A stretch of DNA of 64,000 nucleotides, from contig WAKQ01000002.1 of the NCBI GenBank assembly GCA_015523295.1, positions 1 through 64,000 of the forward strand, written 5' to 3'. Shown here in pieces: positions 1 through 64,000 of this stretch (positions within the stretch are counted from its first letter, which is position 1; every line of letters starts with the position of its first letter). The notes under the pieces are model-generated. The model saw only the letters and a program-made list of their open reading frames with translations, did not search any database and was not told the DNA's origin. This DNA comes from Desulfurococcales archaeon. GTDB lineage: Archaea; Thermoproteota; Thermoprotei_A; Sulfolobales; NBVN01. The translations under genes were made by a program, and so were the position numbers.

Positions 1-338
1 CTTGAAAGAATCACTGGGAGGGCCGGCAGGGTGAAGACCAATACCTTCATTTTAGCATCTATATCTCTAAAATCATCGTATAGGCCTAGAAGGCCTGCGA
101 CTACCAAGGCAAGGATTGAAAATATAATAGTAGAATCATTCAAGTAAAGGAAGAACACGAGATCGCTGGTGAATATGACGAGCAGTGAAACCCCTCCCAT
201 TCCTGGTATGCTAGGGAAGCCTTTCTTGAAGACGTCTCGGGCAACCAAGCCTAACTTCCTTTCCAAGAGGTAAACAATGTAGGTTACGAGCAGAGTCGCT
301 ATGAGGTTAAAGGCGTAGATAGCGTAGATGCTCTCCAC
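1..338 (-). CDS. Glycosyltransferase family 4 / UDP-GlcNAc:dolichyl-P GlcNAc-1-P transferase-like membrane protein (partial, runs off window)
   Basis: Reverse-strand translation MESIYAIYAFNLIATLLVTYIVYLLERKLGLVARDVFKKGFPSIPGMGGVSLLV...LGLYDDFRD; GMGG and DD motifs of the MraY/GPT family; GTG start. Confidence 0.7.
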   Translation of the reverse strand, partial: MESIYAIYAFNLIATLLVTYIVYLLERKLGLVARDVFKKGFPSIPGMGGVSLLVIFTSDLVFFLYLNDSTIIFSILALVVAGLLGLYDDFRDIDAKMKVLVFTLPALPVILS

Positions 339-406
339 TTACACCACCGCTATGTTCTTGTATAGCTTAAATTCTCCTTAATAACCTACTCTCATGGCTT
401 AAGAAG

Positions 407-1294
407 ATGAAGATAGCGGTGATACATGATGCTCCAGTACCTCCTCCAACCGCTAGAGAGCTTCTTATAGAGTTAATGAAACGGGGTGCCTCGTCATTAT
501 ATCTTAGGCTACCTAAGTTGTCATCATATGCAAGCTCCAATGATCTCAAGACCCTTTACGGAAGGAGTTTCAAAGATGACCTAGACGGTGCTATAGTGAG
601 AGGCCTGGGTGTGGTTTCAAGTGCCGAAATACTATTCAAGCGCGTCAGTACTCTCAAGCAGCTTGAGCTCATGGGGAAAACAGTGGTGAATCCGCCTGAC
701 TCCATTCTCCTTGCGAGAGACAAGTATAGGGCATCTCAGATACTGGCCTTATCTGGTATCCCAATCCCGGAAACCATCATAACTGAAGATATCTTCATTG
801 TACCCTCCCTTGTCAGAGATTGGGGGAAAGCAGTGATGAAACCTTTGATGGGAAGCATGGGTTACGGATCGACTTTAGTTACTGACCCTGACGTGGCCTT
901 CATAATAGCTAAAACTTGGCAGTCTTACGGGCAACCTCTCCTAATTCAAAAATACACCAGAAAGTATGACAGAGACCTAAGAATATTTGTGGTGGGAAAC
1001 GAGGTACTTGGAGGTATATATAGGTATGCACCTTTACATACATGGAAAACCAACGTTGCTCAAGGAGGCAAGGTATCTAAAGCATACCTTACCAGCGAGT
1101 TAAAGGAGTTAGCCTTAAAAGCAACTAGCGTTTTAGGCCTGAACTACTCTGGCGTAGATGTAGGTGAGACGGATGAAGGTTACGTCGTGTATGAGGTCAA
1201 CACTATGCCTAATTGGCAGGGATTCACATATGGCACGGGTGTGAGTCCTGCAGGTAAAATAGCGGAGCTCATAATTAGAATGCTAAGAAAATAG
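407..1294 (+). CDS. RimK-family ATP-grasp ligase
   Basis: ATP-grasp features: KPLMGSMGYGSTLV, QKYTRKYDRDLRIFVVGNEVLGGIYR, VDVGETDEGYVVYEVNTMPNWQGF. Confidence 0.8.
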   Translation: MKIAVIHDAPVPPPTARELLIELMKRGASSLYLRLPKLSSYASSNDLKTLYGRSFKDDLDGAIVRGLGVVSSAEILFKRVSTLKQLELMGKTVVNPPDSILLARDKYRASQILALSGIPIPETIITEDIFIVPSLVRDWGKAVMKPLMGSMGYGSTLVTDPDVAFIIAKTWQSYGQPLLIQKYTRKYDRDLRIFVVGNEVLGGIYRYAPLHTWKTNVAQGGKVSKAYLTSELKELALKATSVLGLNYSGVDVGETDEGYVVYEVNTMPNWQGFTYGTGVSPAGKIAELIIRMLRK

Positions 1295-1295
1295 T

Positions 1296-1760
1296 TCAGG
1301 CAAGTAATTTTGAAATTATACTTGACTCGCTCCTTGAGAGGATTTTCTCGAAAATATACCTTATCTTGAAGTCCATAACCCCTTCAACGTTTGCAACATT
1401 ATCAATTATACGTGATAGTTCTTTATTGTCCTTTGCAGCAATGCGTACGTGGATAGGATAATCTCCTCCTATAAGGAGAATTTCAATAACTTCATTTATC
1501 GCAGCAAGTGCTCTCTTCACCCGGCCGAGGTATTGTGGATAGGGCTTGATCTCCACTATTACTTCTGCGGTAAGGCCTAGCTTCCTTAAATCTACGTCAA
1601 CTGTGAAGGATTTAAGGATCCCAGAATCAATTAGCTTGTTAATTCTAGTGTATACCGTGGACTCTCCTATATCTAACTCCTTAGCCAGCTTTCTATAGGG
1701 TATTCTTGAGTTTCTTAAGAGAGCTGAGAGTATTTTCAAGTCAATTTCATCTGGGACCAT
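1296..1760 (-). CDS. Lrp/AsnC family transcriptional regulator
   Basis: N-terminal HTH (DEIDLKILSALLRNSRIPYRKLAKELDIGESTVYTRINKL) plus RAM-like C-terminal domain. Confidence 0.88.
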   Translation of the reverse strand: MVPDEIDLKILSALLRNSRIPYRKLAKELDIGESTVYTRINKLIDSGILKSFTVDVDLRKLGLTAEVIVEIKPYPQYLGRVKRALAAINEVIEILLIGGDYPIHVRIAAKDNKELSRIIDNVANVEGVMDFKIRYIFEKILSRSESSIISKLLA

Positions 1761-1769
1761 TTCATCACC

Positions 1770-2036
1770 TCATGATCTGTAAGAGTTTCCTGATGAACAC
1801 CTCTCTCCGAACCTGTTCTCGATAGTCATTATTATCCCATTCTTATACTCCCTTGCATCTGTTATGGATAGATTGACGGCAATAAAGAACCTAGGGGCTT
1901 CTTCTATAAGATGCACGTTATGTAGAAGTATCTGTTCCCTTGAGCCGCACTCCATACGTTTGGAAAGCATTATTGCGAGTTTCCTCAACTCCTTAGCAGT
2001 ACTTACTTCCAGCATTATGAAATGCCTCCACATCAC
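1770..2036 (-). CDS. Hypothetical protein, 88 aa
   Basis: ORF between Lrp-like gene and divergent ilvA; no family recognised. Confidence 0.5.
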   Translation of the reverse strand: MMWRHFIMLEVSTAKELRKLAIMLSKRMECGSREQILLHNVHLIEEAPRFFIAVNLSITDAREYKNGIIMTIENRFGERCSSGNSYRS

Positions 2037-2118
2037 CTAGGTTTCATGTGTTAAAAACAGTAATATCTATGCTAGTCACTTGCGTCAATGCATTTAATGT
2101 GAGTTAGGCTATAATTCA

Positions 2119-3363
2119 GTGGCAGGCGTTTCACTCATGGACGACTTAGATTCACTGTTTAGTTTAGCTCTACAGGCTCAGAACGCCCTTAAAGGGCATG
2201 TTCATCGAACCCCTCTAACTTACTCGACGTACTTCTCTAGCGTTACTGGAAAAGATGTTTATCTGAAGCTTGAAAATCTGCAAAAGACAGGATCCTTCAA
2301 GGTGAGGGGGGCATTCTTCAAGATCAGCTCGCTACTCCCTGAAGTCAGAACTCGTGGTGTAGTAGCAGCATCCTCAGGTAATCATGCACAAGGTGTCGCC
2401 TACTCAGCAAGCCGTTTAGGAGTAAAGGCCATAATAGTAATGCCTAGAACAGCACCACCTTACAAGATCAACGCCACAAAGTCTTATGGTGCTAAAGTAT
2501 TGTTGAAGGGCGAGATATACGATGACGCATATCAAGAGGCCCTAAGAATAAGTAAAAAGACGGGGGCTTTTTTCATCCACCCATTCGATGATCCATATGT
2601 TATAGCTGGTCAAGGAACTATAGGGCTTGAAATTGCGGAGGAGCTTCCTGAAATTGACAGCGTCTTGGTTCCCGTTGGCGGTGGGGGGCTGATCTCCGGT
2701 ATAGCCCTAACTCTTAAACACCTCTACAGGGATAGGAAACTTAACGTGATTGGAGTTGAGCCTGAAGCAGACCCTAAGCTTACTAGGGCATTGAATGCTG
2801 GAAAGCCAATAAGTATCACGCCTAAGCCCTCACTAGCTGATGGTGTGCTCACAAGGTCAGTAGGGAGGCTTACCTTTAAGGTCATCCAGTCCACCGTAGA
2901 TGACGTAGTCATCGTATCAGAAGACTATATCGCTAAAGCCATGTATTTGTTGCTTGAGAGGACTAAGTTGCTGGCTGAAGGGGCAGGCGCGCTTCCTCTT
3001 GCAGCACTTCTACAGCACCCCACTAAAATACCCGGGAAGAAGGTGGTGGCAGTTATTAGTGGGGGGAATGCGGACCTTACCACCCTCTATAGGGTCATTT
3101 TAAGGGGACTAGCCTCAGAAGGCAGAATAACGAAAATAACTCTCAAGCTGAAGGACACCCCTGGGGCTCTCCACAAAGCATTAAGTGCAGTGGCCTCAAG
3201 CGGATGCAATATCATAGACATAAGGCATGACAGATTCGATCCTTCTGTAAGTCCTGGATTCGCTCTAGTTGAACTCCTACTAGAGACTCCCTCTAGCGAA
3301 GCTGTCGAGAAGGTCTTGAGTGATCTAAAGGGCTTAGGGATAGAGGTTGTTAAACATGTGTGA
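2119..3363 (+). CDS. ilvA: Threonine ammonia-lyase with C-terminal ACT domain
   Basis: PLP fold II motifs KLENLQKTGSFKVRGA, SSGNHAQGVAYSA, PVGGGGLISGIA; ACT-like tail. Confidence 0.9.
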   Translation: MAGVSLMDDLDSLFSLALQAQNALKGHVHRTPLTYSTYFSSVTGKDVYLKLENLQKTGSFKVRGAFFKISSLLPEVRTRGVVAASSGNHAQGVAYSASRLGVKAIIVMPRTAPPYKINATKSYGAKVLLKGEIYDDAYQEALRISKKTGAFFIHPFDDPYVIAGQGTIGLEIAEELPEIDSVLVPVGGGGLISGIALTLKHLYRDRKLNVIGVEPEADPKLTRALNAGKPISITPKPSLADGVLTRSVGRLTFKVIQSTVDDVVIVSEDYIAKAMYLLLERTKLLAEGAGALPLAALLQHPTKIPGKKVVAVISGGNADLTTLYRVILRGLASEGRITKITLKLKDTPGALHKALSAVASSGCNIIDIRHDRFDPSVSPGFALVELLLETPSSEAVEKVLSDLKGLGIEVVKHV

Positions 3364-3697
3364 GCAGATATTCACAACAGATCTAATAATCTCTGCCAAT
3401 ATAGACGAATTAAGCCGTGTTTTAAATATGTTTAAGCGATTTAAGGATGAACTTGAAAAAAGATTTGATTTTATATGCTCGCCCGAGGATCACGAATACA
3501 TCTGTGGGGGAAATGAAGTATTAGTTAAGGTACTCCCGCTGAAAGAGGATGTTGCCGCCACATCAATGGGTAAAAGGTTATACGAGGTTGCAATTATTAG
3601 AATAGAGGCCTCGCACCCCGAGGCATTAGTAAAGATTAACGCCTTGCTATATAACCTCTTGAAAGAGGAGGGGATTAAATACAGGAGAGGGAATTGA
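3347..3697 (+). CDS. Hypothetical protein, 116 aa
   Basis: ORF overlapping the 3' end of ilvA-like gene. Confidence 0.5.
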   Translation: MLNMCEQIFTTDLIISANIDELSRVLNMFKRFKDELEKRFDFICSPEDHEYICGGNEVLVKVLPLKEDVAATSMGKRLYEVAIIRIEASHPEALVKINALLYNLLKEEGIKYRRGN

Positions 3698-3826
3698 ATT
3701 TAAGTGTAAGTCAGATTGGGAGTAGACATCATCAATCAGCTCCTGCCTGGAGACATCATTCCACTACTCATGATATTACCGGCTCTATTAATTATTAACA
3801 TAACACACCTCTTAGACTATAACGTC

Positions 3827-4540
3827 TTAAAGGCCTGCCCCAAGACAAAATACAATAGCCCAAACAATAATAGATGAGAGCGCAGGTATGAAAAATATCG
3901 CGTCTGCAACCCCCATACCCCCAACAATAATGTACTTTGACTTAAAAGCGGTGACTTTCTTAAGGTTGAGGATGTCAATCCCTACTAAGGAAGCTATTGC
4001 TGATGCTGAGAATGTGATGAGTGAAGCAACCTGAGGATCTTTCAAATGAAAGGTCATAGCTAAAGAGGCAAACACCGTCAACAGAAGGACTGTAGCTAGA
4101 GGAACACCTAGACCTCTTCCTCTAATCGCCTGCGTAACGCGATTGTAAGCTATTATCAGAAACAAAAGCAGTATACTATAACTGGTTAGAGGGTATCCGT
4201 AATTGATGAGAGCATTATAGGCTGCGAGGATGCCCAGCACAGGCGGAATGATACCTCCTGAAACATTTATAAGGAGTTCACTTGTAGACCTAATGTTAAA
4301 TCCTACCTGCTGAATGAGACGTTGATTGTCGACCTCAATCAGGAAAGGCTTAATTATGTTCTCACTGAACTCCTTTCTCATCAGACCAATGTTTACATCT
4401 GAAAAATGATAAAGAAACAACGTGAGAGCACTTCCGACTATAGGAGCTGTATTAACGTCCAATCCTAGCCACTCAGAAAAGTATGTCATAAACAAGTACG
4501 CTATAGCAAATACAGCAATCTCATTATACCTCAAGATCAT
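3827..4540 (-). CDS. DUF1614-like integral membrane protein
   Basis: Multiple TM segments; SGGIIPPVLG and GGMGVADAIFFIP motifs. Confidence 0.65.
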   Translation of the reverse strand: MILRYNEIAVFAIAYLFMTYFSEWLGLDVNTAPIVGSALTLFLYHFSDVNIGLMRKEFSENIIKPFLIEVDNQRLIQQVGFNIRSTSELLINVSGGIIPPVLGILAAYNALINYGYPLTSYSILLLFLIIAYNRVTQAIRGRGLGVPLATVLLLTVFASLAMTFHLKDPQVASLITFSASAIASLVGIDILNLKKVTAFKSKYIIVGGMGVADAIFFIPALSSIIVWAIVFCLGAGL

Positions 4541-4725
4541 CCCCTGAATTCTTCTAAAATCTTGATGTGATTTTAAGGATGGAGCCTTTTTACGTGGATA
4601 GGCGTAAGGTGCATGGTATTTAGGTTACTCCTCTAAACTATGGGAACCTACCCAGGCAACCACGTTACTAGGATACCAACAAGGATAATACAGCAACTGC
4701 CGACTTATTCTAGGTGGTATAGAAG

Positions 4726-5577
4726 TTGCTTAAGTTGCTTAAGACGCTAATAGAGTCTGTGGATTTAACCATATATTCCTATGTAAAACCCGCTGCTGTA
4801 CATAGATACTCAACCCACTATAAAGACCTTCACCAGTATGTTCGTGTAGTGACATCAGCAATAGAAGTATATGGAAAAGCCTGGGAGATAGGGACTTTAA
4901 TAGCTAAAGGAAAGCTCGGCTTTAAAGACTCCGAAGTAGGTTCCTTAATTAAGGATGCGGTTAAAGCTAGCGCAAGATTCGTTGAGCTCACAGCGCTACC
5001 TGAGTACCACCTCATCCTTCTACCCTCCATGATAGCAGCTTCCTACGCCATTGAGTCCTCTGGCTACCTAGACCTCAATCTTTACCAGAAGGGCATCAAA
5101 TCACTTTATCTTTATACAAATACTGATAACACCATTGCAGTCTATGAGGTTATAAGAAGATCTAACTCCCTTTTGGGAAAGATATTAGGGCACGCCTCTG
5201 TAACTCCAGGCAAAATAAAGACAGAAGGATGGAGCCTACGGGATCTATTAGATGAGATTGGCAAAGCCAATGTACTCGCTAAAACAGCGGTAGGCATGGG
5301 TCCATCAGCAAGTGAGCTTTCCGGGCTGTTTGTGAAGAAGTACCTTGATACAGGTGATTTTAATAAAGCCACCATTAAAACATACTCTCCTCTCTTTCAG
5401 ACTGTCACAAGAATTAATGAAAACCTAGAAGTTAACAGTAAGGACGATCTGATACGACTGCTCAAGCTTGATAACGAATTAGTGAAAAAGAGGATATCAC
5501 TCAACCTCCTGCTTCCCTTACTAAACGAAAGCGTTTTCCTTGGGCTATTAAGACTTGAGTTCCCACGTGAGAGCTAG
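4726..5577 (+). CDS. Hypothetical protein, 283 aa
   Basis: Long ORF, helical, no family recognised. Confidence 0.6.
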   Translation: MLKLLKTLIESVDLTIYSYVKPAAVHRYSTHYKDLHQYVRVVTSAIEVYGKAWEIGTLIAKGKLGFKDSEVGSLIKDAVKASARFVELTALPEYHLILLPSMIAASYAIESSGYLDLNLYQKGIKSLYLYTNTDNTIAVYEVIRRSNSLLGKILGHASVTPGKIKTEGWSLRDLLDEIGKANVLAKTAVGMGPSASELSGLFVKKYLDTGDFNKATIKTYSPLFQTVTRINENLEVNSKDDLIRLLKLDNELVKKRISLNLLLPLLNESVFLGLLRLEFPRES

Positions 5578-5578
5578 C

Positions 5579-6313
5579 CTAAATTCCTGAAGACTTAATA
5601 ACTTCTACTCTCCTCCTTAATTCCTCCACATCTTTACCCCTGAGAAATAATGGCAAAAAAGCCATACCTGAAATAAAGCCTCCTATATGAGCCCAGAAAC
5701 CTATACCTGCAGTCGGAGCTATAATACCAAAAATCAGCTGGAAGACGAACCATAACCCTATGTAGAATTTTACCGACATGAGAAGCGGTATAAAGTAAAA
5801 AATTGATAAAACCCTTGCATGAGGGAAGAGGATAAGGTAAGCACCTAAAATACCGCTGATGGCTCCTGAAGCTCCCACTGCAGGAACTAGCCATGGATTA
5901 ACATATGATGAATATGTAATCATTACATCGGGTAGGACTGCTACGCACAACAAATTAAATACGTCAGCACCCATCCCTGAGAGCATGTAGAAAATGAAAT
6001 ACCTCCAATGGCCTATTACTGTCTCTACATCCCTACCGAAGATATATAGGAAGAACATGTTGCCGAGAAGGTGTAGAAGATTAGCATGCGTAAACATGGC
6101 AGTTAAAACCCTATGAAAAGATTGAGGATCTAGAATGTCAGCAGGGTAGACCCCAAAAGTCGCCATAACGTCACTCCAGGAAATTCCAAGCATAGCCGAG
6201 TATATCCTCAATGCTAAGAAAACCAGCACATTAATGATTATCAATCCATACGTAATAAATGGCTTGCCCTTGTAAACCCCTGCTATTTCATCTATATCAA
6301 CTGGTAACCCCAC
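5579..6313 (-). CDS. Rhomboid family intramembrane serine protease
   Basis: MFTHANLLHLLGNMFFLYIFG, GASGAISGILGAYL catalytic GxSG, WAHIGGFISG. Confidence 0.92.
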   Translation of the reverse strand: MGLPVDIDEIAGVYKGKPFITYGLIIINVLVFLALRIYSAMLGISWSDVMATFGVYPADILDPQSFHRVLTAMFTHANLLHLLGNMFFLYIFGRDVETVIGHWRYFIFYMLSGMGADVFNLLCVAVLPDVMITYSSYVNPWLVPAVGASGAISGILGAYLILFPHARVLSIFYFIPLLMSVKFYIGLWFVFQLIFGIIAPTAGIGFWAHIGGFISGMAFLPLFLRGKDVEELRRRVEVIKSSGI

Positions 6314-7049
6314 TGCTCCTCCCTGCTACAGGCTCAAACTTCTTTTTCGGCCTAACTTCGATGGTTGCTATTTCCCTCCTCGCAGGTAATGATACATTGT
6401 AAACTCTCACCGAATCTATGGAAGCCTCTGTAACCCTAGCATTGTGCGCATGAGCATGTATAACTATATCAGGCTTAACCTCCTTAATAACCCTCTCCAT
6501 CTCTCTTGAACCCATGTAAGGGTAAAGTTTTCTGGGCTCGCCTTTTACCGTCAAATATGTAGTGGCATAATGAGATACTAGAACTACCAAATCAGAATAT
6601 TTTCGGACCTCCATTATCAACTTTTCTATGACCTTTGGTCTTTCCCTGTAAATGAATTCCAGTTCGGGCTTATGTCTTTTCTGCCAATACGTTAGTCTTT
6701 CCAAGGCCCCCCGAGTCCCTACAAATCCGACTCTAAAGCCGTTTAGAGTTAGGATTGCAGGAGAGTCATCAAGCCATAAAATTTCAGGATATCTCTTAAT
6801 TAAAAGGTTCTCAACCTCGTGATATTCCTCGTTACCAAATACTGATATAATAGGCACGCTTGGATATCTTGACCTGACTTCATTCATTATTAAGTCCAGA
6901 TCCTCAACCTTTCCCTCATCTATCATATCCCCTGCAAAGATACATACATGCGGTTTGAATCCAATTATTGCCTTAAGTGAAGCTGTAAAAATATTAAAGT
7001 ACCTTCTCCCATGCACATCGCCAACAGCGCATATTCTGACAACGCCCAT
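6297..7049 (-). CDS. Metallophosphoesterase
   Basis: GDVHGR, FAGDMIDEG, GNEE, SHYATT, HAHAHN motifs. Confidence 0.88.
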   Translation of the reverse strand: MGVVRICAVGDVHGRRYFNIFTASLKAIIGFKPHVCIFAGDMIDEGKVEDLDLIMNEVRSRYPSVPIISVFGNEEYHEVENLLIKRYPEILWLDDSPAILTLNGFRVGFVGTRGALERLTYWQKRHKPELEFIYRERPKVIEKLIMEVRKYSDLVVLVSHYATTYLTVKGEPRKLYPYMGSREMERVIKEVKPDIVIHAHAHNARVTEASIDSVRVYNVSLPARREIATIEVRPKKKFEPVAGRSSGVTS

Positions 7050-7180
7050 CTCACAGACCTACCCATTTAAACCCTATATGGAGTTAAGACTGTTCATGAG
7101 GTGGCCAACCATCTGAGAGAAAGTCTTTAGAGGGGTGAAACCTTATTAGGGCAACTGATTTTGTTGTGTGGGTGTGAAGT

Positions 7181-7399
7181 ATGACGTACTTAAAAGGAGT
7201 GACTGCAGGTGGGCATTTAGGTTGGGCTACAAAGAGGTGTTCTATCTGCGGACGAAAGTTAGTTGTTGGCAAGGACGTTATATATACCTGTCCTAAATGT
7301 AGGGCTAAAGGTAGGGAAGTGTATTTCTGTTCTGGAGACTATAAAGTCCTGCATGGAAGATGCCCCTACTGCGGTGCAGAACTTGTCCCTCTCCTCTAA
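7181..7399 (+). CDS. Small zinc-ribbon protein
   Basis: CSICGRK, CPKCRAK, CPYCGAE CxxC pairs. Confidence 0.6.
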   Translation: MTYLKGVTAGGHLGWATKRCSICGRKLVVGKDVIYTCPKCRAKGREVYFCSGDYKVLHGRCPYCGAELVPLL

Positions 7400-7426
7400 T
7401 ACGAGGACAGTTGTCGGTAACCGGTA

Positions 7427-7777
7427 ATGATAGAGGTCAAGAATTACATTATTTACAACTACCTTAAGTTAGTCTATGTTTGTGATACTCATTCTGGGAG
7501 AGGAGATGCTGTAGGCGATCTTCCTGGATGGCCTTTCTGCTTTAAGGTGAGTTCCGCTCATGGAATCAACGACGGCAAAGTAGTTTGGAGCGATTGGATA
7601 AACCTAAATGATGAGGAGATGCCCTCGGTTAGGTTTTCGGGGGCAGAAGTGTTTGGAAAGCTTTTAGCAGTAAATTTCCAAGCTAGGGGGATCCACTGTG
7701 AATTAAAGCCGGAGGAGCTTTTCAGGAAAATCAAGGCTGTTGTACATGATCTCTGCGGTGAAGGAACTGTACCCTAG
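7427..7777 (+). CDS. Hypothetical protein, 116 aa
   Basis: ORF in plausible operon. Confidence 0.5.
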   Translation: MIEVKNYIIYNYLKLVYVCDTHSGRGDAVGDLPGWPFCFKVSSAHGINDGKVVWSDWINLNDEEMPSVRFSGAEVFGKLLAVNFQARGIHCELKPEELFRKIKAVVHDLCGEGTVP

Positions 7778-7779
7778 AG

Positions 7780-8247
7780 GTGCGATGCAGGGTGATCAAT
7801 ACACTCCTCAGCAGTTCAGCTAACGACCTGGAAAAAATTTTATCTTTACTAAGAGAACAGATGAGCGGGTTCTCCATAAGTTTAATGAAAGATACCTCCA
7901 TAATTTCTGTAGATAAGGGCGATGATCATCTACTGGACGTTAGGATAACTAGCGAATTAACTGAGCTCTATATTAAGGAGCCAGTGATGAATGCCCCTAG
8001 ATCACTGCTTAAGGACATAGACCTCGACGTAAGGAGCGTAGCTACATTAGCCATATCCTGTGTGAGGCCATCCAGAAGAATTCATATCTTAATAGAGCTG
8101 AACACGCCTAAAGGGAGGGTGCCTATTAAGGTAACCTTTACCAGTAATAATTTCCTTGTATCTACATACGACAATAATGTCTGGAATAAAATTAAACCTT
8201 CAGTCCTTAGATTGGCTGAAAAAATTTGGAAGATCTGTTTCCCCTAA
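7780..8247 (+). CDS. Hypothetical protein, 155 aa
   Basis: ORF in plausible operon. Confidence 0.5.
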   Translation: MRCRVINTLLSSSANDLEKILSLLREQMSGFSISLMKDTSIISVDKGDDHLLDVRITSELTELYIKEPVMNAPRSLLKDIDLDVRSVATLAISCVRPSRRIHILIELNTPKGRVPIKVTFTSNNFLVSTYDNNVWNKIKPSVLRLAEKIWKICFP

Positions 8248-8266
8248 TTTGAGCCAGTAAAAGAGT

Positions 8267-8686
8267 TTAGGAACCCATAACTTCCACTACGATCCTTCTC
8301 GATCTTCTAGGGCCGTCAAGTTCTAATAACATTATTTCTTGCCATACCCCCCTAACCAACCTGCCGTCAATAAGTGGAAAAATACGAGAAGCTCCTATAA
8401 TTGATGAAGCTATATGTGCATGCGCATTATTGTCGATTGTATTATGTCTCCACTCATAATCCGGCGGAACATACTTCTTAATCCATTCAAGGTAATCACT
8501 AGCCACATTAGGTTCGTACTCGTTCACGATCACAGCAGCCGTAGCATGAGGGATAAACACTAGCACATAACCATTACGAATCCCTGATTCCTTAACGGTG
8601 TTTTCAACTAACTCTGTAATTTTAACTACCTCGAATCTCTTGTTTGTCGATACACTATACTCTCTTACATACACCCCACAGCCCAT
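8267..8686 (-). CDS. YjbQ/UPF0047 family protein
   Basis: GYVLVFIPHATAAVIVNE, HAHIASSIIGAS, LVRGVWQEIMLLELDGPRRSRRIVVEV. Confidence 0.9.
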   Translation of the reverse strand: MGCGVYVREYSVSTNKRFEVVKITELVENTVKESGIRNGYVLVFIPHATAAVIVNEYEPNVASDYLEWIKKYVPPDYEWRHNTIDNNAHAHIASSIIGASRIFPLIDGRLVRGVWQEIMLLELDGPRRSRRIVVEVMGS

Positions 8687-8777
8687 TTAAAATCACCTTC
8701 GTCATCTAGCATAACTTCTTCATTATTAAGTGAATGTATTCAATTAGCGAGATTTCTGGAGTATATAGGAGAGGTGG

Positions 8778-8870
8778 TAGCCGGGCGGGGATTCGAACCC
8801 CGGTCACGGGGGATCTCCCCGTGCGGCAAGGGCCAGAGCCCCGCATCCTTGGCCGCTAGACGACCCGGCT
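8778..8870 (-). tRNA. tRNA-Gln(CTG) with 20-nt intron at 37/38
   Basis: Reverse complement AGCCGGG...CGGGGCTCTGG[CCCTTGCCGCACGGGGAGAT]CCCCCG...CCGGGGTTCGAATCCCCG-CCCGGCTA; CCA follows (8775-8777). Confidence 0.9.
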
Positions 8871-8875
8871 GCTAG

Positions 8876-8965
8876 TGCCGCCGCGGGGGTTTGAACCCCG
8901 GACCTCCGGATCTCCCAGGAAGGGCCGTATGAGTCCGGCGCTCCACCAGGCTGAGCTACGGCGGC
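8876..8965 (-). tRNA. Elongator tRNA-Met(CAT) with 16-nt intron at 37/38
   Basis: Reverse complement GCCGCCGTAGCTCAGCC...CCGGACTCATA[CGGCCCTTCCTGGGAG]ATCCGG...CGGCGGCA; CCA not encoded. Confidence 0.88.
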
Positions 8966-9006
8966 ACCATTAGAGAAATTTTTAGGTTGGTTTTAAGCTT
9001 TTGCAG

Positions 9007-9339
9007 TTACGTTATTCTAGCAATTCTCTCCCGTAATTCTTCAGAGATCATCACCTTTAAGTCGTAGCGGTGGACACGAATTAGATGAAGGTACATCCCC
9101 CTCTTAGTGTAAGGGCCTTTTCTGCACAGATTACAGTAAAGCAAACCGTTCCTTTCCTTAACAACCTCTGAAGCTACAGCCTTTATAGTATCTAGTGAAA
9201 GACCAGCGAGAGTGGGACCTGTCACCACTTGAAGTTTCTGCTTATCATACCTTATTCTTGAGGCCTCCCTAGCCACGAATTCTACCAACTTTTCAGAGAG
9301 AATATCTATACGTGACAATTTAAACCCCATATAAACCAC
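9007..9339 (-). CDS. Conserved archaeal-type protein with C2H2-like zinc motif
   Basis: LYCNLCRKGPYTKRGMYLHLIRVHRYDL. Confidence 0.55.
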   Translation of the reverse strand: MVYMGFKLSRIDILSEKLVEFVAREASRIRYDKQKLQVVTGPTLAGLSLDTIKAVASEVVKERNGLLYCNLCRKGPYTKRGMYLHLIRVHRYDLKVMISEELRERIARIT

Positions 9340-9844
9340 CTACTCCTACGACAAGGGCAGTTGCAACTGTTTGAATAACTTCCTCAGGATCTCCTCGACC
9401 TAGAATTTCACATACCGTGGGAACTTCTTCCATCCCTTTATTAAACACCATTGCTAAGTCTCTAAGTATTTCTTCGGATAAAACCGCCTTATACTCATTG
9501 GGTAGGACACATAAGCCCATCTTAAGCTCTACTGTTTTCCTCAGCAAAGACTCCAGTAGATGATCGTCTATATCCACAGTCCAGAAGGTGCCTAATTCCT
9601 CTTTAAGCCTTGTAGCTAATCCATCAACATACCTCCCCGTGCTTAGCTTCAAGGCTATTTCACCAGCTAAACTTTTAGCAACTTTAGCTAGCTCCTGAGA
9701 AAGCTGACTCATACCTAGTTCTCTAAGTATTTGAGCTGCTGAGAGCGAGATAACGAAATCTTTACAGATAGCACTAATTATTCTATCTTCACCCTCCTCT
9801 AATTTTCTTTCCATAACGCCCTCAACAATATACTGAAGAACCAT
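9320..9844 (-). CDS. Hypothetical protein, 174 aa
   Basis: ORF overlapping downstream gene; no family recognised. Confidence 0.5.
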   Translation of the reverse strand: MVLQYIVEGVMERKLEEGEDRIISAICKDFVISLSAAQILRELGMSQLSQELAKVAKSLAGEIALKLSTGRYVDGLATRLKEELGTFWTVDIDDHLLESLLRKTVELKMGLCVLPNEYKAVLSEEILRDLAMVFNKGMEEVPTVCEILGRGDPEEVIQTVATALVVGVGGLYGV

Positions 9845-10123
9845 GATGTTGACTACACCCCCTCCCTAACCTACATATGTGACTGCAGGAGTATAAAACT
9901 CAGGCACCCTATAGTATCTTCGAATAGGGAGTCAACATGTATTGAGTGAATTCTAAGAGTTCATAAAACCCCTACGACGTATTAAATGCCTTAGCATTTA
10001 AGAACCGAAATCGAACGAAGGGCCTAGAACGCAACTACCGTGAATTCAATTCATGAATCATTCCCTACGATAAACCTGCTTGAAACATGGGAGGCTTGTT
10101 CATGGAGAATAGCATGGTGGCGG

Positions 10124-10242
10124 GACCCCAACTTAGGTGGGGCTGCGAGGCCTCGCGGACCCCACTGCCCCACCTAACGCGGCCAGCTTAACTTCCGGGA
10201 TCTGACGAGTCCGGGTGTTTCCTGGCCGCTATGGTCGGGGCC
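10124..10242 (-). rRNA. 5S ribosomal RNA
   Basis: Reverse complement GGCCCCGACCATAGCGGCCAGGAAACACCCGGACTCGTCAGATCCCGGAAGTTAAGCTGGCCGCGTTAGGTGGGGCAGTGGGGTCCGCGAGGCCTCGCAGCCCCACCTAAGTTGGGGTC; helix I closes (GGCCCCGAC/GTTGGGGTC); classic GATCCCGGAAGTTAAGC. Confidence 0.95.
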
Positions 10243-10293
10243 ACCAGATTAGTAAGGATATCAAGGGTTTTTAGGTTTTTTGGATGTCTCAAT

Positions 10294-10614
10294 CTACTTA
10301 GAAGCTATGATCTTTTCAGAGGCACTACCGGAGTTGTCTTCCTCCTTAACATATATTGCGGTAATGATCATTTCACCATCGCATTTAGGGCAGGTCCCCT
10401 CCTTCTTGCCTACGTAATCCCCTTCCTTGAACTCCCTCTCCACGCTGTACTCGCATGCGGTGCACTTAAGGAGGGTGTAGGTCTTCTTAACTTTCTGTTG
10501 CTTCTTCCTGCCTCCAAGAGAGAGGGCTATAAAGTATGCCAGCACAAATAGTGTTAGAGCAATTGTAACCAACGTAAAGGGATCAAGACTTATTCCATCC
10601 AATGTATGCGACAC
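10294..10614 (-). CDS. Membrane-anchored zinc-ribbon protein
   Basis: N-terminal TM helix; CTACEYSVEREF...CPKCDGEM. Confidence 0.6.
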   Translation of the reverse strand: MSHTLDGISLDPFTLVTIALTLFVLAYFIALSLGGRKKQQKVKKTYTLLKCTACEYSVEREFKEGDYVGKKEGTCPKCDGEMIITAIYVKEEDNSGSASEKIIASK

Positions 10615-10615
10615 C

Positions 10616-11752
10616 TCAAGCTATTCCTACAGTATTCCCGATGCCGGCCACGATAACAGCTTCGCTTTCCTTAACGGTATTCTCGATTATATCCTTAACC
10701 ACGTTCAATGCCTTTATAACACCTTCATAGATTTGCTTAGTCATCGCATTGATTGCCTCCTCATTAGACATCTTCACAACCACCGCCTCCAACGGTATTG
10801 AATACTTGGTTGCGATCCTCTCAATAGCTATTTTTTCAGGTCCTGGATCGCCTATGGCTGCTCCTATGCCGTGAGCTACTTCACCAGTTTCTTCACTCTC
10901 CAGCTTGAGAGCTGCATCAACAGTAATAATTTTCGAGACCCTGCCTCCAAGCTTTTCCACTAGTTTCTCAACTGCCTCACCCGGATAACCTACGGTTGAG
11001 CCCGGACCTTTTGCCTTAATAATATATACCTTCCTCCCATCTATCTGGATGTTATAAACGACTGTCTCCTTAACCAGTTCTTCAGGTTGGGAATTACCTG
11101 CAAGATAGTGTGCGACAAGTGGGCCTGCCCCATCTCCTATAGGGATCCCCCTCATAAAAGCGTCAATGGCATCATCATATGACTTTGCAAGGCCAACTAT
11201 TTGCTGAAGCTCAAGTGCTAGTTGCATCATAAGAATCCAGTTATTATATTTAAGACCTAACTTGTAGTAATGCTTCACTATCTTGTTAATTAGTGTTAAA
11301 GCAGATGAGATCTCGAGTATCACCTCCGTATTTTCCCATATTACCTCGCCAGCTCCCGGTAAGTTCTCCATAACGTAGGCCCTGACCTTGCTATCTCTAG
11401 ACCTTAGCAAATGCCTCAACCTTTTTATAATGTCGGTAGGTTCCACATCTACTGGGCTAATAAGAAAGAAGTTATTAGTGAAACCCTCTAAGACCTTCTT
11501 AGGTTCCTTCACACCAAGACTCATCAAATACTTCACGGCCTTTCTCTTGCTATCTTCTTCTAGCTCAGTCAGCTGCACTATCTTCTTCCTTATAAAGGAT
11601 GAGTATCTCCATAATTGCATCCTTTGAGGAAGATCAGTAAAGCTTAGTAGATAAGATCCAAGGATAAGTATAACGAACAGCGTCGTAGTCCAATCACTGC
11701 CATTGCTCATCACGTGACCTACCTCCTGACTAAAGTGACGGATTCCTAACAA
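10616..11752 (-). CDS. DUF1512 family protein
   Basis: N-terminal TM and TDLPQRMQLWRYSSFI; recognised archaeal family. Confidence 0.72.
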   Translation of the reverse strand: MLGIRHFSQEVGHVMSNGSDWTTTLFVILILGSYLLSFTDLPQRMQLWRYSSFIRKKIVQLTELEEDSKRKAVKYLMSLGVKEPKKVLEGFTNNFFLISPVDVEPTDIIKRLRHLLRSRDSKVRAYVMENLPGAGEVIWENTEVILEISSALTLINKIVKHYYKLGLKYNNWILMMQLALELQQIVGLAKSYDDAIDAFMRGIPIGDGAGPLVAHYLAGNSQPEELVKETVVYNIQIDGRKVYIIKAKGPGSTVGYPGEAVEKLVEKLGGRVSKIITVDAALKLESEETGEVAHGIGAAIGDPGPEKIAIERIATKYSIPLEAVVVKMSNEEAINAMTKQIYEGVIKALNVVKDIIENTVKESEAVIVAGIGNTVGIA

Positions 11753-11763
11753 TTTAGGAGGGA

Positions 11764-12717
11764 TTAAGCCTTTTTAATGGTTTCATTTAACACCGGGTTA
11801 GTGGTTATGAGAGGGCCCTCTTCGGTCACTATAAATGTCTCTTCGAACTGCACTACGTGTCCACCACCCGCCTCCACCAGAACAGGATATTTGTAGATAT
11901 ATCCCATAGAAGATAGCTTCCTCAACATAGATCTGACTTCCTCAAGGCCATATTTCTTCACCAGCTCCTTCAACCATCTCTCACAGAAAGGAAGCGTTTT
12001 AAAGTTCGACTGCACATACTTAAGAAGTTCGAACTCGTCGTCAGTAATTCCACCCTCACCTTCCTTTGGCATTTTCCTAAGGGAGTAAATCTGAACTGAA
12101 GAATGTACTTCTTTTACCCATCCTTTACCATCAGTTCCGAACGGCTCCATTGCATATGCTCTACCTTTTCTAAACTTACCTAGAGAGAACGGATCCCTGT
12201 AATTGGGTATTGACTCCCCAGCATGAATGATGAATCTGTCTAGGCTGTGACCGGTTAAGTTTTTAATAACCTTATAACCGGCCTTCCTAATGGTCTTCTC
12301 CACAACCCTCCCCGCATCGCTGAATTTCACACCGGGTTTAACCTTACTCAACCCTTTCTCCAAAGCTTTTTTAACAGCCTCGCCAAGCTTCTCATACCTC
12401 TCATCAAAAATTATGGTTAGCGCAGTATCAGCTATGTAGCCATTGACGTGAACTCCAAGATCTACCTTAATAACAGAGTTCTCATGCAAAACCTCACTAT
12501 CATCCAAGAGCGGGGTTCTATGCGCGGCTACCTGATTTATGGATAAATTCACGGGAAAGGCCAAACCTCCACCCCACTCGATAATATATGCCTCTATTTC
12601 ATCTGCGATGGATAAGAGAGTTTTACCGGGCTGAACTATCTTAAGAGCGTATTGCTTAGCTTTATACGCTATCTCCCCGGCCGCAATATAGTTCCTTATT
12701 ACCTCCTCCTCGACCAT
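11764..12717 (-). CDS. map: Methionine aminopeptidase type II
   Basis: VKVDLGVHVNGYIADTALT, LTGHSLDRFIIHAGESIP, YAMEPFGTDG, HVVQFEETFIVTEEG. Confidence 0.93.
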   Translation of the reverse strand: MVEEEVIRNYIAAGEIAYKAKQYALKIVQPGKTLLSIADEIEAYIIEWGGGLAFPVNLSINQVAAHRTPLLDDSEVLHENSVIKVDLGVHVNGYIADTALTIIFDERYEKLGEAVKKALEKGLSKVKPGVKFSDAGRVVEKTIRKAGYKVIKNLTGHSLDRFIIHAGESIPNYRDPFSLGKFRKGRAYAMEPFGTDGKGWVKEVHSSVQIYSLRKMPKEGEGGITDDEFELLKYVQSNFKTLPFCERWLKELVKKYGLEEVRSMLRKLSSMGYIYKYPVLVEAGGGHVVQFEETFIVTEEGPLITTNPVLNETIKKA

Positions 12718-12801
12718 TTCATTTCACTACTAGTTATGAGGATATAATATAGAAATTTAAAGGATGACTTGCCGGTAATGCCTTTATTGCTTTAATAATA
12801 A

Positions 12802-13506
12802 TTGATAGGTTGGGAGACAACAATGATAAGGGTTAAGTGGTTTGGGCATTCTGCCTTTGAGGTTGAAATTCAAAATAAGAAATTCTTGGTGGATCCTTGG
12901 CTGAGGAATCCTAAGTCTCCCCTGACAACTCTGGATGGATTAAACCCCGACTACATACTTGTTACCCATGGACATGGAGACCACTTAGGAGATACCCTAG
13001 AGCTTTTAGAGAAATATCCCAGGGCTAAGGCTGTAGCCATTTTCGAGTTAGCTAATTACATTGCCAAAGAGATAGGCGACACCTCAAGAGTGATAGATGC
13101 AAACATTGGAGGACCTATAGACTTGGGTGAGGGGTTCTACGCGGTTCTCACAACCGCGACACACTCCTCGCCATACGGTAATCCAACAGGAGTTGTCTTC
13201 GGTAAGGATGACGATATCGTCTATCACGCAGGAGATACTGGCCTTACTTACGATATGAAGTTAATTGGCGAGCTATATAAGCCGAAAATAGCCCTCCTTC
13301 CTATAGGAGGACATTATACTATGGGACCCAGAGAGGCCGCCAAAGCAGCATCTCTAATAGGGCCTAAATATGTTATACCGATGCACTATGGCACTTTCCC
13401 AGTGATTAAGGGCTCTCCAGAAGAATTCAAGAATGCCTTGAGGGAGTACGCGCCAGAAGTCAAAGTGGTATTGTTAACGCCTGGAGAAGAGGTCACTCTA
13501 GAATAA
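12802..13506 (+). CDS. UPF0173-type metal-dependent hydrolase (beta-lactamase fold)
   Basis: WFGHSAFEVE, VTHGHGDHLGD, YHAGDTGL, IPMHYGTFP. Confidence 0.88.
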   Translation: MIGWETTMIRVKWFGHSAFEVEIQNKKFLVDPWLRNPKSPLTTLDGLNPDYILVTHGHGDHLGDTLELLEKYPRAKAVAIFELANYIAKEIGDTSRVIDANIGGPIDLGEGFYAVLTTATHSSPYGNPTGVVFGKDDDIVYHAGDTGLTYDMKLIGELYKPKIALLPIGGHYTMGPREAAKAASLIGPKYVIPMHYGTFPVIKGSPEEFKNALREYAPEVKVVLLTPGEEVTLE

Positions 13507-13663
13507 ACACATAGTTTTTTACTTGAACCATCTCCTAAGACTGCTTAAAAACTCCTAAACTACGGAATGTGATTATTTGTAGCCTTATTAAAGGGAAAGC
13601 TTAGCTAAGGTAATAGCTTCTAAGATCTTTAAGGTAATAATGAATTCCGTTCACTCAAGTATG

Positions 13664-13716
13664 CCTCAGACCTGCGTGGGTCAATCACCTCTCAGGCCTT
13701 TCGAGCATCATCATCG
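13664..13716 (-). ncRNA. Box C/D sRNA candidate
   Basis: Reverse strand: C ATGATGA - TGCTCGAAAGGC - D' CTGA - GAG - C' GTGATTG - ACCCACGCAGGT - D CTGA; about 12-nt guides. Confidence 0.75.
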
Positions 13717-13769
13717 GCTACTAACCCTAAATATAAGTCATCCAGTTTATTTTACTATACGGGTTCATA

Positions 13770-14390
13770 ATGAGAGGCGTTCTAGGTATATCTGGGGCTA
13801 GTGGGCAAATATATGCATTGAGGATTGCAGAGCTACTTCATGACCTTGGCCATCATACCTACTGCATCGTCTCTGGTAATGCACTTAAGGTAGCTGAGAA
13901 TGAATGTCTAGATAAAGAAAATTTCATGAAACTTCTTTCTAAGTTCTGCGATGAGATCATTTCAAACGAAGATTTAAACTCTCCACTTGCATCATCTTCC
14001 TTCACCTTGGGGTTCGGGGTGATAGCTCCATGTTCCCTGAAATCACTTTCAGATATAGCTAATTCCAGACAGGATACTCTCATATCAAGAGTGAGTGGGA
14101 ACCTCTTAAGACTAAGGAAAAAGCTAGTGCTGCTAATTCGTGAAACCCCGCTCTCTACAATAGATATTCTCAACATGCTGAAGGCATCAATAGCAGGTGC
14201 GATAATAATGCCAGCGTCTCCAGGGTTTTATGGAAGACCAAGAGATTTGAAAGAGGTCGTTGACTTTGTGGTTGGCAAGGTATTTGATGCACTGGAAATT
14301 CCTGCTAACATATATGTGAGGTGGGGAGATCCAAGCATCACTCGTAGAAGTCGCCTTTGCGACCTGTTCTACGGCTCAAGAGATCTTTGA
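13770..14390 (+). CDS. UbiX family flavin prenyltransferase-like protein
   Basis: LGISGASGQIYALRIAE; SSSFTLGFGVIAPCSLKSLSDIANS; MPASPGFYGRPRDLKEVVDFVVGKVFDALEI. Confidence 0.85.
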   Translation: MRGVLGISGASGQIYALRIAELLHDLGHHTYCIVSGNALKVAENECLDKENFMKLLSKFCDEIISNEDLNSPLASSSFTLGFGVIAPCSLKSLSDIANSRQDTLISRVSGNLLRLRKKLVLLIRETPLSTIDILNMLKASIAGAIIMPASPGFYGRPRDLKEVVDFVVGKVFDALEIPANIYVRWGDPSITRRSRLCDLFYGSRDL

Positions 14391-14826
14391 CCCTGGAATC
14401 AAATTCCTTGTTCTCCTTTTCTAGCTCTTGGAAAAACTCATCACCGCTTTTCTTAAATTTGACAGCATAAGCACACCTCCCGTCAGGGAGCAGGGCTCCC
14501 AACTCACAGTATGCATACTGGCATTTAGGGCCGAGACACTCATCCCCTATCCACCTACACATCGCGACCTTCTGAACGTGGCCCTTAACTACCTTATTTA
14601 CGTATACTAAAGCCCTCTTGCTACACCTAAAGTAGGGACATAAAGGGTTACATTTATCTCCTATAGGCATAGGTTTCTGCTGAAGTTCCTTCCATGATGC
14701 CTTCCTCTGTTCTTGTCTTTGTCTATCCCTGAAACCCCGCCTTCCACCACGTCTATCATCATAGTGCCGGCCGTAATGATGTCTATGCACATAATCCTTG
14801 TTATCAGGGCTCAATCCCATCACCAA
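14338..14826 (-). CDS. Cys-rich, Arg-rich N-terminal hypothetical protein
   Basis: CNPLCPYFRCSK...CRWIGDECLGPKCQYAYCE. Confidence 0.55.
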   Translation of the reverse strand: MVMGLSPDNKDYVHRHHYGRHYDDRRGGRRGFRDRQRQEQRKASWKELQQKPMPIGDKCNPLCPYFRCSKRALVYVNKVVKGHVQKVAMCRWIGDECLGPKCQYAYCELGALLPDGRCAYAVKFKKSGDEFFQELEKENKEFDSRVKDLLSRRTGRKGDFYE

Positions 14827-14852
14827 AGGCCTAACATTAACACCATTTTACC

Positions 14853-15521
14853 TTATGGCCGAAGCCATTTAAAAGTTATGTAGATTCTTTCCCCCGAAGG
14901 GTAAACAATCGAAAGCAAGAGATCTTTCCTCACACTATGCGAGACTCTTCCCCATCCTATAAGGTCCCCAGGATCTACCTTCTCATCATACCTTAATGTC
15001 TTTACAAGATAAGGAGCATGCTCTACACCCGGCCTCTGCCTATAAACCGCAAAATCGACACCATACTTAAGGGCAGATCTCACAATGAAACCGGAATCCC
15101 TGAGTTGCTTATACGTCCCATAAAGTTCCTTGAAGTCAGGAACTTGCTTAGATGCGTACATCTCGAGCTCTTTTATATCCATGTATCTGTCGCCATATGA
15201 GAGAGAAATTACACCTTTCTCAAGGAGGTAGGCCGCTTCAAAGAGAGATAACTCTAAAGGTCTTTCAATGTCAGTGGTCTTAGGTTTCTTCACACCTACC
15301 GGCTTCCCAAAGAAGCCCCTACCGAAGAGACATTTTGCGAATTCAACATCAAATACAACTGCCTTAGACCCTATAAGTAATGCTCTTCCAGTACCACACG
15401 CTCTTACATCGTTATCGGTGAAGGGAGATGTATCTGATATAAGTCCCCACCCGCTTAAGTATGTCTGCGGCATCCTCAAGCTTATCGAATAACTCCTTAA
15501 TGAGGATGAGCGCACCAACAT
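14853..15521 (-). CDS. endA: tRNA-splicing endonuclease catalytic subunit (start probably downstream of ORF start, at MPQTYLSG)
   Basis: C-terminal catalytic domain YGVDFAVYRQRPGVEHAPYLV...SHSVRKDLLLSIV (Tyr/His/Lys triad). Confidence 0.85.
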   Translation of the reverse strand: MLVRSSSLRSYSISLRMPQTYLSGWGLISDTSPFTDNDVRACGTGRALLIGSKAVVFDVEFAKCLFGRGFFGKPVGVKKPKTTDIERPLELSLFEAAYLLEKGVISLSYGDRYMDIKELEMYASKQVPDFKELYGTYKQLRDSGFIVRSALKYGVDFAVYRQRPGVEHAPYLVKTLRYDEKVDPGDLIGWGRVSHSVRKDLLLSIVYPSGERIYITFKWLRP

Positions 15522-16128
15522 CCTTGCTATAATTCCTGAGCACTGCTAAACCACCTTCACGATAGAGATCATCGATTGCGTTCTCAGATTTTATTAGCTT
15601 TATATAAAGCTCCCTAAACGCTTTATTCCCGAGATTGATCTTAAAAAGCATGTCCGTGTCCAGCTCCACCATATTAATTAACCTAGTTAACATTGCATCG
15701 AGCAAAGCATAAAGCTTATCGGGTAACCTTTCAAACTCCTTACTACTGAGTAAGAGGTTTCTGTAGGCTGAGGCCTCTCCATGCTCTGCCGCCCTAACTA
15801 AATCCTGAATTATGCTAACATATACGTCCTTAAAGGTGAGTGTCGGAGAAACCTTAATGACGTACTCCATCAGGTTGATACCGTAATTCTCAACATCATC
15901 TTTCAGTGCTCTTATTCTACTATATCTTTTACTTACAGCATCAACATTCCCATTATCCAAGTCCTTGAACATGAGGGCGAGTTCCCTATAGATTTCCTTC
16001 ACGTTCCTAAGTATGGTGTTTAATTGCTCCATAATCTGGGACTCTGCAATGCTTTCTCTCTCAGCACCACGACTCACATCTAAGTTTATGCTTCCCTCAG
16101 ACATCAGTATTGCCCATGTGGTTATCAA
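15412..16128 (-). CDS. PhoU/DUF47-like helical protein
   Basis: All-helical pattern, ENAIDDLYREGGLAVLR...LIKELFDKLEDAADILKRVGTYIRYISLHR. Confidence 0.55.
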   Translation of the reverse strand: MITTWAILMSEGSINLDVSRGAERESIAESQIMEQLNTILRNVKEIYRELALMFKDLDNGNVDAVSKRYSRIRALKDDVENYGINLMEYVIKVSPTLTFKDVYVSIIQDLVRAAEHGEASAYRNLLLSSKEFERLPDKLYALLDAMLTRLINMVELDTDMLFKINLGNKAFRELYIKLIKSENAIDDLYREGGLAVLRNYSKDVGALILIKELFDKLEDAADILKRVGTYIRYISLHR

Positions 16129-16191
16129 CCCTAACTTATTTAATGTTATTGTTACTGCCTGTAAAACGAAGAACTTAGAGCAACACCAAGA

Positions 16192-16650
16192 TCAGGAATG
16201 TCCTATACTATTCAAGAAACCCTCTGCCGCATCTTTTAATTCATCAACACTGCTCAATTCATTCAATACAAACTTAAGGTCGGGTTCTGGAGCGCCTCTG
16301 GATACCATAAGATCTCTTAATTCAAGCATCAGCTCCTTTTCATCATTTATAGATACCCATAGCGTGAACTCAAGTAATGTCTTAACGAGTTCCGCATATT
16401 CGCCCTCCAACTGTGGATTTTTCTTAGAATTAGAGAGTGAGCGAAGGAGTAGTCTCCTCGCACGCCTTAATCTTTGGAGCGTCTCCCTAACCTCCATAAA
16501 AGTAGTGACTCCCCTCCTGAACTCATCGACCTGTCTTCTCAGCTTGGAGATAAGCTCATCTCTTCTTAGAGTCTGCTCCTCCACCTCTCTATATAGGAGG
16601 GATACCTCCACCTTATAATCCCCTAACGGTAACCAAGCTATTATCGGCAA
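16192..16650 (-). CDS. Coiled-coil hypothetical protein, 152 aa
   Basis: Heptad-like helical sequence; overlaps next gene. Confidence 0.55.
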   Translation of the reverse strand: MPIIAWLPLGDYKVEVSLLYREVEEQTLRRDELISKLRRQVDEFRRGVTTFMEVRETLQRLRRARRLLLRSLSNSKKNPQLEGEYAELVKTLLEFTLWVSINDEKELMLELRDLMVSRGAPEPDLKFVLNELSSVDELKDAAEGFLNSIGHS

Positions 16651-16969
16651 TACCGTTTTCCTTCATTAATGCTTCATTAGCCCAAACCTCATTCTCTGGA
16701 ACCTGCTCTGACTCAACAGCCTTAAACCTGAAGCGCTTCTTACCAGCAACTGAAACCTCAATGCCTCCCTTAATCTCTAAGTACTTCAGGAGCGCGGGTG
16801 ATATGTGAAGCTCATTCTCTGGCACCTCTTTTCTCAACCTAAGCCTTACCCGCTTCTCCTTAACCTTTCCACCCCCCTTCATCATCAATTGAGACGCGGG
16901 TGGTATCACGGCCACAAGCTGTTTCACGTCTTTTTTCTTCCCTTGCTCGCCCTCAGACAGTCTCGACAC
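16613..16969 (-). CDS. Hypothetical protein, 118 aa, internally repeated
   Basis: Two VPENE(L/V) segments; gene adjacent to glyS. Confidence 0.55.
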   Translation of the reverse strand: MSRLSEGEQGKKKDVKQLVAVIPPASQLMMKGGGKVKEKRVRLRLRKEVPENELHISPALLKYLEIKGGIEVSVAGKKRFRFKAVESEQVPENEVWANEALMKENGIADNSLVTVRGL

Positions 16970-17000
16970 CTCAGCACTAATTTTTTGCGATCGGGGGTTA

Positions 17001-18761
17001 TTACTTTACCTCTCCCATCTTTAGATCGACTAGGTTAACTTCTAAATTCTTTCTCAGCCATCCAATGACTTGAACCTCCTCAAGCCTTATCTGCTCTCTA
17101 GTATCCCTATTTCTCACGGTAACTGTCCCGTCTTCTAACGTCTGATGATCTACTGTTATTGCGTAGGGTATACCTATTTCATCGGCCCTAGCATACCTCC
17201 TACCTATACTGCCTGAGTCATCGAAGAACGCCATTATCCCTGAAGCAGTTATGGATGAATAGAGTCTGTAGGCTCTTTCCCTGAACGGTTCCCGTGAAAG
17301 AAGGGGAAAAACTGCAACTTTGACGGGAGCTATCTTAGGCGGAAGACGAAGATATACTCTGTCGCCTTCCCTAACAAGTGATTTGTCGAGGGATACATAA
17401 ACGAGCCTTTCAGCACCGAAAGAGGGTTCAACTACGTGGGGGACAAATCTCCTACCCGTTATTTTCTTCTCAATCTCTTCAATCCTTATTGCTTCTGTGG
17501 GAACCTTAAAAGGACCTAACTCTAAGAACTTTGCGCCATTGTCTAAAGCCCTCTTGACTTCAGCAGGGTCTACATTGCCCAGCTCCTCAATAACCTTAGG
17601 TGCATCATGCTTGAACAGCCTTCCAATGACCGATTTATTCACCTTTACCTGCAATGTCTTTACAACTCTCGCCTTTTCAAAGCCCTTAAACACTGTGAGA
17701 TCCTGCCCAGAATACTTGATGTGTTGAGAGAGGTCGTAGTTACCTCTATAGGCATGGCCAGATACTTCAACCCAGCCCCACCTACTAACACGTACTAACT
17801 GATCAAACGTTTGGGTAGCATAGTGAGCTCTTTCCTCAGGAAGTTTCTCCTCAAAGAAAGTCTCTGCCTCACCAACACCCAACTCCTTCACGAATTCCTT
17901 GGCTACAGCCATCCAGTAGGCGAGCCAAGGGTTTTTCACGATGCCTTCCCGAACAGCTTCCTCCACACCATATGTAGCGGGCTTCTCATCGCCTTTCAGC
18001 CTTTGCTCAGCTGTAAGTATATTCAACTTGCCGCCAAATTTACCGAATGGCGGTAACCCGGGATCTTCAGGATCATAGAAGAACTCCATCTCCATTATAG
18101 TGAACTCCCTTAACCTTATCATACCTTGACGCGGAGAGATCTCATTTCTTGCTACTCTTCCGATTTGAGCAATGCCCAAAGGCAATGATGTCCTAGCTAC
18201 TGTGAACACCCTTTTGAAAGAGGTGAACATGCCTTGGGCTGCTTCAGGCCTTAAATAACCGATGTCCCTCTTGTAGGGACCTATGTACGTCTGGAAAAGT
18301 AGATTAAAGAGCCTTACTTCGCTTAGCTCGCCTCCGCATACCGGGCACTTTATACCTCTTTCTTTTATGATCTGCGTTAACTCGCCTGGCTTGAGACCTT
18401 CAACATTCATGCCTGTTGCTTCCTCTATAAGCTTATCCGCCCGAAAAACTCTCCCACACCTCAAGCATTGAACAATGGGATCGGTAAAGCTTTCAAGATG
18501 GCCTGACGCCTTAAACACGATCTCTGGGGTTATCATCGGCGTCTCCACAGGCACTACGAGATCGGCGTGTTTGACCACAAAGTATTCGAGCCATAGCTTT
18601 CTAATGTTCTCTTTGAGGAGAGTGCCTAAAGGCCCAAGGTCATAGAAGCCTGAAACACCTCCATAGATCTCGAAGGAGGGCCAGAAGAAGCCCCTCCTCT
18701 TTGCAAGTTCCATTAAAATCTCATACTTATCCTTATCTGAGCCTTCCACATTCAAACCCAC
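17001..18761 (-). CDS. glyS: Glycyl-tRNA synthetase (class II)
   Basis: RRGFFWPSFEIYGGVSGFYDLGPLG, LRPEAAQGMFTSFKRV, VARNEISPRQGMIRLREFTIMEMEFF. Confidence 0.95.
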   Translation of the reverse strand: MGLNVEGSDKDKYEILMELAKRRGFFWPSFEIYGGVSGFYDLGPLGTLLKENIRKLWLEYFVVKHADLVVPVETPMITPEIVFKASGHLESFTDPIVQCLRCGRVFRADKLIEEATGMNVEGLKPGELTQIIKERGIKCPVCGGELSEVRLFNLLFQTYIGPYKRDIGYLRPEAAQGMFTSFKRVFTVARTSLPLGIAQIGRVARNEISPRQGMIRLREFTIMEMEFFYDPEDPGLPPFGKFGGKLNILTAEQRLKGDEKPATYGVEEAVREGIVKNPWLAYWMAVAKEFVKELGVGEAETFFEEKLPEERAHYATQTFDQLVRVSRWGWVEVSGHAYRGNYDLSQHIKYSGQDLTVFKGFEKARVVKTLQVKVNKSVIGRLFKHDAPKVIEELGNVDPAEVKRALDNGAKFLELGPFKVPTEAIRIEEIEKKITGRRFVPHVVEPSFGAERLVYVSLDKSLVREGDRVYLRLPPKIAPVKVAVFPLLSREPFRERAYRLYSSITASGIMAFFDDSGSIGRRYARADEIGIPYAITVDHQTLEDGTVTVRNRDTREQIRLEEVQVIGWLRKNLEVNLVDLKMGEVK

Positions 18762-18785
18762 CTTTACCCTTAAAACGGGTTTTTA

Positions 18786-19712
18786 ATGCTTTATTTGGTG
18801 TGTGTAATGAAGGAACTCTACATGATTAGAACCCCTTATACGTTTCTTGGAGTTCAGGGTGACCCAGTAAAGACTAGATTGAGCATTGTTGGAATACCCT
18901 TTGACTCAACCAACAGCTTCAGAGGAGGCTCTAGGTTCGCCCCTATCCATATAAGGGTTGCCTCTCAGAGTCTTGAAACCTACTCATTTAGAGCTGGTGT
19001 AAGTCTTGATATGAATCCACCCTATGACGAAGGGGATATAGCGGTGGTTCACGGAAATGCAGAGCTAACTTTAAGGAATATAGCATCGGTTTCGGAAGAG
19101 CTTTTCAGGGCAGGTAGAACACCTCTGTTCATGGGAGGAGATCATACTATAACTTACGGGGTTATCGAAGGTGCCTTAAGGGCTGGCATCAAACCCTGTC
19201 TTCTTGTGTTCGACGCACACCTAGACTTCAGGAAGGAGTACTTAGGATATAAGTGGTCTCATGCATGCGTGATTAGAAGGGTTTCTGAGATCATCAGCAC
19301 TAGCGATATAACTGTGGTGGGTGTAAGGGCTGTTGACAAGGATGAGTTAAGAGAGGCTAAGATCCAAGGGCTGACCTATCTACCGATTACCGAGATCAAT
19401 AAAACGACCTCTAGGGATGTAAGTTCGAGGATAAGCAACAAACTAGCTAGCTGCGAGAAAATCTACATATCAGTCGACATGGATTCCATCGATCCATCAT
19501 ATGCCCCTGGAGTAGCTACCCCTGAGCCAGAGGGGCTGACTCCCACATTTATCCTTAACCTACTTCACACCTTAATTGACAAAAGAATCATAGGCTTCGA
19601 TATTGTTGAGGTTGACCCGACCGTAGATCCTTCCGACATAACATCTTTCCTTGCAGCCCGCATCATGATTGAGGTAGCAATATATGCAAGTATCGCTAAG
19701 AAACTCATTTGA
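18786..19712 (+). CDS. Agmatinase/arginase family protein
   Basis: GGDHTITYG, FDAHLDFR, SVDMDSIDPSYAPGVATPEPEG. Confidence 0.92.
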   Translation: MLYLVCVMKELYMIRTPYTFLGVQGDPVKTRLSIVGIPFDSTNSFRGGSRFAPIHIRVASQSLETYSFRAGVSLDMNPPYDEGDIAVVHGNAELTLRNIASVSEELFRAGRTPLFMGGDHTITYGVIEGALRAGIKPCLLVFDAHLDFRKEYLGYKWSHACVIRRVSEIISTSDITVVGVRAVDKDELREAKIQGLTYLPITEINKTTSRDVSSRISNKLASCEKIYISVDMDSIDPSYAPGVATPEPEGLTPTFILNLLHTLIDKRIIGFDIVEVDPTVDPSDITSFLAARIMIEVAIYASIAKKLI

Positions 19713-19928
19713 CGGTAGCCCCGGTTTACTGAGAATAAAAAACATAACATTATTTATGAAAAACAGCTAAGCAGAAAACAGATTTAGAAGGGAACAATAT
19801 AGTATAGTGAAGGGAAGCAAGCAAGCCAGAAGAAGGTTTAAGGATTTCCCTAAGTCAAAGGCAGGAAATGCCAAGACAAAGCAATATTTCACATTATTAT
19901 TATTAAAACTATAATTAACCAAGGATGG

Positions 19929-20001
<73 letters not shown>

Positions 20002-20108
20002 TCTACTAAAATTAATTCCTTTGAGAGGATTTTAAGGTGTATTGGTCTTTTCTCTTCAAGAGGAAGTTTTATAAAGCCTGTAGTAGGGATTTTTAAGGTT
20101 TACTTTTA

Positions 20109-21065
20109 ATGGGTGATCATATAATGCACGAGTCTCATGAGAAAGAGAAAAACTCCTCTGAAGCTCATACAACCGAATGCCCCCCTGATAAAATTGTCTA
20201 CGATGAGTTTCGAGGAGAGTACATATGTACTGAGACTGGAGAGGTTGTTGAGGATAAGGTTGTTGACCAAGGACCTGAGTGGAGGGCCTTCACACCTGAG
20301 GAGAGGGAGAAAAGGTCAAGATCAGGTTCTCCACTCTCCCCAACAATTCATGATGGTGGACTATCCACTATGATTGACTGGCGAGACAGGGACGCCTCCG
20401 GAAAGAAACTTGAGTTAAAGCGCAGGTTAGAGGTTATGAGGTGGAGGAAATGGCAGATAAGGACGAGAATTCAGAACAGCATAGACAGGAATATAACGCA
20501 AGCAGCCACAGAGCTTGAGAGGATAGCTGATCAGCTAGGGCTACCCAGGTCTGTTAAGGAACATGCTGCCACCATCTATAGACAAGCAGTTGAGAAAGGG
20601 GTGGTTAGAGGTAGAGCTGTTGAGTCAGTAGTTGCAGCAGCCCTCTACGCGGCATGCAGGATATTCAAGATACCTAGAACACTAGATGAAATATCTCAAT
20701 ATACGAAGACAAGCAAAAAAGAGGTGGCTAGATGTTATAGGTTGCTTGTGAGAGAACTTGACATTAAAATACCTATAGCCGATCCTGCTGACTTTGTATC
20801 AAGAATAGCTGCTGCTTTAGGGTTAAGTGGTAACGTAATAAAGAAGGCGATTTCAATAATTCAGGAGGCCAAGACCAAAGGTTTGACTGCTGGGAAAGAC
20901 CCGGTAGGTCTAGCTGCAGCAGCTGTCTACACTGCTGCCCAAATCTATGGGGAGAGAAGAACACAGAAAGATGTAGCTCAAGTAGCCGGCGTTACTGAAG
21001 TAACCGTGAGAAATCGGTATAAGGAACTAATCCAGTACCTTAAAATCAAGGTTCCAGAGCAATAG
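20109..21065 (+). CDS. tfb: Transcription initiation factor IIB
   Basis: Two cyclin-like repeats; [57 protein letters not shown]. Confidence 0.96.
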
Positions 21066-21084
21066 CAAAAACATAAATTTCTAT

Positions 21085-21417
21085 TTACTCAGCCTCAATA
21101 AAGATTATATTCTCCTCAGGGATCCCGAACTCCTTAACAAGGATTTGTTTCACCCTCGACCTGTGATTTCCCTGTAATTCAATATGATTGTTCTTTACAG
21201 TACCCCCAGTAGCTAGTTTTGCCTTAAGTGTGGAGGCAACTTTCTTTAAGTTAAAGACCCCTGGATCTAGTCCCTCAATAATCGTTACCTCTTTGCCGAA
21301 CTTCCTTCTTTCTATCTTTATTTTAATTAATTGCTGCTCAGCACCTAACTGCATACATAGTTCTTCTGGTAATCCGCTGCATAGAGCTTCAATATTCTCC
21401 ATATCTTTGCCCGACAT
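21085..21417 (-). CDS. Translation initiation factor aIF1 (SUI1)
   Basis: [57 protein letters not shown]. Confidence 0.93.
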
Positions 21418-21563
21418 GACCCACCCTGCTACATTTTTCTCAAGGTAGCAGACCTTAAAAGGTTTTAGGAGGAAATTTAAACATCTCTATAATTAAATAC
21501 TTCGATTAAGATGGTATATCTCCTCAGTTAAATCTATAAGCCCAGTACCACCAACCTTATAAG

Positions 21564-21755
21564 GTGGATTTAGTGGAGGAGGACATCCTTTATAAATGTT
21601 GGATGTGCGGGAAAGTCTTCAGAAGAAGCGATGTGGAAGCCTTTGAAGCTAGAGAAATTGGAGAGGGGTACGCGTTTATTCGATGTCCTGCCTGTGGCTC
21701 AAAAATAATAACTAAAATTAGAAGGGAAGGCTTTAAAAGAGTTAAGGCAATCTAA
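21564..21755 (+). CDS. rpoP: DNA-directed RNA polymerase subunit P
   Basis: YKCWMCGKVF...IRCPACGSKIITKIR. Confidence 0.8.
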   Translation: MDLVEEDILYKCWMCGKVFRRSDVEAFEAREIGEGYAFIRCPACGSKIITKIRREGFKRVKAI

Positions 21756-21822
21756 GGCAGTATTCAAAGCTATTTAGTTGTGAGAACTTCATAATTTATA
21801 TTTATTATATTTATTCCTTCCT

Positions 21823-22134
21823 TCATAGGTTGATTAGACCCGCATCTGCTAATTGATGAAGTATCTCGGCTACAGGTTCCTTAAGCTCATCCGGCGTCAT
21901 TGCAGTTTCAGGGTTCTCGCTTAACTCCTTACTGATGTTGTTTATAAGTTCCTCCACAGTTTTCTCACCATCGCACTTAATCCAAACATAGTAAGCTCCC
22001 GGAGTGAGTGAGTAGGCTTTCTGCTCGTCGATAGCCACCACGAAGTTATCTCCATCCATACTAACGCTTGAACCAAGCCTCTTTGGCTTTAATCCCTTTA
22101 TCTCCTCATAGCTAAGTACCTTATCCTCACTCAT
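21823..22134 (-). CDS. PqqD-like protein
   Basis: Internal Met start MSEDKVLSYEEIKGLKP...AYSLTPGAYYVWIKCDGEKTVEELINNISKE...VAEILHQLADAGLINL. Confidence 0.6.
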   Translation of the reverse strand: MSEDKVLSYEEIKGLKPKRLGSSVSMDGDNFVVAIDEQKAYSLTPGAYYVWIKCDGEKTVEELINNISKELSENPETAMTPDELKEPVAEILHQLADAGLINL

Positions 22135-22621
22135 AACGGTTGCCTCTTCCGTAACTACTGAAACCGTAAGAACGCCTTCTAAAGCTCCTTCTCTGAGGCC
22201 TATATCCTTCGGGTGCTTTAGGACTATTCTGAGGGATCTCCTCTGCTTGAGGAACGCTAGCGTCATCAGCTTCTTCTATATTACCTTTTCCGCCTATATT
22301 TAGCTGAACATCTCCTCTATAGGTGGTTGTCCATGCACCCTTAATTTCAACAGCGCTTCCTTCTTTCAGTTCACCAGCAGCCTTACCCCAGAGAGTAAGC
22401 TTAACCCTACCAGTCTCATCACCTACAGTAGCCTCACTTATGGTTCTCTGACCAGACCTCGTGTTTATCACTTTAGGCTCTCCCGCTTCTAATACTCTTA
22501 CAACTACGTCAAGGTTATTCATTTCTGGTTTAAGATCCATAACCTTAACTTTTTCGTTTTTCCTATATCCTCCAAATTCCGACATACGATTCAACTCCGA
22601 CTTACGTAACATGTAAATCAA
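22127..22621 (-). CDS. ssb: Single-stranded DNA-binding protein (single OB fold, crenarchaeal type)
   Basis: VMDLKPEMNNLDVVVRVLEAGEPKVINTRSGQRTISEATVGDETGRVKLTLWG plus disordered Arg/Gly/Tyr tail. Confidence 0.9.
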   Translation of the reverse strand: MIYMLRKSELNRMSEFGGYRKNEKVKVMDLKPEMNNLDVVVRVLEAGEPKVINTRSGQRTISEATVGDETGRVKLTLWGKAAGELKEGSAVEIKGAWTTTYRGDVQLNIGGKGNIEEADDASVPQAEEIPQNSPKAPEGYRPQRRSFRRRSYGFSSYGRGNRYE

Positions 22622-22780
22622 GTACCAAGGTTATTAAGCTATAATGAAGATACAGATTAAAAACCTGGTTAGAAGATGCTGATCAAAACGCTAGGAACTC
22701 AATTAAGTGGCTGGATTTACTTGATTTGAATTTAGCAGGAAAAACTATGGGAAAAAAAGCAGTGAAATTCAACTCTTTCC

Positions 22781-23008
22781 TCATGCCTTCTCTACTGTGA
22801 TAGACCCTGTCGGGCAGGCTGTCCTGGCCTGCTCAACACAGTCAGCCAGATCGTCGGGGACGTTGCCTTCTGTCTCCGAGCCCGCTCTATACTGCTCCAC
22901 AATCTGACTCTTACCGTCTGGTCCTGCCTCAAAGACTTGAGGACATATGGCGTAGCATACTCCATCAGCTATGCACGTATTCCAGTCTATCTTTACCTTA
23001 AGGGGCAT
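22781..23008 (-). CDS. Ferredoxin
   Basis: CIADGVCYAICPQVFE...CVEQARTACPTGSITVE. Confidence 0.9.
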   Translation of the reverse strand: MPLKVKIDWNTCIADGVCYAICPQVFEAGPDGKSQIVEQYRAGSETEGNVPDDLADCVEQARTACPTGSITVEKA

Positions 23009-23134
23009 GTTTTTCCACCGTGATATGTGTTAGATGGGGAAAATAAGCATAACGCGTAAGAGTCCATATAGTCAATAGAGCCTTTCATAATGACCAAAAA
23101 ACTAAAAAACATCTATTATATACTCCTCTCGGTA

Positions 23135-23249
23135 GGGCCCGTAGCTCAGCCAGGCAGAGCGCCCGGCATGCCGGATACCGGCACGGGACTCATAAGAATG
23201 CTCTGTCTGGGGCACCGGGTGGTCCGGGGTTCAAATCCCCGCGGGCCCA
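23135..23249 (+). tRNA. tRNA-Ile2(CAT) with two introns (22 nt at about 31/32-32/33; 19 nt at 37/38)
   Basis: Removing both insertions gives GGGCCCGTAGCTCAGCCAGGCAGAGCGCCCGGCTCATAACCGGGTGGTCCGGGGTTCAAATCCCCGCGGGCCCA; CCA encoded. No single-intron model gives a U33-containing loop. Confidence 0.85.
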
Positions 23250-23286
23250 CCAACTCAAAACATTGAAGGCAGTAAATCAACTATCT

Positions 23287-23748
23287 TTAGGGCAAGTAAA
23301 ACTCGAGTGAGGATCTCTTCCCTGGAAACATCTCAAATACTAAGGCAAGAAGTTTGCTAGGATCGCAAGCAGCGGAGGATATTCTAAACAAATGCGATAT
23401 ATGCCGCCTTTTATCTGTGTTACCGAATCCTTTCACTGGTTGAGTTGTATTTCGACCTGATATAATTGTGTAAAGTTCATCTTCACTCACTCCATAAAAT
23501 ATCAGGGATGCCAATGGCTTACACATTGTTGTAAGGTAGTCGATATGCCAATGAAGTTTCTTATATTTCTTGAAATGCCTCTCAATTCTTTTTAGAGGGT
23601 TCCTAATATTTGCTGAACCAATATACAAGTAGCATCCTTTTGGCAGAACTGGGTTAACTGCTTTCAACGGTAAATTCACTGCTGAATCACATAAAACCAC
23701 CAACAAATAGCCGACTTTTTTACTCTTTAAGGAGCTCATATAACTCAA
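23287..23748 (-). CDS. GIY-YIG/DUF123 family protein
   Basis: VNPVLPKGCYLYIGSANIRNPLKRIERHFKKYKKLHWHIDYLT. Confidence 0.85.
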   Translation of the reverse strand: MSYMSSLKSKKVGYLLVVLCDSAVNLPLKAVNPVLPKGCYLYIGSANIRNPLKRIERHFKKYKKLHWHIDYLTTMCKPLASLIFYGVSEDELYTIISGRNTTQPVKGFGNTDKRRHISHLFRISSAACDPSKLLALVFEMFPGKRSSLEFYLP

Positions 23749-24100
23749 TACCCAATTTCCTATAAACTCTTATTATGTCTCTAATACCTGTATTCTTTTG
23801 TTCTACAGATTTAATCGCTTTCCCCGTTCCGTAGAGGGCAGCACCTACAGCATAAGTTACTCCAGTAGGATCTGCTGGAAAAGTTAAGAAAACCATAGCT
23901 GCCTTTTCCAGGTTCTCTGACTTAGTTGACTCATTCTGCATCCCCATAACCGGTTTAAGAACTGAGGCAGTATCTTTCAGAAGATTTACCGCTCTCACAG
24001 TACCTTTAGCACTGCATCTAGCGTTTTGAGTTACCTCCTTAAGAGAGGAGGCGATCTTCAATGCATAATCCTTTCTCACATCCCTCACCTTCTCAATCAC
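23720..24100 (-). CDS. Hypothetical protein, 126 aa
   Basis: ORF in operon-like arrangement. Confidence 0.5.
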   Translation of the reverse strand: MIEKVRDVRKDYALKIASSLKEVTQNARCSAKGTVRAVNLLKDTASVLKPVMGMQNESTKSENLEKAAMVFLTFPADPTGVTYAVGAALYGTGKAIKSVEQKNTGIRDIIRVYRKLGIELYELLKE

Positions 24101-24131
24101 TACAAGGTTGGAACTTTACCTGAGATCACGT

Positions 24132-24428
24132 TCACGAGCCGGCCTCCGCAGCTTCCTCCGGCGTTGAAACCACGTCAATTTCAAGGTTCTCTGCGCTCTC
24201 TAAAGCCTTAAGAAGCTTAATGCCTAAACCGGAGACTTTATATACCCTATAATTCCCTTTCTCATTAACTAGCTCGATAATCCCTAGAGCCTCCAGAACG
24301 TGGAAAGTAGCCAACACTTCATAACGAGGTAATCCGGTTGCCGCAACTACATCACCTGGTGTTACCACCCGGCCTACCATCGACTCTATTATATTCTTTA
24401 ACCTTTCCCTGAAGCCCCTCACAAGCAA
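24132..24428 (-). CDS. Winged-helix DNA-binding protein
   Basis: GDVVAATGLPRYEVLATFHVLEALGIIELVNEKGNYRVYKVS. Confidence 0.6.
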   Translation of the reverse strand: MLVRGFRERLKNIIESMVGRVVTPGDVVAATGLPRYEVLATFHVLEALGIIELVNEKGNYRVYKVSGLGIKLLKALESAENLEIDVVSTPEEAAEAGS

Positions 24429-24496
24429 CCACCGTCAAAGCACTGCGATTATATGAATATTTAAAACGGAAGACCCTTCAGAACAATTTTTAAACC

Positions 24497-24988
24497 ATGT
24501 ATCTTTGTGAGGTGATAACAAAAGTGAGAAGAAAATATCTGGGTAAACCATCAAGGAAAGGTGTCAGTGATCTGGTTGTCATCCTGACCCTCATGGCAAT
24601 TTCTATACCGGTTGTGATGGCTGTACAGAGTTGGTTAGGAGCTCAAACTTCCAGAGTGAACTCACTTGTGACTACCCCAGAACTCCAAGGTGTTCTCATA
24701 GGAAAGTCTAGCGAGGGTGATTTCAGTATATTTATCTTAAAGATTACAAATAATGGGGACTCCTCCTACAATCTCTCATCTGCTAACGTGGGCGTACAAG
24801 CCATTCTACGGAATGGTTCTACAATACCAGCTCAATTCACACCAGTTAAAAGCGAGTTGCTCAAACCAACCGGATCAGTGACAGCTGTGGTGAAAGTAGG
24901 CACTCCCCTAAACAATGTAAAGACGCTGGTACTTGAATTTACAGCAAACAATGGCGAGGCATACACCCTGAACATAAACATAGATTAG
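24497..24988 (+). CDS. Archaeal type IV pilin-like secreted protein (class III signal peptide)
   Basis: Short basic N-terminus, SRKG-VSDLVVILTLMAISIPVVMAVQSWL hydrophobic segment, beta-rich Ser/Thr/Asn C-terminus. Confidence 0.7.
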   Translation: MYLCEVITKVRRKYLGKPSRKGVSDLVVILTLMAISIPVVMAVQSWLGAQTSRVNSLVTTPELQGVLIGKSSEGDFSIFILKITNNGDSSYNLSSANVGVQAILRNGSTIPAQFTPVKSELLKPTGSVTAVVKVGTPLNNVKTLVLEFTANNGEAYTLNINID

Positions 24989-25040
24989 TTAAAAACGAAC
25001 ATCCCCTCTTTTTACCTTCCCTGAACCTCGAGGGATCAAG

Positions 25041-26300
25041 TTGAAAGTCATATTTCAATACTCGGTCGGAGAAGCAGAAATACAAGTGGTCAAGACTGTG
25101 AGAGGATATCAATATATCATAAACAAGCCCTACACCCATGAATTTTCTAGGAAGGTTAGAGATGCAGCTGAAATCGCGATCATGAGCAATCCCTCACATA
25201 CTGAAATATACAGCATAGCTAAAAGGATTGCAAGACTCCTCAAAACTAAGGGAGAGCAAGAAACTGCGATTGTCTATTCACTTAGGGAATCTCTGAAGTA
25301 TAGGAAGCTTCAGGTGCTTATTGACGACCCCTACGTAGAGGACATCTCTGCTGTGGGACCAGGACCTATATGGGTTAGGCATTCACGTCTCTTAGGGATG
25401 GATCCCTCAGTGGATTACATACCAACAAACCTAGTGTTTGATGACAGGATAGACTTCCTGCAGCACCTCCTACTGCTTGCCGAGAGATCGGGGAGGATGA
25501 TTTCAAAGGCTAACCCGATAGTTGATGGTAACCTCCCAGAAGAGGATGGAGGTCATAGGATCCATCTAGTCCTACCAGATATAGCTGGTATGTCTGGTGA
25601 GATCGTTGTGCGGAAGAAAAAACCCTTCCGAAGTATCACATTAGAAGATCTTAGGAAGGGTGGAATGCTAGATGATGAAATCATTAAAATTATTGAAAGG
25701 ATAATAAAATCTAGAGGGTCTTTACTTATCGTAGGTCCCCCTGGTTCAGGCAAGACGACCCTACTCAGAGCAATATTATACAGTTTGGTTCCTAGGTCAT
25801 GGAAGGTAGCTATAATTGAGGACACGCCTGAGATAGATCCTCCTCCAGGGTCATCATGGGTTAGGTATATAGTCCCTCTAAGCTGGGGTTCGGTAGAAAG
25901 CCTTGATCAGTTTAGCCTGACTAAAGCCGCCTTAAGAGCGTCTGTAAGTAAGTTCTTGGTAATCGGGGAGACTAGAGGGAAAGAGGCTAGAGTTCTCGCA
26001 CAGGCAATGAACATGGGCCTAGGTGGGCTTACTACATTTCATGGAGGCAGTGCCTCGGAGGCTATCATGAGATTGTCCTCTCATCCCATCAGCCTCGGCC
26101 CAACACAGATAACGATGTTTGATGCCATACTAACATTAGGTTTCCTTGAAGTGAATAAAGGTGGTCTCCGGAGGACTGTCGTTTCAGTGGACAAGCCATT
26201 TATTGCTGAAAGAGGTCTTGAGCTCAAGAATATTTACAGGTTAGATAACACAACTAATCCGTCTCAACCAAGAGAAGTCATAATTACTTTAGCTAGGTGA
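25041..26300 (+). CDS. Type II/IV secretion-system ATPase (VirB11/FlaI/TadA-like)
   Basis: LLIVGPPGSGKTTLLRAIL Walker A, IIEDTPEI Asp box, FLVIGETRGKEARVLAQAMNMG; TTG start. Confidence 0.92.
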   Translation: MKVIFQYSVGEAEIQVVKTVRGYQYIINKPYTHEFSRKVRDAAEIAIMSNPSHTEIYSIAKRIARLLKTKGEQETAIVYSLRESLKYRKLQVLIDDPYVEDISAVGPGPIWVRHSRLLGMDPSVDYIPTNLVFDDRIDFLQHLLLLAERSGRMISKANPIVDGNLPEEDGGHRIHLVLPDIAGMSGEIVVRKKKPFRSITLEDLRKGGMLDDEIIKIIERIIKSRGSLLIVGPPGSGKTTLLRAILYSLVPRSWKVAIIEDTPEIDPPPGSSWVRYIVPLSWGSVESLDQFSLTKAALRASVSKFLVIGETRGKEARVLAQAMNMGLGGLTTFHGGSASEAIMRLSSHPISLGPTQITMFDAILTLGFLEVNKGGLRRTVVSVDKPFIAERGLELKNIYRLDNTTNPSQPREVIITLAR

Positions 26301-27841
26301 TGTCCTCAGTGAATTTCATAGTAAAACTGAATGCAGAGCTAACTGACGCCAGAAATGCTTTTCTCTCGTTTATAATTAAGCAATTTGCGGAAGCTGGACT
26401 AAAAGTTAACGAGAATCCTACGACAAACATCCTATACCTCATTATATATGGTCTTCCCCTAAGCATAACATTAATCTACCTCCTTAGCTTCTTTACAAAC
26501 CTTCTTACCTTTAGAGCGCTTTTAATGATCCACGAGGGATTCCTCCTACCTATCCTACTCTTCATAATTCTGGGCATATCTTTCCCTTCAGGTATCATTG
26601 TGTTAAAATTGCTCGCCCTCACACGTGGGAGAAGAGTTGAAAAGGAGGTTAAATATGTAGTAATTGCTGAATCCATAATAGCCCAAGGGACTCCTAATTT
26701 AGTTGAAGATCTTTCTTCCCTTCACATATGGAGGAATGTTTTCCCCTCTCTCGAGAAAGAGGGGTGGGTAATATCAGCGTTAAGAAGGATCTTCACAGTC
26801 CCTGAAACTGTTCGGATATATATAAAACTCCTAAAGTCCCCTTGGGTTAAGGAGCTTTTACAGGATTATCTATTCGCCTTAAGCTTGGGGTCTACTAGGG
26901 AGTGGCTCCAGGTAAAAGGTAGGGAGGTAACCGACGAGATAAAAAAGGGAACTAAGGCCGCATTGGAAGGAAGAATCTCTATATCCCTTATTACAGCTAT
27001 ATTACTGGGATACACCCCGCCCCTCGTTATAACACTTTCTTCTTTATTGGGAAGGGAGATCGTGGAGCGCGCGTTACTATTAACTACCTTAGCGATACCT
27101 CTAGCCCTGACTATCACACCACAATATCCAGTCCATATGAAAATAATACGCGGGATTAACCGAAAAGCCTTATCACTTATTGTGTTCCCTCTCTTAGCTC
27201 TTCTAATCATGAGAATAGAAGGGCTGGTAACCCTTAGAGAGACTCTACTTATCACTTCCTTAGCTCTAATAGCCTACGGCACATTCTCCTTTTATAATGA
27301 TGTGGAGGGTTTGAGGGAGATTAGATCCTTGGTGGGTATACTAAACATATTACATGAGACGCCCTTAAGTAAGGCTGCCTCTTTAAGCATCATTAAGGAA
27401 GCTCTCATGCATTCCCCGGAAAAGACCTGGAGAAACATTGGTGAGGAACTAACCCTAATCACACTCCCGAAAAGCATGAGTAGACTTAAAACATGGATTT
27501 CAAGGTTCACTGTTTACGTCCTCATAAAAGGTTTAGAATACGGCTGCCTAAACAGGGAGAGCCTAGCTAAGCTCTCAGGCTTGATCATTGATTCTCTTCA
27601 CGACCTTAAGGTTGCTTTAGCAAGTAACTTAGTAGTGGGTAGTTTAGCTGTAACACTTCCATTCATTCTAACTTCTATAACGTCCTTCATCACTCCAGAC
27701 CCAATTTTAAAGATATATACGTTCGTTTCAACTATGGGTTATGGATTCTACGCATCCTACATATTATTCAACGATATTAACAATACCTTAATTCCTGGAA
27801 TTATTGGTTTAGAGTTATCCTTTCTGGTGAACCCGGCTTGA
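26297..27841 (+). CDS. TadC/FlaJ-like T2SF-family integral membrane protein
   Basis: 514 aa, several TM segments, directly after secretion ATPase with 4-nt overlap. Confidence 0.75.
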   Translation: MMSSVNFIVKLNAELTDARNAFLSFIIKQFAEAGLKVNENPTTNILYLIIYGLPLSITLIYLLSFFTNLLTFRALLMIHEGFLLPILLFIILGISFPSGIIVLKLLALTRGRRVEKEVKYVVIAESIIAQGTPNLVEDLSSLHIWRNVFPSLEKEGWVISALRRIFTVPETVRIYIKLLKSPWVKELLQDYLFALSLGSTREWLQVKGREVTDEIKKGTKAALEGRISISLITAILLGYTPPLVITLSSLLGREIVERALLLTTLAIPLALTITPQYPVHMKIIRGINRKALSLIVFPLLALLIMRIEGLVTLRETLLITSLALIAYGTFSFYNDVEGLREIRSLVGILNILHETPLSKAASLSIIKEALMHSPEKTWRNIGEELTLITLPKSMSRLKTWISRFTVYVLIKGLEYGCLNRESLAKLSGLIIDSLHDLKVALASNLVVGSLAVTLPFILTSITSFITPDPILKIYTFVSTMGYGFYASYILFNDINNTLIPGIIGLELSFLVNPA

Positions 27842-29937
27842 AGCCGAAAATTATTTCAGCAATAGACCTCATATCTTTTCTTAAGGCTCATAAGATAAAG
27901 GCTGAGGGCACCGTAGTAAAGCTAGTGAACGATTCTGAAAGGGAACCCTATCTCATTATACGTCCGGCAAGCGGAGACACGTTCTTCATGAAGCTAAACC
28001 CCGAGTTAGATGATGGCAATTTAACCGTGTCAGGGAGAAATGCTTGTCCCTCTAATCAAAACTCAATACCAGTTGTAAAAAGTATGGAACGTCCAGGTGG
28101 GTACGTTCTCTTCATATCGAATGCTGACAATGTTCTTCGAGTTAATGTGTGCGACAGGCTGAACCGCATAATAAGCAGATACTCAGTTAGAGGGAATAGC
28201 AGCAACATTCTCTGCGGTAATGGGCTTTGCCTAACGGTAGGAAAGAAGGAGAACATTGCCCTAACACCTAATGGATATCATCCGATGGTTAAGGGCTTAA
28301 CACCGCTTATGTATTGCAAAGGTGATGAATATTATGTTGACATAGGTAATAAGCTCCTCGTTAGATATGACGGGAATGTCCTCACTCCTTTAACCAACTA
28401 TAGCTTTCAGTATATGGATTGTATGGATAAAGGAGTCATATGCCTTTCCGACGGCAGAGATGTACATATTATTGAAGAGGGTGCGTCCTATGACGTGGCT
28501 GTAGGAGAGGTAAAAAAGCTTCACTGCTATAAAGACATTGTACTCACAGGAAAAGAAGGAAGGTGGAGCCTGTACATCTTAAGCAAGGGCATTTCTTCCG
28601 ACTTCTTTGCTGATGAGTGCATCTTAAGCAATGGGGGATTTATTTACTGTATTTCTCGTGGAATACTGGTATCAGTAGACCCTTATACAGGGATAGACGA
28701 ATACGTACGCAAGTTAAGAGGTGTTGTCACGTCTAAGACATATGCTGTAGTTGAAGTGAGTCCCTGGGGACCTATGCATAACTACAAAGTATCCGGGCCG
28801 GTTAAGATCGTTTCTACATTCCAAGCAGGTGATACACTTAAGATGTTGTTAAGGCCGATGAAGTTGGGCTGGTCAGGTGAAATCTTCGTAAATGTTGAAT
28901 CCCCTCTCTACATGTATAATGGAAAAATATCTCTGACCTCTTCAAAACCGGTGATCTCTAACATAAGCATAGATCACTGCATGTTCGCTCCCACGGGGAA
29001 TATTGTTGGCGAAAGCTCCAATTCCATCACAGCATTAAAATTCAATGTTCTGAGAACTACCCCAGAAAAGTACACTTTGATCATAAGAGGCCATTACGTA
29101 GATGTAGTCAAGACCTCATTTAAGATTTCTAGCGCGGGAGATGAGGATTTATGGCTAGTCAATATCAAAGGTAGGATAGGCTCCGAAGGTATTAATAGCG
29201 GGTATGTCTTATACGATATCAGGTTTAAATCGTCTTTTGAGGAATTTCTTCTCTCCAGACTCATGCTTCCCTTAAGTAAATGCGTGAAAGTTAATGAACC
29301 TGTAAGCAAGATAAAGGCCTTCAGATATGGAAATAACTTAAAAATTAAGACCTCGAACAGCAATTTCCATCTCAAAGTATATTGCCTGGATTCCTTCTTC
29401 GAGGGTGTAGGCTCCGTTACCCTGGACAAATGCACATTACCTATAGTAGTTGAGGAGATCAAAAGAAGAGGGATGTTTGAATGGGTAAGTCATTCTCTGT
29501 TGCAATTAGAACCACTGTTAAATCTTCATGAAAGTGAAAAACCGAAATACGAGACTGCTGTTAAGAGCACAGATAATGAGATAGACGTGCACATCCCGAA
29601 GAAACCTCCACGGCAAGATGTAAAACTTCATGGAGTACTTTTTGAGAAAATAAGGGAACCAGCATATTTAATCAAGATCTCAACGGGCTTGCCTGCGTTA
29701 TCATTTATCGTCTGTGGAGAGAAGTCCTACATTTCAATGGGGAGTGAGGTATTGAAGAAGATTCATTGCCCTATTTTCAAAGCACTTAATGGAGTGTATG
29801 TGTATACCCTATATCCCGGACTCCCTGCTGAAAAAGCTCTTGGGAAATCAGTGATCAACGGCGTCCAAGCCTTTAGAGAAATACTTATCTCGGGTGTAAA
29901 GGCAGGCAATGAATTGCGTAGGGTGCTCACGCGATGA
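27838..29937 (+). CDS. 699-aa protein of unknown function, predicted beta-rich
   Basis: Long ORF with 4-nt overlaps at both ends in the pilus/VirB4 operon. Confidence 0.7.
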   Translation: MKPKIISAIDLISFLKAHKIKAEGTVVKLVNDSEREPYLIIRPASGDTFFMKLNPELDDGNLTVSGRNACPSNQNSIPVVKSMERPGGYVLFISNADNVLRVNVCDRLNRIISRYSVRGNSSNILCGNGLCLTVGKKENIALTPNGYHPMVKGLTPLMYCKGDEYYVDIGNKLLVRYDGNVLTPLTNYSFQYMDCMDKGVICLSDGRDVHIIEEGASYDVAVGEVKKLHCYKDIVLTGKEGRWSLYILSKGISSDFFADECILSNGGFIYCISRGILVSVDPYTGIDEYVRKLRGVVTSKTYAVVEVSPWGPMHNYKVSGPVKIVSTFQAGDTLKMLLRPMKLGWSGEIFVNVESPLYMYNGKISLTSSKPVISNISIDHCMFAPTGNIVGESSNSITALKFNVLRTTPEKYTLIIRGHYVDVVKTSFKISSAGDEDLWLVNIKGRIGSEGINSGYVLYDIRFKSSFEEFLLSRLMLPLSKCVKVNEPVSKIKAFRYGNNLKIKTSNSNFHLKVYCLDSFFEGVGSVTLDKCTLPIVVEEIKRRGMFEWVSHSLLQLEPLLNLHESEKPKYETAVKSTDNEIDVHIPKKPPRQDVKLHGVLFEKIREPAYLIKISTGLPALSFIVCGEKSYISMGSEVLKKIHCPIFKALNGVYVYTLYPGLPAEKALGKSVINGVQAFREILISGVKAGNELRRVLTR

Positions 29938-31703
29938 ACCTTAAGAAATTCTTAGCTATGTTGAGAAAAGGGAGACCTTACAATATTAGGGAAGGGAGCC
30001 ACAGGAGATTTACTGTGATCTACTCGGATGAGAGCAAGATCTGTGGTAAAATCACCTTAAGAATAAAAGGTGTCTCAAGAACTTTAACAGATATGGAAGC
30101 TGATGATCTTAAGCGTTTCCTGAAGAGCTACTTTAACATGCTTAATGTTGGTTTCCCTATAGAGATATCCACTAGGATCTTCCCTATTTCAACTGAGAAA
30201 TACTTGGAAAGGATAGATAAGAAAATAGACACGTTGAAGGTGATCTTAGAGGATAATCCTTCCTTAACGGGACTCAAAGATGAAATCAGAAGACTAGAAA
30301 ACCAGAGGAAATCCCTACTAGAGGGTAATCACCCCCTAAAGATTGAGGCGCTAATATATATTTATGGATGTGCGCCATCTTCTGATGAAGTCCTAAGACT
30401 ACTTGAACATAGGGCTAAAACTCTGCGGGACGTGTTGTCATCACTCGGTATTAGAGCCTCACCTATTGAAAGCTCTAACTCTGAGGAATTCAACCAAACC
30501 TTTTTTCGTGAATTAGGCATCCCAACCAGTTTGCCTCGCAAATTAACTGAATTTATTAACTCACTTAAACCAAAGCAGTATCTGATCTTGGCGTCCAACA
30601 TTTCAGCAATCTTCTTCCCTTTCCTTCTAGGTGGAAAGACTGAGGCAGAGGTTTCGAACACAGGCATCATCATTGGAACAGATCCCCTAAGAAATAGCGT
30701 AATCACTTGGGATCCCAGCTCCAGTACATCACCACATGTGATAGTTGTTGGCCCTACAGGATCAGGTAAGACCACATTCCTTACGCAGCTAGTGGAAGAG
30801 TTTAGAGATGCATACGGAGCCGCATCTTTAATTATAGACGTTAAAGGTGAATACAAAGAGAGGCTGGATTCCCTGGGTATTAAGTATGTGAAGCTTCGTT
30901 TAGGGGAGGATGCAGGTGTTGACCTATGCAAGTATATGAACATGTTCCCACCTAGATGGAGAGGCGATGTATTAACTGATGTCATAGCCCAGTCATTCAG
31001 TGTCTTTAAATTGCCTGAATTGACAGGTAGGCTGCATGAGGCAATAGAATTAGCTACATCGTCAGGTTGCCATAATCTTATCAACTCACTGATGGAGTAC
31101 ATACGCCTGAAAGGAAATGATTACTATACATTCAAGTTAGCTACCGTTCTTCATAAGATCGAGCTCCTAGAGAGGGATGATAGAGATGATATGATTGCCT
31201 ATATAATTGATTTTCTAGCAGGAATCCTCAATAAACCTGTAATATTAGACCTATCCTATCTCCTAGGATTAGAGCCAGAATTGGTTGTAATGATTGTTAG
31301 TATCACGTCAAATCTCATTCTCTCAATGGTTAAGGAGATGCCTAGGGTTTTTACGAGAGCTTGGAAGCTACTAATCTTTGATGAGGGATGGCTTTATATA
31401 AGGCCATTAAGGGGGCTTATAGCTCCTCTCTTAAGGCTAGGAAGGAGTTACAGACTTAGTGTAGCTATTGCTACTCAAGATCTTAAAGATCTCGAATTTC
31501 TAGGGGGGTTCGCTGCAAGCAATACAGGGCTTCTCATAGCTCTCTCATCTACAGATAAGTCATACTGGAAGGGAATTTCCTCCTATATGAACATTAATGA
31601 TGAGGAAGTAACTTCCTATATATCCCTCCTCAGGAAGTGTGAAGGTGTTGCAAGGGTGGGTAGTGACCCCAAAGGAAGGCCTGTAACTTTCAAAACTTGT
31701 TAA
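29934..31703 (+). CDS. VirB4/HerA-like ATPase
   Basis: PHVIVVGPTGSGKTTFLTQLVEEF, LIIDVKGEY, LLIFDEGWLYIRPLRGLIAPLLRLGRSYRLSVAIATQDLKDL. Confidence 0.88.
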   Translation: MNLKKFLAMLRKGRPYNIREGSHRRFTVIYSDESKICGKITLRIKGVSRTLTDMEADDLKRFLKSYFNMLNVGFPIEISTRIFPISTEKYLERIDKKIDTLKVILEDNPSLTGLKDEIRRLENQRKSLLEGNHPLKIEALIYIYGCAPSSDEVLRLLEHRAKTLRDVLSSLGIRASPIESSNSEEFNQTFFRELGIPTSLPRKLTEFINSLKPKQYLILASNISAIFFPFLLGGKTEAEVSNTGIIIGTDPLRNSVITWDPSSSTSPHVIVVGPTGSGKTTFLTQLVEEFRDAYGAASLIIDVKGEYKERLDSLGIKYVKLRLGEDAGVDLCKYMNMFPPRWRGDVLTDVIAQSFSVFKLPELTGRLHEAIELATSSGCHNLINSLMEYIRLKGNDYYTFKLATVLHKIELLERDDRDDMIAYIIDFLAGILNKPVILDLSYLLGLEPELVVMIVSITSNLILSMVKEMPRVFTRAWKLLIFDEGWLYIRPLRGLIAPLLRLGRSYRLSVAIATQDLKDLEFLGGFAASNTGLLIALSSTDKSYWKGISSYMNINDEEVTSYISLLRKCEGVARVGSDPKGRPVTFKTC

Positions 31704-32263
31704 ATTTTCAATGTATGCTGCTTAATAATCCTTCTGCTGTCTAGATCCTTGATTTCTATTTGCACGGAATTCGTAGAAAGAGTTAACACAGCATAACTTC
31801 TAAGGCCACTTAAATAACCTGATAAGGCCCCAGGATTTACAGCAGCTTTACCTTCACGCATCTTCACACTGTACATATGTGTATGGCCGTAAAGTATGAC
31901 GCTACCTCTAGGGGCTTGGCTAAGAATGGCATCTACAATATTTTCTGTCACTTCGGGAGATCCGAAGCCATGCAGTAGTATAAAATTAACTCCTTCAATC
32001 TTCAAGGAGTGGGGCTGATCCTTCAGAGAAGGGCATATTTCCTTCAACATAACCTTATCTCCATCGTTATTTCCGAAAACCCCAACCAGCTTCTTTCCTG
32101 TTTTCAGGAGGGCTCTAAGAGTGAATGGTGAGATTATATCGCCTAAGTGGATCAGCATATCAGCACGGTTAAAATCTTGATACATTGACAACTTATTAAC
32201 AGCTTGAATGCTGTCATGCGTATCTGAAATAACAAGCAGCTGAATCACTTTGCACACCCTCAA
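31700..32263 (-). CDS. YfcE/MJ0936-type phosphodiesterase
   Basis: VISDTHDS, HLGDIISPF, GNNDGD, LLHGFG, YGHTHMY, NPGAL. Confidence 0.9.
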   Translation of the reverse strand: MRVCKVIQLLVISDTHDSIQAVNKLSMYQDFNRADMLIHLGDIISPFTLRALLKTGKKLVGVFGNNDGDKVMLKEICPSLKDQPHSLKIEGVNFILLHGFGSPEVTENIVDAILSQAPRGSVILYGHTHMYSVKMREGKAAVNPGALSGYLSGLRSYAVLTLSTNSVQIEIKDLDSRRIIKQHTLKI

Positions 32264-32451
32264 CTACATCGGAAAATCCCTTAAAGAATTTCCAGTGCAT
32301 CAGTTCTCTTCTCAAAGGGAATGCGCTCAACTCAAATCAGTAAAGAATTTATGTGAGCCACTTTAAAAGCAGGACTAGCGTCCTAAATACTATCTGATTT
32401 GATAAAGAACTAAAATTTTGAAAAAGCAGTTTTTGATTTAAAAGGAGCTCT

Positions 32452-32640
32452 TTAACCCTCAGGATACTTTTCAGGAACCTTTGCTCTAAAGTACTTTCCG
32501 GTCTCTGGGCTCTTGAATAATCCTATCTTAACGCCTTTCCTCCCCCTAGGTGCGAGAGTCCAAACCTTCTCAGGTACAAGCTCAACTTCCTTTCCTGTGG
32601 TTGGGTCTTTCACTTTAACGGCCTTCTTCTTGGCCACCAT
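32452..32640 (-). CDS. cren7: Chromatin protein Cren7
   Basis: [55 protein letters not shown]. Confidence 0.96.
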
Positions 32641-32918
32641 GATTATTCACCATAATTCATTATACTTTAAGATGTTTAAGGGTTACGGAAAACCTTCATC
32701 ATTATAAAAATCTCTAAAAGAAAATATCTTCATCTTTTCTGAAGTAATTCTTCATAAACAATGAAGAATACAATCATAAGGTTAGGTAATTACAATTAAT
32801 TTTTATAATAATTAATTAAAAAATACAAGAATTAAGCTAATAGAGTATCTAGGAGAATATCCCATTCGCTATGACATCCTCTTCAGGATCAACATAATGA
32901 TTTTATTGCATAAGCTAG

Positions 32919-33644
32919 ATGAGAGACGGTGTCACGGAGTTGAAACGCTTTATATTTAGTGATGTGGACGGTACTCTGACACCTGATCGAAGAACATCAA
33001 TGCTTGACCTAGAGGCAATTAAGATGGCCCGTGAATTAGTCCGACATGGTTTTTATGTAGTTCTCGTTTCAGGTAACTCTCTGCCTGTCCTAAGAGGCGT
33101 CTCCATTTACTCTGGGTTAGGAGGTTACGTAGTCGCTGAGAATGGCGCCTCCATTTATACTGATAAACCAATTAGAGCATGCAGGGATTGCGAAGCCGTT
33201 GATAAGGCTTACAAGATCCTCTTAGATGAAGGTGATGAATTCCTGGACACATGGCAGAACCCCTTCAGACTGTGTGATAAAGCGTTGAAATGGGTGGGGG
33301 ATGAAAGAAAGGCCCTTCAGAAAGCCAGAAGCATCCTTGAAGAGCATGGCATAGATCAAGTAGACGTAGTTACAAGTGGGTATGCCATACATCTCTATCC
33401 AAGAGGCTGTGATAAAGGCTCAGGAATTAGGGCGTTCCTCGAGAGCATGGGATTAAATAAAGAAGCAGCTTACTGCGTAGGCGACGGTCAGAATGACGTC
33501 CCTATGAGGAAGTCATGCGGAAAACTGATTGCCGTATCTAATGCTGACGAAGCATTAAAGAAGGTCGCAGACATTATCACTTTGAAGCCTTCATCTGAGG
33601 GTTTTATAGAGGTAGCTGAGAACATCCTTGAAGGAACCTTATGA
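32919..33644 (+). CDS. Archaeal-type phosphoglycolate phosphatase (HAD superfamily)
   Basis: FSDVDGTLTPDRR, VSGNSLPVLRG, GDGQNDVPM. Confidence 0.88.
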   Translation: MRDGVTELKRFIFSDVDGTLTPDRRTSMLDLEAIKMARELVRHGFYVVLVSGNSLPVLRGVSIYSGLGGYVVAENGASIYTDKPIRACRDCEAVDKAYKILLDEGDEFLDTWQNPFRLCDKALKWVGDERKALQKARSILEEHGIDQVDVVTSGYAIHLYPRGCDKGSGIRAFLESMGLNKEAAYCVGDGQNDVPMRKSCGKLIAVSNADEALKKVADIITLKPSSEGFIEVAENILEGTL

Positions 33645-33687
33645 AGAGTTAACGCTTAAATACGAATATAGTCAAGAGGTTTTAGGA

Positions 33688-33760
33688 GCCGGGGTAGCTC
33701 AGCCGGTAGAGCGCCGGGCTGTTAACCCGGTGGTCGGGGGTTCGAGTCCCCTCCCCGGCG
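33688..33760 (+). tRNA. tRNA-Asn(GTT), intronless
   Basis: GCCGGGGTAGCTCAGCCGGTAGAGCGCCGGGCTGTTAACCCGGTGGTCGGGGGTTCGAGTCCCCTCCCCGGCG; CCA encoded. Confidence 0.95.
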
Positions 33761-33994
33761 CCATTTTTCTCTTTATCCTCCACATATCGCTTTCTCTGAA
33801 GTCCTCATACTTTCCTACCCTAGGATCTCCTTCACATGCTGTTTAGCATATATGAATCATCTTGCATAAATAATTTTATCTTATTAAAAATGAAAAGATA
33901 ATATTATTCTAGTTTATAGAGATAAAAATAAATTTATTTATCTTTAAGAACAAGCAGGAATTCCAAGTAAGGGGGTAGGGAGTGTAGGGAGGAG

Positions 33995-34656
33995 ATGTGC
34001 ATGCCGCTTGTTGTAGCTGTGCTTGTAGCCTTATGTTTACCTATAACTGTGCTCGTTCCTGCAAGCCTTATTGTCAGCGTAGGGACTAACAAGCTCAGAA
34101 AAAGCTCAGATGTGCTTCTAGGCATGCTTATGCAGGTACTAATACTAGGATTCACACTGATTGTTGCCCTGCTTATCTCAAGAGGTCTAGGCATACTAGG
34201 CTCACTTTCCCTTCCACCAGTGGAGCTCTTAGAAGGCGTAGCTCTTGCATTACTAATCGCTCTAGTAGCATATGACCTTGGAGGAATGAGTACTAGTAAA
34301 TGTGAGCCCCCACTTAAGCTAAGGAGTATCTGGGAGTACGTTCTCCTAGCATTCATAGCCGCACCGCTGGGAGAAGAGCTACTTTTCCGAGGCCAGTAGA
34401 AGGCTATCTACTGGGTAATGGAGCCACAATACGGCTTGCAGTCCTCGTGCCAACCGTCCTTTTCTCCATAATCCATGTCCAACCCTTTAAGTCCTCTGGA
34501 AAAAGATGTATAGCCCAAGTGGTCTTGCTTGCCTTCATCTTAGGTCTTGTGGTAGGATTCTTCAGAGCCTCCTCAGGCTCCATACTCCTCCCTTTTATAG
34601 TACATGCTGTAAGTAATGCTTCAGGAGCTATACATTACGTTCGGACCTCCACTTAG
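33995..34656 (+). pseudogene. CPBP-family intramembrane metalloprotease interrupted by one frameshift near 34393
   Basis: First frame ends GEELLFRGQ-stop; shifted frame continues PVEGYLLGNGATIRLAVLVPTVLFSIIHVQPF...FIVHAVSNA. Confidence 0.72.
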
Positions 34657-35281
34657 TCCCGAAGTAGTGAGTTTGCTCACCAAAACTCAGAACACCTTAC
34701 CTATAGAAATTGCTCCAAACTCACTCGGTAGCTACTGTCTTGTCTTAACTGCTGATTCGGTTCCCAATTTCCACACCTTATGCATGGTGTTGTCCACGAT
34801 CCTGACTTTACTTACCTCCCTTAACTCTCTCAGGAAACCTCTAGAGTCACTCCAGCCTACGCCCAACTTCCCCCACGTTATGTGTAGTAGGCAAAGTAAT
34901 TGAGGGTCCCAGCATTTCTCCTGTAGAATACCTACTTGTGCATGACCTTAAGGAACTCAAACGGCTGCTTACCGAGGTGCTTACGCAGGTACTTACACGT
35001 CCGAGGACTCCCTAAAAGCAATATCAAGACTTCAGTACCTCTGCATGTTAAAGACAATGAGCGTGTACTTAATTTCCTACAATATTCTTCATGAGCAAGC
35101 AGGTCGGCCTCATTAAGAATACATGTGAAAAAGTATCAACGGTTCTTTCTCTTGATGTAGTTTTTCGATTTAAGGTAGGTAATTCGTGAATTCCAAGGGC
35201 AACGACTTACTACACTATGACGAAGTTAAATAAATAAAATAATTATTTACCTTCGGCAAGGGATTCGTTTGGGCGTAGGAA

Positions 35282-35941
35282 ATGGATGTTGAGGCGATTA
35301 GGAATAGTTTATTTCTAAATATCGAAGAGGTGAGAAAGGTTCTAGAGGAGAAAGACGGAGTTAGAGAATCCATTATCAAGTTAGGAAGGGATGTGATCAG
35401 GGAATCAGGCTACGTAATAACATCAATTCACTCCAATAGGCTGGAAGACGCTTTAAGCCACCTCAAGACAATGAAAGATATCTTCAACAAGATCTGGGAC
35501 TTAAGTAGCAAGTTCCCTGAGCTAAGATATTCAGGCCTTATGAATAACATAGCTTCTGAATATGTTGAGGCAATAGCGTTTTATAGCCTGATAACTGAAG
35601 GTAAAATCCCTAGCCTAGAAGACCTTGGAGTGAATGGTGTTCACTATATTCAAGGCCTGCTCGACGTAGTAGGGGAGTTAAAGAGGTTCATCCTGGACAG
35701 GCTGAGAGAAGAGGACTTTAAGATCCCTCTGGAGTTTTTCAGAGTTGCCGAGCTGATCTATGAGCTCACGAAATCCCTTGACTTTCCTGAACCTATACTT
35801 CCCGGCATTAGAAGGAAGGTCGACGTGGCTAGATCTGTGGTTGAGTCCCTTAGAACACTTCTTACAGATATAAAGTCCAGAAGGGAGTTAATTCAGGTAC
35901 TTAATGAGTGCTTGAGGAGTACTGAAAAAGCAATTAAGTAG
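35282..35941 (+). CDS. Translin family protein
   Basis: Helical; C-terminal PEPILPGIRRKVDVARSVVESLRTLLT resembles archaeal translin. Confidence 0.65.
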   Translation: MDVEAIRNSLFLNIEEVRKVLEEKDGVRESIIKLGRDVIRESGYVITSIHSNRLEDALSHLKTMKDIFNKIWDLSSKFPELRYSGLMNNIASEYVEAIAFYSLITEGKIPSLEDLGVNGVHYIQGLLDVVGELKRFILDRLREEDFKIPLEFFRVAELIYELTKSLDFPEPILPGIRRKVDVARSVVESLRTLLTDIKSRRELIQVLNECLRSTEKAIK

Positions 35942-35946
35942 TTTGG

Positions 35947-36073
35947 TCCCCCGGGAGGGATTCGAACCCCCGACCGCCCGGTTTCTGCCGGAGGGCCCTG
36001 GTTCCAGGTAAGGCATACCTGTACCCTCCGGGGCTGACTACAGCCGGGCGCTCTACCGCTGAGCTACCGGGGG
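35947..36073 (-). tRNA. tRNA-Tyr(GTA) with about 55-nt intron at 37/38
   Basis: Reverse complement CCCCCGGTAGCTC...CCCGGCTGTAG[TCAGCCCCGG...GGCAGAA]ACCGGG...CCGGGGGA; C1-G72 pair; CCA encoded. Confidence 0.92.
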
Positions 36074-36180
36074 ATCCATTAGGTTTTTGACTGAGGGGAT
36101 TATAAGGGTTCCCGTCTGTTTAAATGGCTTGATAAGGGTATGGGTTTTTATGTGGTTCACGAAGGAGTTGATTCCTAGGG

Positions 36181-36711
36181 ATGGTAGTGCTGTTCAGGAA
36201 GAAGAGTCTAGATAGGTCGGTTGCTAGAAGAGAAATGGCTAAGATTGTTATTGATTTGAAGCAATTGCATAAGAGGGCCTTTTACTACAGAGAAAGACTT
36301 GAGTCCAAGGTGAGAGAGTTGAAGGGGAAACTTCCTTATATAGATGATGAACGCTTAAAGAAGAGTCTTATAGAAAATATCCGCATGTACGAAAACGCAC
36401 TTAAAGTTGTTTCCAATATAGAAGCAGCCCTTGAACTCCTTATAATCAGGTTGGAGACTTTAGGACTCCTCGGGATGACCGTAAAAGAAATGATTATGAT
36501 TAAAGAAGTTTTGAAGAAGCTGAGAGGTTCAACTGAATGGATTTCAGATCTCTCACTGATAGCGGAGGACATTAGTGAAAGAGTGGGTGATCTACTTGAG
36601 TTCTTTCCAGCACCTCAACACACTGTGATTAGTGCATCAGCTGAGGCTGAAAAAATAATTAAGGAGGCTGAGGTAATAGCTAAGGAGAAATACTCACTTA
36701 CTACTGCATGA
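36181..36711 (+). CDS. CdvB/ESCRT-III (Snf7)-like protein
   Basis: Basic helical N-terminus, ENIRMYENALKVVSNIEAALELLIIRLETLG; acidic C-terminal helices. Confidence 0.65.
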   Translation: MVVLFRKKSLDRSVARREMAKIVIDLKQLHKRAFYYRERLESKVRELKGKLPYIDDERLKKSLIENIRMYENALKVVSNIEAALELLIIRLETLGLLGMTVKEMIMIKEVLKKLRGSTEWISDLSLIAEDISERVGDLLEFFPAPQHTVISASAEAEKIIKEAEVIAKEKYSLTTA

Positions 36712-37378
36712 CCAATATGTAGGTCTCGTCCTCCTTTCTAAGAATGCCATTATTTACTAGCAAACGTATCGCATCCTTAAAGTAATCCTCTCCAACATCA
36801 AGATCGAACCATTCCATGAACCCCTTAATTAGTTCTTGATATGTCCACCTCTTACGCCCATACTTACCTTCCTCAAAGAGCATCTTCTTGAAGAATTGGT
36901 AAGTGTCCTCAAGCCTCGTCCAGGGATATTGGAACCATATCCACTCTTTAACTTCAATGAAGTAGTAGTCTGGTTTAAACTTGGCGGCTGATGATATCCA
37001 TTGAAGGACGGCGACCTTCACCTCTGAAGGGCCCCAATTCTTAAGGATATAGTTCTTAGCCAATAGCAGGGATTCCCCTGTGTCCACAATGTCATCCACT
37101 AACAGCACCTTCATACCATTCAAATCTATTTTATACGGGTATTTGATAATCGCTCTTTCTTCAGCTTTCGCTGCTTCTGTCCAGTGCTGTGACTGAATTG
37201 AGGTAAGGTTATTCACCATCATGAAATCGCAGAGAAGCCTTGCAGGCACATATCCGCCTCTAGCTACAGCCACCACAACATCCGGCCTGAACCCGGATTC
37301 TATCACCTTATTAGCCAACCCCCTCGACCATCTGACAACTTCATCCCAAGTCACAAGCTGAGTTCTTATCTTAGCCAT
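36701..37378 (-). CDS. Purine-type phosphoribosyltransferase
   Basis: VVVAVARGGYVPARLL; VLLVDDIVDTGESLLLAKNYI. Confidence 0.9.
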   Translation of the reverse strand: MAKIRTQLVTWDEVVRWSRGLANKVIESGFRPDVVVAVARGGYVPARLLCDFMMVNNLTSIQSQHWTEAAKAEERAIIKYPYKIDLNGMKVLLVDDIVDTGESLLLAKNYILKNWGPSEVKVAVLQWISSAAKFKPDYYFIEVKEWIWFQYPWTRLEDTYQFFKKMLFEEGKYGRKRWTYQELIKGFMEWFDLDVGEDYFKDAIRLLVNNGILRKEDETYILVMQ

Positions 37379-37473
37379 CTAGTATGCTCCCTCCTTATTC
37401 CTTAGGCCGTTAAGATAGATAAGGGTTTTGCTAGCCAAGTAAATTCATATTATACCCAAGGCCAACTTATCGT

Positions 37474-39327
37474 TTGGTGTATCACTTGGTTTATGGATGG
37501 AGCGGGAAGGCACTATATATAGATATAGGTCGGGAAGAATACAAGAAGATCTCATTATCTTCCGCAGTTCTCCGTATGTTCATCGGGGGCAGAGGCCTCG
37601 CAGCTAAACTCCTTTGGGATCTCAACCCAGTTGGAGTTGAACCGCTATCACCTGAGAACCACCTCATATTATCCACTGGTCCCCTCACCGGATATCCAAT
37701 ACCTTCATCAGGCAAGCTCGTAATAGCGTCTAAATCCCCTCTTACTGGAGGTTATGGAGATGGGAATGTGGGAACCAAGGCGGCTGTTGAGCTTAGGAAG
37801 AGCGGGGTAGATGCGGTAATTATTAAGGGTGCATTTCAAAGACCTTCGCTTATACGAATCACATGCAAAGGGGTTGAGTTCCTGAATGGTGACGAGTACT
37901 GGGGCCTTACGGCTCACGAGACCGAAAGCAAATTGAGGAAGGAATTTGGCTCTAAACCTGCCTACCTTTACATAGGACCCGCTGGGGAGAACTTAGTTAA
38001 ATATGCAACCATAATAAGCGAGTATGGCCGTTCAGGAGGTAGACCCGGTATGGGGGCGGTGGCTGGCTCCAAAAAGTTAAAGGCAGTTATTATTGAGGGT
38101 TGCAACCTTCCTGAAGCTGCTGATAAGGACGCCCTTCTAAAAGCCGGGGCTGAAGCCTATATAGACCTCAAGAAGAAACCTTCCTATAGCTTTTGGGTAA
38201 GACAAGGAACCATGTCCACGATCGCGTGGTCACAGAAGAACTCAGCACTGCCTACCTATAACTTCAGGGAAGCAGTGTTTGATGGTTATGAAAACATCAC
38301 CGGTGATGTGATGGAGAAGCTGAGAGTTAGGAATGAGGCATGCCCCTACTGCAATATGCCCTGCAGGAATTACATAGAGTATGAGGTAGACGGAAGTAAG
38401 AAGATAGCTGAAATGGATTACGAGCCTACAGCTCTCTTCGGATCAAATCTCGGGATATCCGACATGAACGCCGTAGCCCACCTTTCAGACTTAGCAGATG
38501 ATATGGGGCTTGATGCCATAAGCACAGGCAACGTTCTCGGCTTTGCTATAGAGGCGAGCCAACACGGGTTGATCGAGGAGAAGATAGAATGGGGCGACTA
38601 TGATAGGATTAAGGACCTCATAATCGATATCGCCCATAGGGAAGGCATGGGCGATGACCTCGCCAACGGGGTTGCGTGGCTCTCTAGAAAGTTAGGGCAT
38701 GGCAGTGAAAGATATGCGATGCACGTGAAGGGCCTTGAAATCTCAGCATATGACTGCCATGCAGCTCCCGGAATGGCGCTCGCTTACGGCACGAGCAGCA
38801 TAGGAGCTCACCATAAGGACGCTTGGTTTATATCCCTTGAAATACAGATGGGCCGCGATAGCTACGCTCCTGAGAAGGCGGATAAGCTTGTATGGATGCA
38901 GAACATTAGGGGAGGGCTTTTCGAGTCGTTCGTAACTTGCAGGCTCCCATGGGTGGAACTCGGGCTGGACCTTGACTACTACCTGAGATTCCTTAAAGCA
39001 GCCACAGGTGTTAGCTTCACATGGGATGAACTTCACACAATAGCGAATAGGATATATGCATTAATAAGATCTTTCTGGATTAGGGAGTTCAGAGCTAAGG
39101 GGATAGAATGGAATAGAATGTTTGACTACCCACCAGATAGGTGGTTTGAGGAGCCTCTTACCCAAGGACCATTAGCGGGTTCAAAACTAGATAGAAAAGG
39201 CTATGATAAGCTCCTCAGTAGATACTATGAAATTAGAGGATGGGATCAGAACGGCGTCCCCAAAAAAGATACTCTTGAATCACTAGGGCTTCCAGAGGTG
39301 GCTAATTTAATCCATGGAAGCAATTGA
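37474..39327 (+). CDS. aor: Aldehyde ferredoxin oxidoreductase family protein
   Basis: FIGGRGLAAKLLWDL, GPLTGYPIPSSGK, SGRPGMGAVAGSKKLKA-like motif, NEACPYCNMPCRN. Confidence 0.94.
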   Translation: MVYHLVYGWSGKALYIDIGREEYKKISLSSAVLRMFIGGRGLAAKLLWDLNPVGVEPLSPENHLILSTGPLTGYPIPSSGKLVIASKSPLTGGYGDGNVGTKAAVELRKSGVDAVIIKGAFQRPSLIRITCKGVEFLNGDEYWGLTAHETESKLRKEFGSKPAYLYIGPAGENLVKYATIISEYGRSGGRPGMGAVAGSKKLKAVIIEGCNLPEAADKDALLKAGAEAYIDLKKKPSYSFWVRQGTMSTIAWSQKNSALPTYNFREAVFDGYENITGDVMEKLRVRNEACPYCNMPCRNYIEYEVDGSKKIAEMDYEPTALFGSNLGISDMNAVAHLSDLADDMGLDAISTGNVLGFAIEASQHGLIEEKIEWGDYDRIKDLIIDIAHREGMGDDLANGVAWLSRKLGHGSERYAMHVKGLEISAYDCHAAPGMALAYGTSSIGAHHKDAWFISLEIQMGRDSYAPEKADKLVWMQNIRGGLFESFVTCRLPWVELGLDLDYYLRFLKAATGVSFTWDELHTIANRIYALIRSFWIREFRAKGIEWNRMFDYPPDRWFEEPLTQGPLAGSKLDRKGYDKLLSRYYEIRGWDQNGVPKKDTLESLGLPEVANLIHGSN

Positions 39328-39405
39328 TAACTAGTTAGCTTTCAGCGCTATTAAGTCGACCTGCGATGTGAATTAACTTAATTAACGGATGAAGAGATAG
39401 AAATA

Positions 39406-39457
39406 GGGAGAGCCCCATGACTGAGCCTTAAGGCTCCGCGTGATTGGGGCCTCTCCC
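39406..39457 (+). ncRNA. Structured RNA/hairpin candidate with kink-turn-like internal loop upstream of ileS
   Basis: GGGAGAGCCCC-ATGACT-GAGCC-TTAA-GGCTC-CGCGTGATT-GGGG-C-CTCTCCC. Confidence 0.5.
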
Positions 39458-39530
39458 GGAAGGGCTTTTAATAGCTACGGTTTTTAAAGCCAATCCTAAC
39501 GCTTATTAGACAACCCGTCAAATAGGTGAG

Positions 39531-42500
39531 GTGGTGATCATTACCGACCTAGGGAGGTTTAGAATTAAAGACATTGAAAAAGAAGTGAAAAAATACTGGA
39601 GCACCAATGAAATCCCCGCAAAATGGAGATCTATAAACAAAGAAAGACCTACCTATTCCTTCCTCGAAGGCCCACCAACGGCTAATGGGTTTCCTCACAT
39701 AGGTCATCTACGAGGCCGTATATATAAAGACATGGTTTTAAAGTACTATAGGCTGAAAGGCTTTAATGTCTGGGCTCAGGCCGGCTGGGACGAGCAAGGA
39801 CTTCCTGTAGAAGTTGAAGTGGAGAAAAAACTCGGTATAAAGCATAAGAAAGAAATAGGTGAGAAAATAGGTTTTGATGAGTTCGTCAGGAAGTGTAACG
39901 AGTTAGTTGATTACTACCTGAGTTTCTGGAGAAAGTACGCCACCGAGGAAATCGGTCTATGGCTAGACCTCGAAAATGCTTATGAAACACGGAAAGCGTG
40001 GTACATAAACCATGTGTGGCACTTCATTAAAGAAGCATATGAGAAGGGCCTAATATATGAAGGATATAGGGTACTGCCTTATTGCCCACGATGTGAAACA
40101 GCGTTAAGCGATGCTGAGGTTGATCAAGGGTATCAAGAGAAGATATCACCTTCCATCTACGTTAAGTTCAAAGTGGAAGGAGAAAGGGGCACTTACCTCA
40201 TTATCTGGACTACTACTCCTTGGACAATTGTAGATAACGAAGCTGTGGCGGTCAACCCTGAGGGAACGTATTGCAAGGTCAGGGTAGGCGATGAATATTG
40301 GTGGATAGCTGAGAACAGGGTGAAAGAGGTTATGGATCTTTCAGGGGTGAAGGAGTGGAGTTGTGTTGAGAGAGTCAAGGGCTCGACCCTGGAAGGACTC
40401 AGGTATGAACATCCACTAATGAATGAGGTACCCATCCATAAGACCCATAAGAATGCACACTATGTCGTCCTCGCCGAATATGTATCCCTGGATGAAGGAA
40501 CTGGGTTAGTGCATACAGCACCCGGCCACGGACCTGAAGACTATGAGACAGGGGTAAAGTACGGCTTACCCATAACCAGCAACGTCGAAATTAACGGCGT
40601 ATTTAACGAGAAGGGAGGGGTGTTCAAGGGACTATACGTTGACGAAGCATCGAGGAAAGTTATTGAAATCCTCAAGAATAAACGCCTTCTGGTTCATGAA
40701 GGAACGATAAAACATCAATATCCTCATTGCTGGAGATGCCATACCCCACTCATCTACAGGGCCGGCAGACAATGGTTTCTGAAAGTAACCGCAGTCAAGG
40801 AAAGACTTCTCCAGGAGCTATCCAAAGTAAATATATATCCAACTAAACTTAGAGCCAGGTTCGATAATTGGGTCGCCAACGCTAAAGACTGGACAATATC
40901 AAGGTCTAGAATATGGGGGACTCCACTACCCATATGGAAATGCAGGAGTGATCCCAAGAAGGTCTTAGTCATCGGATCTCTCGACGAGCTGAAGAACTAT
41001 GCAGCCTTTCTGCCGAAAGTAAAAGACGATGAACTCGTTCATCGCCCATGGATTGATGAGGTCAAAATTGTTACGGACGACTGCCAAGAATGGGTTAGAG
41101 AGCCTTTTGTAGTTGATGTATGGATCGACAGTGGAATGGCTTGGTTAGCATCCGTCAACGGCCTTAAAAATCAGGAAGTGTGGAGAAAGCTCTTCCCATA
41201 TAACTTCATAACTGAAGGTATCGATCAGACCAGAGGATGGTTTTACTCACTCCTGGTTACGTCCGTCATCCTAACAGGCCAGGCTCCTTACAAGGATATA
41301 CTCATGCAGGGATTAGTGCTCGACAAATACGGCAGAAAGATGACTAAGCACCTTGGCAATGTTGTATGGGGCAAGGACGCAATCGAGAGATACGGCGTTG
41401 ACCAGTTGAGGCTATACATTCTTTCAAGCTATCCTCCAGGCGAGCCCTTCATATTTAACTTGGAGGAATTAAAGGAGCCTCTTTCTAAGCTAAACATTAT
41501 ATGGAACGTTTACAGGTTCGCGAACACGTATATGGAATTAGATAAATTCAATCCTGAAGTCCATGACCTGAAGGAATTGATTAAGAATGCCAAGAAGGAA
41601 GATCTCTGGATAATTTCCAGGGTCAATACCGTTCAGAAAGAGGTAGATGAGTATATGAAGCATTATGACCTTCATCTAGCTACGAGGGCGGTGATCAATT
41701 TCTTCATTGAAGACCTTAGCCATAATTATTTGAGGTTGGTGAGACCTAGGGTATGGAGGGAGGAAGGTGATGATAAATATGTCGTTTACGCAGCACTTTA
41801 CTACACCCTTAAAAAAGGCCTTCAAATGCTCTCACCCATCACACCGCATTTTGCTGAGGCTTTATGGCTACGTTTCATCAAGAAGTTCGAACCGAAGGAG
41901 GCTGAGAGCATCCACCTTAGCAGACTTGCCGATGTAGAAGCCGATTTAATAAATACACGCCTTGAGAAGGTATTTAACGAAGTTTTCAGGGCTTCAAGCT
42001 TCATAGCCTCCCTAAGGAATGCCGCAGGTATAAAGCTAAGATGGCCGTTAAAGGTAGCCTATCTAAAGGTGAGCGATAAAGAAATCAAGAGCATGTTAGA
42101 AGAAGGTGTTGAGACACTTAAGTTCTTGACTAATATTAAGCATTTAGAAATTGTTGAGGAATTGCCGGCTGAGTGCAAGAGCAAAGAGTTCCTTACCATG
42201 AGCAATGAATCGATGGAGGGCTGTATCCCTTCAAGACTAGATAAGGATACATATATGGAAGCCCTTGCGAGAGAGATAATTAGGAGAATTCAAGTTATGA
42301 GAAATGAGGCTGATCTCCGAGTTGATGAGTTTATAGAGGTATGGATAAAGACGAACGATGAGGACATTGTGAAATCCATTGAGAGATTGAGAGATTACAT
42401 AATGAATGAAGTCAGAGCGAGAAAGCTTGTGATCGGTAAGATAGGGAGTAAGGGGCTTATTAAGGAATGGGATGTTGAAGGTAAGAAAATAACCATCGGA

Positions 42501-42533
42501 ATTCAAAGGGCTGGTCAAGATGCTGCTGGTTAG
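39531..42533 (+). CDS. ileS: Isoleucyl-tRNA synthetase
   Basis: EGPPTANGFPHIGHLRGR (HIGH), GWDEQGLPVE, KMTKHLGN (KMSKS-like). Confidence 0.96.
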   Translation: MVIITDLGRFRIKDIEKEVKKYWSTNEIPAKWRSINKERPTYSFLEGPPTANGFPHIGHLRGRIYKDMVLKYYRLKGFNVWAQAGWDEQGLPVEVEVEKKLGIKHKKEIGEKIGFDEFVRKCNELVDYYLSFWRKYATEEIGLWLDLENAYETRKAWYINHVWHFIKEAYEKGLIYEGYRVLPYCPRCETALSDAEVDQGYQEKISPSIYVKFKVEGERGTYLIIWTTTPWTIVDNEAVAVNPEGTYCKVRVGDEYWWIAENRVKEVMDLSGVKEWSCVERVKGSTLEGLRYEHPLMNEVPIHKTHKNAHYVVLAEYVSLDEGTGLVHTAPGHGPEDYETGVKYGLPITSNVEINGVFNEKGGVFKGLYVDEASRKVIEILKNKRLLVHEGTIKHQYPHCWRCHTPLIYRAGRQWFLKVTAVKERLLQELSKVNIYPTKLRARFDNWVANAKDWTISRSRIWGTPLPIWKCRSDPKKVLVIGSLDELKNYAAFLPKVKDDELVHRPWIDEVKIVTDDCQEWVREPFVVDVWIDSGMAWLASVNGLKNQEVWRKLFPYNFITEGIDQTRGWFYSLLVTSVILTGQAPYKDILMQGLVLDKYGRKMTKHLGNVVWGKDAIERYGVDQLRLYILSSYPPGEPFIFNLEELKEPLSKLNIIWNVYRFANTYMELDKFNPEVHDLKELIKNAKKEDLWIISRVNTVQKEVDEYMKHYDLHLATRAVINFFIEDLSHNYLRLVRPRVWREEGDDKYVVYAALYYTLKKGLQMLSPITPHFAEALWLRFIKKFEPKEAESIHLSRLADVEADLINTRLEKVFNEVFRASSFIASLRNAAGIKLRWPLKVAYLKVSDKEIKSMLEEGVETLKFLTNIKHLEIVEELPAECKSKEFLTMSNESMEGCIPSRLDKDTYMEALAREIIRRIQVMRNEADLRVDEFIEVWIKTNDEDIVKSIERLRDYIMNEVRARKLVIGKIGSKGLIKEWDVEGKKITIGIQRAGQDAAG

Positions 42534-43482
42534 CGGCTCCCTAAACTACGATGTTACCTTCGAAGTTAATGCCTTTGCTCCTCCTAAAGCGATAGTCAGG
42601 AAGATTTCCCGTTATTTAGGAGGTTCGGGAGGTAATGCAGCTGTAGCTGCTGCGAGGATCTTAGGCCCTAGGAAAGTCTTCTTCTTAGGGTCTGTAGGGA
42701 ATGACGATATAGGTGAAATGCACCTAAAATCCCTAGCTGAGGAAGGCTTGATAACCCAATACATTAGAGTAGTTGATGGGGTTGAGTCCGGTCAAGCCTT
42801 CGTAGCAGTAAGACCAGATGGTGAAACAGCCATCTACAGCTACTATGGCGCAAATCAGTATATTACAAGCGATGCTCTATCTAAAATCCTGCCGAAAATC
42901 CAAGCGACTCTTATTATGAATCCCCCTCTGCCAGTGGCTCGCGAGATTGCATTACAAGCAAAGTCGTTTGGAAAAAAGATATTTTGGGATCCCGGTGCCT
43001 TAGCTTATAAAGGAATTGATGAACTAGGTGATATTATTAGGCACACGGATTACTTTATGCCTAACTTAAATGAACTTCTAATACTAACCGGGGAGAATAG
43101 CCTCACAGACGCGTTGAACAGAATTAAGGAAATCAATCCGAGACTTAAGGTTATACTTAAGAGAGGGGCTGAGGGAGCATCCTTCCATTATCTGAGAACT
43201 GGAGAAGAGATAAAGATCCCTGCTATACCACCTGAGGCTCTAGGGCTAGGAGGTATCGTATCGACGGTGGGATGTGGTGATACGCTGACCGGGTCTTTCA
43301 CAGCTTTGATGCTTAGGGGTTTCAACGAGAGGGATTCTCTACTTCTCTCAGTATGTGCCGCTGCTGTCAATCTAGCCTTTGAAGGTCCTAGAAATTCCCC
43401 CACATACAACGAACTTCTTAATAAGTATTCACCTTTATGCAGGAGTTATGTGGAAAAGCGCGTGGGACTTCATTCCCAGTAG
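42520..43482 (+). CDS. PfkB family sugar/nucleoside kinase
   Basis: GGSGGNAAVAAARI; STVGCGDTLTGSFTALM. Confidence 0.9.
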   Translation: MLLVSGSLNYDVTFEVNAFAPPKAIVRKISRYLGGSGGNAAVAAARILGPRKVFFLGSVGNDDIGEMHLKSLAEEGLITQYIRVVDGVESGQAFVAVRPDGETAIYSYYGANQYITSDALSKILPKIQATLIMNPPLPVAREIALQAKSFGKKIFWDPGALAYKGIDELGDIIRHTDYFMPNLNELLILTGENSLTDALNRIKEINPRLKVILKRGAEGASFHYLRTGEEIKIPAIPPEALGLGGIVSTVGCGDTLTGSFTALMLRGFNERDSLLLSVCAAAVNLAFEGPRNSPTYNELLNKYSPLCRSYVEKRVGLHSQ

Positions 43483-43580
43483 ATATATAGATTCAGCAGA
43501 ACAACAGTGTTTTGAGTAAGGTTTAAGTAATTATTAGGAGTTTTAATTAACTAAGAAATTAACTAAGAGAGGCTTCCACA

Positions 43581-44585
43581 ATGCACTCCACACATACATG
43601 CGATGAAGCTTTTGAAAGAGTTGAGAAGATCGCTAAAGACCTGAAAAGCGGGGCTATACTAGGTTCTACTGAAGCCGCTTTCGTAGTTTTCAGGGAGATT
43701 AGGGAAGCTTCGACCGCATGTGGTAAATTATTTAGTAAATACCTCCTGCAGGCACTTCCCTCTTTTATAGAGGCAAGGCCTACATCAATAATAATGAAAA
43801 ACCTAATTCGGAATTACCTTGAAGAGCTGATTAAAGAAGCGAGTGAACATGGTTTCGATGAGGCTAGAGGAAGAACCCCTGAGATAATAGATAGCATTCT
43901 AGGAGATGTGACAAAAGTTCAGGAAGCTGTAGCAAGAGTGGGAGCTAAGAGGGTTACTGATGATGGCACAATTCTTATTCACTCGTACAGCAGTACCGTG
44001 TTGAAGCTTCTTGAGATCGCTAAAGAGTCCGGGAAAAGATTCAAAGTATTTGTTACAGAGTCCAGGCCTATTGGAGAAGGTAAAGTTGCGGCGAGCAGGC
44101 TGGGCGCCTTGGGAATTGATACTACCTTAATTGTAGATTCCGCAGTGAGATATATAATGAAGAAAATAAGCGATGTTTTCTTCAGTGCAGATGCTGTAGC
44201 TGCTAATGGAGCGGTGGTCAACAAGATAGGCACCTCAGCAATAGCGCTAGCAGCTAAGGAGGCGAGAGTCAGAACCTATGTAGCTGCAGGAACATATAAG
44301 TTCGGCCTAGAGACCGTCTTTGGAGAACTGGTGGAAGGTATGGTGCTCAGTGACGCCCGCCTTATAATACCTCCTGAGAAGGTGAATGAGCTGGCTGGGA
44401 GGGTGCTCGTTCGCGCGCCCCTCTTCGATGTCACCCCGCCAGAATATGTAGACGCAATAATCACTGAGATTGGCGTCATAGCACCTCAAGCAATTCCTCT
44501 TGTAATCAAGGAGATTTATGGGTGGCCTCCTAAGGTTGTGAGCCTTGATTCACTGCTAGAAGAGGTGAGAAAACATGCCAGTTAA
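43581..44585 (+). CDS. eIF2B alpha-like / ribose-1,5-bisphosphate isomerase family, paralog 1
   Basis: VFVTESRPIGEGKVAASRL, DAVAANGAVVNKIGTSAIALAAKEARV, FDVTPPEYVDAIITEIG. Confidence 0.85.
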   Translation: MHSTHTCDEAFERVEKIAKDLKSGAILGSTEAAFVVFREIREASTACGKLFSKYLLQALPSFIEARPTSIIMKNLIRNYLEELIKEASEHGFDEARGRTPEIIDSILGDVTKVQEAVARVGAKRVTDDGTILIHSYSSTVLKLLEIAKESGKRFKVFVTESRPIGEGKVAASRLGALGIDTTLIVDSAVRYIMKKISDVFFSADAVAANGAVVNKIGTSAIALAAKEARVRTYVAAGTYKFGLETVFGELVEGMVLSDARLIIPPEKVNELAGRVLVRAPLFDVTPPEYVDAIITEIGVIAPQAIPLVIKEIYGWPPKVVSLDSLLEEVRKHAS

Positions 44586-45582
44586 ATATAAAGAACGTGA
44601 AATCCCGGACTCCGTCGTCAAGATACGTGAAGACATTAGAACTATGGTGATCAGAGGCGCTGGAAAAATTGCTAGGGCTGGAGCGAAGGCTCTCGCACAG
44701 GCTGCTCAAGCATATAGCGGTTTCAGCTTAGATGACTTTCTCAACTATATGGAGGCTGTGGCCGAGTATGTAAGGTCAGCTAGGCCAACGGCAGTGTCCC
44801 TGCCAAATGCAGTGTCCTACGTCATGATCAGACTTAAGAGGCTCCATCCTTCAAGCCTCGAAGAAGCGAGGACAGCTGTAATTAAGGCCGCTGAGGAGTT
44901 CATCGAGTACTCGATTAACTCGGTGAAGATAATTGGAGAGTTAGGAGCCCGAAGGATCTCGAATGGCGATGTCATCATGACACACTGTCATAGTACTGTG
45001 GCGGTCTCAGTAATAGCAACAGCTCATAAACAAGGAAAGGTTCATAAGGTATATGTTAAGGAAACGAGGCCTAAGATGCAGGGATTAATAACTGCAAAAG
45101 CATTGTCCGATGAAGGCCTCGATGTTATACTGATCCCAGATTCCTCAGTGAGATACTTCATGAAAAGAGTGAATAAAGTAGTTGTTGGTGCTGATACTAT
45201 AGCTGCTAATGGAGCGGTTATTAATAAGATAGGCACTTCCCTTGTAGCGCTAGCAGCTAAGGAGGCGAGAGTCAGAACCTATGTAGCTGCAGAGACATAT
45301 AAGTTCAGCCCTCTAACAGTAATAGGCGAGTTAGTACCGATAGAGGTGAGAGAGCCGACAGAGATAGTAGACGAGGCTTGGCTGAAGGAAAATCCGAATG
45401 TGAAGGTATACAATCCAGTCTTCGATGTCACCCCGCCAGAATATGTAGACGCAATAATCACTGAGAAAGGAGTAATCCCTCCGCAAGCAGCAATCCTCAT
45501 CCTCATGGAAGAATACGGGTTAAACGTATCAGACATACTAACCCAGTTTAATGAGGTGAAGGAAGAGGAACTAGGGGAGTAG
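44575..45582 (+). CDS. eIF2B alpha-like / ribose-1,5-bisphosphate isomerase family, paralog 2
   Basis: VYVKETRPKMQGLITAKAL, ADTIAANGAVINKIGTSLVALAAKEARV, FDVTPPEYVDAIITEKG. Confidence 0.87.
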   Translation: MPVKYKEREIPDSVVKIREDIRTMVIRGAGKIARAGAKALAQAAQAYSGFSLDDFLNYMEAVAEYVRSARPTAVSLPNAVSYVMIRLKRLHPSSLEEARTAVIKAAEEFIEYSINSVKIIGELGARRISNGDVIMTHCHSTVAVSVIATAHKQGKVHKVYVKETRPKMQGLITAKALSDEGLDVILIPDSSVRYFMKRVNKVVVGADTIAANGAVINKIGTSLVALAAKEARVRTYVAAETYKFSPLTVIGELVPIEVREPTEIVDEAWLKENPNVKVYNPVFDVTPPEYVDAIITEKGVIPPQAAILILMEEYGLNVSDILTQFNEVKEEELGE

Positions 45583-46557
45583 GTAAGCCTTAACTCCGAG
45601 TTTCTTCGTTAGGTAGTTAGTGAAAAGCTCTCCATCAGTGCTTCTTTTAGAATTAACTACAACCGCCTTAGGCCTAGCTAATTGAATGTAGGTAATTAAA
45701 CCTTGGAAGTCTGAGTGATCGCTGAAGGCTACGAGCCACCAATGATGACCCAGTCTTCTAAGAGGGCTTCTAAACTCCCATCCACTGAGTTTTATATGAT
45801 TACCTACTCCATTCTCCCTGTTCTTGAAGAAATGTGTGAAGAATATATACCATCCGTCTTTAATGATGGCATCAGCTTCAGGCGACGATTCCTGATGATA
45901 ATCGCCGATCTTAAACCCATGCTTCTCTAATGCTTTTGTCAATGCATACTGCTTGTAATCCATAATGAAGGGAGCATCTATCCCCTCCTTCCTTAGAAGC
46001 ATCATAACCTCCTGTGTCTTGCCGTAATACCCGTGGATCCAGACAGGGCCCTTCGATAGAAGCTCCTTAACCAGATCCACGAGCACGATGTCTATATAGT
46101 CATCGAATACTCTTCTGAAGGAAGGATTCCCATAAACAGCATCTGTAACGACAATGTCAGCGTTAACTACTGGCGTGTAAGTTCCAGGCTTCTTAAAATC
46201 ACTTGTATACACAATCCTTAAACCCTCATCGTCTTCACATACTACCTGCGCTGTGCCAGGGATATGATAAGCTTTGACAAGCAATACTTCTCCACAACCT
46301 AGTCTAATCCTCTCTCCATATCTCAACGGATGAAGAATTGATTCATTTATCCTGTACCCTAATAGGTTAAGCCATTCTAGAGTTACCGGAGTGCCGATGA
46401 TCTTCGTCGCCTTCCTTGCTGACCTTCCAAGGTATTTTGTGTGATCGGAGTGAACGTGAGAGACCACTCTAACGAGACCGTCTTCATGTCCGTCGATCAC
46501 TAAGGAATCTCTAATCACTATGCCTCCGTGAGGGTTTATTCTGAGGATATTATCCAT
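45571..46557 (-). CDS. MBL-fold exonuclease-like protein
   Basis: SHVHSDHTKYLG; YTSDFKKPG; FSDHSDFQGLITYI. Confidence 0.8.
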   Translation of the reverse strand: MDNILRINPHGGIVIRDSLVIDGHEDGLVRVVSHVHSDHTKYLGRSARKATKIIGTPVTLEWLNLLGYRINESILHPLRYGERIRLGCGEVLLVKAYHIPGTAQVVCEDDEGLRIVYTSDFKKPGTYTPVVNADIVVTDAVYGNPSFRRVFDDYIDIVLVDLVKELLSKGPVWIHGYYGKTQEVMMLLRKEGIDAPFIMDYKQYALTKALEKHGFKIGDYHQESSPEADAIIKDGWYIFFTHFFKNRENGVGNHIKLSGWEFRSPLRRLGHHWWLVAFSDHSDFQGLITYIQLARPKAVVVNSKRSTDGELFTNYLTKKLGVKAYLLP

Positions 46558-46626
46558 GAGGATTCCTCTAACAGGATATTCATATACAGTTTTAGAAAAA
46601 CATTGCCTTAGCAGATAAGGAAATAT

Positions 46627-47901
46627 TTAGGGTTCAAGCCCATACCTTTCTTTTAATACAGTTGTAAATTCGTCTAGGTCTGCATTGATTATGGGAGCAT
46701 CCCCAGCAACCTCTTTCACTATATCTGGATCTTTTAACCCATGTCCAGTCACGAGAACAACAACCTCATCATCTCTACCTACTTTGCCTTCACTTATCGC
46801 TTGCATCAAGCCCGCAAGACCCGCAGCACCTGAGGGTTCAGCAAACACGCCCTCGTAGCTTGCCAGATACTTCATCGCCTTAAGGATTAGCGAGTCGCTC
46901 ACTTCCTCTGCATCCCCTTTCGATTCTTTCAACGCTGTAATGCCTCCGTCTCCATCCCATGGATATGGATCCTCAAGACCCCATGCTATAGTATGGGGTT
47001 TTGGCCAAGGCCTTATATTAAAGGGATCTTGACCCTCCTTGAAAGCCCGTACGAATGGAGGATTACCCGAAGATTGTACAGCAACTAACTTTGGAAGATG
47101 GTCTATGAGCCCCAACTGAACGTAATCCCTAAATCCTTTCCATACACCGGTGAGGAGCGATGCAGCACCTACAGGTACGAACACCCAATCAGGAACCTTC
47201 CAATTCAACTGCTCAACAATTTCATAGGAGATCGTTTTAGGGCCCTCAATCTGATACGGGTTGAAAGGCCCAAAGCTTGGAGAAGGATAGAACCCGTATC
47301 TCTCGTAGGTTAGTCGCATAAGTTTTACGGTTGGATCTTCCTCACCCAACCCTCTGACCTTAAATACCTTTGCACCATAAAATAAGAGCTGAGCTATTTT
47401 TCCATAGCCAGCCTGCTCTATAACGAATGCATAGACGTTCATGCCTGCTTTAGCGGCATATGCCGCTAAAGCAGCTGCTGCATTCCCAGATGATGCCGTG
47501 GTAAGGTTTTTGAAACCGAATTCCTTAGCAACACTCACCGAGACAGACATACCCCTATCTTTAAATGAACCTGTCGGATTCCTGGTCTCATCCTTTAGCC
47601 ATATACGCTTGACGCCTAATTCTCTAGCAAGTCTCTCTGCTTTGATTAGAGGGGTTCCACCTTCACCTAGAGTTACTATATTATCCTCCATTTTAGGAGG
47701 GAGGAGATCAAAGAACTTCCACTGGGACCTCAGGGGGTTTTTCTCTACATACTCTTTTGTATAGAATTCCTTCAGCTTCTCATAATCGTAGTATATGTCA
47801 AGCCTGCCTAAGTCATTTTGGGAACATGTCAGGGGTTTATCCTCGTAGCGGTAGGTCTTACCACATCTTGAACATTTAAGGTAGGCTATATATTTGCTCA
47901 A
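46627..47901 (-). CDS. thrC: Threonine synthase-like PLP enzyme
   Basis: N-terminal CxxC pair; KDETRNPTGSFKDRGMSV; TASSGNAAAALAAYAAKAG. Confidence 0.85.
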   Translation of the reverse strand: MSKYIAYLKCSRCGKTYRYEDKPLTCSQNDLGRLDIYYDYEKLKEFYTKEYVEKNPLRSQWKFFDLLPPKMEDNIVTLGEGGTPLIKAERLARELGVKRIWLKDETRNPTGSFKDRGMSVSVSVAKEFGFKNLTTASSGNAAAALAAYAAKAGMNVYAFVIEQAGYGKIAQLLFYGAKVFKVRGLGEEDPTVKLMRLTYERYGFYPSPSFGPFNPYQIEGPKTISYEIVEQLNWKVPDWVFVPVGAASLLTGVWKGFRDYVQLGLIDHLPKLVAVQSSGNPPFVRAFKEGQDPFNIRPWPKPHTIAWGLEDPYPWDGDGGITALKESKGDAEEVSDSLILKAMKYLASYEGVFAEPSGAAGLAGLMQAISEGKVGRDDEVVVLVTGHGLKDPDIVKEVAGDAPIINADLDEFTTVLKERYGLEP

Positions 47902-48007
47902 ACGGTCACACCTATTCCTTGATTTGCGCTAACTTTATATAAGGAAGTATTAACGTGGTTTAATTAATAAATAATTGTATGGATTATAATTAAAAGCGTT
48001 TAATGCC

Positions 48008-49255
48008 TCAGGCCTTGGGCCAGTAGTCTTCCGGGAACCTTATCGCCTTTGTAGGACATACTGTTGTACATAGGCCGCAACCGTAGCATTTCGATGTATC
48101 CACCAATGCTGCTCTTACCTTACCTTTATCAACTACATGAACTGCGTCATAATCGCATGACTGCTCACATAAACCACATGCTATGCACTTTGAGTCGTCA
48201 ACAACCGGGTTTTTGATCTCATACCAACCTGCTGGATCTAGGGTTAGGTACTTAAGAGACTTGCCCTTGACATCTTCAATGCTTGAGTAGCCATGATCTT
48301 TAAGCCATTTAGCAACACCCTCAGCCAACCTCTTAAATACCTGCGGCCCTTCAACTATTGCTTGAGTACACACCTGAACTGCTGAAGCGCCGGCCATCAC
48401 ATACTCAATCACATCTTCAGGTGTTGATACCCCTCCAACACCTATAATAGGTAATCTTGTCACCTTGGCAATTTCTGCGACTATAGCAACTCCTAAGGGC
48501 TTAATTGCAGGTCCTGAAAGCCATCCATGCCCGAAGGGACCTCCCATAACGGGTCTGCCTGTTTCTATATCTATATGGAGTGCCGGTCCTACTGTATTTA
48601 TAGCGACTATACCGTTCACTCCAGCCTTCTCCAACTCCTTAACTAAGTCGGTTAGACCCCAAATATGGGGGCTTAGCTTGGGGAATATCGGGACATCCAC
48701 AGCCTCTCTTAAGGCTTTAGCAGACTCAACGACAGGCGTGTAATCGTGTCCGAGGTAGTGGGTCGAGAATTCAACTGCATGGGCACCTGCCTTAACCGCT
48801 TTAGGGCCTAACTCCCTCAGTTCATGTGCCTTATAACCTATACTCGCAATCAGCGGTATCCCATGCTTATCTGCTACCTTCCTAGCGTAGGGCAGCTCCT
48901 TGTTGAACCATTGTTCAGGAGGTAGATCTGTCCAAAGCTCAGCATTCAGGAAGCCATAGTAAGCCCCTCTTACCTTTGCCAACTTAGTGATCAACCTACC
49001 TTCTTTATACTGCGGAACTATCAGTTCTATGTTGCCGTTGTTAAGGACTCCCATATGCGGTCTTGGAACCTTAGCAGCAACGACTCCTATAGTTTTGCTC
49101 ACCAACCCTCCTACACCGTTCTCCGCGAGTCTCTCCATAGCCTCTCCATCCCTGGATATCGGGCATGCAGAGTTGAGGATAGGGTTCCTGAATTTTAACC
49201 CAGCTATTTCTACCGTTATATCTATACCCATATAACTCACCTCTACAAAATTCAT
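48008..49255 (-). CDS. Dihydropyrimidine dehydrogenase PreA-like/dihydroorotate dehydrogenase-like protein with two 4Fe-4S motifs
   Basis: LKFRNPILNSACPISRDG; KLSPHIWGLTDLVKELEKAGVNGIVAINT; CIACGLCEQSCDYDA; CYGCGLCTTVCPTKAI. Confidence 0.88.
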   Translation of the reverse strand: MNFVEVSYMGIDITVEIAGLKFRNPILNSACPISRDGEAMERLAENGVGGLVSKTIGVVAAKVPRPHMGVLNNGNIELIVPQYKEGRLITKLAKVRGAYYGFLNAELWTDLPPEQWFNKELPYARKVADKHGIPLIASIGYKAHELRELGPKAVKAGAHAVEFSTHYLGHDYTPVVESAKALREAVDVPIFPKLSPHIWGLTDLVKELEKAGVNGIVAINTVGPALHIDIETGRPVMGGPFGHGWLSGPAIKPLGVAIVAEIAKVTRLPIIGVGGVSTPEDVIEYVMAGASAVQVCTQAIVEGPQVFKRLAEGVAKWLKDHGYSSIEDVKGKSLKYLTLDPAGWYEIKNPVVDDSKCIACGLCEQSCDYDAVHVVDKGKVRAALVDTSKCYGCGLCTTVCPTKAIRFPEDYWPKA

Positions 49256-50640
49256 GGCTTAAGGTACTCGATCTTATACTTAGGCTCCATGCTTATCATC
49301 CTGTCCCATAATTTATCAATCACCTTATGAGCGTACTCCATTACCTTCTCCGTATCAACATTCACAAGCTTCCTTTCTTTGACAACCCACGATCCATTCA
49401 CTAAGACACCCCATACGTCATTACCTGTGAAAGTGTTTACTAGATGCCCGTATACTGTCCGCTCGTCCAGTGGGGTATGCACAAACTCAGGAGATATTAT
49501 GGTGATGTCAGCATCCTTCCCTACCTCGATTGAGCCTACTCTATCATCAATACCTAATACCCTCGCTGCATCAGAGGTGGCCATTTCAACAATTTTAACC
49601 ACGTCAGTCACTCTAGGGTCTTTCTGGGCTACTTTATGTATTAAATAAGCTGACCTCATATTATCGAATACGTCCATCACATACCCATCATTGCCTAAAC
49701 CTACTGTCAGACCCATCTCCCACATTTTAGGAACGGGAGGCACGCCAACACCGTTTATCATGTTGCTCATCGGGTTATGCGCTATCTTGACATCATGCTG
49801 CTTTAACAGTTTAAGTTCATCATCTATGGCTTGAACCACATGAACCGCAATAAGCTTAGGTGATAGAAAACCTATATCGTTCATTCTTTCAATAGGCCTC
49901 TTACCATATCTCTCTATACTGTGATACACGTCGATTAGCCCTTCTTCGACATGCAGGGCATAAATCGTGCCATATTTTTCGGCGAGTTCCTTAGTCTTAA
50001 TGAGAATATCATCCGTTACAGTGAAGGATGCGTGAACTGTGAAGATCCCCTTAACCTTACTGTTTGGGTCACTCCAAGACTTCTTCACAAACCTTTCATT
50101 TTCTTTCAGTCCTTGATAACCTTCTTCAATACTTCTTCTCTGCGTAACTGAGAAACCGGAGAAACCTTTTATCCCTACTTCCTCAGCGGCCTTAGCAATA
50201 TAATCTAGAGAGTTCTCTACAGCGTTAGGTGCGTCGAGAAGATCCTTAAAGAACGTTGTTCCTGTACGCGCGAGCATTATGGAGCCAAGCAACGCACTTA
50301 TATATATATCCTCGTAAGTAAGTGACTCATCCAGCGCCCACCATATTCTCTGGAGATTCTGCTGAAAATCTGAGGGCGGCTCTATGTGGGCAAACCAAGG
50401 AGAGCCTGTCAGGAGTATTCCGTAGAGGTGTGTATGAACGCAAATGAATCCCGGAGTTACAACTCCATGCTTTACTCTCACCACTTCCTCTGCTTTGTAC
50501 CTAAGAGTGCCATCTCCTGAACCCACATCAACTATTTTTCCATCTCTAATTGCTACATAGCCTCTTGGTATGACCGCCTTTGACTTATCCATAGTGACTA
50601 TGAGGGAGTTATTTATGAGAGTATCAACTTTCTCAGTCAT
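49252..50640 (-). CDS. Amidohydrolase (SsnA/AtzB/MTA-SAH deaminase-like)
   Basis: VTPGFICVHTHLYG; IYALHVEEGL; LIAVHVVQA; KIAHNPMSNMINGVG; VGLGNDGYVMDVFDNMRSA. Confidence 0.88.
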   Translation of the reverse strand: MTEKVDTLINNSLIVTMDKSKAVIPRGYVAIRDGKIVDVGSGDGTLRYKAEEVVRVKHGVVTPGFICVHTHLYGILLTGSPWFAHIEPPSDFQQNLQRIWWALDESLTYEDIYISALLGSIMLARTGTTFFKDLLDAPNAVENSLDYIAKAAEEVGIKGFSGFSVTQRRSIEEGYQGLKENERFVKKSWSDPNSKVKGIFTVHASFTVTDDILIKTKELAEKYGTIYALHVEEGLIDVYHSIERYGKRPIERMNDIGFLSPKLIAVHVVQAIDDELKLLKQHDVKIAHNPMSNMINGVGVPPVPKMWEMGLTVGLGNDGYVMDVFDNMRSAYLIHKVAQKDPRVTDVVKIVEMATSDAARVLGIDDRVGSIEVGKDADITIISPEFVHTPLDERTVYGHLVNTFTGNDVWGVLVNGSWVVKERKLVNVDTEKVMEYAHKVIDKLWDRMISMEPKYKIEYLKP

Positions 50641-50756
50641 GTAAACATCCCTTATAACTTCGCTTACGTAGGGTTTTAAGTATGTGTTAATTAGGATCTG
50701 ATAAAGTAGATTTAAAGAACTACTTATGCAATCAGAATAAAAATAATGAGAGAGAT

Positions 50757-51740
50757 TTAATCAGGAACTATCATAGTTCCTGATTCTCCTTTAATTACTT
50801 CGTACCCGTTCTTTAGATGGCCTATTAAGGCCTTCTTCCCTCCATGTTTTATGAATCTGATGGCAGCCAACACCTTAGGACCCATGCTGCCAGCCTTAAA
50901 GTGACCTTCCTTATAGTATTTCTCCATCTCAGATACCGTTACTACATCTAGCTTCTTTTGATCAGGCTTCCCGAAGTTCAGGTAAGCGCCATCAACGTCA
51001 GTTAAGATTACGAAGGTACCAACCTCCAGGTTAGTTGCCAGCACCTCACCTGCCAAATCCTTGTCAATGACTGCCTCCACACCCTTTAGAGTTCCGTCAC
51101 TCTCTTGGATTACAGGGATACCCCCGCCACCTGAAGCGATAACTATCCATCCCTCGCTTATAAGTTTCTTCACAGCACCTACCTCAACGTTAGCCTTGGG
51201 ATCTGGAGAGGGGACAACCCTCCTGTACCCTCCTCTAGGATCTTTCTTAATTACCCAACCTTTTTCAGCGGCCAGCTTCTTAGCTTCCTCTTCATCGTAG
51301 TAGCTTCCAACGTACTTTGTTGGATTCTGCCATGCAGGGTCATCCTTGCTTACTAAAACCTGATTGACTATAGCAACAACGCCTTTTACAGAGTCCTTAA
51401 CACCCTCCTTAATCAGCGTATTATGTATTGATTGCATGAGGAGATAGCCTAGCCATCCCTGAGTCATCGCTCCGGCTATGTCCATGGCCAGTGGCGGAAT
51501 CCTGTCCTTCGATCTCTCCATCCACTCCAGGATAACACCGACTTGAGGTCCGTTGCCGTGTGTGATGGCAACTTTATATCCTTCCTTAACTATCTTGACT
51601 ATCGTGTCAGCAGCCCTGTAGGCGTTCTTCCAGTAGTTCTCCGTTGTCCCGATCTCGCCTTTGGTTTGGAATGCGTTTCCTCCTAGTGCAAGAAGGATGT
51701 ATTTCTCGTTCCTCGCCATTATTTGCAACACCTTAGGCAT
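50757..51740 (-). CDS. arcC: Carbamate kinase
   Basis: LLALGGNAFQTKGEIGT; AITHGNGPQVGVILEWME; IASGGGGIPVI; DKDLAGEVLATNL; GSMGPKVLAAIRF. Confidence 0.94.
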   Translation of the reverse strand: MPKVLQIMARNEKYILLALGGNAFQTKGEIGTTENYWKNAYRAADTIVKIVKEGYKVAITHGNGPQVGVILEWMERSKDRIPPLAMDIAGAMTQGWLGYLLMQSIHNTLIKEGVKDSVKGVVAIVNQVLVSKDDPAWQNPTKYVGSYYDEEEAKKLAAEKGWVIKKDPRGGYRRVVPSPDPKANVEVGAVKKLISEGWIVIASGGGGIPVIQESDGTLKGVEAVIDKDLAGEVLATNLEVGTFVILTDVDGAYLNFGKPDQKKLDVVTVSEMEKYYKEGHFKAGSMGPKVLAAIRFIKHGGKKALIGHLKNGYEVIKGESGTMIVPD

Positions 51741-51769
51741 TCATCGGCATGACCTATTAAGTTTAATGC

Positions 51770-52840
51770 TTACTCGTACCTGCTTCCCATAACCATGGCC
51801 ATAACGGCCTTTTGCACGTGAAGCCTGTTCTCAGCTTCCTCGAAGTATAATGACTTCTCATAGGTGTCAAGAACCTCATCAGTGACCTCCATGCCGCGGT
51901 CTGCAGGGCCACAGTGCATATAGTAGGGCTTACCTGCCTCTTCAAGGAGATCCATAGTCACTATCCAGTCCTTGAACTTGTCCTGATAGGCTTTGGCATC
52001 CTCCTTGTGAACCTGCCCGTCAGCACTGTAGGGCGGGAAGAAGCCCTTAGGGCTCCATGCCTTTGGATAGACGAAGGCAGCGCCCTCAAACGCCTCCTTC
52101 ATGTCATAGCTCACAGTGAATGAGCCACCGTAAAGATCTGCAAACTCCTTACCCTTCTTTATGACCTCATCCTGTAGCTCGAAGCCCTTAGGATGAGCCA
52201 CTACTACCTCAGCGCCCATCATAGCAGCAATTAACGCTACGCTCTGAGGCACTGCCAGCGGCTTAAGACCGCCCGAGTAAGCATATGACACTACAAACTT
52301 CTTACCCCTCAGGTTAGGCATTACGTCAAGAGCTGCCTTAATGTCGGCCAAGGCCTGGAAAGGATGGTAAATGTCGTCCTCCATGTTAAGGACTGGAATT
52401 GATGACCACTTGGCAAACTCCTCAATAATCCTATGACCCCTGCCGATAATCCACTTAGCAGCATCTCCGTAGATTCTTATAGCTATACCGTTTCCATACC
52501 TGCTTAACACCCTAGCCACATCCCTGATGGCTTCAGTCTTGTAAGCAACCATATCCTCAGGGAGAGTCGGCGTGTACACGTCGTTAGGGCTTAAGAAGTT
52601 AGCATGGCCTCCGAGCTGGAAAATTCCAGATTCGAAGCTGTTTCTAGTCCTCAAAGACCTGTTATAGAATAGCAGGAATAGGGTTTGACCGGGTAGGTAG
52701 TGAGTAGGAACTTTAGACTTAAATTTACGCTCTAGATCTCTTGCTGCCTCAACTATCTTCTTGATGTCTTCCTGGGTCCTGTTTATGTTTGTCAAGTAAT
52801 GCTGTCCTTCCCAAATACCTACATACCAGGGCTTGCCCAT
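51770..52840 (-). CDS. Aspartate/ornithine carbamoyltransferase family protein, YgeW-like
   Basis: LLFYNRSLRTRNSFESGIFQLGGHANFLS; PVLNMEDDIYHPFQALADI; MHCGPADRGMEVTDEVLD. Confidence 0.88.
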   Translation of the reverse strand: MGKPWYVGIWEGQHYLTNINRTQEDIKKIVEAARDLERKFKSKVPTHYLPGQTLFLLFYNRSLRTRNSFESGIFQLGGHANFLSPNDVYTPTLPEDMVAYKTEAIRDVARVLSRYGNGIAIRIYGDAAKWIIGRGHRIIEEFAKWSSIPVLNMEDDIYHPFQALADIKAALDVMPNLRGKKFVVSYAYSGGLKPLAVPQSVALIAAMMGAEVVVAHPKGFELQDEVIKKGKEFADLYGGSFTVSYDMKEAFEGAAFVYPKAWSPKGFFPPYSADGQVHKEDAKAYQDKFKDWIVTMDLLEEAGKPYYMHCGPADRGMEVTDEVLDTYEKSLYFEEAENRLHVQKAVMAMVMGSRYE

Positions 52841-53056
52841 GGATGTTTACCTCAAACCTAACACTCAATAATTTAATAAAATATATTTGCTTATTGCACT
52901 TAGTTAAATGCTTTTCCGGTTAGATAGGGGTAGTACATGATGTATTAATTGGATTTAATTAATTTTTTAAGTGCCTGAAGCAGAGGTTCCTAATAACGAT
53001 CCTCTTAAAAAGTGGTTGAGTAAGAACTTAGTTAAACCTAGTTTATTTTAATTTAT

Positions 53057-54106
53057 TTATCTAATATTTGCCATTGTAAGAGCCAGGACTGCTGCCTTGG
53101 TCCACAAGCCGTTCTCAGCCTGCTCGTACAGTACCGATCTAGGGCTGTCAACTACCTCGTCGTCAGCTTCATATCCCCTCATTATTGGCATGACATGCAT
53201 CAGCACCCCTGACTTGTCCATAAGATCCATCAATTCAGAAGTTACTTTCCAGTCCTTGAATTTCTCATAGGTTTTCAACTCCTCATCACCAAACTTGCTA
53301 TAACCTAACTCCTGCAACTGCATCGATGCCCAATTTCTGGGGAAGACTGCGTGAGCACCCCTCAACGCCTCCCTGTAATCATTAGTGAACTCCAGATGTG
53401 AACCGTTTGCTTCTGCATTCTTCTTAGCCCACTCAACAATGTCAGGGTACAGGTCAAAGCCCGGTGGGTATGCTACTGTGACATCAACGCCTAGCCTTGT
53501 GAAGAGCAATAGATCCTCATTAACGCTGCAAGGACCTCTAACATGGGGTGAGTACGCCCACATAATAACATACTTCTTGCCTTTCGGGTTAGGGAAGACC
53601 TCATTGAACGTCATGTAGTCGGCAAGGGCCTGAGTAGGGTGGAACTGATCATCAGCCATATTAATAACAGGTATTTTCGTGTGCTTGGCGGCCTCCCTGA
53701 TTAGCTGGTTACCCACACCGTGTTTAAAGTCTATGGCCTTATCAAGAATCCTAATTCCTAAGCCATGACCATATCTATCATAAACTGCTACTATGTCTTT
53801 TACTGCTTCCCCTTCACCAGCCCTAGTCTGCCTCGATTCAATGAATTGTGCATGACCACCTAAATACGTCATTGCCGCCTCGAAGGCCGCTCTAGTCCTA
53901 GTGGATGTAGCAAAGAACAGCATGAAGAACGTCTTCCTATCTAAGAGTTTAGGCAGCTTTTCCATCCCAAAGTAATGGTAATTCCATTTCAACTCCTTGG
54001 CTAGCCCTAATGCTATTCTAAGCTCCTCAACATCCCATTCCTGTGTAGTTATTAGATCCTTACCTGTTAGGTCAGCTATGAAGTTTCTCATACTGGATGC
54101 ACCCAT
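53057..54106 (-). CDS. Aspartate/ornithine carbamoyltransferase family protein, second paralog
   Basis: MLFFATSTRTRAAFEAAMTYLGGHAQFIES; IPVINMADDQFHPTQALADYMT; MHVMPIMRGYEADDEVVDSPRSVLYEQAENGLW. Confidence 0.88.
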   Translation of the reverse strand: MGASSMRNFIADLTGKDLITTQEWDVEELRIALGLAKELKWNYHYFGMEKLPKLLDRKTFFMLFFATSTRTRAAFEAAMTYLGGHAQFIESRQTRAGEGEAVKDIVAVYDRYGHGLGIRILDKAIDFKHGVGNQLIREAAKHTKIPVINMADDQFHPTQALADYMTFNEVFPNPKGKKYVIMWAYSPHVRGPCSVNEDLLLFTRLGVDVTVAYPPGFDLYPDIVEWAKKNAEANGSHLEFTNDYREALRGAHAVFPRNWASMQLQELGYSKFGDEELKTYEKFKDWKVTSELMDLMDKSGVLMHVMPIMRGYEADDEVVDSPRSVLYEQAENGLWTKAAVLALTMANIR

Positions 54107-54184
54107 AGTTAAAAAGGGGGCAACGCTATAATACTTTAATTAACACTAAGGTGAAGACTACAACCAACGTCTCAGCCCTTAAAG

Positions 54185-54670
54185 TTATAAAGAATTGAAG
54201 GCCTCCTTAAGCCTCCTATATGTCTTACCTAAATCCTCTGGAATAACTTTGGTTCCTCCGATAACTGGCATGAAATTAGAGTCACCTAACCAGCGAGGCA
54301 CTACATGAATATGCATATGTCCTTCAACCCCTGCTCCCGCAACACGACCAATATTCATGCCTATGTTAAACCCTTGCGGCTGGTACTCCTTTTCAATCGC
54401 TTTTAGGGTTAAGACTAGCGTTTTATGAATATCGACTATCTCCTCATCAGATAAAAGATCTGGCCTCGGTACATGTCTTTTAGGCGCAACCATAACATGT
54501 GCGGTATTATAAGGGTATATGTTCAACACAACTATGCTATGTTCACCACGATATACGACCTTATTGGCCTCATCATCACTACTATTCACCGCCTTACAGA
54601 ATATACATTCTTTTTCTTTAGAGACCTTAATTATATATGTCATTCGCCAAGGAGCCCACAATACATCCAT
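54185..54670 (-). CDS. HIT family hydrolase
   Basis: CIFCKAVNSSDDE; NIYPYNTAHVMVAPKRHV; GVEGHMHIHVVPRW. Confidence 0.93.
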   Translation of the reverse strand: MDVLWAPWRMTYIIKVSKEKECIFCKAVNSSDDEANKVVYRGEHSIVVLNIYPYNTAHVMVAPKRHVPRPDLLSDEEIVDIHKTLVLTLKAIEKEYQPQGFNIGMNIGRVAGAGVEGHMHIHVVPRWLGDSNFMPVIGGTKVIPEDLGKTYRRLKEAFNSL

Positions 54671-54743
54671 TGCCCTGACCTCTTTAGATGATTTAACATA
54701 GGGTAAAGAATGTTAACCTCCCAATTCATAATCAAAACCTTAC

Positions 54744-55472
54744 CTAATGCAATAGATGGATAAACAGCTCGATCATCCACTCCTGAGGCGTTAGCAGTGC
54801 TGCAACGTACCCCACTAAATAGAACAACACGTGAGGAAATCCAGGCGTAACCCAGAGAATATCCACCTCCTTTAACATTCCCTTACCAACCATCTTCTCG
54901 ATTGAAGCTCTGACCCTATCTTCCTCCTCATCATCAAGGCTAAAGGAAGTTCTGCATAGATAACCCTCCTCTAAAGGTATCGTGAGAGGGTAGACAAACT
55001 TGCTTTTTAAAAACCTTCCAACACTCAATGGCCTCCCCAAAAAAATCAGAAGAGCCTTAGACCCCTCCACACATTTGATTTTGCCCATCTCCTTCCAGTG
55101 CGCTAAGTTCAAGATAAAATAGTAGCCCATAACAGCAACCGGTATTAGCAGGGAATATATGAGGGTTAACAAAGATATAGGGAAAATGTAGAAGAAGGGA
55201 TGGGCTAAGGAGATAAGAAGTAAGGCGAGAAAGTCAGCACCACCAATCATATCAAGTAAAGAGAGGGCGAAGACTGCTAATGAAGGGATTAAAGAAATGA
55301 GGGTATGAATTACATCATATCTTCCTAAAATGAGGTTGACAACAACAACTACAGCTAGGGAGGGCAACCATGTAAGCTCGGGTATGTCCCTATACTTCAC
55401 ATCACGGTATGACGCATAAATAAGCGTTGAGAGAACTGCTCCAACAACTACACCTTCATAGAGGTTCAGCAG
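54744..55472 (-). CDS. Archaeal prepilin peptidase (A24/PibD-FlaK-like), probable CTG start
   Basis: LLNLYEGVVVGAVLSTLIYASYRDVKYRDIPELTW (catalytic Asp upstream of the first GTG) and LDMIGGADFLALLL (GxGD-like). Confidence 0.7.
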   Translation of the reverse strand: MLNLYEGVVVGAVLSTLIYASYRDVKYRDIPELTWLPSLAVVVVVNLILGRYDVIHTLISLIPSLAVFALSLLDMIGGADFLALLLISLAHPFFYIFPISLLTLIYSLLIPVAVMGYYFILNLAHWKEMGKIKCVEGSKALLIFLGRPLSVGRFLKSKFVYPLTIPLEEGYLCRTSFSLDDEEEDRVRASIEKMVGKGMLKEVDILWVTPGFPHVLFYLVGYVAALLTPQEWMIELFIHLLH

Positions 55473-55487
55473 ACCCCAACACCGCTT

Positions 55488-56444
55488 TCAATCTTCAATG
55501 TCACGTATCCCTTCATCAGTTATGATGAAGACGGCCTCTCCTTCAGGGAGGTGCGGTGCGTCAACAATCCTGGCAATCCTTTTTCCTCCCCTACTCTTTC
55601 GAAGCTGAACCCTTATCCCCGGAGCATGTGCGAGGACGTGACCGCCTACCGCCGTAGTCGGATCCCCGTAGAATACGTCAGGTCTTGCCATCACCTGATT
55701 AGTTACTACTACTGCTACATCATATACATCTGCTATCCTCGCCAGTTGGTGCAAGTGCCTATTGAGTTTCTGCTGTCTAGTAGCTAGATTCTCCCTGCCC
55801 GGGTATTCAGCCCTGAAAAGACCCATAACCGAGTCTACAACCAATAGCTTTATGTTCTCCTTAGCTATCACATCCATTGCTTCCTCAACGATGGCTATCT
55901 GATGATCGCTGCTTATTGCCCTAGCCCATATAATGTTCCTCATCACCTCATCCGGGTCTAGATCCAGAGCCCTAGCCATAGCCTCAATTCTCTCCCACCT
56001 AAACGTACCCTCCGTATCGATATATATGGCCTTACCGCTCAAGCCTCCTCTCTCAGGAGGTAGCTGAACGTTCACAGAAAGCTGATGACAGATATTAGTT
56101 TTACCGCTTCCGAACTCCCCAAAGAACTCGGTGATGGTCCTCGTCTCAATACCTCCTCCAAGAAGCTCATCAAGCTTTTTGGAACCTGTGGTTATCCTAC
56201 CTATGCTCTCTCTTTCCTTCTTGAGCTCTAAGGCCGTCTTGAAGCGAAGGCCTAACGCCTCTCTCGCCTTGCTCACGATTCTATGCGCTGTCGGTGTGGG
56301 GATCCCTACTATACTAGCGAGCTCGCTTACATTGGCAACCGCCACTGCCTCGAGGGTCTTGAAGCCGGCCTCAGACAGTTTATGCAGTAAGGAAGGGCTG
56401 AGACCTAGATCCTCAAGAGTCTTAATCTTCCTCTCTTCACCCAT
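55488..56444 (-). CDS. radA: DNA repair and recombination protein RadA
   Basis: [97 protein letters not shown]. Confidence 0.97.
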
Positions 56445-56593
56445 AACCTACCTGACCTAAGTTGAAGCTATTTATAGAGCTATTAAGTTTTAAACGTGCT
56501 CAACCTACACAAGCATAATGTGAACTAGGTATTATTAATTTATTGTAGGGTCAAAGAAAATATTACGCCAGTTGAGACATGTAATGCATCGAG

Positions 56594-58162
56594 GTGACTA
56601 ATGTGAAGGTTCTGCTGATACATGCGAGGACCTTTAAATTCTCCGCAAAGTCTAAAGCGTTGAAGGAGGCTGAACCCAGCCCACTTCTAAAGGAGGTGGA
56701 AACACATAACGCATTAATAGCTTTCACAACCGTTGAGATAGGCGATTATAGCTGCTTAAACCAGATCACCACATCTCTCACTGAAGACCTAAAAAAGCAT
56801 ATAAAACGCATAAAGGCCAATTCCCTAGTCATATATCCCTACGCGCATCTAAGCAGTAACTTAGCCCCACCTACCGAGGCAGTTAAGGTACTCAGAAGCA
56901 TTGAACAGGCATTGAAGCAGGTGATGGCTGATAAGGATGTACTAAGAGCGCCCTTCGGATGGTACAAGTACTTCATGGTGGAATGTATTGGACATCCCCT
57001 TTCAGAACTTTCAAGAAGCTATGAATGCACTACCCCAAGTAAAGAGTTATGTACATTAACTGCCTTAAGAGGTGATCTCCCTAAAGAGATGAAAGATTTC
57101 CTGTGCTCATCCCTAACAAAGGGAACCTCCTTACTTAGGAGGCCGAAGATAGAGAGAACAATTCAAGAAAGGTTCGGCTTTCTCATAACTCCCAGCAACG
57201 GGAGATACAGCCTTATAACACGAGATAAGTCATTAAAGATGTTCAACGTACTCAGAAATATTGCAGCATCATTAGCTAAGAAGTATAAAGCAGTAGAGGT
57301 TCAGATAAGCACTCTACATCCCGGAAAAGGTTTAAAGAGTGGCTTCTGGCTATTTAACAAAGATGTTTCCAATACTTCAACATTTTTCGAGGCTTCAGCA
57401 ACATCAATGAGCAGTGGACGCTTAACATTATTTGACTCGGTGAACGAATCAATACTCTTTCACCGCTTCAAAACGTTTGACGACATTTTAGAATTAATTT
57501 CATATGTTGCCTCAATTAATCGAAAGATCATGAAGGATTTGAATAGAGAGGGAATACTTATCGTTGAAGCTGGAAGTGAGAAAGGGCTAGATAAGTATGG
57601 CTTTCTAATAAATGAACTGAGCAAAGGGATCGAACAAGTTATGGCGGTAGGACATACCTCTTTTACAGGTTTCAGAGCTAGATATCTAGTGAAGGACTCC
57701 TCAGGAAACTTCGTTGAGCTAGGGGGTCTGGAAATAGCTGAAGAGAGTGACTCACTTGATGCGGGTAGCAATATCTTTGGCCCTCTTCAAAATGTCGTTT
57801 ATTTAGCCCTAGATGGAGCTGCAGAGCAATTAAGGAATTCCAAAACGCCTGTGATCCCCACATGGCTCTCTCCTATTCAGGTTAGGCTCCTTCCCTTGAA
57901 AGACGTTTACGTTCCTTATTGCCTTGAAATAATTGAAAAAATGTCTGAACATGGAATTAGAGCCGAGGTAGATAGCCGCTCAGTCAGCCTCGGAAAAAAG
58001 ATAAGGGATGCTGGAAGAGAGTGGATACCATATGTTGTCATTATAGGTGAGAGAGAGGTAACTGCAAACGTATTGAATGTTAGGATCAGATCGGAGGGCA
58101 GGCAGGTATCGATGAACGTTGAGGAGCTGATAAGTAAGGTCTTGGAAGAATCTCTTCTCTAA
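56594..58162 (+). CDS. Threonyl-tRNA synthetase editing protein (ThrRS-ed type)
   Basis: Archaeal N-terminal editing domain (LLIHARTFKFSAKSKALKEAE...VIYPYAHLSSNLAPP), degenerate core, C-terminal anticodon-binding domain. Confidence 0.85.
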   Translation: MTNVKVLLIHARTFKFSAKSKALKEAEPSPLLKEVETHNALIAFTTVEIGDYSCLNQITTSLTEDLKKHIKRIKANSLVIYPYAHLSSNLAPPTEAVKVLRSIEQALKQVMADKDVLRAPFGWYKYFMVECIGHPLSELSRSYECTTPSKELCTLTALRGDLPKEMKDFLCSSLTKGTSLLRRPKIERTIQERFGFLITPSNGRYSLITRDKSLKMFNVLRNIAASLAKKYKAVEVQISTLHPGKGLKSGFWLFNKDVSNTSTFFEASATSMSSGRLTLFDSVNESILFHRFKTFDDILELISYVASINRKIMKDLNREGILIVEAGSEKGLDKYGFLINELSKGIEQVMAVGHTSFTGFRARYLVKDSSGNFVELGGLEIAEESDSLDAGSNIFGPLQNVVYLALDGAAEQLRNSKTPVIPTWLSPIQVRLLPLKDVYVPYCLEIIEKMSEHGIRAEVDSRSVSLGKKIRDAGREWIPYVVIIGEREVTANVLNVRIRSEGRQVSMNVEELISKVLEESLL

Positions 58163-58211
58163 GACAGGAGAGATACACGTGTTCTTAACCTAGCCTGTGA
58201 TACTTTTTATT

Positions 58212-58266
58212 GGATGATGACCTGTCTTATGTCTGAAGGATGAGGAGATGCACCTCCACTGACTAT
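58212..58266 (+). ncRNA. Box C/D sRNA candidate
   Basis: C ATGATGA - CCTGTCTTATGT - D' CTGA - AG - C' GATGAGG - AGATGCACCTCCA - D CTGA. Confidence 0.7.
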
Positions 58267-58418
58267 TGATCGTCTAACCGGCCTAATATCTCGTGGAACG
58301 TGTTCTTCTTGCACTTCCTACAGTAATGATAGATTGTCTTCATGTCGCTGATGTCATAGCTGACCTTAAGAATCCACTCACTTCCACATTCCTTACATTT
58401 AAGCCTCCATGCAGTCAA
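58263..58418 (-). CDS. Small zinc-ribbon protein (about 51 aa, TTG start)
   Basis: Translation LTAWRLKCKECGSEWILKVSYDISDMKTIYHYCRKCKKNTFHEILGRLDDQ; below ORF-track length cut-off. Confidence 0.6.
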   Translation of the reverse strand: MTAWRLKCKECGSEWILKVSYDISDMKTIYHYCRKCKKNTFHEILGRLDDQ

Positions 58419-58496
58419 CCCTGAACACCTTCTTACATACAGGTTGAAAAGAATTAAATACTCTTGTACTCCTCTACTAAACGGATGACCTCTGGT

Positions 58497-58648
58497 GGGC
58501 CCGTGGCTCAGCCAGGTAGAGCGGCGGACCCCTGAAGGGTGTCGAGGCTCCAGTCCGCTCTACGGGTCTGCTGACCTTAACATAAGGGATGACAGAAGAA
58601 CCTTCGGGAGAGACCCGTAGGTCGGGGGTTCAAATCCCCCCGGGCCCA
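58497..58648 (+). tRNA. tRNA-Trp(CCA) with two introns (19 nt in the 5' anticodon stem; 59 nt at about 37/38)
   Basis: Splicing gives GGGCCCGTGGCTCAGCCAGGTAGAGCGGCGGGCTCCAGACCCGTAGGTCGGGGGTTCAAATCCCCCCGGGCCCA with intact cloverleaf; CCA encoded. Confidence 0.82.
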
Positions 58649-58948
58649 CCACACCCGAAAGGGATAAGCAGGGCTCCTAAGCGCTTGAGAACTTCATCTA
58701 TGAGTGATAGATTTAAAACAGAGGGTGAACTAGCGCTCTGGAGTGTGAATTAAGATCGAGGGCTTCCTTTCCTTCCTAGCTAATATTGATTGCTGATTAC
58801 GTGATATTAGAATATTAAAAACTATCAGATGGCAAGTAGGTTATCTTCCCAGGATATCTGAAGACCTTCATTGTCCTGTGATGTAACAATAAACCACCCA
58901 GCAATCTATACTGCTTTTAAAGGAAGACCGTGAACTATTACATCTTTA

Positions 58949-59002
58949 CGTCAGCGCTTTGGCCCTTCATCACGATGGTCAGGGCATCAATCCTCATCAC
59001 AC
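58949..59002 (-). ncRNA. Box C/D sRNA candidate
   Basis: Reverse strand: C GTGATGA - GGATTGATGCC - D' CTGA - CCATC - C' GTGATGA - AGGGCCAAAGCG - D CTGA. Confidence 0.8.
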
Positions 59003-59017
59003 TTTAAGGATGTTTAT

Positions 59018-59635
59018 TTAGAGTTTAAACATATTTTTCGACCAGTATTCTCTCATTTTTCTACGTTTGATCTCCCTCATTAACCTGTCTATGTGCCGGT
59101 AGACAGTTGAATGCATTCTCCCCTGTATTAGCATCTCCACTGCTTCCCTTGCTACCTGTGCCGACTCGTAATCCCCTATTATTGCTATAATATCATCATA
59201 TATGTTTAGGTAGACCCCCGTCATTTGCTCGATATTTCTTTTAGCTTTACCTTTCTCTCCAATTACTCGACCCTTTACTCTGCTGAGGTGGTTAGGTGAA
59301 TCTCCTACTACCTCCTTCAGGTTTATAATGATGAGCGTTTGATCTTCTTCCAGAAGTCTCCAAGCCTTTTCAGGAGGGAAACCAGCAGCTACTGCTCTTA
59401 TAAAGTCTCTGGCTTTCAGAAGCCTGTCCATGGAGGTATAGGGTGTAGCTGGCTCGATCGCCACCGACCCGTTCACACTGTCTACACTTATCAACGTTCC
59501 AGTACGGTCTTCTAGCTCTTTAAGTACCTTGCCCTCCTCCCCTATAAGAGGTCCTAGCCTATCCGTGGGAACCCTGAGATACATTTTAGTGACTCCTGGG
59601 CTAAGCCTACCTTCCTTCTCGACCAACCGACACAC
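59018..59635 (-). CDS. KH-domain RNA-binding protein (Pno1/Dim2-like)
   Basis: RLGPLIGEEGKVLKELEDRTGTLISVD; VKGRVIGEKGKAKRNIEQMTGVYLNIY. Confidence 0.9.
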   Translation of the reverse strand: MCRLVEKEGRLSPGVTKMYLRVPTDRLGPLIGEEGKVLKELEDRTGTLISVDSVNGSVAIEPATPYTSMDRLLKARDFIRAVAAGFPPEKAWRLLEEDQTLIIINLKEVVGDSPNHLSRVKGRVIGEKGKAKRNIEQMTGVYLNIYDDIIAIIGDYESAQVAREAVEMLIQGRMHSTVYRHIDRLMREIKRRKMREYWSKNMFKL

Positions 59636-59659
59636 CGTATCATAGATTCGAGATCAGGA

Positions 59660-60472
59660 CTAATATAGGGACCCGGCCTCATCTCCGAGAACATATTTCA
59701 TTAAATCATCAGGGGATGGAATGTCGAGACCAACTTCCTTACTGAAGAAGTTATGTATGTTTTTCAAATCCCTTCTCAGAAACTCAATGGCGTTAGGATG
59801 CTCTCTCTTGACTGCCTGACTTACATCTATTATGTAGTGCTTACCCTGCCAAATCATGATGTTATACTCGCTTAAGTCCCCATGAATCAGGCCTGCCTTA
59901 ACATAAGCTTTCCTAACATCATCAATTATAGAGTGAAATAATCTCCTGTACTCATCTTCACTGAGCTCACATTCCTTAAGCAATGGTGCCCTCACCCCTG
60001 AAGAGCCTATGAACTCCATGACAAGAATATTCTTATGTTGGGCTATGGGTTTCGGGACTGAAACACCTGCCTGGTATAGTGTGAGATAGTTCTTAAACTC
60101 CTTCCTAGCCCACAAACTCATCAATTTTTTAGTGGATTTCGGTATATAGCCGTCGAATCTAGGATCCCCCTTTAGATACTTTATTAGGCCTTTCCTGAAC
60201 TCGGCTGTGCTCGTCAAGTAGATCTTGACTGCCAAATCCTCTCCCTTAACGCCTTTCCCCCAGTAAACCCTGGCCTCTTTACCAGCACTTACAACCCCCT
60301 TAAGCTCATAAAGTACCTTCTTGCGGACGAGTTCCAACACTGCGAGGAGGGTGGCTCTATCAAACACCTCCTCAACAGTTTCAAATAAGTCCTTATCGAC
60401 TTCACGCCTTTCCTTTCCTGTGAGCCTATAATACCTATCGAGAACCTCGTCTATACCTTCCCCAGGTATCAG
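59660..60472 (-). CDS. Rio1 family serine protein kinase, probable CTG start
   Basis: VVSAGKEARVYWG; LIHGDLSEYNIMIW; YIIDVSQAVKREHPNA; conserved N-terminus lies upstream of GTG at 60367. Confidence 0.88.
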   Translation of the reverse strand: MIPGEGIDEVLDRYYRLTGKERREVDKDLFETVEEVFDRATLLAVLELVRKKVLYELKGVVSAGKEARVYWGKGVKGEDLAVKIYLTSTAEFRKGLIKYLKGDPRFDGYIPKSTKKLMSLWARKEFKNYLTLYQAGVSVPKPIAQHKNILVMEFIGSSGVRAPLLKECELSEDEYRRLFHSIIDDVRKAYVKAGLIHGDLSEYNIMIWQGKHYIIDVSQAVKREHPNAIEFLRRDLKNIHNFFSKEVGLDIPSPDDLMKYVLGDEAGSLY

Positions 60473-60807
60473 AGCTCACCCTCATACTCAAGAAGTGCAG
60501 GGTCCAAAACACCCATTTCAAGCAGCTTCTTCTTCTCATCCCTTGTATACCTGTAGAGGACATCGCCTCTATCATCCCTGAACTCCCATACCCCAAGAAG
60601 GACGATGTCCTTCGGGTTCATCCACATTCTCCTCCTGAGCTTGCCCGGGATTCTTCCCATTCTTTCCTTGCCGTCCTGGCAGAAGACTTTGACGTAGTTA
60701 CCTCCTATGATGTCAGTGACAACGCATAAAACCTGGCCTTCCTCCTCCTTTGGAAGGAGGAGCTCCTCCTCAGATTCCTCCTTCCTTATCTTCTTCCGCT
60801 TACCCAG
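60469..60807 (-). CDS. Translation initiation factor aIF1A, probable CTG start
   Basis: LGKRKKIRKEESEEELLLPKEEEGQVLCVVTDIIGGNYVKVFCQDGKERMGRIPGKLRRRMWMNPKDIVLLGVWEF. Confidence 0.9.
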   Translation of the reverse strand: MGKRKKIRKEESEEELLLPKEEEGQVLCVVTDIIGGNYVKVFCQDGKERMGRIPGKLRRRMWMNPKDIVLLGVWEFRDDRGDVLYRYTRDEKKKLLEMGVLDPALLEYEGEL

Positions 60808-60818
60808 ATCAAAACACC

Positions 60819-61853
60819 CTATATGAGTAGGTAGGGGATTCCCTTATAAATAAGTATTTTTACACGTGACCCTAAGTCAAGGATCTTCGGCGAGCTGACA
60901 TAGTATATATTGCCACTGTCGACAGCTTGAACAACTGCCTTACCGCCTTCATAGTTCAGGAGCCTCCCCTCGACTATGGCGTAGTCCTTGCCTGTGAGGA
61001 CTTGAAACCCCTTAGACCACAGTTCATCACGTTTAACGCTTAACATCCTCCCATCCGAAAGCCTTCTAAGAAATATAATCCCCTTTCGACTTAGCCCTAC
61101 AACTGTGTAGAGATCCTCATCGAATACAACTACATCACCGGGTAAAAGGCCTGGTACCCTAGCAGATATTGTCAGCTTCCCATGCTTCTTCCCACCCAAG
61201 TACCCGTAATCCTTCCAAGTCTGCTTAACATGGGCTGAGAACTCCTTCTTAAGGACTGAGGCTATGAGCCTAGCTGATGAGGGATCCCTCACACGGAGAT
61301 CAACCCCATCATGGCTTTCCTCGATCTTGACGACATTGCTGAATTCCTTTAGCTCGGTAACCCTGTCAGCAATTCTCCTGAAAACTTCATACCTAGGAGG
61401 ACCTTCAGATCTTATCTGTACCGTAGCTTCATAGGACTCATTTCTGATTGATGAGCATATTGGGCACAGCTTGTGCTTAACCTCGAAAAGCAAAGTGCCA
61501 TCCTGTTCCAACACGTGCTTACCGTACCTGCCTTTCACCCTGTAGAAAGCTTTATCCGAGACAACCTTGTCCACATTAACCTCCACATCTGTAAAACCCG
61601 GGTAGATTGACGACCTCTTAACTAAGGCCTTGTTTATGTATATCTCGAGAGCTTTAGCTATACTCCCATCTGTTGGGAGCCAGTCATTTCCCACGAGTAC
61701 TGAGCCGCAGGAAGGACATACGACTATCGTTATTTTACTGGGGAAACTAACAATCCTTCTCTCCTCTACAAAGTGCTTAGGGCATAGGCCATCTATTATT
61801 GGAGTGTTTTCATCCTCTTCAACACCGCACCTCACACAGAACCTTCTCCCCAA
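60819..61853 (-). CDS. NMD3 family protein
   Basis: RFCVRCGVEE...LCPKHF; VCPSCGSVL; KLCPICSSIR. Confidence 0.87.
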   Translation of the reverse strand: MGRRFCVRCGVEEDENTPIIDGLCPKHFVEERRIVSFPSKITIVVCPSCGSVLVGNDWLPTDGSIAKALEIYINKALVKRSSIYPGFTDVEVNVDKVVSDKAFYRVKGRYGKHVLEQDGTLLFEVKHKLCPICSSIRNESYEATVQIRSEGPPRYEVFRRIADRVTELKEFSNVVKIEESHDGVDLRVRDPSSARLIASVLKKEFSAHVKQTWKDYGYLGGKKHGKLTISARVPGLLPGDVVVFDEDLYTVVGLSRKGIIFLRRLSDGRMLSVKRDELWSKGFQVLTGKDYAIVEGRLLNYEGGKAVVQAVDSGNIYYVSSPKILDLGSRVKILIYKGIPYLLI

Positions 61854-61856
61854 GAC

Positions 61857-62189
61857 TCACATCCTCACAAATTGAGCATATGGAACCCCCTTAACCTTCA
61901 AAACAGCTTCAGGATGGATTATGCCTGCCTTGACGGCCTCACCTACTATTCTCTCACCAACGATCATTGCTGTGTATGCCGTTTTAAGCTGTTCCAATGC
62001 CTCATCAATGGAGGCTTCAATCCCCTTAAAGAACTCCTCGTTCACTACAAGCCTAATCTCTCCTGAGACGAAGACCCTGCCTAAAAGCTCCTTATCGCAA
62101 ACACCTACCACTCTCTTTACAGTGCCTGAACCATCCGCATACTCCTGGACCTTGACGTAAACCGCTACCTCTTCATCCATGCAGCTCAT
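61857..62189 (-). CDS. DUF424 family protein
   Basis: VYVKVQEYADGSGTVKRVVGVCDKELLGRVF...RIVGEAVKAGIIHPEAVLKVKGVPYAQFV. Confidence 0.8.
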   Translation of the reverse strand: MSCMDEEVAVYVKVQEYADGSGTVKRVVGVCDKELLGRVFVSGEIRLVVNEEFFKGIEASIDEALEQLKTAYTAMIVGERIVGEAVKAGIIHPEAVLKVKGVPYAQFVRM

Positions 62190-62203
62190 ACACCTTAATA
62201 GCT

Positions 62204-62632
62204 TTAGATAGGCTTTACAGGGGTCTCAGCCCCACAAGCCAGACACCTTATTATCCAGACCTTTCCCTGACGCTTTAACTCTGTTTGGTAGGAGCCACAT
62301 GTTTTACACTTGACGTAAGTGTCTAGGAATCTTTTGAAAAGCTGATTTATTGTCTGGGTTGAGACCCTGGAATATATCGTGAAGACCCCCGACTCATCTA
62401 TAGCACCTCTCGCAGCCAGCTCCTTGAGAAGATACCTTGAGCATATCCTGGGATCCCTCATAATGACATCGCAAACCTCCTTAAAGTTCCTGACCTTCGT
62501 CTGCACTCCCACATGAACGACCTCTAGCGGAGGTATGTCAGGGGGTGGAGGGCTCCTCCTCTCTGGTAGCTTACTATAGAGCCTGTCCAGCAATTTCTCA
62601 TAATCCAATACGTCCTCACCCATAATGAGCAC
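62204..62632 (-). CDS. Translation initiation factor aIF2 subunit beta
   Basis: YEKLLDRLYSKLPE; KTCGSYQTELKRQGKVWIIRCLACGAETPVKPI zinc ribbon. Confidence 0.93.
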   Translation of the reverse strand: MLIMGEDVLDYEKLLDRLYSKLPERRSPPPPDIPPLEVVHVGVQTKVRNFKEVCDVIMRDPRICSRYLLKELAARGAIDESGVFTIYSRVSTQTINQLFKRFLDTYVKCKTCGSYQTELKRQGKVWIIRCLACGAETPVKPI

Positions 62633-62694
62633 CTAAACCGATATAGTTCTGAAGCTTTTAAGTTAACTAACATCGATGTAGAAGGCAGGATGGG

Positions 62695-64000
62695 TTGAAG
62701 GTATACTTCGAGACATATGGGTGCGCTTTGAATAGGGCTGACACGTCAATAATGAAGCATATACTGCGGTCTAGGGGACATGAGATAGTTAAGGCTTTAG
62801 AAAATGCGGATGTCATAGTAATCAACACCTGTACCGTGAGACTTGATTCAGAGCTTAGGATGGTTAAACGGATTAAGGAGTTACAGAAGTTTGCCAAGGA
62901 GAAAGATGTTAAGCTAATTATAGCTGGATGTATGGCTTCTGCACAACCTTACACCCTCGCTAAAATAGCCCCTGAGGCGTCCCTCATCTCGCCACAGAAC
63001 ATCACCAGGATTGCAGAGGCTGTAGAAGGTGGCGGCAGGATCATCCTGTTAGGCGGTGAGAGAGACGTCTCCGTCCTTCATCCTTATGTGGAAGGTGTGT
63101 CTGCTGAAATACCTATAGCCGAGGGCTGCCTAGGCGATTGCGCGTTCTGCATAGTCAAGATCGCTAGGAGAAGGCTCAGATCCTACCCGACCTCCGTAAT
63201 CGTTAACGCTGTTCATGAGGCTGTGGCAAAGGGTGTAGTCGAGATAGACCTTACTGCACAGGACACAGGTTCCTACGGCATAGACATCAACGGCAGCCCA
63301 CTTCTCATCAAGCTGCTCTCAGAGATCTTAGAGAAGGTTAGGGGGAACTACCATATACGTGTGGGTATGATGAACCCCGACAGCCTAGTGAACATCTTAG
63401 ACGGATTTCTGGACATCCTGAAGCATCCTAAGGTCTTTAAGTATGTTCACCTACCCCTCCAGTCGGGCAGTGACGCCGTTCTTAAAATTATGAGGAGAAA
63501 GTACACCTATGATGAATATAGAGCACTTGTTAAGGAGTTGAGGAGGAAGATCCCGGGGATTAGTATTGCTACTGACATTATCGTGGGACATCCCGGTGAA
63601 GATGAGGATGACTTCAGGATGACTGTTGAAGCCGTCAAGGAGCTGGCCTTTGACAAGGTGCATATCGCCCAATATACTGTAAGGCCTAGGACTGCTGCAG
63701 CAGCCATGAAGCAGGTTCCAGACCCGGTCAAGAAGAGGAGGAGCACATGTCTGAGCAGGGTGGTCGAAGAGGTAGGGAAGAGCATTAACTTGTCCTATAT
63801 AGGTTCAATTGGTATGGCGTTGATATCTGGAAGATCATTTAGGGGTTCGTTAATCGGCAGACTGATAAATTACAAACCTGTTGTTATTCTGAGAAAAGAT
63901 TACATCGAAGGTGGGGAGGTTAGGCTTGGTGACACTGCGTTGGTCAGAGTTGATGAGGTAAGCTTTTATGACTTAAGAGGTGTGCCTCTCAACCCATCCA
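62695..64000 (+). CDS. MiaB/CDKAL1-like tRNA methylthiotransferase (radical SAM; partial, runs off window; TTG start)
   Basis: VYFETYGCALNRAD; VIVINTCTVR; CLGDCAFCIVKIARRRLRSYP; LPLQSGSDAVLKIMRRKYT. Confidence 0.92.
   Translation, partial: MKVYFETYGCALNRADTSIMKHILRSRGHEIVKALENADVIVINTCTVRLDSELRMVKRIKELQKFAKEKDVKLIIAGCMASAQPYTLAKIAPEASLISPQNITRIAEAVEGGGRIILLGGERDVSVLHPYVEGVSAEIPIAEGCLGDCAFCIVKIARRRLRSYPTSVIVNAVHEAVAKGVVEIDLTAQDTGSYGIDINGSPLLIKLLSEILEKVRGNYHIRVGMMNPDSLVNILDGFLDILKHPKVFKYVHLPLQSGSDAVLKIMRRKYTYDEYRALVKELRRKIPGISIATDIIVGHPGEDEDDFRMTVEAVKELAFDKVHIAQYTVRPRTAAAAMKQVPDPVKKRRSTCLSRVVEEVGKSINLSYIGSIGMALISGRSFRGSLIGRLINYKPVVILRKDYIEGGEVRLGDTALVRVDEVSFYDLRGVPLNPS

Follow-up and report, generated by a model that had tools for sequence, protein, structure and literature searches.

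An archaeal operon that may unite Ups-like pilus genes and UpsX with the DNA-import ATPase CedB

The window analyzed here, a 64,000-nucleotide stretch of DNA from a Desulfurococcales archaeon, carries five co-directional open reading frames where the first-pass annotation had placed them (Table 1). Genes 1 to 5 start with ATG, TTG, GTG, TTG, and ATG, respectively, and the 4-nt overlaps reported for the last three junctions are real (26297-26300, 27838-27841, and 29934-29937). Judging from the sequence, the five genes may be co-transcribed, and the divergent intergenic region in front of them is presumed to be the promoter region. The A(N)TTTC motif of Sulfolobus UV promoters has no copy on either strand of positions 24381-24500, and therefore induction by DNA damage is not indicated; the operon might respond to stress. 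The neighbors of the cluster in the window look like ordinary chromosomal genes, namely those for a TFB-like protein, an SSB-like protein, a metallophosphoesterase, a HAD phosphatase, and a tRNA.

Table 1. Features of the five-gene cluster and its upstream flank, in window coordinates.
Feature	Position	Strand	Evidence
Gene 1, pilin with archaeal class III signal peptide	24497..24988	+	alignment of relatives
Gene 2 (E), pilus assembly ATPase, FlaI/TadA/UpsE type	25041..26300	+	PF00437, FlaI structures
Gene 3 (F), polytopic pilus platform, TadC/FlaJ/UpsF type	26297..27841	+	profile-profile match to UpsF
Gene 4 (X), UpsX homologue	27838..29937	+	NCBIfam UpsX, reverse search, hhalign
Gene 5, CedB, VirB4-type DNA-import ATPase	29934..31703	+	NCBIfam CedB, phylogeny
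Winged-helix-type regulator gene, divergent	24132..24428	-	homologues beside related clusters, weak MarR_2
Divergent intergenic region, 68 bp, TATA-like AT-rich stretches	24429..24496	.	sequence reading

The pilus-related features that had been read from genes 1 to 3 were borne out. In an alignment with 14 relatives, the pilin shows a class III signal with the site SRKG / VSDLVVIL and eight invariant residues, and the relatives conserve R-K-G-V-S-[DE]-L followed by a hydrophobic stretch. Its match to the UpsB model is very weak (E=0.07), and no second class III pilin is encoded in the cluster, where Ups would have the pair UpsA and UpsB. The VirB11/FlaI motifs of E place it among the T2SSE/FlaI-type ATPases (PF00437, 75.9 bits; FlaI structures 4ii7/4ihq, E=2e-37). 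In the free tree, E forms a clade with the E proteins of related loci (100/100) apart from UpsE, which speaks somewhat against an Ups-like identity; the AU test does not reject joining E and UpsE in one clade (p-AU 0.085 to 0.138). F is polytopic, with 7-10 hydrophobic segments in relatives, and has no direct match among the Pfam and NCBIfam models. By hhalign it aligns over 394 columns with the Sulfolobaceae UpsF (probability 96.9, E 1.6e-10, nothing from the decoys). With UpsF as the sole platform group compared, the secure part of this assignment is the TadC/FlaJ/UpsF fold class alone.

Gene 4, described in the first-pass annotation as an unknown 699-aa protein, proved to be remotely related to UpsX over its full length. 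The direct match to the NCBIfam UpsX model (NF046072) gave E=6e-6 and 25.2 bits, far below the cut-off of 550, and the genome-wide search gave E=4.9e-7. The reverse search from an X-type profile matched a Sulfolobaceae UpsX (E=1e-7), and the profile-profile alignment of X and UpsX by hhalign reached a probability of 99.4 over 643 columns with nothing from the reversed and shuffled controls. The reciprocal profile matches and the full-length alignment with nil decoys establish, at the level of sequence profiles, that X is remotely homologous to UpsX of the Sulfolobus ups pilus operon. An AlphaFold2 model of X (mean pLDDT 81.6) predicts a beta-propeller together with Ig-like beta domains and, at the C terminus, a helix; no membrane span is predicted. 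In a Foldseek search this model matched nothing more specific than propeller-containing and Ig-domain structures of a generic sort, at low TM-scores, and we therefore draw no function from the structure. Published papers report no recognizable domain in UpsX and still assign it no function; when upsX is deleted, pili and aggregation stay normal and DNA transfer falls to about 50%, and the protein partly relocates to the membrane after UV (PMC3892339).

The Walker motifs read in gene 5 are present (Walker A GPTGSGKT, Walker B IFDEGW), with their key residues invariant across 15 relatives. The ATPase class, previously given as VirB4/HerA-like, stands, and the identity can be sharpened to CedB, the DNA-import ATPase (NCBIfam CedB, NF041017: 190.6 bits, E=4.9e-56, residues 42-587; below the equivalog cut-off of 700). 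Placement in the HerA/NurA repair family, which would have spoken against a transfer motor, was checked: the HerA models score 14.8-28 bits, and on these profile scores (CedB 190.6 vs 14.8 bits for the HerA repair-helicase model) the HerA/NurA repair reading was rejected. The operon contains no NurA. No second CedB copy was found in this genome. CedB linked to X forms one clade with the Sulfolobaceae CedB (99/99), outside which fall the CedB proteins that other families encode beside cedA. A search with the CedA profile located CedA in the same genome away from the operon (G000:C7, E=7e-46). A short gene directly upstream of it is CedA1-like, an assignment made from position and a partial match, and a CedD-like gene lies elsewhere in the genome.

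The five genes occur in the same order in relatives with 13-53% protein identity, and this recurrence makes their association exceed chance. Within the family of this genome (f1), whose members are hot-spring archaea, the order pilin-E-F-UpsX-CedB is kept in ten genera; F lies directly before UpsX, and CedB directly after it, in 23 of the 23 genomes whose contigs allow the check. In many relatives, X overlaps CedB. The order pilin-E-F-X-CedB occurs in f4 too, with CedB split in two ORFs, and in a second family (f2; loci L183-L186 and L228) an UpsX-like ORF, which hhalign aligns with X at 79% with nil decoys, stands together with CedB without pilin-E-F. The five f1 genomes of group g10 lack both CedA and CedB, and these have no X match at the search threshold. 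The E-F-X module is also found in lineages without Ced, and related E-F loci in Ced-less lineages pair with VirD4-like or VirB4-like ATPases, as conjugative elements do. The latter could suggest an integrated conjugative or DNA-exporting mobile element; we regard this as extremely improbable, considering that the cluster is single copy and widespread in one family (10 genera), that its window neighbors look chromosomal, and that neither a relaxase nor an integrase was noticed nearby. Beside the cedA-linked cedB of other families no UpsX was found, implying that UpsX is not essential to CedB everywhere; a 640-680 aa neighbor of cedA-linked cedB was tested as an UpsX candidate and rejected.

The divergent winged-helix gene encodes a product of about 98 aa of the 'LPRYEVL' family with a weak MarR_2 match. 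Its homologues adjoin the cluster in most f1 loci and in the f2 UpsX-CedB loci. The gene is present, mostly as a single copy, in 143 of the 216 genomes of the order, and its candidacy as a sixth core part was downgraded since genomes without the cluster carry it too. It is likely a local regulator and a non-obligate part.

Taken together, the sequence and synteny data suggest that the operon probably unites an Ups-like pilus with Ced DNA exchange and that UpsX works with CedB. It would be the united form of two systems held at separate loci in Sulfolobus, with UpsX linking them. The clade of X-linked and Sulfolobaceae CedB, the CedA, CedA1-like, and CedD-like genes in the same genome, and the joint absence of CedA and CedB from the genomes without an X match all favor this reading. 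The UpsX-CedB partnership is favored by the f2 loci and fits the phenotype of the upsX deletion. Against the reading count the separate clade of E, the cedA-linked cedB loci without UpsX, the E-F-X modules of Ced-less lineages, and the upstream region devoid of the UV motif. We propose that the cell would build a pilus whose pilins bind neighboring cells and keep them together. The CedB ATPase would then draw DNA in through a CedA/CedA1 channel whose genes lie outside the operon, and the soluble UpsX may act at the membrane as an adaptor that recruits or activates CedB where the cells touch. Both the import of DNA by this operon and the adaptor role of UpsX toward CedB are what we infer. In agreement with such a function, cedB deletion is reported to lower import only (PMC11868833).

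An unlikely alternative is that two independent systems, an aggregation pilus and CedB import, share one promoter, with UpsX as a pilus accessory that has no direct partnership with CedB. X accompanies E-F even where CedB is absent, so it might belong to the pilus; in the Sulfolobaceae X sits inside the ups operon with CedB at another locus, and Ced is reported to work independently of Ups pili (PMC7064770). However, the f2 loci retain the X-like ORF and CedB in the absence of pilin-E-F, the overlap of X with CedB recurs across many relatives, and the upsX deletion hits DNA transfer while sparing pili and aggregation (PMC3892339).

The presence of two motor ATPases in one operon would also suit a single hybrid machine in which the CedB-class ATPase retracts the pilus, or withdraws a DNA-bound pilus as in bacterial competence. 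Archaea have no PilT (PMC4858521), no retraction motor is reported for Ups pili (PMC7064770), and at other loci E-F is combined with different T4SS-type ATPases of the VirD4-like or VirB4-like kind. Nevertheless, CedB is of the VirB4 type, not the PilT type, and since CedA is present here and both CedA and CedB are required for import in Sulfolobus (PMC11868833), CedB has a membrane partner, making such a machine quite improbable. A wider reading, which we find unlikely, is that E-F-UpsX is a general, exchangeable coupler making a physical link between a type IV pilus and a T4SS-type DNA pump. This would be a true T4P/T4SS hybrid, connected by UpsX and ancestral to the separate Ups and Ced loci of Sulfolobus; the pump would then be CedB in f1 and f4, and VirD4-like or VirB4-like ATPases in the Ced-less relatives. 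As for the first-pass proposal, the CedB identity and the synteny support its core idea of a pilus coupled to a motor for DNA uptake or conjugation, but they do not support a machine of novel kind, because its parts are those of Ups and Ced; the operon thus matches characterized systems in part.

If the united-operon reading is right, cell contact and DNA import may have evolved as a single unit, and the pilus and motor loci that model organisms keep separate may represent one DNA-exchange system. The conserved place of UpsX beside CedB provides a direct, testable hypothesis for UpsX. In the published view, Ced-bearing Crenarchaea outside the Sulfolobales are without such pili (PMC7064770, PMC11868833). 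The operon runs counter to this view and would account for how these Crenarchaea bring mating cells together. In the searchable papers, Ups and Ced are two separate systems, and Ups is missing outside the Sulfolobales; against these papers, Ups-type and Ced parts in one operon and UpsX paired with CedB appear to be new, and an earlier mention is possible.

Among known systems, the Ted system of Thermoproteales and VirB4-type archaeal T4SS likewise use a VirB4-class ATPase to power DNA transfer, and some Ced-less relatives join E-F to a VirB4-like or VirD4-like ATPase. Ted differs in having its own TedA and TedC, with no E-F-UpsX pilus genes described in Ted loci (PMC9905601). The Ups operon of the Sulfolobaceae (upsX-E-F-A-B) shares the clustering of an UpsX homologue, an E-type ATPase, an F-type platform, and a class III pilin, and in several Sulfolobaceae a homologous winged-helix gene lies near it. 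It differs in gene order (X-E-F-A-B vs pilin-E-F-X), in having two pilins instead of one, and perhaps in its ATPase, with E grouping apart from UpsE in the free tree; CedB is added here. With Ced (CedA, CedA1, CedB, and CedD) the genome shares the CedB orthologue in the operon and the CedA, CedA1-like, and CedD-like genes elsewhere, but whereas CedB adjoins CedA in other families and stands alone in the Sulfolobaceae, here it lies in a pilus operon with UpsX.

The five ORFs that the first-pass annotation had proposed as one pilus/DNA-transfer operon proved to be real, with coordinates and strand as claimed, and the sequence bears out the 4-nt overlaps at the E/F, F/X and X/CedB junctions (E, pilus ATPase; F, platform protein; X, product of gene 4). 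The NCBIfam CedB model matched gene 5 with 190.6 bits (E=4.9e-56) over nearly the whole protein; that the score stays below the curated cut-off (700) is no surprise in a distant lineage. The CedD model gave 18.6 bits. By its sequence, gene 5 is CedB. The HerA reading was rejected, as HerA models reached only 14.8 to 28 bits vs 190.6 for CedB. In the tree, CedB of f1 (the family of the host genome), f4, f2 and the Sulfolobaceae form one clade (99/99), from which the cedA-linked CedB of other families is set apart (95/94), and the CedD, HerA and VirD4-like rows fall outside it. No further CedB copy was found in the own genome (932,587 bases, 77% complete, with the window as contig 2).

Profile comparison identifies gene 4 as an UpsX homologue. 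The UpsX model matched it at E=6e-6 (4.9e-7 in the genome-wide search), a profile of X from relatives found a Sulfolobaceae UpsX at 1e-7 in the reverse search, and hhalign of the X and UpsX alignments gave a probability of 99.4 and a score of 178 over 643 columns, compared with 14 to 22 for the reversed and five column-shuffled controls. The AlphaFold2 model of X is mostly beta (mean pLDDT 81.6, pTM 0.61); the strand pattern and the Foldseek matches, which are generic, suggest a propeller at the N-terminus, Ig-like domains and a helix at the C-terminus, and hydropathy predicted no membrane span. The gene 1 pilin bears a class III site, E is a complete FlaI/TadA-type ATPase and F matches UpsF in profile comparison. 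Because UpsE lies outside the clade of E and its counterparts at related loci (100/100) in the free tree, and a joint clade of E and UpsE is not rejected in the tree test, we term the pilus Ups-like, not proven Ups.

Features of the cluster, its surroundings and the own genome
Feature	Position	Strand	Remark
tRNA	8875-8965	-	ARAGORN: odd two-base anticodon call 'tc'; possibly intron-containing
DUF123 protein gene	23287-23748	-	beyond wHTH gene, divergent; DUF123 gene also adjoins the cluster at loci L046 and L226; might take part in DNA exchange
Gene	23720-24100	-	beyond wHTH gene, divergent
wHTH gene (likely regulator)	24132-24428	-	
Pilin	24497-24988	+	
E	25041-26300	+	
F	26297-27841	+	
X	27838-29937	+	
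CedB	29934-31703	+	
1349-aa open frame	G000:C4:5166-7307 (own genome)		two T2SSE-type stretches; length unusual for a secretion ATPase

The synteny to be expected of such an operon was found in f1 relatives, where the pilin-E-F-X-CedB order recurs. A profile search at a threshold of 1e-6 found X in 24 genomes from ten f1 genera; tallied by hand from the listed coordinates, CedB directly follows X on the same strand in 23/23 f1 genomes whose contig continues, and F directly precedes X in 23/23 where the contig allows the check. The order is likewise seen in f4, but with CedB as two ORFs; of the four X ORFs examined there, the profile recognised two, and position in the locus identified the rest. 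In f2, which we take to be Ignisphaera-like (G031), an X-like ORF of 760-813 aa lies directly upstream of the split CedB, pilus genes being absent beside the pair; it shows moderate homology to X (hhalign 79%, decoys nil) and no direct match to UpsX. The division of CedB in f4 and f2, into an N-terminal ORF of about 120-210 aa and an ATPase ORF of about 280-400 aa (L054, L056, L181, L182, L183-L186, L228, L229), is a natural one. No X was found beside the cedA-adjoining CedB of f3, f7, f9 (presumably Desulfurococcaceae; G067, G159) and f10. Of the other families compared, we take f8 to be Fervidicoccus-like (G037) and f11 to be Sulfolobaceae (G068 as S. acidocaldarius); the ArnR and UpsX models both match strongly in f11.

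CedA, which the first-pass annotation had suggested seeking in the genome, is indeed present (G000:C7, E=7e-46); upstream of it lies a short CedA1-like gene, and a CedD-like gene is located at G000:C3. CedA occurs in 175/216 genomes of the order. In the five f1 genomes of g10, CedA and CedB are absent and X has no match at the search thresholds; one locus among these genomes, L215, keeps a divergent X near E-F, which makes the joint loss only partial in the case of X but leaves it firm for the two Ced genes. Such homologues (E 1e-12 to 8e-24) also lie near E-F at L219, L221, L222 and L225; the several lineages concerned mostly lack CedB of the operon type. No X was seen near E-F at L218, L220, L223 and L224. 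A VirD4/CedD-like ATPase near E-F at L215, L218 and L221, and a VirB4-like one at L219, may represent further pilus/T4SS pairings in Ced-less archaea.

That the gene order is conserved argues for a functional link, but protein-protein contact is beyond what gene order alone can show. The most economical account, judged from sequence comparison, would be one DNA-exchange operon in which an Ups-like pilus is joined to the Ced motor and UpsX acts as the working partner of CedB. According to published work, upsX deletion lowers DNA transfer to about half with pili and aggregation intact (PMC3892339; the corrigendum PMC5221435 relates to another strain), Ced functions independently of Ups (PMC7064770), and Ups is absent from Ced-bearing Crenarchaea outside Sulfolobales (PMC7064770, PMC11868833). 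Neither a ups-cedB operon nor a UpsX-CedB linkage is reported in the portions searched of the literature on archaeal CedB other than the original Ced paper. The joint arrangement could have arisen by f1 and f4 joining separate loci, and the E tree is of no help in this choice; the CedB tree and the distribution of X favour an ancestral joint operon that was split in Sulfolobaceae, whose ups operon differs from the present cluster in having UpsX at its head and CedB elsewhere.
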